35,413 nt of DNA, taken from contig JAOAAW010000008.1 of NCBI GenBank assembly GCA_026418655.1, positions 1 through 35,413 of the forward strand, written 5' to 3'. This DNA comes from a bacterium (GTDB lineage Bacteria; Ratteibacteria; UBA8468; B48-G9; DTJG01). Below, piece by piece: positions 1 to 35,413 of the stretch. A program made the translations under genes and the position numbers. The notes under the pieces are model-generated. The model had not been told where the DNA came from, made no database searches, and saw nothing but the letters and a program-made list of their open reading frames with translations. The first letter of the stretch is position 1, and every line of letters begins with the position of its first letter.

Positions 1-110
1 CTTCTGGACTGTTCCCTTGCCCTGCTCAATGCAGGAAGAAGCATTGCAGCCAGAATTGCAATTATTGCTATTACTACAAGCAACTCGATTAAAGTAAAAC
101 CTTTTTTCAT
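1..110 (-). CDS. Prepilin-type N-terminal cleavage/methylation protein (type II secretion pseudopilin-like), partial, runs off window start
   Basis: Reverse complement from ATG at 110 reads [47 protein letters not shown] just upstream; not in ORF track because truncated. Confidence 0.93.
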
Positions 111-196
111 ATCACACCTCCTCTTCTTATTTTTGCAATAAACTTTACTCCTAAGAGAACTTCTGCCTTTTATCATCACCTCCCTTCGTTTTCTAT

Positions 197-221
197 ATAT
201 CGTTTTGTATTATAACGATAT
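197..221. repeat. Inverted repeat ATATCGTT-N9-AACGATAT overlapping the -10 element/TSS
   Basis: 8-bp perfect arms 197-204 and 214-221. Confidence 0.7.
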
Positions 222-236
222 TTTCTTTTTTGTCAA
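209..236 (-). promoter_or_regulatory. sigma70-type promoter for the pseudopilin: TTGACA (231-236) N16 TATAAT (209-214)
   Basis: Both hexamers match consensus on the minus strand with 16-bp spacer; predicted TSS about 202. Confidence 0.75.
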
Positions 237-321
237 GTGCCGACAATACCTTATTTTTGAAGGATTTTAAAAATGAGAAGTCATATATTAAAATAAATCA
301 AACAACAAAGGAGAAACACAA

Positions 322-1191
322 ATGGATGACATAAAAATAGCCGCAATTTCAATGGTAAGCAGGCCAGCAAATCCTCGAGAAAATATAAAAAAGCACATTG
401 AGTGGATTGAAAAAGCAATTCCTTATAAAGTTGATTGGTGTCTTTTCCCTGAAATGAGTATTACTGGATTTTGTTTTGATAGGAATTTTTTTCAGGCAAG
501 TGAGGCTTTTAATGGTCCTTCAACACAAAAAATGATAGAAGTGGCAAAAAAGTATAATATTACTATCGGTTTCGGAGTGGCTGAAAAAGACCATTCTGAT
601 ATTATCAGAAACACCTATGTCCTTGTATCTCCTGAAGGATTTTTAGGTAGATATAGAAAAACGCATATTCCACCACTTGAATATACCATTGAAGCAGGCG
701 CAGAAGAATTCACAGTAATAGAAACAAAAAAGGCGCGTGTTGGAGTTAATATATGTTTTGATAACTGGTTCTGTGAATCAGGAAGGATATCGTATCTCAA
801 TGGTGCAGAAATAATCATTGCTCCATTTTATATGTGTTGGGGTTCTGATGACATTAGAACAAATCCATTAAAGGCGTATAATGACTGGAGAGAACTTGCC
901 ATGATAAACTTCAGGGCAGTTGCCTGGCAGAATGGAGTCTATCATATAACAATAAATTCGTGCGGCGGAGTGAATGAAAAGGGTGTTGAGTACTATGGTC
1001 CCCCATTAATAATAATTATTAATCCTCTTGGTGAAATTGAAGCAGAAACAAAACCAGGACAGACAACAGAACAGATGGTTATACATACACTTAAAGCAGA
1101 TACATTGATTAAAAGAAGATGTGATGCCCTGTTCCATCCGAGATTCAGGAAGCCACATATCTATAAAAAAATATCCGAAGAAAGTTTTTGA
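322..1191 (+). CDS. Carbon-nitrogen hydrolase (nitrilase superfamily)
   Basis: Glu-Lys-Cys triad contexts: LFPEMSITGF, YRKTHIPPLE, GVNICFDNWF; SD AAAGGAG. Confidence 0.9.
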   Translation: MDDIKIAAISMVSRPANPRENIKKHIEWIEKAIPYKVDWCLFPEMSITGFCFDRNFFQASEAFNGPSTQKMIEVAKKYNITIGFGVAEKDHSDIIRNTYVLVSPEGFLGRYRKTHIPPLEYTIEAGAEEFTVIETKKARVGVNICFDNWFCESGRISYLNGAEIIIAPFYMCWGSDDIRTNPLKAYNDWRELAMINFRAVAWQNGVYHITINSCGGVNEKGVEYYGPPLIIIINPLGEIEAETKPGQTTEQMVIHTLKADTLIKRRCDALFHPRFRKPHIYKKISEESF

Positions 1192-1239
1192 CAAAAGGTT
1201 CAAATTTATAGAAAATAAGTAATGACAAAAGGAGAACGT

Positions 1240-3867
1240 ATGAACAAAAAACTGACTCCGTTTTATTATTGCATCGTTTTTCTGCTTTTTGCAGCCCGTT
1301 TCACTTTTGCAGAAAATCTTAGTTTTGCTCCATTAAATCCAGAATATCAAAAAAACCAGAATAATTCAGGTTCAATAACAACGACTCCACTTTCTCTGCC
1401 TCCGGCGCTTTATTCTGAAGCACCTTCTTCATTTGACCTTCGTTCATATAAAAGGGTTAGCCCAGTAAAAGACCAGGGAACTGCAGGTAGTTGCTGGGCT
1501 TTTGCAACATATGCATCACTTGAATCGTATCTTCTTTCAAAAAACGAATCCTGGGATTTTTCAGAAAATCACATGAAAAATATCCTCAGCTCTTCATACG
1601 CAGAAGGATTTGACAGAAAACCCTCTGATGGGGGCAACCATTTTATGTCAACTGCATATCTTGTAAGATGGTCTGGCCCGATATCTGAACTTGAAGACCC
1701 TTACAATGCAAATTCCACCGGTTCGCCCGAAAACCTGAAACCAGTAAAGCATGTCCAGGAAGTGATATTTATCCCTGACAGAAAAAGCACGACTGACAAC
1801 AATGCTATAAAACAGGCAGTGATGAAATATGGAGCAATTTATACAACAATGTATTTTAACAGTGCCTATCTTGCGAAAGGGAAAAACTACTACTATAACG
1901 GTTCAAATGTATCAAATCACGCTGTTTCAATTGTTGGCTGGATAGACAATTACAGCAGAACAAACTTTTATGGTAGTGCTGCAGGAATTCCACCAGGAGA
2001 TGGCGCTTTTATAGTAAAAAATAGCTGGGGAACATTATGGGGTGAATCCGGATATTTTTATATTTCTTATTATGACAGTAATATCGGGAAAAACTGTGTG
2101 GTCTTTAATAATGCGGAACCTGCTGACAATTATAACCAGATTTATCAATATGATCCTCTTGGGTGGGTTACATCTGCTGGTTTTGGCAATGATACGGCTC
2201 ATTTTGCAAATATTTTCACATCAACGCAGAATGGATTGATACAGGCAGTTGGATTTTATACACCAATCATAAATTCCCAGTACGAGGTGAAAATTTATAA
2301 AAATGTTTCAGATAAATCCCCAGTTGATGGAACGCTTGCTATAACAAATTCAGGTATAATCCCTGATCCTGGATATCACACAATTAAACTTTATTCAGAT
2401 GTTGCTGTCTCAAAAAATGAAAAATTTTCTGCTGTCGTAAAACTCAAAACACCCGGCTATAATTACCCGATACCAATGGAAGTACCAATCTCTGGCTACA
2501 GCAGCAATGCAACAGCATTGCCGGGTCAGAGCTTTGTAAGTAAGGACGGGATATCATGGGCTGATACCACATCATCAAGGTCTGGTTCAAATGTTTGCAT
2601 AAAGGTTTATGGAAGTATTTTTGAAATTGACCTTGTTTCACCGAATGGAGGTGAAGAATGGCAACATGGAAGTACCCAAAAAATTGAATGGAGATATGGT
2701 GGCAACCTGAAAGGCCAGATAAAAATTGAGTTATTGAGGAATGAAAAATTGTTTTATCTTATTACTTCAGGTACATCCATTGGAAAAGATAGCACTGGTT
2801 GTTACTACTGGAAAATTCCTTCAAGTATTCCTTCATCCAATGACTATAAAATTCGTATAACACACACAACAAATAGCAGCATCACTGATTCAAGCAGTGA
2901 ACCTTTTTCTATAACTGCAGGAAAAATTGTTGTTGAAAGCCCGTCAAAAGGAACAGTTTTTGCCAAAGGTAGCAACCAGTTGATTCAATGGAAAAGTACA
3001 GGAAATGTGGGCAATTATGTCAAAATTGAATTGCTGAAATTCGGAAATTCCATCGGTACCATCACTTCTTCTGTAGCAAACAAAAATTCTACTGGTTTAT
3101 TTACCTGGAAAATTCCATCAAATATCTCAACAGATGGAAATTATTCCATTAAGGTTGTAAGTACATCAAATCCTAATATTTATGGAATAAGCCAGGCATT
3201 CTCAATCACAGGTCCTTCAATAAAATTGACCTCACCTGATGGCGGAGAAACCTGGTACACAGGAACAACCCAGACAATCTCCTGGAATTATAATGGAAAC
3301 TATTCAAAGACAATAAAGATTGAATGCGTAAAAGGACATTATTACAGTTTGATTGCGCAGATAAACACTGTCACCGGTAATAATTCATATCAGTGGTATA
3401 TACCTTCTACAATGCCTGCTTCTGATGGTTACAAGATTCGGCTTACAGCAATTGACGATATATCAATCACAGATACCAGTGATGGTTATTTTACAATCTC
3501 AAGTGGGTCAATAAATCTGGTTTCGCCTTCTGGTGGAGAAATGTGGACAATTGGTGAAACAAAAAATATAGCATGGGTCTGTAATGGAAATCCTGGAACA
3601 TCTGTAAAAATAGAACTTTACAAGGGACAGAAATACATCGGACTTATAGGAACAAAATCAATAAACACACAAGGCATAGCTCAGTTCACATGGAGAATAC
3701 CAACAGAACTTGCTTCTGGCTCTGACTACAGAATAAAAGTTATAAGCACATCAAATCCAGGCATTTTTGCAATGAGTGAATATTTCTCCATTGCACAGAA
3801 ATCCACTATTAACGAAGCCAATCTGTTAAATAATTTCAACGGAAAAAATGAATATCCGGATAGATAA
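1240..3867 (+). CDS. Secreted papain-like (C1A) cysteine protease with lectin-like domain and four C-terminal Ser-Thr-rich/KNH-type Ig-like repeats
   Basis: GSCWAFA (Cys), NHAVSIVGW (His), VKNSWGTLWG (Asn); signal peptide; four SPxGGExW...I.W.. repeats; ATG at 1240 has SD AAAGGAG, preferred over 1222. Confidence 0.88.
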   Translation: MNKKLTPFYYCIVFLLFAARFTFAENLSFAPLNPEYQKNQNNSGSITTTPLSLPPALYSEAPSSFDLRSYKRVSPVKDQGTAGSCWAFATYASLESYLLSKNESWDFSENHMKNILSSSYAEGFDRKPSDGGNHFMSTAYLVRWSGPISELEDPYNANSTGSPENLKPVKHVQEVIFIPDRKSTTDNNAIKQAVMKYGAIYTTMYFNSAYLAKGKNYYYNGSNVSNHAVSIVGWIDNYSRTNFYGSAAGIPPGDGAFIVKNSWGTLWGESGYFYISYYDSNIGKNCVVFNNAEPADNYNQIYQYDPLGWVTSAGFGNDTAHFANIFTSTQNGLIQAVGFYTPIINSQYEVKIYKNVSDKSPVDGTLAITNSGIIPDPGYHTIKLYSDVAVSKNEKFSAVVKLKTPGYNYPIPMEVPISGYSSNATALPGQSFVSKDGISWADTTSSRSGSNVCIKVYGSIFEIDLVSPNGGEEWQHGSTQKIEWRYGGNLKGQIKIELLRNEKLFYLITSGTSIGKDSTGCYYWKIPSSIPSSNDYKIRITHTTNSSITDSSSEPFSITAGKIVVESPSKGTVFAKGSNQLIQWKSTGNVGNYVKIELLKFGNSIGTITSSVANKNSTGLFTWKIPSNISTDGNYSIKVVSTSNPNIYGISQAFSITGPSIKLTSPDGGETWYTGTTQTISWNYNGNYSKTIKIECVKGHYYSLIAQINTVTGNNSYQWYIPSTMPASDGYKIRLTAIDDISITDTSDGYFTISSGSINLVSPSGGEMWTIGETKNIAWVCNGNPGTSVKIELYKGQKYIGLIGTKSINTQGIAQFTWRIPTELASGSDYRIKVISTSNPGIFAMSEYFSIAQKSTINEANLLNNFNGKNEYPDR

Positions 3868-3878
3868 AAGGAGTGATT

Positions 3879-5021
3879 ATGTTTGTTGAAGATATTTCAA
3901 GGATAAAAAAAGGTAAAACGGGCAGGTTTTCTTCGTGGGATACCTCTGGCAGAAATATGGACTGTTGGATAATACCAGCAAAAAGTTCAAAGGTACTTGC
4001 AGATATTAAAGGACCAGGAAAAATTACCCATATCTGGATGACACAAACCAATCATTACAGGGAATGTCTCTTGAAAATTACATGGGATGATGTTGATTAT
4101 CCATCTGTTCTTGTTCCACTTGGCGATTTTTTTTGTCTCGGACATAGTATTGTTAATTCTTTCCAATCCCTGCTATTCACTGCTTCTACCCGTTATAATA
4201 ATAAATTCAGTAAGGGCTGTGCCCTGAATTGCTATATTCCAATGCCCTTCAAAAAAAGGGCACTTGTGGAACTTGTCAATGAAAGTAATGAAAACCACTG
4301 GCAATATTTTTATGTGGACTATGAAACCTATGACAATTTTGAACAAACACACGGTTATTTTCATGCTGAATTCAGAAGAGCAAATCCTTTTGGAGGTTGG
4401 GGACCTGAAATTATTGTCAATACTCCGCAAGCCAATGCGGTAAATAAAGAAAAGACTGCATGGTCCAATAACTATGTAATTCTTGAAACAAAAGGAACAG
4501 GTCATTATATTGGTTGCAATATCAGTGTAACTAATTTTCAGGGAACATGGTGGGGTGAAGGAGATGATATGATCTGGGTTGATGGATATAAGTGGCCGCC
4601 TGACCTTCATGGAACAGGGAGTGAAGATTACTTCAATCAGGCATGGGGAATGCAGAAAAATGCTTTCCTGAGAAACGGTTCATCCATCCACGAAGAAGAT
4701 ACAGATGGTTATCAAACATCTTACATATTTCACATTGAAAACCCTGTAAGGTTTCAAAAAGAGATAAAGGTGACAATTGAACATGGGCATGCAAACCATT
4801 TAGCAAATGATTATTGTTCAGTGGCATACTGGTATGCTAGCAAACCAACAAAAATTCAGAATGTGCCGCCTGTTGAAAAAAGATTGCCTGTTAAGAAAGA
4901 CCATCACGGAAAATGGATCTTTGAACCTGATAAACAAATTACTCCTTTCAAAGTAAAAATGACGGATGAAATGAAAAAGATGAAAAAAGAATGGGCAAAA
5001 ATTCACAGGAAGGAAAAATGA
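3879..5021 (+). CDS. DUF2961 family protein (GH172-like)
   Basis: DISRIKKGKTGRFSSWD, GPGKITHIWMT, GTGSEDYFNQAWG motifs; SD AAAGGAG before ATG 3879. Confidence 0.85.
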   Translation: MFVEDISRIKKGKTGRFSSWDTSGRNMDCWIIPAKSSKVLADIKGPGKITHIWMTQTNHYRECLLKITWDDVDYPSVLVPLGDFFCLGHSIVNSFQSLLFTASTRYNNKFSKGCALNCYIPMPFKKRALVELVNESNENHWQYFYVDYETYDNFEQTHGYFHAEFRRANPFGGWGPEIIVNTPQANAVNKEKTAWSNNYVILETKGTGHYIGCNISVTNFQGTWWGEGDDMIWVDGYKWPPDLHGTGSEDYFNQAWGMQKNAFLRNGSSIHEEDTDGYQTSYIFHIENPVRFQKEIKVTIEHGHANHLANDYCSVAYWYASKPTKIQNVPPVEKRLPVKKDHHGKWIFEPDKQITPFKVKMTDEMKKMKKEWAKIHRKEK

Positions 5022-5668
5022 AAATAGTGTTAATTTCAGCAAGTCCCAGAAAAAATAACAGCCAAACCTTTGCTCTTGCCCAGGAAGTCATCAAAGGTTG
5101 CAACCCTGAACAACTCGAAACCATCCATCTATGTGATTACAAGATTGAATTTTGCAGACATTGTGAAAGATGCCACAGAAAGATAATGGATTGTCCGATA
5201 AAAGACGATGTTTTAAAAATAATGAAAAAAATGCTCGCGGCAGATGGAATAATACTTGCCAGTCCCAATTATATTGACTGTGTAACTGCTTCAATGAAGG
5301 CTCTATTTGACCGCTCAACCCATTTCATTCATTGCAAGCGCTTACTTGGCAAGTATATTGCAGGCGTTGTTTCTTCAGGTGCTGGCTATGATGAACCTGT
5401 AGTTAACTATATAAAGCATTATGCCCTGACCTGCGGTGCTCAGTTTGCCGGCAGTATATCTTCAAGAGCGCCAGTGGATGAAAAAACAAAGGAAAAAGCA
5501 AGAGTTTTCGGAGAAAAACTGCATTCCATCATCAAAAACAAAAAAACTTTCAAAAACCAGCTTAAGATTATTGAACAAGGAAAAGCTGAGTTTAAGGATT
5601 TGATAATTTTAAGAAAAGATTCATGGCGTGGAGAATATGAGTACTGGAAAAAACAAAACTGGATTTAA
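5018..5668 (+). CDS. Flavodoxin-fold NAD(P)H/FMN oxidoreductase, iron-sulfur flavoprotein-like
   Basis: MKIVLISASPRKNNSQTFAL start, ILASPNY motif, Cx2Cx2Cx6C cluster; ATGA overlap with upstream stop sets start at 5018. Confidence 0.85.
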   Translation: MKIVLISASPRKNNSQTFALAQEVIKGCNPEQLETIHLCDYKIEFCRHCERCHRKIMDCPIKDDVLKIMKKMLAADGIILASPNYIDCVTASMKALFDRSTHFIHCKRLLGKYIAGVVSSGAGYDEPVVNYIKHYALTCGAQFAGSISSRAPVDEKTKEKARVFGEKLHSIIKNKKTFKNQLKIIEQGKAEFKDLIILRKDSWRGEYEYWKKQNWI

Positions 5669-5696
5669 TAATTTATCCCTGAAATATAAAAGCACA

Positions 5697-6743
5697 ATGC
5701 TTGTTATTAATGGAAAATATGTAAAAAAACTTGAATATGAAACCCTCCCTGTCATCAAACCATCGCGACACATTGTGATAAATAACGAACATCCTGAATG
5801 GAAATTTCAACTTCATAACTATCTTTTGCACCATGAAAATCTTTTCTGGTGCATGTGGAGTTTTGGACCAGAAGAAGAAGCAAAAATCGGACAGAAAATC
5901 GTTTATTCCACCAGTAAAGATGCAATAAACTGGGAAAAACCCAAAATTTTAGCTGAGCCAAAAGATGAAGGATGCGGATATATTGCCCGAGGATTCTGGG
6001 TTTATAAAAACAATCTTTTGGCACTTGCTGGGTATTTTACTGGACCAGGTGCTTTTGGCAGAGGAAAAAGGTTACAGCTCCACGCCTATAAGTGGCATTA
6101 CAGAAAATGGAAGTTTGCAGGACTTGTCTTTGATGATGCCATAAATAACTTTCCACCAGAGTTACTTCCTGATGGAAAATGGATGATGACAAGAAGAGAT
6201 GTCCTAATGAATGTTTATGCGCTTGTTGGTGGAGAAAATTCTTTTGATAACTGGAAGAGTTATCCTGTGGTTGAAATTAAAAATAAAGTTAATTTTCTTC
6301 CTGATGAACCGTTCTGGTGGATACATGAAGATGGATTGATAGCAATGCTACTGCGCGACAATAGTGGAAAACGAAAGATTTTCAGGTGTTTCTCCATGGA
6401 TAATGGAAAAACATGGACTGAACCTGTTAAGACCAATTTTCCCAATGCCACCTCAAAATTTTTCGGTTTGAAGACAACCAGAGGATACAGGGTTTTTATT
6501 TCCAATGCAAACAGAAATATGGATGTTTTAAGAAAACAGATGCACCTATCAATCACTCATGATGGCAGGATATTTACAAACATTGCAAAAATTGATATTC
6601 CTACGGATGGAAGTGCAACGCTTCAATATCCTCATGCTCTAGAATATAACAGAAACCTGTTTGTGGCATTTTCAAGAAATAAAAGGATGATTGAACTTAT
6701 TACGATACCACTTGAAAGAATAGAAAAGATTTTTAATCTCTGA
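5697..6743 (+). CDS. Sialidase-like six-bladed beta-propeller (BNR repeat) protein
   Basis: Asp-box FSMDNGKTW and related repeats; start uncertain (ORF opens at 5628, overlapping upstream gene). Confidence 0.7.
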   Translation: MLVINGKYVKKLEYETLPVIKPSRHIVINNEHPEWKFQLHNYLLHHENLFWCMWSFGPEEEAKIGQKIVYSTSKDAINWEKPKILAEPKDEGCGYIARGFWVYKNNLLALAGYFTGPGAFGRGKRLQLHAYKWHYRKWKFAGLVFDDAINNFPPELLPDGKWMMTRRDVLMNVYALVGGENSFDNWKSYPVVEIKNKVNFLPDEPFWWIHEDGLIAMLLRDNSGKRKIFRCFSMDNGKTWTEPVKTNFPNATSKFFGLKTTRGYRVFISNANRNMDVLRKQMHLSITHDGRIFTNIAKIDIPTDGSATLQYPHALEYNRNLFVAFSRNKRMIELITIPLERIEKIFNL

Positions 6744-6765
6744 TGTAGCCTAAAAAGGAGAAAAC

Positions 6766-9700
6766 ATGAAAAAAATTTTGTTCTTTATGTTAAATTTGTG
6801 TGGAATCTTGTTTTCACAAACTGAAATTCCTTTATTTAAACAGGAAATCTTTCCGATTTCAAATCCTGGTTTTGAACAGCAGCAGTCTGGATGGAACATC
6901 AGACCAACAGAAAAAAAGGATCCATTACCAGACATTGTTTTTTCGTTTGAAGATACTGCCTACGAAGGCAAATATTCCTTTGCAATAACCTTCAACAAGA
7001 GAGGCAGCACATACATTCCAAGAGCCTTTCAAATAGAAAAAGGGAAAAGATACTATGTAAGCGCAAAGATAAAAACCCAGGGCGAAGTTACTGGCGTAAT
7101 CAGGGTTGTCTATGGTGCTGTCGGCGAACCATATTCCAATAGGGTTGGACCAAATTCTGATTGGACGACTGCAGGCGTCACGATTGTCGGCGGTAAACAT
7201 ATTTATGGCTATGGTGAGCCAAAAAATCCTGACCCGAATATCTCTTATTGTGAACTGCGTTTAGAAGCAAACGGTATTGGGACTGTTTATTTTGATGATA
7301 TCAGGGTTTATGAGATGAAAGATTATGGAGAATATGTAAGGGTTAAGTTAAATGGACCTGAAGGTAGACAATACAAACTGAAAATTCACGGACTGTATGG
7401 TCCGCCGAACTGGTATTTTACAATATATCCCTCAAAGGAAAATTTTTCATCGGGTATTACAAGCAACTGGATGAATCTTGCAGATTATGAACAGTTCAAA
7501 GGCAGGGGTGTTGTTTATGCTGGATTTCATTTTGAGCCTGCTTCTGGTGAAAAATTTGATTCTATCAATGCTACTATTGAGTTTGCCTATAATCCTGACG
7601 AAAAATGTATTATAAGAAGCTTTTCAAGGAGTACCCCGGGCAATATTATTGGTCTGATAATTCCTAAAAGTGAAAGCAGTCCCGAAGATTTTATGAAGGG
7701 TTTCAGATATATTGATGATGATATTGTAAAAAGAAATCAATTTGTAAAATCATTGAATTTACCGCCTGTTAACCTGAAACATTTTTATCTCGAGGCACAC
7801 CTGAAAGGTTTCAATGGTGTTTTTTCAGACCCCACAATGGTTGAAACAGAAGTGAATACTTTGAAGACAATTGGATTTAATGCCCTTGATACTCAATATT
7901 CTGGACTTGCAGGTGTTTACAGGGCTGTTGCGGAAAAATACGGTATCAGACAGACCCATCATACTTTTAGACTGGGAAATCTTCCGCAGGACCCTTCAAC
8001 AAAAAAGAATATCTTTGATATTGAGAAAATAAAAGAAACCTGTTCAGGTTTTGTTGAAAAAACACTGGAAAATTTAAAAAAACAGGACCCTGACCAGATA
8101 CCACTTATTAAATTCATTGATACCGGAGATGAAATAGCAGGAGAAGTTTTTGCTGGCCCTGAATATGAACAGGCTTATAAAGAATACCTTAAATCACAGG
8201 GAATTAAACCAGGAGATTTAAGAGCAAAAACATGGGATGAAGTAAAAACTTATGGAAGCTGGACCTGGAGAGATTCCTGGAAAATGAGACCCACTGACAG
8301 AACCGCTGTTGACTCATGTATAAACTATTACTGGACACTCAGGTTCTGGAACTATGCAACAGCCAAAGTTTACAGTCTGCTTGCGCAGGAAATTACAAAA
8401 AGGATGCCAGGACTTACAGTAAGGGTGAACTTTGGTCCACCATGGGCATACGGATATTGTTCCTATATGAGGGGTGCAGAAATATGGGAATTTGCAAGGC
8501 AGAACAGCGTCACTGCATTCTGGAATGAAGACTGGCTCAATACTGGTGGTTGGAGGAATGCAGGGATACAGATGGTTTCTTATCTTGTTGATCTAAGCCG
8601 CAGTTGTGCAAAAATTAATAATGCGGAAGTTGGTGCCTTTGTTATGCCTGTTGGCAGGGAAGAAAATATTCAGCTCAAACTTGCTTCAGTAATTGGAAAA
8701 GGCGCAAAGATGATTGATATTTATCGTTATGGTCCTGCATATTATTCACCTGACAACTGGTCAGGAAGTTTAGATATGACTGCAGGAATTGCTAAATTTA
8801 CAAGAGTTCTTGAGAGAGTTGAAGAAGCTATTTTTAATGGAAAGCCAAGAAAAAATGAAGTGGCAATAATATGGTCAGCAAGCGAACCCGTATGGAGTAC
8901 CGATGATGCTTCAATGTGGAATAATCAACTTATTTATCTTGCACTTCAACATAAGCAGATTCCAGTGGATTTTGTTGATGAATTTGAAGTCGAAAAAGGA
9001 ATATTGAAGAACTACAAGGTTGCAATTTTAAGCAGCCAATATCTGAGAAAGGCAACAAAGCAGGCAATAATAAACTGGGTCAGCGGTGGCGGGAATCTAT
9101 GGATTGATGGAATTCCTGCAACAGGTGATGAATATGGGCAGAGATGTGAAATGCTTCTTCCCCTGATAGGAATAAAGGATATAACCATTGTTGACAGTGC
9201 GATTGGAAGGTCGTTAAATCCACAAAATGGAGTAAACCCTGCAATTATCCCCGGTGAAATTTCAATGAGGTTATCAGACTACAATGTTTCTGGTGTGGGA
9301 AGAAAGATTTCTTTTAAATTGAGAGCACCTGATAAAACAAAAATTATTGGTGAATGGGAAGATGGCTCTCCAGCCATCATTGAATACAAAACAGGAAAAG
9401 GCAGAGTATTCTATGTCGGTACCTATGCAGGACATTCGTACAATGTGCCGGTTGAAAGAATTCCGGGAAAAATTGAAATGGGGTACAGGGAAAAAGAAAG
9501 AAAAATCATCACTGATTTTGTTTTGGATTGTGGTATTCAAAGACCAGTATGGTGCAATGTTGATTGTATTCAGGCGGACTTACTGGAAAGTGCGCAGGCA
9601 ATAGCAATAATTCTCTCAAACTATTCAGGAATTCCCCAAAAACAGGTTAATATCAAAGTTGATGCGAAGAAAACTGTAAACATCGTAGAATCAGCACAGT

Positions 9701-9792
9701 ACGGACAATTAAAATTTTCACAGGATGAAAAAACAAAAACTGTAAATTTTATCACTGATGTTGATGTTTTTGATTTTATTATTCTGAAATGA
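6766..9792 (+). CDS. Secreted multidomain putative glycoside hydrolase (N-terminal carbohydrate-binding-like, GH42-like TIM barrel and trimerization-like domain)
   Basis: Signal peptide; NPGFEQQQSGW...YEGKYSFAI CBM-like; GDEIAGE and WNEDW candidate catalytic Glu; C-terminal 'VAILSSQYLRKATKQAIINWVSGGGNLWI' like beta-galactosidase trimerization domains. Confidence 0.7.
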   Translation: MKKILFFMLNLCGILFSQTEIPLFKQEIFPISNPGFEQQQSGWNIRPTEKKDPLPDIVFSFEDTAYEGKYSFAITFNKRGSTYIPRAFQIEKGKRYYVSAKIKTQGEVTGVIRVVYGAVGEPYSNRVGPNSDWTTAGVTIVGGKHIYGYGEPKNPDPNISYCELRLEANGIGTVYFDDIRVYEMKDYGEYVRVKLNGPEGRQYKLKIHGLYGPPNWYFTIYPSKENFSSGITSNWMNLADYEQFKGRGVVYAGFHFEPASGEKFDSINATIEFAYNPDEKCIIRSFSRSTPGNIIGLIIPKSESSPEDFMKGFRYIDDDIVKRNQFVKSLNLPPVNLKHFYLEAHLKGFNGVFSDPTMVETEVNTLKTIGFNALDTQYSGLAGVYRAVAEKYGIRQTHHTFRLGNLPQDPSTKKNIFDIEKIKETCSGFVEKTLENLKKQDPDQIPLIKFIDTGDEIAGEVFAGPEYEQAYKEYLKSQGIKPGDLRAKTWDEVKTYGSWTWRDSWKMRPTDRTAVDSCINYYWTLRFWNYATAKVYSLLAQEITKRMPGLTVRVNFGPPWAYGYCSYMRGAEIWEFARQNSVTAFWNEDWLNTGGWRNAGIQMVSYLVDLSRSCAKINNAEVGAFVMPVGREENIQLKLASVIGKGAKMIDIYRYGPAYYSPDNWSGSLDMTAGIAKFTRVLERVEEAIFNGKPRKNEVAIIWSASEPVWSTDDASMWNNQLIYLALQHKQIPVDFVDEFEVEKGILKNYKVAILSSQYLRKATKQAIINWVSGGGNLWIDGIPATGDEYGQRCEMLLPLIGIKDITIVDSAIGRSLNPQNGVNPAIIPGEISMRLSDYNVSGVGRKISFKLRAPDKTKIIGEWEDGSPAIIEYKTGKGRVFYVGTYAGHSYNVPVERIPGKIEMGYREKERKIITDFVLDCGIQRPVWCNVDCIQADLLESAQAIAIILSNYSGIPQKQVNIKVDAKKTVNIVESAQYGQLKFSQDEKTKTVNFITDVDVFDFIILK

Positions 9793-10814
9793 GCAAAAAC
9801 TTCTTACAGGTAGTTTTGTTTGGCGATTCAATGTCATGGTCACCGGGTGTTGCTATGGGAGAAAGATACGCTGATTTCATTGAAGAAAAACTCAGTAATA
9901 AGTTTGGCGAAAACTGGATTGTTGATGTTGCTGCCTGTGGAGATGGCGGGAATACTGCCCAGGAAGGATTCGGACGACTCGAAAGAGATTGTATTTCATA
10001 CCAGCCACATATTGTTGTGCTGAGCTTTGGTGCAAATGACTCAATCAGAGCACCTGATAGGGAACAGTTTAAAACATTCTATAGAAAAATAATAAACGAA
10101 ATCAAACAAAATGCCACAAAACATATAATTCTTGAAACCATACCAACACTTGACCAGAACAGGCACAGCCAAAAAGATAATCCGAAGGCACTCTTTTATG
10201 GCGGGCTGGAAAACTATCTTGAGTTTTTCAGCCATTCTTTCATAAGGGAAGTTGCAAAAAACGAGGACCTGATTCTGTACGATAGATTTAAAATTTACCA
10301 TCAAGAAATTGAGAAAAATCCTTCCTTGAGAGAAAAATTAATTCAAAAAGATGGAGTGCACCTTACCAAAGAAGGAAATGAATTTTTTGCACAGCATCTG
10401 ATAAAACTGATTATTGAAATGGCACCACAAATTTATCAGATATCACACAATCCGCAGGTGTGGTTAGAAAATGCCAAACTCAACCCTGTTTATATTGAAT
10501 GCTGCAATCAAATTGAAAAAGGTGACTTAAAACAATATCTTAGTGAAGCACCTTCCCTGAAAAGACTGATGCTTCAAAAAGCACGTTCCTTTTCAAAAAG
10601 AGCGCGAGCCTTATCTAATGAAAAATATGTTCAGGATAAAGCCCTTAATATTGAATATCTGGCGTCCATCTTTGCGACAATTGAAAAAATTGTCAATACC
10701 GAAGATCCTGAAATAAAAGAAAAAAGCAAAGAATGGGCGATTTCTTATTTGAAACAGCTGCCAGAAAATAGAAATTTACAAAAGCTTAAAATTAAAAATC
10801 TTCTCAATTTTTAA
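9789..10814 (+). CDS. SGNH/GDSL hydrolase
   Basis: VVLFGDSMSW, GANDS, DGVHLTKEG blocks; ATGA overlap with upstream gene. Confidence 0.85.
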   Translation: MSKNFLQVVLFGDSMSWSPGVAMGERYADFIEEKLSNKFGENWIVDVAACGDGGNTAQEGFGRLERDCISYQPHIVVLSFGANDSIRAPDREQFKTFYRKIINEIKQNATKHIILETIPTLDQNRHSQKDNPKALFYGGLENYLEFFSHSFIREVAKNEDLILYDRFKIYHQEIEKNPSLREKLIQKDGVHLTKEGNEFFAQHLIKLIIEMAPQIYQISHNPQVWLENAKLNPVYIECCNQIEKGDLKQYLSEAPSLKRLMLQKARSFSKRARALSNEKYVQDKALNIEYLASIFATIEKIVNTEDPEIKEKSKEWAISYLKQLPENRNLQKLKIKNLLNF

Positions 10815-10822
10815 AAATACTA

Positions 10823-10851
10823 TTGACAAAAATACAGTAGCTCAGTATTAT
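10823..10851 (+). promoter_or_regulatory. sigma70-type promoter TTGACA-N17-TATTAT; predicted TSS coincides with ATG 10858
   Basis: TTGACA 10823-10828, TATTAT 10846-10851, 17-bp spacer. Confidence 0.75.
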
Positions 10852-10857
10852 AAAGAT

Positions 10858-11562
10858 ATGAAAAAGGTAAACCAATTTTATAAAGGTCTGTCTCAAAAAA
10901 ACAAAATTATTTTCTGGATTTGTGTAGCAATAATTGTATTATCTTTTTTTGTCATAGGTAGAACTATCTACAGAGCAACAGTTAGCAAAAATCCCACACT
11001 TGAAAACTATGCAAAACAGATTCGCAGTAAAGACCCATCTCAAAGAGAAGCAGGTGTTTATACGATAGGATTGTACAGGGTAAATGAAATGGTTGATACA
11101 CTTGAAAATATAATCAAACAGGACCCTGAAATTAAAGTAAAAAGGGTTGCTGCGTGGTCCCTTGGAAGAATTGATATAAATAGACTGGTGAGATTTCTTG
11201 ATTCACAGGATAAAGGAATCAAAGAAATTGCCATGGATGCACTAATCAAACTGGACAAGAATAACGTCTCATATTTGATGGAAAGATTTGGAAATGAAGA
11301 TTTAGAAACAAAGAAAAAAATCATAGACATTGTGGACTCACTTAAAAAACCAGAGTTTAATGATAAACTCTTGGAAATTGCTGAAAATCAGAAGGAAGAT
11401 ATGCAGATACGAATCGCATCTCTTGATGTACTGAAAAAAACAGGAACAATGGAACTTGAGGGAAGACTGAACGCAATCTTTTACAATGACCCTGAAATCC
11501 AGATGAAAGAAGCAGCGAAACAGACCCTTGAGTTTATTAAAAACAAGGAGAAGAAAAAATGA
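10858..11562 (+). CDS. Membrane-anchored HEAT-repeat protein
   Basis: N-terminal TM helix IIFWICVAIIVLSFFVIG; helical HEAT-like repeats (VKRVAAWSLGRI, IKEIAMDALIKL, QIRIASLDVLKK). Confidence 0.75.
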   Translation: MKKVNQFYKGLSQKNKIIFWICVAIIVLSFFVIGRTIYRATVSKNPTLENYAKQIRSKDPSQREAGVYTIGLYRVNEMVDTLENIIKQDPEIKVKRVAAWSLGRIDINRLVRFLDSQDKGIKEIAMDALIKLDKNNVSYLMERFGNEDLETKKKIIDIVDSLKKPEFNDKLLEIAENQKEDMQIRIASLDVLKKTGTMELEGRLNAIFYNDPEIQMKEAAKQTLEFIKNKEKKK

Positions 11563-12236
11563 AAAGAGCATTCACTCTTATTGAGTTGTTGGTGGTAATA
11601 GCGATAATAAGTATGCTTGCCGGTCAGGTGATGCCATCTTTATCAACAGCTAGAGAAAAAGGAAGACAGGCAAACTGTATTAACAATTTTCATCAGATTG
11701 GTATTGCTGTGGAAATTTATTATCAGGACTGGGATGACTATCCAACATGGTTGTCAACAATGGTACCTTCCTATCTTCAAACAGACAAGATTTTTATATG
11801 CCTGACAGACAGATACCGAGGAGTTTCAGGTCATGGAAACCCACAATTTCCTGGTGGGAACGACATTCCACCCAACCAGATACCCGGATACACGCCACCC
11901 TATGAACCAGAATTTGCCTATAGAAATCCAAATGTTACAGCCTGCAGTTATATTTATGAATTCAGCCCTTGTGTATGCGAGTGGTTTATGCAGGGTTATG
12001 CAAGTGGAACATATACAGATACAGACCTGAATCAGGCAGACACAAACAGAGATGGAAAGGTTTCCTGGAAAGAAGCAAAAATGTGGCAGGCAACCTATCA
12101 AGGATTATCTGATAAAGTTCCCATTGTAAGATGTTTCTGGCATCATTATAATTACAAGCAAAAAGTATTAAATCTTGCGTACAAAGATTATCACGTTTTC
12201 ACAAGCCGCATGTACTGGGAAAATTCTTCTGACTGA
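11559..12236 (+). CDS. Prepilin-type N-terminal cleavage/methylation protein (pseudopilin) with EF-hand-like loop
   Basis: [52 protein letters not shown] loop; ATGA overlap with HEAT gene. Confidence 0.92.
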   Translation: MKRAFTLIELLVVIAIISMLAGQVMPSLSTAREKGRQANCINNFHQIGIAVEIYYQDWDDYPTWLSTMVPSYLQTDKIFICLTDRYRGVSGHGNPQFPGGNDIPPNQIPGYTPPYEPEFAYRNPNVTACSYIYEFSPCVCEWFMQGYASGTYTDTDLNQADTNRDGKVSWKEAKMWQATYQGLSDKVPIVRCFWHHYNYKQKVLNLAYKDYHVFTSRMYWENSSD

Positions 12237-12237
12237 A

Positions 12238-13887
12238 TTATTTAAATTTTTTTATTGATTCTTTTGACAGCATTATATCAGGACTGAACAGACTGTTCCA
12301 CCACAGAGAAAAAGAGTGTCTATCTCCGACCCATCTCAGATAGTATTTCTGTAATGGTGCTTTAAGTTTCTTGATTTCTTTTTCTGTTTCTGATAATCTT
12401 TTCTTCATATTATGTTTTAGGGGCATTGGCATCTCGTCTCTCGTTGAAAACCACCACCTTGCTTCATCAATAACGCTCCTGATTTTAGACTGCAGGTATT
12501 CTGCTTGTAAACATAGTTTAAGCCCTTCCCCAAAACAACCCGAAACTTTCTCTTTTTCCAGTATATCAAGAAGTTTTTCAAGTGTGGTCGTTTTATCACG
12601 AGAGGGTGAAGAAATAATCCAGCAAATATCATCAAGTGACCAGCAATTTCCATAAGATTCTGGCATATCAAGTTCATAAGCAATTTCATGTGAACATTTT
12701 CTAAAATCTTCAAGACTCGTCTTTCCGCTATAAGAAATCCTTGCAAATTGCACAAGGTTATATAGGACAGTTGTCCAGGGAGCGTTTATTGGTGCAAAAG
12801 AATGTCCTCTTGCCCAGAGAGTCGCCACTATACCCTTACCATTTCTTGATATGAGACAATCACACATTCCGGCAGGATTAAGAACACCCCTTACATAATT
12901 TGCATGAAATTGCATATCAGCACTCATATAAAGACCACACGCTCCCCATAAATTGCCTTTCATAGCAGATAGCATTCTGAGCTGGGCATAGCTCAATGGA
13001 TATCCGGTATCACAATCAACTCCTATCTTTTCTATTTCCTCTCTTGTAAGGTCTTCAAAAAATTGCCCTGCGCTTACAAAACAAGAAATTAATTCTGGCT
13101 CTGTGTATCTATTGAAAAATTGTTTTTTTGAAGGTCTGAATCCCTTATATATGACAAACTTTGAGGTCTTGCCTGTGGAATGATAATCCCAGGGAAGCAG
13201 GATTACCTGAGGATTAATTTTCTCAAAAAGATCCATCCTGCCAGTGCCAATAATCATATCTGCCCATAGCACGGGAATTTTGCCATGCCTTAAAACCTGC
13301 TTCCATACAAACTGCGCATGTTCAAGATATAACCCAATTTTCCCACCAAGCCTTTTAGCTCTCTTAGAGCATTCTTTGCAGAAACCTAGCTGATGAGTTT
13401 CGTCCTGCCCGACATGAATATACCTGCACTCTGGATGCAACTGGCAGATATAATCAATTATCTCCTCAACATATTTTTTCACTGTTTTTTTTGAAGGACA
13501 CAATTGAGAAGGGTATTCTGGATTTTCAAACAGGTTTTCTGCTCCTTTTAATCTTGAAAGATACTCAACGTGTCCAAAAGTTTGAACAAGGGGTATCCAT
13601 TCTATACCTAGTGATTTTGCCTTTTGAGTCAAAAATTTAACCTGTGATTCTGTATAACGGTCGTAAGACGGAAACTGTTCAGAAAGCGGAAGAAAGGGAA
13701 TTCTGTGTTCATATTCAACAAGTACTCCATTGATTCCCCATCTTGCAAGTTGTTCAAGAAGCGAGGAAAGAACCTCAAAAGGAATTTTAGGACCTTTAAG
13801 GTCAATATGAAAAAACCTATTTTTTATGGCAGGTTGTGAAGTTTCTGTAATCCATGAAGGCATTTTATTCTTTCTGCTGAATATCAT
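12238..13887 (-). CDS. GH20-like beta-N-acetylhexosaminidase family protein
   Basis: TFGHVEYL, YIHVGQDETHQLG catalytic Asp-Glu context, TIM-barrel pattern. Confidence 0.78.
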   Translation of the reverse strand: MIFSRKNKMPSWITETSQPAIKNRFFHIDLKGPKIPFEVLSSLLEQLARWGINGVLVEYEHRIPFLPLSEQFPSYDRYTESQVKFLTQKAKSLGIEWIPLVQTFGHVEYLSRLKGAENLFENPEYPSQLCPSKKTVKKYVEEIIDYICQLHPECRYIHVGQDETHQLGFCKECSKRAKRLGGKIGLYLEHAQFVWKQVLRHGKIPVLWADMIIGTGRMDLFEKINPQVILLPWDYHSTGKTSKFVIYKGFRPSKKQFFNRYTEPELISCFVSAGQFFEDLTREEIEKIGVDCDTGYPLSYAQLRMLSAMKGNLWGACGLYMSADMQFHANYVRGVLNPAGMCDCLISRNGKGIVATLWARGHSFAPINAPWTTVLYNLVQFARISYSGKTSLEDFRKCSHEIAYELDMPESYGNCWSLDDICWIISSPSRDKTTTLEKLLDILEKEKVSGCFGEGLKLCLQAEYLQSKIRSVIDEARWWFSTRDEMPMPLKHNMKKRLSETEKEIKKLKAPLQKYYLRWVGDRHSFSLWWNSLFSPDIMLSKESIKKFK

Positions 13888-13896
13888 TTATCCCCC

Positions 13897-14556
13897 TTAA
13901 AAAGGAAACCAGGAGAGAATTTCATTGACTATAAGTAAATGACCCTGTTTGGATGGATGATTGCTCCATGAAAGCAATATTTCAAGTGCCATGCCAGATG
14001 ATACAGCCCTTTCAAATGCAGCGAAACTGTCGGCAAGGCCCACTTCTTCTTCAAAGGCAATTTTCCTGATAAGAGAAGTACGCTGCTTCAAAAGTTTACT
14101 GTCCTGGTTCAATCCATCAGTAACTGAAACATCCCAGGAAGGTGTGAGAAGAATAACAGGAATACTCTTTTCTTTTGACACTCTTATCATCTTTTTCCAC
14201 GCTTCACAAACCACATTCTCGTCCAGTTTTCTATCATTTAATCCATAATCAATCAGCACAAGTTCTGGATTGTGATTAAGTACTTCGGTTGAAAACCTTT
14301 TTGCTCCTGAAACTGAATTTTCGCCACCAATTGCAGTAACTATTACATTTATTACAGCAAAGGGAAATCTTTCTTTGAGTTTTTTATGAAGTAAATGAGG
14401 GTATGCATTAAATGTATCCACATATGGAGTTGCAAAATATCCAGCAGGGACACTGTGTCCGTGGCATACAATATTGATGGTTTTATTATCCGGCCATTGT
14501 TTTTTCAACTTTTCCACAAGTCCAACAAGATATTTCTTTCTATCTGGTAGCGCCAT
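13897..14556 (-). CDS. SGNH hydrolase-like protein with atypical GHS block I
   Basis: IVCHGHSVPAGY, AIGGENS, IDYGLNDRK, WSNHPSKQGH. Confidence 0.75.
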   Translation of the reverse strand: MALPDRKKYLVGLVEKLKKQWPDNKTINIVCHGHSVPAGYFATPYVDTFNAYPHLLHKKLKERFPFAVINVIVTAIGGENSVSGAKRFSTEVLNHNPELVLIDYGLNDRKLDENVVCEAWKKMIRVSKEKSIPVILLTPSWDVSVTDGLNQDSKLLKQRTSLIRKIAFEEEVGLADSFAAFERAVSSGMALEILLSWSNHPSKQGHLLIVNEILSWFPF

Positions 14557-15955
14557 TTTTCACAAGTATCTTCATTTCAAAAGGGTTTAAATCCCACACA
14601 GACTGAATTTTGCCGGTTTCAATATCCTTCCATGGTTCTTTTAAAACAAGTACATCCTTTTCATTAAAATAATTGGCAACAACCAGATAAAAATTGTCAT
14701 TGACATACGCTGTTAACACTAAATTTGGCCATTTTCTTCCTGCCACAATATTTTCATCCTTTATATCAATAAAGACATGGGTTGCCGGCTTTGTCATTTC
14801 TTTATAGAATTCAAAATAATGAAAGAAGTTTTCAAGGGTTTCTCGCCTGCCTGGAACAGAGTCCCACTGAGAATAAACTGGAAAATCCTCTGGATTTTTG
14901 CTGTAATGTTGCTTGATTATTTCTGGATGAGGAACAGCTAAACTTCCCTTTTTATATTCAAGTTTTGTGCCTTCATACATCTTGCCTTTTATAGGCCTTC
15001 CATGATAAAGAACAGGAAACTGAAGATAGGGTATTGTGAGAGCATAAAGTTTGTTCTGGTCTTCAACAGGAACAACACGCCAGTCAGGAATATAAAACAC
15101 AAATTCTGGAAGATTTCTAACTGTCTTTCTCATAAGGTTCATATCCCTTATTCCTTCGCCAACATAAAGGTAGTCCCAGCATTTAAATTGTGGTGGTGAG
15201 GAAATGTCTGGATTGCAATACTCCCACGCATGCAGAGTAAAAATACCCCTATATCTTTTAACAATTGTATAAATTTCCTGAATCAGGTCTTCAAATGCTC
15301 CATGTACAGACGATGATTCTTCAAATGCATCAATATGTCCTTGTTTCCCATCAGGAGGATCAAGAAATGCAAGCGGATCATAGCCAACATCGTTATAAAG
15401 TCCATCTATTTCATATTTCTCAAATAATCTCTCTATGTTATTCAACAAAAACACCCGCCAGTCAGGACTTCGGGGAGAACAAAGAGCATAGTTGAAATAA
15501 CCTTCTTCAAGGGCGATTACCCTGCCTTTATAATAAGATTGCCATTCTGGCTTAAAATTCTTACTTCTTCTGTCATAATATCCGCTTGAAATATATGGTA
15601 TAAATTTCAAGCCATACTGATGTGCCAGTTTAATCATTTTTTTAAAACCTTCCTCATTATTCGGCGTGAACTTGTCACCTCCAAAAATTTCAAGAGCATC
15701 GTTCCATTCTTCATGAATTTTTAACAATCCAATTCCTTTTTCCTTATAAAGCCTGAAGTTTTCTTCTTCCTGATGGTCAGGCATAGGACACCTTTCTGCT
15801 GGGTATTCTCCCCAGTTGTACCACACATGTCCTGGAATGTAGTCAATTAAAACTGTATGACGCTCACATCTCCTTATTAGGTATCTTGCATCCTTGAGAT
15901 TTTCCAGCCTTTTTCTTTCTATTGTAAAATCCCACAGTTTAAATAACGCTTTCAA
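14540..15955 (-). CDS. Putative TIM-barrel glycoside hydrolase-like protein
   Basis: YEIDGLYNDVGYDP, LKFIPYISSGYYD pattern; TTG start at 15955 with SD AGGAGG. Confidence 0.55.
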   Translation of the reverse strand: MKALFKLWDFTIERKRLENLKDARYLIRRCERHTVLIDYIPGHVWYNWGEYPAERCPMPDHQEEENFRLYKEKGIGLLKIHEEWNDALEIFGGDKFTPNNEEGFKKMIKLAHQYGLKFIPYISSGYYDRRSKNFKPEWQSYYKGRVIALEEGYFNYALCSPRSPDWRVFLLNNIERLFEKYEIDGLYNDVGYDPLAFLDPPDGKQGHIDAFEESSSVHGAFEDLIQEIYTIVKRYRGIFTLHAWEYCNPDISSPPQFKCWDYLYVGEGIRDMNLMRKTVRNLPEFVFYIPDWRVVPVEDQNKLYALTIPYLQFPVLYHGRPIKGKMYEGTKLEYKKGSLAVPHPEIIKQHYSKNPEDFPVYSQWDSVPGRRETLENFFHYFEFYKEMTKPATHVFIDIKDENIVAGRKWPNLVLTAYVNDNFYLVVANYFNEKDVLVLKEPWKDIETGKIQSVWDLNPFEMKILVKNGATR

Positions 15956-15963
15956 TTAACCTC

Positions 15964-16977
15964 CTAAAGTTTTAACGCTTCATCTATCATTGCATACAAA
16001 TTCTCAGGTGGCACATCAGCCTGTATTGTAATTCCTGGTTCAAGAATATATCCTCCACCTTTACCCATTATTTCTTTCAGCCTTTTCACTTCTTCTCGGA
16101 CATCTTCAGGTTTTCCTTTGACAAGAGTATTCTGAGTGCTTATGCCGCCACAAAAACATAATTCCAATCCGAATTCTTTTTTCAAATAGAAGATGTCCAT
16201 TGCTTCTGGCTGGATTGGGTGAAGAATATCCAGCCCTATTTCAATCAAATCAGGTATAACGGGCAAAATATTACCACACGAATGATGAAAGACCTTTCTC
16301 CTGTTTTTCTTTGCAAAACCATAGATCTCTTTGAGAAGTGGTCGTACAAACTTACGCCACAGTTCAGGTGAAATCAACATCCCTTTTTGGGTTCCATAAT
16401 CATCACTCACAGCTATTGCTTCAAATTCAAATCTATCAAAGAGAATTTCCATTGTGCCCAGTATGTAGTCAGTTATACCTCTCAACAAATCCATCACAAA
16501 ATCAGGATACAACACAGTATCAAGAAGCAGATTTTCCATACCCCTCATGAATGTTGCCCTTTCCCATAAATCTCCAACCCAGATAATTCTGTAATGATCT
16601 TTTTGTTTTTCGCACCAGTTTCCAATATCTTCAAATCTATAAGGAAGCCCGGGCTGGGGAAATCTATATCCAGAAAGAGACGGTTCTTTCAGCACAGGAC
16701 CAATAGGTGCTCCCCTGTCTATTGCGCTTGTGGACCAGACAACGCCATATTCATCAGTTGCGGTTTCTCCGAAAACTTCTGGATCCGCATAAAGTGGTTT
16801 TATTGATTTCGGAGATACCATTCGTATAGGAAATGAAAGGGCATCAGATATTGGACTTCCATATTTTTCTTCTGCAACCTTCAATGACACAGGTGAGAAC
16901 ATAAAATTGTAGGGAACAGGCATTTCCCTGTGATTTACCACTGCTTCAATCCATTTTTTATCATCAGATGGCCTCAT
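15964..16977 (-). CDS. Uroporphyrinogen decarboxylase (URO-D) superfamily protein, MtaA-like
   Basis: VFHHSCGNILPVIPDLIEIGLDILHPIQPEA and FCGGISTQNTLVKGKPEDV motifs. Confidence 0.85.
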   Translation of the reverse strand: MRPSDDKKWIEAVVNHREMPVPYNFMFSPVSLKVAEEKYGSPISDALSFPIRMVSPKSIKPLYADPEVFGETATDEYGVVWSTSAIDRGAPIGPVLKEPSLSGYRFPQPGLPYRFEDIGNWCEKQKDHYRIIWVGDLWERATFMRGMENLLLDTVLYPDFVMDLLRGITDYILGTMEILFDRFEFEAIAVSDDYGTQKGMLISPELWRKFVRPLLKEIYGFAKKNRRKVFHHSCGNILPVIPDLIEIGLDILHPIQPEAMDIFYLKKEFGLELCFCGGISTQNTLVKGKPEDVREEVKRLKEIMGKGGGYILEPGITIQADVPPENLYAMIDEALKL

Positions 16978-16986
16978 GATTTTATT

Positions 16987-17014
16987 AGAATAACATATAA
17001 TTTCTTATTTTCAA
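16987..17014 (-). promoter_or_regulatory. Putative promoter TTGAAA (17009-17014) N16 TATTCT (16987-16992); predicted TSS about 16980
   Basis: Hexamer match and spacing only. Confidence 0.4.
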
Positions 17015-17037
17015 TACTTACTGCGTTTCATATTCTG

Positions 17038-17046
17038 TGATAATAT
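17038..17046 (+). promoter_or_regulatory. Putative extended -10 TGATAATAT; predicted TSS about 17053
   Basis: TGn-TAATAT, weak or no -35. Confidence 0.35.
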
Positions 17047-17055
17047 AAACTTACA

Positions 17056-17826
17056 ATGAAAGAAAACAGACTCGCAAAATTAATACAGAGAAAAACACCT
17101 TCCCTGGGAGGATGGATTTGTCTTGGAGATCCTGGAGTGGCAATAATTATGGCTCATGCAGGTTATGATTGGCTTTTGATTGATAATGAACACCACCCCT
17201 TCACTGAAACTCAGATACAATCAATAATCTATGCCCTCAGAGATACTGATGTTACACCGATAGTCCGAGTCAGGGGTAATGACCCTTCACACATAAAATG
17301 GGTACTTGATGCCGGAGCAGGCGGGGTAATGGTGCCGATGATTGAATGTGCAGATGATGTTAGGAAAGCGATTTCATACTCAAAATATCCACCCCTTGGA
17401 AATCGCGGTTATAGCCCTGTTCGAGCAACTGACTTCTGGACATTTAAACAGGAATACGAAGAAAAGGCAAACAAAGAAATACTGTTGATCTGCCAGATAG
17501 AACAACAATCAGCAGTAAATGAAATTGAAGAAATCGTACAACTTCCAGTGGATGCAATATGGATAGGATATGCAGATTTATCTTTTTCGATAGGATACAA
17601 AGGTAACTTTAAACATCCAGAAATCCAAAAGATTATTGAAAAAGTTATTAGTGTGGCAAATAATTATAAAAAACCATGGGGAATGCCTGCTGCAACACCT
17701 GAGGATTTTGCAATGAGAACAAAACAAGGTGCGCTACTGATGACTTCAGGCTCTGACATTTCTTTTCTTATTTCAGGTGCGTCAGACAGAGTAAAACAAT
17801 GTAGAAAAGCAATTGAAAAGCAATAA
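17056..17826 (+). CDS. HpcH/HpaI family aldolase (2-dehydro-3-deoxyglucarate aldolase-like)
   Basis: DWLLIDNEHHPF, GAGGVMVPMIECADDVRKA, RGYSPVRA, IWIGYADLSFSIG. Confidence 0.9.
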   Translation: MKENRLAKLIQRKTPSLGGWICLGDPGVAIIMAHAGYDWLLIDNEHHPFTETQIQSIIYALRDTDVTPIVRVRGNDPSHIKWVLDAGAGGVMVPMIECADDVRKAISYSKYPPLGNRGYSPVRATDFWTFKQEYEEKANKEILLICQIEQQSAVNEIEEIVQLPVDAIWIGYADLSFSIGYKGNFKHPEIQKIIEKVISVANNYKKPWGMPAATPEDFAMRTKQGALLMTSGSDISFLISGASDRVKQCRKAIEKQ

Positions 17827-17830
17827 TTAT

Positions 17831-18364
17831 CTATGCTTTTGCCTGCCCCTGATTGATCCTTTTTGCTGTCTTGATAGCATCTTTTATTGCTGTCCCTGCA
17901 CCTACTATCATTAGAATAAGCCCAATCAATGTCATTGAAACATATTTTTTGGGAATGTATCTGGAAACAGATTCTTCCTGTTTTTTTTCTTCAGCCTGAA
18001 CTTTCTGGTCCTTTTCAACCTCTTCAACAACAACACCTTCTTCGGTAAGAGGAACTGCTTCTTCCGAGGATATTCCTGCACCTTCAGAAATCATACCTAC
18101 TTGATGGCCTCCAGCAAACGCACGCACTTCCTTTATTGTTCCTATAAGCCCCCATAAAAAAAGTACCAATCCCACAACAACTATTAGAAAGAATAATGCG
18201 CCTTTACCGAACTGTCCGTTATAAACCTGACCGAGTCCCGGACATAATGTTGAAAGAACCGCTGCTGCACCTGACGATTTTTGCTCATATTTCCTTCTCA
18301 CAGAAGCCCTTATTTCTTCTTCTTCAATAATCCTTGCTTTTTCCTCTTCGTTCAGGATGCCCAT
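17831..18364 (-). CDS. TM2-domain-like membrane protein with acidic/glutamate-rich linker
   Basis: AAVLSTLCPGLGQVYNGQFGKGALFFLIVVVGLVLFLWG; further C-terminal TM helix. Confidence 0.6.
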   Translation of the reverse strand: MGILNEEEKARIIEEEEIRASVRRKYEQKSSGAAAVLSTLCPGLGQVYNGQFGKGALFFLIVVVGLVLFLWGLIGTIKEVRAFAGGHQVGMISEGAGISSEEAVPLTEEGVVVEEVEKDQKVQAEEKKQEESVSRYIPKKYVSMTLIGLILMIVGAGTAIKDAIKTAKRINQGQAKA

Positions 18365-18391
18365 AATTACCTCCTGAATAATCGAAAAATA

Positions 18392-19177
18392 TTATTCATA
18401 AACCCATTTCACGGTCTTTATCTCGTCAAAAATTTCCTGTAGAATTTTGAAATTCTTTGATATCGGCATTGTAATGAAAAAAACCTCTACAAAATTTCCT
18501 TTTCTCAATTGTTTCTTCTGCGGAACAGAATTTATGAAAATAAAATCTTCTCCCCTTGCAAGGATTCCAGCACAAATGAGACCTGCACCGTATCCTTTGC
18601 CATCATGTGCATAAAGCCAATCCTTGACTCCTATCTTGTTGCTCTGGGTGCTCTTTAATGGTCCCATTTTAAAATTGAGAATTTTCCCACCTTCAGGATA
18701 CGCAAAGTATTTGAATTTGTTCGCATCAGAACTGCCTTCCATTCCCCAGTTTATACCACAAACATGAGTACCTTCACCAAGATATGTAAATCTTGAATCC
18801 ACGGCAAGAAATGGATAATCTTTCCTTATTTCCAGAAACATTACATGCAGATAATCATTATCAATCACATTTTTTTGATTTTCCATCAGAAAAACCGCTT
18901 TCACAACCTTTCTATCAGGCTTATCCACAATCAATTTTGCTTCTTTGAGTTTTTTCATTGTAAGGTCTTTGTCTGCAGTAAAATCTTTGGCAGCAAAATA
19001 CATTATGTATCCTGCTGAATGAATGCCATCTGCTGAGACTGCATATAATGCACCTTCTGTTGCAATCAACACATCATCCTGTCTTGTTTCAATATAAAGA
19101 TCTCGTGCATATAAACCAGACGACACAAAGAATAGGAATAAACACAACGATCTTATGCCTCCGCATATTTTTTTCAT
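18392..19177 (-). CDS. Secreted protein of unknown function
   Basis: Signal peptide MKKICGGIRSLCLFLFFVSSGLYA; ATG 19177 preceded by AAAAGGGGTGAAT, preferred over GTG 19183. Confidence 0.7.
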   Translation of the reverse strand: MKKICGGIRSLCLFLFFVSSGLYARDLYIETRQDDVLIATEGALYAVSADGIHSAGYIMYFAAKDFTADKDLTMKKLKEAKLIVDKPDRKVVKAVFLMENQKNVIDNDYLHVMFLEIRKDYPFLAVDSRFTYLGEGTHVCGINWGMEGSSDANKFKYFAYPEGGKILNFKMGPLKSTQSNKIGVKDWLYAHDGKGYGAGLICAGILARGEDFIFINSVPQKKQLRKGNFVEVFFITMPISKNFKILQEIFDEIKTVKWVYE

Positions 19178-19209
19178 ATTCACCCCTTTTTATCAAGTTA
19201 AATTATACC

Positions 19210-21471
19210 TCAATTTTTTTCTTGCATATAAAACATTACAGGTGCTGTGATACCACCTGTTCCAAGTTCATTCAGTTTTTTGTTCGTAACTTTTACTGCA
19301 ATTAAATTTTCTTTTCCATAATGGATAAACTCTGAAACATCAAACTCAAATGGAACAAAAGCTTTTCCAGGACTTGTGCCAACCAATTTTCCATTGAGCC
19401 AGACCTTTGCAAGTTCATCAACACCACCAAACCATAAGAAAACTTTCTTATCTTTAAATTTTTCAGGAATAACAATTGAATTTCTATACCAAGCATCTCC
19501 CTTATAATACCTCAGCCCCTGATCACTCCACGATAATGTTTTTGTTTTTATTTTTGTCCAGTTGCCACCTATTTTTCCTGTTGTGTAGTAACCGATTTCT
19601 TCTCCAATAGAAACAGGATCTATTAAGAAATCCCACTCATCAGGTAAACCCGCAACAAAAACATTTTTTCCTGTAATTCTTTCAAAACCCTGCTCAATGC
19701 AAGGAGAGAAAAATCGTTTCATATAGGAAGTTGCAGGTCCCTGTGCAAACATCTTCGGTTCATACTGAAATGCCTTCTGCTGAATCTCTTGAATTCGTTC
19801 AAGGTCCTTCTTGGCTGAAACAAAGTCAAACCTGTTTCTGTTTTCGAGCATTGATAAAAATGATGCAAGATAGTCATATGACAATCTGAAAATTGCTACC
19901 TTTTCAGCATATTTTGTGCCTTTTGTAAGTGATTCTGCTTTTTTGAGATACTGGTCTGCTGTTTTCATAATCGATGGATTATAAATAAAGGGAAGATCAT
20001 GAGAACAGCCCGTGTGATAATCCGCATCTCTAAGAGCAGAATCCATCAGGACAATGTATTTTTCCATCTCCACAGCAGCCGGACCAAAGAAATTCTTAGC
20101 AAAATCATGTATTAATGCATCCACATCTGATGTATGGTTCCAGAAAAGTTTTGTGGCAATGTAAATGGTTGGAGTCATACTTGCCCAGTGAGGAATAGTT
20201 TCAACACGCCATCCTCTAATACCTAACTCCTTTGCCACAGGTATCTCGTCCCTTATTGCATGAACCTTGCTGAAGGGAAAACCAGGGTCAGCAAGATTGA
20301 AAAAATATCCCCTCTCATATGTTTCAGGTAAAATTTTGCCCCATGCTTCCATAATTTTTCTGTAATAACTTCTTTCAGGACAAATCGGGTTTGACATTCC
20401 ATGTATTCTACACAGGCTTATTGGAGCAAAAGCAGGTACTATTTTCGGATCCGGTTTTACCTTTACTGGTGGTTTCATATAGCAGGAATAGCAATAGAAC
20501 CCTATTTTCTTACCCGGAAATTCATCTGCTATTCCTTCAAGAACCCTGTTGAAAAACCAGATGTATCTATCTGTCATTGAAACTTCGTTTTCAAAATCAT
20601 CAAAATCTCCTCCATCAAGCGCACGGCAGTTTTCACACTCACAAAACCCTGCGCCATCATTTGGTCCCATGCCAATCCAGGGAGCAGCCGGATTCTTTCT
20701 GAAGTAGTTTTTTGTTTCTTTTATTGCCCTTGCAAGCACCTCAGGGTTAGAAATACAAAGCTGGCTCTGTTGCCTTTTTCCATTGACAAGCGCAAAAAGT
20801 TCAGGTTCTTTGTTTATATCCGCTTTTCCAATATTTATTCCATGCGCAGATGGAAAATATGGACCACCCAGCCGCATTCTTCTATACCATGTCCTATCAA
20901 CTGCCATCTGAAGATGTCTTGCGTGAAAAGAGGGAACCTGAATGGTGTTCTGTTCACTAACCGCAATTGTCTTTTTTTCAGGTATTACAGTTCCGATATC
21001 TCCTGGCATATACCAGCGAACACCCATCTGTTCAAGTAGTTCATAAACCCCAAAAAGCGTACCTTCAGGCGAAAGTCCAGCAATCCTGATATTGCTTATA
21101 CCAGAAGGATTTGATTCTGCCTTTATCATAAATGAAGCAGGGTCATCGCCCGAAGAACGAATCGCTTTTTCAATCTCGGGTGTCATTGCGCAAGTACCAA
21201 GAAAGATATAGCAAACTCCTTTATTTCCAAGACCAGGATTAATCTGCCATCCTTTCCCTAGTGTTTCTTTCACGACATCTATTTTGCATCCGCTCATCTT
21301 TTCTATATGCTCTGCCAGTTCTTTCGCAGCAAACTGTTCATCCTCGTGTGCCTGGGCAGGAATCAGAATAACTGATTTTGCGTTGCCATTTTCAACAAGC
21401 AAAACAGTTTTTGCACAAAATCCCGAAGTGCAGAGTAAAAAAATTGATATTAAAATGATGGATGTTTTCAC
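19210..21471 (-). CDS. Secreted DUF4838 / alpha-glucuronidase-N-like protein with C-terminal GH2-type sugar-binding-like domain
   Basis: Signal peptide; AAKELAEHIEKMSGCKIDVV; FCECENCRALDGG; DAWYRNSIVIPEKFKDKKVFLWFGGVDELAKVWLNGKLVG. Confidence 0.8.
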   Translation of the reverse strand: MKTSIILISIFLLCTSGFCAKTVLLVENGNAKSVILIPAQAHEDEQFAAKELAEHIEKMSGCKIDVVKETLGKGWQINPGLGNKGVCYIFLGTCAMTPEIEKAIRSSGDDPASFMIKAESNPSGISNIRIAGLSPEGTLFGVYELLEQMGVRWYMPGDIGTVIPEKKTIAVSEQNTIQVPSFHARHLQMAVDRTWYRRMRLGGPYFPSAHGINIGKADINKEPELFALVNGKRQQSQLCISNPEVLARAIKETKNYFRKNPAAPWIGMGPNDGAGFCECENCRALDGGDFDDFENEVSMTDRYIWFFNRVLEGIADEFPGKKIGFYCYSCYMKPPVKVKPDPKIVPAFAPISLCRIHGMSNPICPERSYYRKIMEAWGKILPETYERGYFFNLADPGFPFSKVHAIRDEIPVAKELGIRGWRVETIPHWASMTPTIYIATKLFWNHTSDVDALIHDFAKNFFGPAAVEMEKYIVLMDSALRDADYHTGCSHDLPFIYNPSIMKTADQYLKKAESLTKGTKYAEKVAIFRLSYDYLASFLSMLENRNRFDFVSAKKDLERIQEIQQKAFQYEPKMFAQGPATSYMKRFFSPCIEQGFERITGKNVFVAGLPDEWDFLIDPVSIGEEIGYYTTGKIGGNWTKIKTKTLSWSDQGLRYYKGDAWYRNSIVIPEKFKDKKVFLWFGGVDELAKVWLNGKLVGTSPGKAFVPFEFDVSEFIHYGKENLIAVKVTNKKLNELGTGGITAPVMFYMQEKN

Positions 21472-22361
21472 TTTGTCCTCTCGTTTAATGAAGCTTTTAT
21501 CTGTGAAATTAGTTTTTCCATTCTCCTTCCATATTCAATGTAATTTCTATACCTCGCCTCTGCCTCTGATTTAATGCTTGGGTCGTGATATACAACCGCC
21601 ATGTGTGGTTCTATTGAAATTCCACCATCATATCCACGCGAAAAAAGATCTGTAAGTATCTCCCTAACCATTCCTTTCCCTTCCCCTGGAAATGTACATA
21701 CAGACTTTCCATCTTCTTTTACATAACCATCCTTTATGTGGACATAAACAACATGGTCTCTCACATGTGTATAGAATTCCCACGGGTCCTGTCTTTTATA
21801 GGGTTTTGGACCTCTCACATCAAGATGAAATATTGGGTTTCCTGTATCATAAACAAGTTTCAATGCAGGAGAATTAACTCCTTCCAGAAGTCGGAGCGTA
21901 TGTTCCCAGGAAAGTGAGCCCCAACCAGAGCAATTCTCGTGAACACATAAAACACCACCATCTTCTGCCATTTTAACTATTGTTTTTACCCTTTTTATCG
22001 CCTCTTTGGACCAATCCTCATCAAGTACTTCGTCAGGAATCGCAAAACTCATAATTCTTATCATTTTTGTCCCTAATCTATGCATCCGCGGGATGGCCCT
22101 TTTCATTTCCTCGTAGCTTTTGTCCGGTGGCTCTGTAATCTTTTGAGACCAGTTTGCCACACCGCTGCCGAAACAATTAATCTTAATTCCTGCCTGTTCA
22201 AGCTTTTCGACAATTTCATCAAATTTCCTGTCGTCAATCATGGTAAATTGCACGCCATCAATACTTCTTGCTTCAATGTATTTCCAGCCTAACTCTTTTG
22301 TAGCGCGAATCTGACCATCAATATCAGGTGCTGCTTCATCTGCAAATCCCGTAAGGTACAT
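21468..22361 (-). CDS. Xylose isomerase-like TIM-barrel sugar phosphate isomerase/epimerase
   Basis: GFADEAAPDIDGQIRATKELGWKYIEARSIDG, VCVHENCSGWG, LVYDTGNP, HIKDGY, GISIEPH; SD AGGAGG; ATGA overlap with downstream gene. Confidence 0.88.
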   Translation of the reverse strand: MYLTGFADEAAPDIDGQIRATKELGWKYIEARSIDGVQFTMIDDRKFDEIVEKLEQAGIKINCFGSGVANWSQKITEPPDKSYEEMKRAIPRMHRLGTKMIRIMSFAIPDEVLDEDWSKEAIKRVKTIVKMAEDGGVLCVHENCSGWGSLSWEHTLRLLEGVNSPALKLVYDTGNPIFHLDVRGPKPYKRQDPWEFYTHVRDHVVYVHIKDGYVKEDGKSVCTFPGEGKGMVREILTDLFSRGYDGGISIEPHMAVVYHDPSIKSEAEARYRNYIEYGRRMEKLISQIKASLNERTK

Positions 22362-22378
22362 ATTACCTCCTGTGTTTA

Positions 22379-23668
22379 TTAAGTTTCCTTTGTATTATCA
22401 GGTAATCTTAATGATGTGTCAATATATTGAGATGCTTTAATGCTCTGCTGTGCAGAACCAAGCTCCTGTAATCTCCTTATAGATGGAATAAGACGGCTTT
22501 CAAATGAAGCAATCGTTTCATTATAATTTTTTACTGCACTTTCAAGCGATTTGCCTGTATCTCTAAGATGCTCAACAAAAACTGAAATTCTTTTATACAA
22601 TTCCCTGCCGGTTTCTGCAATGGCAATAGCATTTTCTTCAATTGAATGCTGCTGCCAGCCAAACGCAATTGCCTTTAGAAGTCCAAGAAGAGTAACAGGA
22701 GTAGCAATGAGAACACGCTTTTCAATCGCATATTCAATCAGGTTTGGGTCTATCTCATAGGCAGCGCTTATTGATGCCTCATTTGGAACAAACATGATAA
22801 CAACCTCAGGAGATGGATTGAATTGAGACCAATATTTTTTGTCTGCAAGATTTTCAATTGTATTCCGTACTTTTTTAGCAAATATCTTTAACTTTTCTTC
22901 TCTTTTTGACTCTTCCTCATTCATTGCCTCAAGGTATGCTAACATCGGACTTTTTGCATCAACAGGAAGCAGTCCACCATTTGGAAGGTGGATAATCATA
23001 TCTGGTCTACCTTCTTCAGAACTAATCTGTTCTTCATAATCAACATACTTTGTCATTCCTGCAAGCTCCACTACCCTTCTTAACTGAATCTGCCCCCATT
23101 GTCCGCGAACCTGAGTTGTTTTTAATGCCTGATTAAGTTGAATTGTCAATGTTCTTAACTGGTTTTGTGCCTCATAGAGATGCTGAAGTTCCTTTTGCAT
23201 TCCTTCATATGCACTTTCACGTTTTTTCTCAATTATGCGAATTTCTTCGTCCATCCTCCTCAAGGTTTCAGATAGTGGCTCAAAAAGTTTATGCATTTCC
23301 GCCTTCTGTGTTCCCCAATCCCCACGAAGTTGTTGAACAATCGCTTCGAGGTTCTGTCTGGCAAGTTTTAGAAATTCATCGGTATTTCCACGTAAAACCT
23401 GCGCCGCAATGGAATTAAATGCCTCCCTCAATTGTTCCTGTGCCTTTTCTGCCCAGGAAACTTTTTCTGCAAAAGCTTCCTTTTCCTTCCTGAGTTGCGT
23501 AACTTCAACAAGGAGTCTGGAATTTTCTTCTTGCAAATTCTTTAAATTTTTTTCAAGCTCTGAAATACGAATGTTTTTCTCTTCAAGAAACCTCTGGTTT
23601 TGTCTAAAAAGGAACAGATACACCACAGAAAGAATAAACAAGATAATTAAAAATACCACGCCGTTCAT
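22379..23668 (-). CDS. rmuC: DNA recombination protein RmuC
   Basis: N-terminal TM then coiled coil; VRGQWGQIQLRRVVELAGM, LPVDAKSPMLAYLEA, FVPNEASISAAYE; ATG 23668 has SD GAGGGAG, preferred over TTG 23686. Confidence 0.92.
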   Translation of the reverse strand: MNGVVFLIILFILSVVYLFLFRQNQRFLEEKNIRISELEKNLKNLQEENSRLLVEVTQLRKEKEAFAEKVSWAEKAQEQLREAFNSIAAQVLRGNTDEFLKLARQNLEAIVQQLRGDWGTQKAEMHKLFEPLSETLRRMDEEIRIIEKKRESAYEGMQKELQHLYEAQNQLRTLTIQLNQALKTTQVRGQWGQIQLRRVVELAGMTKYVDYEEQISSEEGRPDMIIHLPNGGLLPVDAKSPMLAYLEAMNEEESKREEKLKIFAKKVRNTIENLADKKYWSQFNPSPEVVIMFVPNEASISAAYEIDPNLIEYAIEKRVLIATPVTLLGLLKAIAFGWQQHSIEENAIAIAETGRELYKRISVFVEHLRDTGKSLESAVKNYNETIASFESRLIPSIRRLQELGSAQQSIKASQYIDTSLRLPDNTKET

Positions 23669-23720
23669 GAAGAGAATCTCCCTCAATTAATTATATGTCA
23701 TTTCAAAAAATTTACGAAAA

Positions 23721-25058
23721 TCAACAGCTGAGCACTTCATGCCTTTCATCTTCAAGTATTTTAAGAAAAATATTAACAATTTCTGGATTAAACTGGCTTC
23801 CACTATTTTCTTTTAACTCCTTGATTGCCTCGCTTTTTGAGAGTGGCGCTCTATACGCACGCGGAGATGTCATTGCATCAAAAGCATCGGCAACCGAAAG
23901 AATCTGAGCAAGAATATTAATTTCGTTTCCTGCCAGGCCATACGGATAACCTTTTCCATCAAATCTTTCATGATGCTGACTTATAATGTCTATCGCATCT
24001 TTTTCAAAAATCACAGGCCTGAGGATTTCTCTTCCAGCCAGAGGATGTTTTTTTATTATATTCCACTCCTCTTCAGTAAGCGTATCTGTTTTTTGTAAAA
24101 TTGTTTGCTCTATACCAAGCTTTCCAATGTCATGTAAAAGAGCAACATCCCTGAGAAGATTTAACTTTTTTTCCGGAACCGACATTCTCCTTGCTATTTT
24201 TTCTGCATAAACAGCCACTCTCTCGGAATGTCCTTTTGTATATGAATCCTTTGACTCAATAATAGTGACCAAAGAACGTATGGTTCTATAAAAATAGTTC
24301 TGAAGCACTTTTCTTGACATATTAAGATTGTTAACCATCTTATTGAAGGCACGAACAATCTGGCCAAATTCATCTTCACTTTCAACAATAAGTCTGCAGT
24401 CAAGGTTACCCCGTTGAATATTCTCAATTCCAGCCAGAATACTGTGAAGTGGAACCAGAATCTGGCGCGAAACAAAAAAACCAAACAAAACAAATAGAAA
24501 TACAAGAAATAGACTTACGCCGAGCATCTGTAAATAGATTAATCTGAAATTTTTATCAATCTTATACTTCAATCTGAGAAGTGCCACAGAATTCCCATCT
24601 CTATCTCTCAAAGGAACATATCCTGTCAGGTAGTTCTTTCCCTTCACAACAAACGGTACTACAAAACCCATTAAAGCGCCGGGAAAATTATTAAAAGGAT
24701 ATAGAGAACCCACTGACAAAATGGGTTCATCATCTATGTTTTTGTTCAATCCCGCAACCACATGCAAACCATTATCCTTTCTTTCCAATATATGAATTGA
24801 GGAAATTGACGGACTTTTATCCATACCTTCTCTGATTTTTCCTTCAAGTTTTTCAAGATTCCAAAAGTTACCCTGCATTTCGGTTTCTATCAGAATCGTC
24901 AATGCACCTGCTACACTTAACAGTTCCTCTTCCATCAATTTCTTCTGATACTTCACAAAATACCAGCCCAGGAATAAATTCCATGACACTATTACAAAAG
25001 AAACAGGTAAAATTACTGTTAAAAGTAGCTTTCTTCTGAAACTTTTCATTTTTTTCAT
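23721..25058 (-). CDS. HAMP-containing HD-GYP domain sensor (putative c-di-GMP phosphodiesterase)
   Basis: Two TM segments, HAMP-like VPLHSILAGIENIQRGNLDCRL, HDIGKLGI, HHERFDGKGYPYGLAGNEI, ILSVADAFDAMTS. Confidence 0.93.
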   Translation of the reverse strand: MKKMKSFRRKLLLTVILPVSFVIVSWNLFLGWYFVKYQKKLMEEELLSVAGALTILIETEMQGNFWNLEKLEGKIREGMDKSPSISSIHILERKDNGLHVVAGLNKNIDDEPILSVGSLYPFNNFPGALMGFVVPFVVKGKNYLTGYVPLRDRDGNSVALLRLKYKIDKNFRLIYLQMLGVSLFLVFLFVLFGFFVSRQILVPLHSILAGIENIQRGNLDCRLIVESEDEFGQIVRAFNKMVNNLNMSRKVLQNYFYRTIRSLVTIIESKDSYTKGHSERVAVYAEKIARRMSVPEKKLNLLRDVALLHDIGKLGIEQTILQKTDTLTEEEWNIIKKHPLAGREILRPVIFEKDAIDIISQHHERFDGKGYPYGLAGNEINILAQILSVADAFDAMTSPRAYRAPLSKSEAIKELKENSGSQFNPEIVNIFLKILEDERHEVLSC

Positions 25059-25094
25059 TGTTGGTATATTCCGAAATAATAAATGTATAAAAAA

Positions 25095-25691
25095 CTATGC
25101 TTTTGCCAATATCCTGAGAAATTTTTCTAAGAGCACCAGGTTTTCAGGTGAAATAGCAACAATTTCACAACCATAATGATAAACCGAACCACTTCTCGCC
25201 TCATTCATAACCACACACTCAGCCCTTACAAGTTCTGAAAAATGTTTGATAACCAGTCTCATTTCAATTGAATATGTTCTGCCGACCTTCAAAGGCTGGC
25301 GTGTTTCAATGCGCAACCCTGTTCTGCTGATATTTAATATGTTAATATCAATGCTTCCATGTAATAATCCTTTTTCTATCACTGTTCCGCTAAGAAAACC
25401 ACACTCATAACGCCTTTCTTTTCTGCTATCAATTGCTATTGGAGAGGTTCTCACTATTGTCATTCTGCGAAGACTGGGACAGAAAATTTTACAGGTAAAA
25501 TAATGCCAGGTACCTTCCCATAAGAAGAATGCGGTCCCGTTTTTACCCATCCCGCTTTCACCCATAGATTGGTCTGTCAATTCAACAAAAATCTCACCCT
25601 GTCTCCCGGTGCCAATCAATCTCGCAGTATGTTCTCGGTTCTCAACCCTGATGATAAAATCTTTTATATTTCGCAGGTCAAGTGCACACAT
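25095..25691 (-). CDS. PilZ domain protein (YcgR-like N-terminal region)
   Basis: RKERR (RxxxR) and NISRTG ([D/N]xSxxG) motifs; start re-proposed at ATG 25691 because a promoter lies inside the longer ORF (TTG 25724). Confidence 0.75.
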   Translation of the reverse strand: MCALDLRNIKDFIIRVENREHTARLIGTGRQGEIFVELTDQSMGESGMGKNGTAFFLWEGTWHYFTCKIFCPSLRRMTIVRTSPIAIDSRKERRYECGFLSGTVIEKGLLHGSIDINILNISRTGLRIETRQPLKVGRTYSIEMRLVIKHFSELVRAECVVMNEARSGSVYHYGCEIVAISPENLVLLEKFLRILAKA

Positions 25692-25703
25692 GGCTTCATA
25701 ATT

Positions 25704-25732
25704 ACTATACCCTTTTAGCATCAATAAGTCAA
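25704..25732 (-). promoter_or_regulatory. Promoter TTGACT (25727-25732) N17 TATAGT (25704-25709)
   Basis: Hexamer match with 17-bp spacer; predicted TSS about 25697. Confidence 0.55.
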
Positions 25733-25759
25733 TGCAATGATGAATGATATTTTGGTTTA

Positions 25760-25768
25760 TGGTATAAT
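25760..25768 (+). promoter_or_regulatory. Extended -10 promoter element TGGTATAAT
   Basis: TGn-TATAAT; no clear -35. Confidence 0.5.
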
Positions 25769-25792
25769 CATACTTTGTGAATTCGGTAAAAA

Positions 25793-26752
25793 ATGTTTAT
25801 CAATATATTCCTGAGGGTATTATCAATTTTTTTGATAATCTTTTTGGGCGTATTTGCCAGAAGAAAAAATTTTCTGTCCGATGAAGCAGCTAGCAAGATG
25901 GCACTTTGTATTACTAACTTTTTTTATCCAGCACTCATAATATCATCCATAACTTCAACATTTACAATAAAATCCCTTATATCAAACTGGATACTTCCCG
26001 CAGGAACATTTTTTATAATGCTAACAGGTTACATCACTGGAATCCTATTCACCAGATTTCTTTCCTTTGATAATCAACAAGAAAAAAACACATTTTTGTT
26101 TCAGTGTACTATAAATAATTATGTATTCCTACCACTACCTGTGGTTGCAATGTTCTTAGGAAATCCAGGAGTAGCATACCTTGTTTTTTCAAGTTTCGGG
26201 TCTGAAGTTTCTGTATGGACCATTGGTATGCTCGGACTTACAGGAAATCGGCTTGTGAAGAAAAATCTAAAAAATCTTTTAAGTGTCCCTATTTTTTCAC
26301 TTATCTTTTCAATTTTCGTAATTTCAACAAGAGATCTGTTTACTTTTCATGAAATTTTAAGAAAGGGATTTCTACAGAATTTTTTCCAGAGTCTTTTCTA
26401 CTCTATTGAAATACTTGGAAAAGCAACTGTTCCCCTTGCTCTTTTTCTCGCAGGCAGCAGAATTTCAACAATATCCATAAATCAATTAAAAAATATAAAT
26501 CAATTCTGGATAGGTTTCTTACGGTTAATCTTTATTCCTGCTTTAGCATGCGCTGGCCTTTCTCTCTTTTCACTTCCTTATGATATTTTCCTGGTACTTG
26601 CAATTGTTGCTATAATGCCTGCCGCTATTGCAAGTATAATTATTGCTGATACGTATAAAGCAGATATTAAATTTGCATCCGCAAGTGTTCTAACCACGCA
26701 TGTGGCGTCTCTTTTAACAATCCCTGCCTGGCTGACATTTTTAATGAAATAA
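25793..26752 (+). CDS. AEC family (auxin efflux carrier) transporter
   Basis: Multiple TM helices with N-terminal FLIIFLGVFARRKNFLSDEAASKMALCITNFFYPALI. Confidence 0.85.
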   Translation: MFINIFLRVLSIFLIIFLGVFARRKNFLSDEAASKMALCITNFFYPALIISSITSTFTIKSLISNWILPAGTFFIMLTGYITGILFTRFLSFDNQQEKNTFLFQCTINNYVFLPLPVVAMFLGNPGVAYLVFSSFGSEVSVWTIGMLGLTGNRLVKKNLKNLLSVPIFSLIFSIFVISTRDLFTFHEILRKGFLQNFFQSLFYSIEILGKATVPLALFLAGSRISTISINQLKNINQFWIGFLRLIFIPALACAGLSLFSLPYDIFLVLAIVAIMPAAIASIIIADTYKADIKFASASVLTTHVASLLTIPAWLTFLMK

Positions 26753-26792
26753 GCCAGATTGATGGTAAAATAGTATACTACCAGGAGGCGAA

Positions 26793-27122
26793 ATGATTCA
26801 ACTAACCGGTAAAATGGTCAAGATCAGATTTAAAAAATATTTTGAAGAACAAAGATTATGGGTTTTTGTTGGAAAGGTCCTGGAATTTACAGAACACTGG
26901 ATTATGGTAGAAGGTAAGGGACTGATAGTTTCCAGAGGAAAAATTACGCCTGTTGATATTGATGATGAAATCCGTACACTCATTATACCAAGGGATAATA
27001 TTGCTCATATAAGAATATTGCCAGATGATTTTGATATTTCAAACATTGAAATTGAAGAACGTGGCATTCGTTATTTTGTAAGGGTTAAAGGAGGTCCACA
27101 TACCAGCATCGGAGAAATTTAA
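26793..27122 (+). CDS. Small conserved-looking protein, possible Sm/SH3-like fold
   Basis: Strand pattern MVKIRFKK...WVFVGKVLEFTEHWIMVEGKG...RTLIIPRDNIAHIRIL; SD AGGAGG. Confidence 0.45.
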   Translation: MIQLTGKMVKIRFKKYFEEQRLWVFVGKVLEFTEHWIMVEGKGLIVSRGKITPVDIDDEIRTLIIPRDNIAHIRILPDDFDISNIEIEERGIRYFVRVKGGPHTSIGEI

Positions 27123-27127
27123 GTAAA

Positions 27128-28003
27128 ATGTTGTATCTTGCCATAGATGAAAACGGCTATGGTCCAGTGATGGGGCCACTTGTGGTAACTGGCATAACAG
27201 GCACTTCTGACATAACAGAAGGATGGCCCAATGAGATTTTTGACAGTAAAAGATTATTTAATTCTTCCAATGGATATGAAAAAATAGAAAAAATTTCCCT
27301 TTGTCTTTTTAAAATTACAAAAAAAAGGTTACCTGAAAATACATTGGAGATATTTGAAAATTTTCAACAAAATGTTGATTGTCCCCAAAAGCATTCTTCA
27401 ATTTGTTTTAAAAATCTTCCAGAAATCCCTTTCTGGACATCAAAAGATAAAATTTTTGAATACTGCGAGTATTTTTCTGAGTTTTTAGATAAACGAGGAA
27501 CGAAAATATTATTTCTCAAATCAGTAACATTGTGCGTGGGTGGTTTTAACAGACTATGCAAAAACGATTTAAAAAAGGATTTCATAAATTACCTTCTGTT
27601 TGAAAAAATAATTACGCACAGCGCAGAGAAATGTGAAAGTCTTTTTGTACTGGCAGGAAAAATTGGTGGAAGAAAATCATACCATAAATTTCTACAGAAT
27701 GGGTTTTCCCAGTGGAAAATTTCCGAAATCATAGAAGACAGAAACACTTCAACATACCTGATGAAGAAAAATAATAATGAGATACATCTCAACTTTGTGA
27801 ATAATATTGAATCAAAATCATTTCTCGGTGTACTTGCAGGCATTTATGGTAAATATGTCAGAGAATTGCTAATGATAGGTATTAACCGTTCAATGGACAC
27901 CGAAGAATATATTTCGGGATATAGAGATACCAGAACAAAAAAATTCCTCGAAAAATTTAATAACATTGAATTCAATACTGATTGTCTCTTAAGAATCAAG
28001 TAA
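27128..28003 (+). CDS. Divergent RNase HII-like protein, probably altered active site
   Basis: LAIDENGYGPVMGPLVVTGI vs IDEAGRGPxxGPLVVA; FDSKRLF vs DSKkL; IESKSFLGVLAGIYGKYVREL vs ADa...AASIlAKvxRD; SGYRDTRTKKFLEKF vs GSGYPSDPxTxxFLE. Confidence 0.65.
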   Translation: MLYLAIDENGYGPVMGPLVVTGITGTSDITEGWPNEIFDSKRLFNSSNGYEKIEKISLCLFKITKKRLPENTLEIFENFQQNVDCPQKHSSICFKNLPEIPFWTSKDKIFEYCEYFSEFLDKRGTKILFLKSVTLCVGGFNRLCKNDLKKDFINYLLFEKIITHSAEKCESLFVLAGKIGGRKSYHKFLQNGFSQWKISEIIEDRNTSTYLMKKNNNEIHLNFVNNIESKSFLGVLAGIYGKYVRELLMIGINRSMDTEEYISGYRDTRTKKFLEKFNNIEFNTDCLLRIK

Positions 28004-28007
28004 AAAG

Positions 28008-28937
28008 TCAAGATACCCCTGCCATTTGTTTTAAAATCATAATCCTTTTGTGAATCGGAGGATGAGTACTGAAAAGATTTGCAAAAAAGGACTCATGATT
28101 GTTAATCTTGCTATTTCTCGGGTCTGAAATAAAAAGATGGGCAGTACCTTCAGTTGCTCTGTCCACAACCTTATCGTAATGTTGCTGTATTTTTTCAAGT
28201 GCTGAAGCTAGGGCTAATGGGTTTCTTGTAAATTCTGCAGAGGAAGCATCTGCCATATACTCCCTTGCCCTTGAAACAGCCATTGCCATCAATCTTGCAA
28301 CTATCGGTGCAATTACCATTAAAATCAAAATTATCAACAGGAAAAGACCTGAAGAACCTTTGCCTGATCTTTTCCTTCCGGAAGAATAAAATATATTTCT
28401 TCTTGCCCAATCCGAAAGCAAAACAATCGCTCCTGTAATCGCGGCGACCATTGTCATGGTCAGAATATCTCTATTCCTTATATGACCCATCTCATGAGCA
28501 ATAACACCCTGGAGTTCCTCACGGTTCATTGTATCAAGAAGACCTGTGGTAACACAAATTGAAGAATGTTGCTGGTCTCTGCCTGTTGCAAATGCATTTG
28601 GTGATGGTTCCTCCATTACGAATGCCTGTGGCCTTGGTATGCCAGCTGCAATAGACATTTCGTTGACTATATTAACATATTGTTGTTCTTTAAAAACAGC
28701 TGTATCAGGCATCCTTGCATCTACACTTGCCAGAACCATTTTATCACCATAGTAATAAGAAATTAAACTATTTATCACGGCTACCAGAACCGCTACAATT
28801 GTCATCACAGGAAACTTATTTTTGAAATACGAGGTATCGATCAAATAACCAATAATTCCAAGCAAAATCACTGAAATTAAAATTATATTGAATGTTTTCC
28901 ACCTGTTTATTCTTTGTTGCTGAAAAAAATCAATCAT
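28008..28937 (-). CDS. htpX: M48 family zinc metalloprotease, HtpX-like
   Basis: VIAHEMGHIRNRD zinc motif, TM segments, STHPPIHKRI. Confidence 0.92.
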   Translation of the reverse strand: MIDFFQQQRINRWKTFNIILISVILLGIIGYLIDTSYFKNKFPVMTIVAVLVAVINSLISYYYGDKMVLASVDARMPDTAVFKEQQYVNIVNEMSIAAGIPRPQAFVMEEPSPNAFATGRDQQHSSICVTTGLLDTMNREELQGVIAHEMGHIRNRDILTMTMVAAITGAIVLLSDWARRNIFYSSGRKRSGKGSSGLFLLIILILMVIAPIVARLMAMAVSRAREYMADASSAEFTRNPLALASALEKIQQHYDKVVDRATEGTAHLFISDPRNSKINNHESFFANLFSTHPPIHKRIMILKQMAGVS

Positions 28938-29491
28938 AGCTCAAGGTTAACCTGTGGAACCGCTTTTTCTGTTTCAGGAATTTCAAAAAAATCCCTTTTT
29001 TCAAAAGAAAACATAGAAGCAATTATATTGCCTGGAAATGTCTGAATTTTTGTATTATATATCATTACAGAATCATTATAGTGCTGTCTTGCAAATGCTA
29101 TCTGATTTTCTGTTGTCGTCAATTGCTCCTGAAGATTCAAAACATTCTGATTTGCTTTAAGGTCCGGGTAATTCTCAAAAAGAGCGAACAATCTTGTTAG
29201 AAGCCCCGAAAGTTCTCCTTCTGCTTTCGCCTTATCACCAATTCCTGCTGCAGAAACAGCCCTGTTTCTTGCTTCAACAATCTTTGAAAGCGTTTCTTGC
29301 TCGTATTTCATATAACCCTTAACAGCGTTTACAAGATTCGGAATGAGGTCATGTCTTCTCTTTAACTGTGTATCAATTTGAGCCCAGGCATTATCAACCT
29401 GAATTCTTGAACGAACGATTGAATTATAAAATCCTATTATTAATAAACCAATTAAAACAAATATCGCAAAGAAAATTATTAAACCTGTCAT
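28934..29491 (-). CDS. lemA: LemA family protein
   Basis: YNSIVRSRIQVDNAWAQIDTQLKRRHDLIPNLVNAVKGYMKYEQETL. Confidence 0.95.
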   Translation of the reverse strand: MTGLIIFFAIFVLIGLLIIGFYNSIVRSRIQVDNAWAQIDTQLKRRHDLIPNLVNAVKGYMKYEQETLSKIVEARNRAVSAAGIGDKAKAEGELSGLLTRLFALFENYPDLKANQNVLNLQEQLTTTENQIAFARQHYNDSVMIYNTKIQTFPGNIIASMFSFEKRDFFEIPETEKAVPQVNLEL

Positions 29492-29512
29492 TCATTGCTC
29501 CTTTTTGTTATT

Positions 29513-30025
29513 TTAGGTCCAGACATCATAGCATACAAGTTCTGACAATTCTTTCCTTTTCTTCATCTTAGGATTATCAGCAGGATATCCCACAGGCGTA
29601 AAAGCAATCGGCTCAACATCTTCTGGTAATTTCAGTATTTTTCTTGCCGCATCAGGATCAAATGCACATATCCAGCATGTTCCAAGTCCAAGTTCCGTCG
29701 CAGCAAGAATCAGATGGTCCATTGCGATGGCACAATCAATGTCAACATGGTTTTTACCATCTTTTCGCGTCCATGCAACTGATTTAATACCGCAAATAGC
29801 AATTATAACAGGTGCCTGAACAAACCAGTCAGCAGAATATATCTCCTTTAACTCATCTCTTCTCCCTTCTGTACTAATCACGATAATCTTATAAGGCTGT
29901 CTGTTTGCTGCAGAAGGTGCAACGCGAGTCGCTTCAAGGATTTTTTCAATCTTCCACTTTTCTACCGGTTCACTTTTGTAGGCCCGAACACTATACCTTT
30001 TTACGATCACTTCCTGAAATTCCAT
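29513..30025 (-). CDS. Nitroreductase family protein
   Basis: KRYSVRAYKSEPVEKWKIEKILEATRVAPSAANRQPYKIIVI. Confidence 0.92.
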   Translation of the reverse strand: MEFQEVIVKRYSVRAYKSEPVEKWKIEKILEATRVAPSAANRQPYKIIVISTEGRRDELKEIYSADWFVQAPVIIAICGIKSVAWTRKDGKNHVDIDCAIAMDHLILAATELGLGTCWICAFDPDAARKILKLPEDVEPIAFTPVGYPADNPKMKKRKELSELVCYDVWT

Positions 30026-30035
30026 GCTCCCTCCT

Positions 30036-30830
30036 TTAATCTCTTTCTCTTGCTATCCCTCTTTCAGAACATTCAATAAACCTTATAAGGTCCATAATTT
30101 CAGGTATTTCAGATAATTCTGAAGATCTTAACTCATCAATTGCCTGTTGAAGAGTTAAATTTCTGCGAAATATTATTCTGTATGTTTCTTCAAGAGCGGT
30201 GATTACATCTCTTGAGAAATTTCGCCTCTTTAAGCCAATTACATTTATCCCATGTGGTCTGGCAGGATGTCCATCTGCGATAATAAATGGAATGATATCT
30301 TTTGTTATTTTTGAACAACCGCCTGTAATTGAATGTTTGCCTACTCTTGAAAACTGATGGATTCCGACAAGCCCTCCAATGATAGCATAGTCATCTATGA
30401 AAACATGTCCTGCTATTGTAGCAGCATTTGCAATAATGCAATTGTTGCCTATAACACAATTATGAGCAACATGAACATAAGCCATAAGAAGATTGTTATT
30501 TCCAATAACCGTGGACTGGTTCTCTCCAGTAGCACTATTGATTGTCACAAATTCTCTTATGGTATTATTATTTCCGATTTTAACGAAGGAAACTTCTCCC
30601 TTATACTTTAAATCCTGGGGCGGATTTCCGATAGCAGCACCTGTAAATATTCTACAATTATCTCCAATTTCAACATTCCCTGTTATATGTACCATCGGCC
30701 CTATGGTACAATTATTTCCAATTCTTGCCCTGCCCTCAATAACAGCAAATGGACCCACACTGGTAGTGGTACCAATGTCTGCATTCCTGTCTACTTGTGC
30801 TGAAGAATGTATGAAAGGCATGTTAATCAA
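30036..30830 (-). CDS. lpxA: UDP-N-acetylglucosamine acyltransferase LpxA
   Basis: Hexapeptide repeats, [40 protein letters not shown]. Confidence 0.93.
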
Positions 30831-32143
30831 CCATCCACAAGTGCAAACATCAGGGTCGCCTCGCAGGCAATTTTATCATCCACATATGCCTTTCCCTGAA
30901 CCTGTCCAACCCTGCTTTTTAACCGGCTTACTTCTACTTTCAAAATCAATTGATCACCTGGTCTAACTGCACGACGAAACTTTGCCTGCTCTATACTCAT
31001 AAAAAAGGCGAGTTTTCCCTGGTTTTCTTTTTTACTCAGCATCAAAACACCTGCAACCTGTGCGATGGCTTCAACAATCAAAACGCCCGGCATAACGGGC
31101 CTGCCCGGGAAATGTCCTTGAAAGAACCACTCATTTGCTGATACATTCTTGATCCCTATTACTCGCTTATCTTCCTCAAGCTCAATAATCCTGTCGACAA
31201 GAAGGAAAGGAAATCTGTGAGGAATTATTTTTTCAATATCCTCTATTTCAAGAACAGGTTTTCTTTTCTCGATTAACCCATCCGAATATACTGCACTTAC
31301 CTTATCTTTGTGCAATAAATTTTTCAAGGTTCTTACCAGTTTTGTATTAATGGCGTGTCCACTTCTTATTCCTATGATGTGTGCCTTAAGAAACATTCCA
31401 AGGAGAGCAAGGTCTCCGATGAGATCGCAGATTTTATGTCTTACAGGTTCATTAGGAAATCTGAAACTATTTCTGATAACCCCGTTTTCTCCAATCACTA
31501 CTGTGTTATTATAATCAGAACCCTTACCCAGACCAATCATTTTCAATTTTTCGATCTCCTCTTCGAGGCAGAATGTCCTTGCAGGTGCAATTTCGTTTGC
31601 ATAAGTTTCTGGTGTAATATCAAAAGAGGCATACTGTGATTTAATCAATGAATTAGGATAGTCAAGTGTGTATGATATCTTAAGCGTGTCAGAAGGAAGA
31701 GCAACTATATGTGAAGAGTTTTCCGAAATATAAATTGGCTCTTTTACCCTATAAAAATTCTTTATTTCTTTCTGTTCAACAAGGCCTGCTTCCAGAAATT
31801 TATTAACAAAAATCTGTGCGCTGCCATCCAGACCAGGACATTCACCACCTTTCATTTCAACAATCAGATTATCAATGCCCAATCCGTATATAGCTGACAT
31901 TAAATGTTCAATGGTATGAATATGAACATTTCCATTTGATATGGAAGAACGCCTCGGGTATTTCTCTACATCAAGTAAAAAATTAATATCTGCCTTTATA
32001 ACAGGGTTTTGTGGCATATCCTTACGTATAAAAATAATACCGGTATTGGGAGGGGCTGGATTTACAGTGAGGGATACTTTTTCTCCGGTGTGAAGACCTA
32101 TTCCTTCTATTGAAAACGGATGCTCAATTGTCTTCTGATTCAT
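30827..32143 (-). CDS. lpxC-fabZ: Bifunctional UDP-3-O-acyl-N-acetylglucosamine deacetylase / 3-hydroxyacyl-ACP dehydratase (LpxC-FabZ fusion)
   Basis: LpxC motifs [32 protein letters not shown]; FabZ motifs [33 protein letters not shown]. Confidence 0.95.
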
Positions 32144-33194
32144 TTTTAAATCTTTGCATTTTCTTTTCTAATTGGGCTATCCGCTTCTCAAGATCCTTTA
32201 TCTTCTCAAAAATTTCCGGTGACCTTCTGAGATAAGCGGCACACTTCATGTCTTCCCATTTTTCTCTTGCAGGAAAACCTGAAACATTGGCATTTGGAGG
32301 CACATTTTTTGTAACACCCGCTTTCCCACCGATAATTGCATTGTCCCCTACTTCAATATGTCCGATAAGACCTGCCTGTCCTGCAATGATTACATTTTTT
32401 CCAATCCTGGTACTTCCTGAAATACCAACCTGAGCAACTATGATTGTATTGTCACCGATGATAACATTGTGAGCAATCTGAACAAGATTGTCTATTTTTA
32501 CACCATTGCCGATATATGTCTTTTCAAATCTTGCACGGTCAATTGTAACATTTGACCCAATTTCAACATCATCTCCTATCTCCACTGTACCTATCTGTGG
32601 AATCTTGTGATGAACACCCTTCACAGTAGCAAAACCAAATCCATCACCACCAATAACAGTTCCTGAATGAATATTGACGCGATTTCCTATTGTAATCCTT
32701 TCCCTGATAATGACATGTGGATAGATAAAACAATCACTTCCAATTCTTGTATAATGCCCGATATATCCGCATGCGCCAACCACGGTCCTATCACCAATTG
32801 TTACATCATCTTCAATCACAGTATATGGTTGTATAGAAACATCTTTTCCGAGTTTCACATTCTTTCCTATTACAGCAGTTGGGTGAATGCCTGGTTTGAA
32901 TTTTATTGGTTCAGGTCCTATCAGTGCTATTATCCGTGAGAAAGCAAGAGAAGGATTTTCTACCTTGATAAGGGTAAGCCCAGAATTGACAGAATAGTGA
33001 TTATTCTGAGAAACAATCGCTGCACTCGCCTGGGTTGACTTTAAAAGAACCAGATATTTTGGATTGGCAACGAATGTAATTGAACCTTTTTTTGCCTCCT
33101 TTATTCCTGACACATCTGTAATGATTGTTTCGGGATCCCCGATAATCTCTCCGCCCACCAATCGGGCGATTTCTTTAACAGTCATTTTAAACAT
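32124..33194 (-). CDS. lpxD: UDP-3-O-acylglucosamine N-acyltransferase LpxD
   Basis: Hexapeptide repeats; [31 protein letters not shown]-terminal coiled coil. Confidence 0.94.
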
Positions 33195-33199
33195 TTCCT

Positions 33200-33742
33200 T
33201 TACTTTTTCTCTTTGTTTAGAAAATTTATAACCTGCTGGGTTATATCGCTTCCTTCAGGTCCATAAAAGACAGCCTGTGAATTTAATATAAAATCATATT
33301 TCTCTTTAATTGCAAAATCCTTTATAGCATCCTGAATTTCCTTTAGGCGCGCTTCAATTAACTGATTTTTCTTTTCTTCAAGTTTTTGATTGGCAGAACC
33401 AACAAAATTATAAAATTCCTGCTGTAATTTCTGAATTTCCTCTTCACTTTTCTTTTTCTCTTCCGGCTTCAATACATCTTTTTGCTTTTCATATAATTCC
33501 TGAGCCTTCCTCAGTTCCTCCTGTTTCTTCACTATTTCTTTTTGCTGGTTTTCTCTTTCCTTATCAAACTCATCCCTGCTTTCAGCTGTCTTTTTGTATT
33601 GATCAAAAACCATTTCAATATTTACATAACCAACTTTCAATGTTTTTGGTACATCTTTTGCAACCGGCGTGGCTGAAAAGACATAACCGTTTACAATCAA
33701 AACACATAAAATCAGCACACTATACTTCAAAAAAAATTTCAT
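33200..33742 (-). CDS. skp: OmpH/Skp family periplasmic chaperone
   Basis: Signal peptide, VGYVNIEMVFDQYK, long coiled coil, YDFILNSQAVFYG. Confidence 0.88.
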   Translation of the reverse strand: MKFFLKYSVLILCVLIVNGYVFSATPVAKDVPKTLKVGYVNIEMVFDQYKKTAESRDEFDKERENQQKEIVKKQEELRKAQELYEKQKDVLKPEEKKKSEEEIQKLQQEFYNFVGSANQKLEEKKNQLIEARLKEIQDAIKDFAIKEKYDFILNSQAVFYGPEGSDITQQVINFLNKEKK

Positions 33743-33756
33743 ATCATCTCCTTTTT

Positions 33757-35413
33757 TTAAAACCCAAGTGTAAAACCTATATGCAGTCTGCCCTTATCCT
33801 GCCAGGGATCCGGATTTATTGCCCAACCATAATCTACTTGAATAGGTACTGGCATTATAGGAACTTTTATTCTCAATCCTATTCCGGCAGATTGTTTTAA
33901 ATTTCCAAAATCAAAATCCTCTAACCAGACATTACCTGCGTCAAAAAAAAGAACTCCCCATATTATCTCATTTTCTCCTGATAAAGGATACATCATTTCT
34001 AAATTTTGTGCAAATATTGATTTCCCACCAAGAAAATGTTTGCCATCTATACTTCTCGGTCCGAGCTCTCTTTCTTTATAACCCCTTACCGTACCTATGC
34101 CTCCACCAAAAAATCTCTCGTACAAAGGTACGTCCTTTCTTGATCCAAAACTATCAATATTTCCAACATAGGTTTTGCTATGGAAAACCCATTTACCAAA
34201 ACTTTTATAATAGTCATTTGTGAAGGTTGCCTTCCAGTACTCAATATCACTTGCCAGAATACCGCCAGCATATTCAAGTGTCAATTCAGCTAAATCTCCT
34301 TCTTTTGGCATGATTCTTCTGTCGAGATCTTGAAAAGCTAATGTTGTAGAAATGCTGTTTATCCTTTTCCTTCCAGCTTGATTTTGAAATTCAGGAATTT
34401 TAATCTCAGAAAGTTTTACACTATCAGACATGACTTTAAAACCCAGTGAAAAATTTTCCCATCTTTTCCCAATTCTCACATCAAATCCATTATGCTTTTC
34501 AGAGTAAACATCCCATGCTTTTTCAGTAATGAAAATATCGGGACCAAAGGAAATCGGTCTATCAAAAAGATATGGTTCTGTAAAGCTTAAAATGAAGTGC
34601 TTTGTGATCCCCCCGAACATTGCCTCAAGTTTGATGTTTTGACCCGCCCCCCTGAAATATGGGGGATTGGAAATATCAAAATTTCTCTGTTCAATACTTA
34701 TAAATCCAACACTTTTTTCAATGGAACTATAACCACCACCAAAAGTAAAAAAACCGGTCCTTTCTTTTTCCTTTACAATCACATTCAAATCTACAAATCT
34801 TTCATCATCAGTCAGTTCAGGGCGAATATCAATTTCCTCAAAATATTGAAGATCAGCAAGATTATTAAAACTTTTCCTTATCTTTGCACCTGAAAACGTA
34901 TCTCCGGGATGTATCACCATCTCCCGACGTATTACCTTGTCTTTTGTGACAGTATTACCCTTTATGTTTATTTCATTGATGGAAACCTGCTGACGAGGAT
35001 TAATCATGATTTTATAATTTATGCTTGAGTCCCTGATTTCAGGAATTGGAAGAATCTCCGGATTGATATACCCTTCGTCTGTGTATAACCTTGATAAATT
35101 CAGAAGTGTTCTATCCATCTTTGTTTGGGAATACACTTCTCCCTCACGATATTCAACCATCTTTTTGAGTTTTTCTGGTTTAAAAATTAAATTCCCTGAA
35201 AACTCTGTAACACCAAAATGATATTTGCTGCCTTCGTCAATTTTAATAATTATGGTAACCCATTCATCCTTAATTGAAATATCCCTGTCAACCTTACACT
35301 CAGGATAACCATTATCATTATAAAACTGTTTGATTTTTTCAATATCATCTTCGAGAATATCCGGTCTAAAGTTTCCCCTTATAAATGGCATTCTTCTCTG
35401 CTTAATCTTCATC
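33757..35413 (-). CDS. bamA: Outer membrane assembly factor BamA, partial (runs off window end)
   Basis: POTRA-like repeats, VRGYKERELGP, C-terminal beta-signal ending GFTLGF. Confidence 0.93.
   Translation of the reverse strand, partial: MKIKQRRMPFIRGNFRPDILEDDIEKIKQFYNDNGYPECKVDRDISIKDEWVTIIIKIDEGSKYHFGVTEFSGNLIFKPEKLKKMVEYREGEVYSQTKMDRTLLNLSRLYTDEGYINPEILPIPEIRDSSINYKIMINPRQQVSINEINIKGNTVTKDKVIRREMVIHPGDTFSGAKIRKSFNNLADLQYFEEIDIRPELTDDERFVDLNVIVKEKERTGFFTFGGGYSSIEKSVGFISIEQRNFDISNPPYFRGAGQNIKLEAMFGGITKHFILSFTEPYLFDRPISFGPDIFITEKAWDVYSEKHNGFDVRIGKRWENFSLGFKVMSDSVKLSEIKIPEFQNQAGRKRINSISTTLAFQDLDRRIMPKEGDLAELTLEYAGGILASDIEYWKATFTNDYYKSFGKWVFHSKTYVGNIDSFGSRKDVPLYERFFGGGIGTVRGYKERELGPRSIDGKHFLGGKSIFAQNLEMMYPLSGENEIIWGVLFFDAGNVWLEDFDFGNLKQSAGIGLRIKVPIMPVPIQVDYGWAINPDPWQDKGRLHIGFTLGF

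Follow-up and report, generated by a model that had tools for sequence, protein, structure and literature searches.

We describe here a divergent type 2 RNase H, encoded in a 35,413-nucleotide stretch of bacterial DNA (the whole of which we call the window), that has Gly at the site of the third catalytic Asp of RNase HII and that belongs to a family found to the exclusion of ordinary RNase HII. On balance, we favor the interpretation that this protein replaces RNase HII, probably cutting at junctions as a nuclease of ribonucleotide excision whose metal-B site has been altered. RNase HII is the enzyme that removes ribonucleotides from DNA, and its active site is a D-E-D-D metal site made up of four catalytic carboxylates.

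The open reading frame lies exactly where the preliminary description of this DNA had placed it (Table 1), and all of the strings quoted there (IDENGYGPVMGPLVVTG, DSKRLF, FVLAGKIGGR, NNIESK, KYVREL, and SGYRDTRTKKFLEKF) occur in its translation. On its own, the window protein remains below the cut-offs of both relevant family models: it matches Pfam RNase_HII (PF01351) over residues 6–45 with 21.1 bits (E = 3e-4; curated cut-off 25.8) and, with its N-terminus, NCBIfam TIGR00729 (ribonuclease HII) with 28.3 bits (E = 1.7e-6; cut-off 123.3). Distant members of the family pass the PF01351 cut-off (40.9 bits). Since each of 65 family members examined matches both PF01351 and TIGR00729, and since the family profile matches solved chains of archaeal RNase HII (E = 2.9e-16, the alignment covering the N-terminal block as well as the C-terminal helix block), the resemblance to RNase HII is not due to chance. 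Profile–profile alignment of the family with 22 ordinary bacterial RNases HII (hhalign) gives probabilities of 96–98%.

An AlphaFold2 model of the window protein, built from a 65-sequence alignment, has a pLDDT of 93.6 and a pTM of 0.92. When this model was compared with the PDB using Foldseek, the top 32 matches were all RNase H2 or H3 (best E = 5e-8), which bears out the RNase HII-like fold put forward in the preliminary description; the TM-scores are moderate (0.4–0.66), as is to be expected from the insertions in this divergent family. The further suggestion that the protein represents an uncharacterised branch agrees with our literature searches, which returned no description of this branch in open-licence papers. 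The reading frame is real, and the type 2 RNase H branch to which its product belongs has apparently not been described before. A scan of our collection yielded 151 relatives (about 290–340 aa across the family), of which 80 were kept for alignment; some of the counts given below refer to 90 members. A recoded internal stop in one relative (G409) was considered and rejected, because the TAG stands at the extreme C-terminus.

Table 1. Features of the divergent type 2 RNase H gene and its upstream neighbour (positions in the window; residue numbers are those of the window protein).
Feature	Position	Strand	Basis
109-aa protein, function unassigned; possibly co-transcribed, at genus level only	26793..27122	+	5-bp gap upstream
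Divergent type 2 RNase H CDS	27128..28003	+	ATG start, 291-aa ORF
D7-E8, catalytic carboxylates 1 and 2, end of strand 1	27146..27151	+	80/80 homologues; also 22/22 canonical RNases HII
G10-Y11-G12, counterpart of the GRG 2'-OH-sensing loop	27155..27163	+	G10 and G12 80/80
D39-S40-K41, DSK block	27242..27250	+	S and K 80/80; D 77/80
Cys85, first of four-Cys set	27380..27382	+	near-invariant in alignment
Cys93, second of four-Cys set	27404..27406	+	alignment
Cys136, third of four-Cys set, CxxxFN motif	27533..27535	+	alignment
Gly177, site of third catalytic Asp, end of strand 171–177	27656..27658	+	alignment and strand assignment in the model
Glu203, candidate replacement carboxylate, end of strand 197–203, E-x4-S-x-Y motif	27734..27736	+	motif
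Glu228, counterpart of fourth catalytic Asp (T. maritima D124)	27809..27811	+	HMMER and hhalign both pair it with the canonical Asp
K242-Y-V-R245-E246, counterpart of the AKVxRD helix	27851..27865	+	K and R 80/80; E/D 79/80
S263-G264-Y265, counterpart of the junction-sensing Tyr (T. maritima Y163)	27914..27922	+	80/80; pairs with canonical KGY (hhalign)
Cys286, fourth of four-Cys set, close to C-terminus, CxxR	27983..27985	+	alignment

Among the 80 aligned homologues, D7, E8, G10, G12, S40, K41, E54, G180, Y210, K242, R245, and S263-G264-Y265 are invariant. Position 11 is Leu in 48, Tyr in 24, and Phe in 8 of them and Arg in none, as opposed to Arg in 21 of the 22 canonical RNases HII, and position 228 is always acidic (Asp in 48, Glu in 32). 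At position 177, 84 of 90 family members have Gly and six have Asp, the residue found in all 22 canonical RNases HII. The preliminary description had read the third Asp as missing, the fourth catalytic position as Glu, and the trailing RD as RE (R245-E246), and each of these readings holds for the window protein, with either D or E at the fourth position family-wide. Its broader statement that the protein seems to lose catalytic aspartates is correct for the third Asp and otherwise too strong: the protein retains D7, E8, and an acidic residue 228, and D-E-D-E is the rule in RNase HIII (PMC9719913). Judged from the alignments, the fourth carboxylate (E228) is retained as a conservative D/E position, and the sole true loss is that of the third. 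The window protein thus has neither a D-E-D-D site nor the D-E-D-E site of the RNase HIII type, its residues being D7-E8-G177-E228; within the family, D-E-D-E is confined to planctomycete members and some of the Ratteibacteria type.

The six members with Asp177 belong to two planctomycete genomes, three Ratteibacteria-type MAGs, and the genome G048. We equate position 177 with the canonical Asp on the strength of the Asp-bearing planctomycete and Ratteibacteria members and of strand placement; hhalign moves this pairing by one residue, to which extent the sequence-only pairing is uncertain. This uncertainty does not supply a third carboxylate, because in the G177 clade positions 176 (mostly Cys or Ala) and 177 are both without one; additionally, G180 (80/80) and Y185 (79/80) anchor the strand end next to position 177. 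The acidic-x(3-6)-S/R/T-x-Y/F motif at Glu203 is present in 75 of the 84 G177 members, and we rejected Glu203 as a universal substitute for the third Asp because a Myxococcota subgroup is without it.

In a tree that includes ordinary RNase HII and HIII-like proteins, a branch with an SH-aLRT of 95 sets the family apart, its planctomycete members split first, and the family is separate from HIII in a comparison that had only three HIII-like rows. The distribution of Asp and Gly at position 177 requires three changes on this tree, with Asp also occurring within the Gly clade; these would represent either two regains of Asp or wrong placements, above all that of the long-branched G048. Three changes are what would be expected of a site that is still in use.

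Named close relatives are mostly Candidatus Omnitrophota/Ratteibacteria MAGs, and the 80 kept relatives come from Omnitrophota/Ratteibacteria, Myxococcota, WOR-3, Aerophobetes, and Calescibacterium (Calescibacteria); the family also occurs, in an ancestral-looking form, in Planctomycetota. Homologues were found in 34 of 61 genomes by single-sequence search and in 33 of the 35 genomes of the window's class by profile search. Neither the divergent family nor canonical RNase HII/HIII was found in two relatives of the same order (G019 and G021, 90% and 78% complete), through either missing contigs or true loss. A viral origin was rejected, since viral contigs contained no relatives and viral structures gave no match at E ≤ 1e-3.

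Across 386 genomes, the profile search identified 47 carriers in 14 family-level groups, a count that leaves out three genomes (G245, G247, and G381) with weak matches to ordinary RNases HII. A canonical PF01351 protein (E ≤ 1e-15) was present in none of the 47 carriers vs 323 of the 339 non-carriers (Fisher p = 5e-47, which ignores kinship and means complete separation only). When RNase HII/HIII were searched for in the carriers at the looser threshold of E ≤ 0.01, the family protein itself was the sole match, and the canonical gene was not found in any of the 14 family-level carrier groups. The preliminary description had called for a search for a separate canonical rnhB, and none was found in the window genome assembly (1.8 Mb, 83% complete) or among the 35 genomes available for the class. 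Among 37 further carriers known from named loci, some of which overlap with the 47, 34 have no other full-length PF01351 protein. The only co-occurrence with such a protein is in three WOR-3 genomes (L152, L153, and L154), which pair the family with an RNase HIII-like protein (CVGLDETGKGEIFGY ... VIDDYG ... RLAAIIAKW). RNase HI was present in all 22 genomes tested.

The carriers include two closed genomes of 6.4 and 7.4 Mb with 61 and 71 copies of the PSD1 domain, as opposed to none in 14 controls. PSD1 expansion is a planctomycete trait, and we take these two genomes (which hold the members L209 and L210) to be planctomycete. In a 2007 survey, the one planctomycete genome included was scored as having RNase HI only, and 11 of 11 deltaproteobacteria were counted as having HI plus HII (PMC1950709, Table 2). 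The divergent family may account for this planctomycete score.

In comparison with RNase HII (PF01351, TIGR00729, rnhB), the family shares the fold, the D-E pair of strand 1, the glycines of G-x-G, DSK, the acidic fourth position before the last helix, the AK..R(D/E) helix, and the junction-sensing Tyr of GY. It differs in having mostly Gly for the third Asp and Tyr, Leu, or Phe for the Arg of GRG, in its extra strands and helices (in the model, strands 207–214 and 217–224 and helices 106–122 and 137–145 are unpaired in the canonical alignment), in its four conserved Cys, in its length of about 290–340 aa, and in that the window protein falls below both family cut-offs. RNase HIII (rnhC; TIGR00716) is likewise similar in that Glu is possible at the fourth position, in the PDB matches 4py5, 2d0a, 3asm, and 3vn5, and in the likeness of the planctomycete D..GG..Y to the segment that surrounds the third Asp in the WOR-3 HIII-like proteins; however, the D-E pair of the window protein starts at residue 7, which leaves no room for an N-terminal domain, and the family is a separate branch. 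The Planctomycetota members L209 and L210, each the sole RNase H2-type gene of a closed genome, have the same size as the window protein and share E-x4-S-x-Y, KGEQHLPVAAASIVAKYVREL, and GY with it, but they keep Asp177 (D-E-D-E) and are without the full four-Cys set.

In the RNase H2 of T. maritima, D18, E19, and D107 bind metal B; metal A is bound by D18, the carbonyl of E19, and (through water) D124; and the 2'-OH is read by the backbone amides of GRG together with Y163 (PMC3025331). Its D107N mutant loses metal B and activity and still binds metal A; the equivalent Asp mutants of A. fulgidus and T. kodakarensis are inactive, and the equivalent yeast mutant no longer cleaves hybrids but keeps RNA-DNA junction cleavage (PMC3025331). 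A junction-selective stand-in is favored because the family has kept all of the junction-reading and metal-A elements and has lost one metal-B ligand, and an RNase H2 function for it is favored because ordinary RNase HII/HIII is absent from 47 of 47 carriers. The activity, substrate, and metal arrangement that we infer are as follows. The G-x-G glycines and Tyr265 would recognize an RNA-DNA junction, either where one ribonucleotide sits in DNA or where an RNA primer ends; metal A would be held by D7, the backbone of E8, and, via water, E228, leading to cleavage; and metal B would be bound by D7 and E8 plus another group in place of the third Asp (with Glu203 as the best candidate) or be bound weakly. 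The outcome would be a slow junction-selective nuclease and not a general nuclease of RNA:DNA hybrids. The RNase H2 function could perhaps be exerted through a different metal site, as the preliminary description had offered. Against a stand-in speak the inactivity of D107N in T. maritima and of the equivalent archaeal mutants and the fact that these genomes may do without RNase H2, RNase HI being present.

The four Cys (Cys85, Cys93, Cys136, and Cys286) are all present in 77 of 90 members and all absent from seven, with two changes on the tree; the partial members L093 and L113 stop at or close to a contig end. This all-or-none pattern, which holds across phyla, suggests an added Zn/metal or Fe-S site that would be undescribed in RNase H2 relatives, or else paired disulfides. 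We tentatively propose, as possible rather than probable, a new type 2 RNase H class spanning several phyla that has taken the place of RNase HII, excises ribonucleotides with only three of the four catalytic carboxylates, and is stabilized by a newly gained Cys4 metal or [4Fe-4S] site.

The main rival to a replacement nuclease is an RNase H2 descendant that has lost catalysis but binds hybrids or nucleic acid with embedded ribonucleotides and acts as a sensor or recruiter for another nuclease, ribonucleotide repair being carried out by RNase HI, topoisomerase, or nucleotide excision. Gly replaces the third Asp in most of the family, a change whose equivalent kills the archaeal and T. maritima enzymes, and the retention of the substrate-reading elements and the presence of RNase HI in all 22 genomes tested point the same way. 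A pure binder, however, would not be expected to keep a strict D7-E8 pair and an acid at position 228 across several phyla, nor to substitute for an active RNase HII instead of accompanying it, and Asp177 is found inside the Gly clade too. We regard a dead binder as rather unlikely. Binding without cleavage, as put forward in the preliminary description, is not supported in that form; it survives as one of several readings, and the exclusion in 47 of 47 carriers argues for an RNase H2 function.

Less probable still is an active nuclease of new specificity, in which the fold has been re-purposed with the aid of a Cys4 metal or iron-sulfur site and the exclusion of RNase HII reflects lineage history. 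The all-or-none Cys set, the extra strands and helices unpaired with canonical proteins, and the loss of the GRG Arg are consistent with this, but Cys-free planctomycete and WOR-3 members are likewise without canonical RNase HII, the junction-reading Tyr265 and the G-x-G loop are invariant, and lineage history by itself hardly accounts for complete non-overlap across 14 family-level groups. An ordinary RNase HII too divergent for the HMMs, with its D-E-D-D intact once properly aligned, might be read from the weak PF01351 score and the D-E-D-D alignment of the G048 homologue, but it is very improbable and is contradicted for the G177 clade, given the 84 of 90 members without a carboxylate at 176 or 177, the one-residue hhalign shift that is of no help, and the anchored strand end.

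The protein encoded immediately upstream is highly conserved, occupies the same place in the window and in five close relatives, and matches no NCBIfam family and nothing in Pfam over cut-off; an operon partner was rejected, as no neighbour is common beyond the genus. Elsewhere in the window, an LpxC-FabZ fused gene (30827–32143) lies beside lpxA, these being lipid A synthesis genes. The RNase HI of the window's own family (L230:175–582, on contig C4 of the window genome, and L231–L235) has His for the fourth catalytic Asp (NQAHFLAQ, NPAHFIAQ, EEAHKMAN), whereas other families of the class keep Asp (NKEADKVA). With this His and Gly177 of the divergent RNase H2, the active sites of both RNases H of the window's lineage are altered.

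RNase HII is generally regarded as nearly ubiquitous among bacteria, and its four carboxylates are seen as all but essential. Whole lineages nevertheless keep, as their only RNase H2-type protein, one that is without the third carboxylate. In databases, such proteins score close to or under the family cut-offs, and they could be labelled RNase HII despite missing a defining residue. These lineages also provide a natural experiment on how far cleavage at ribonucleotide junctions depends on a complete two-metal site.
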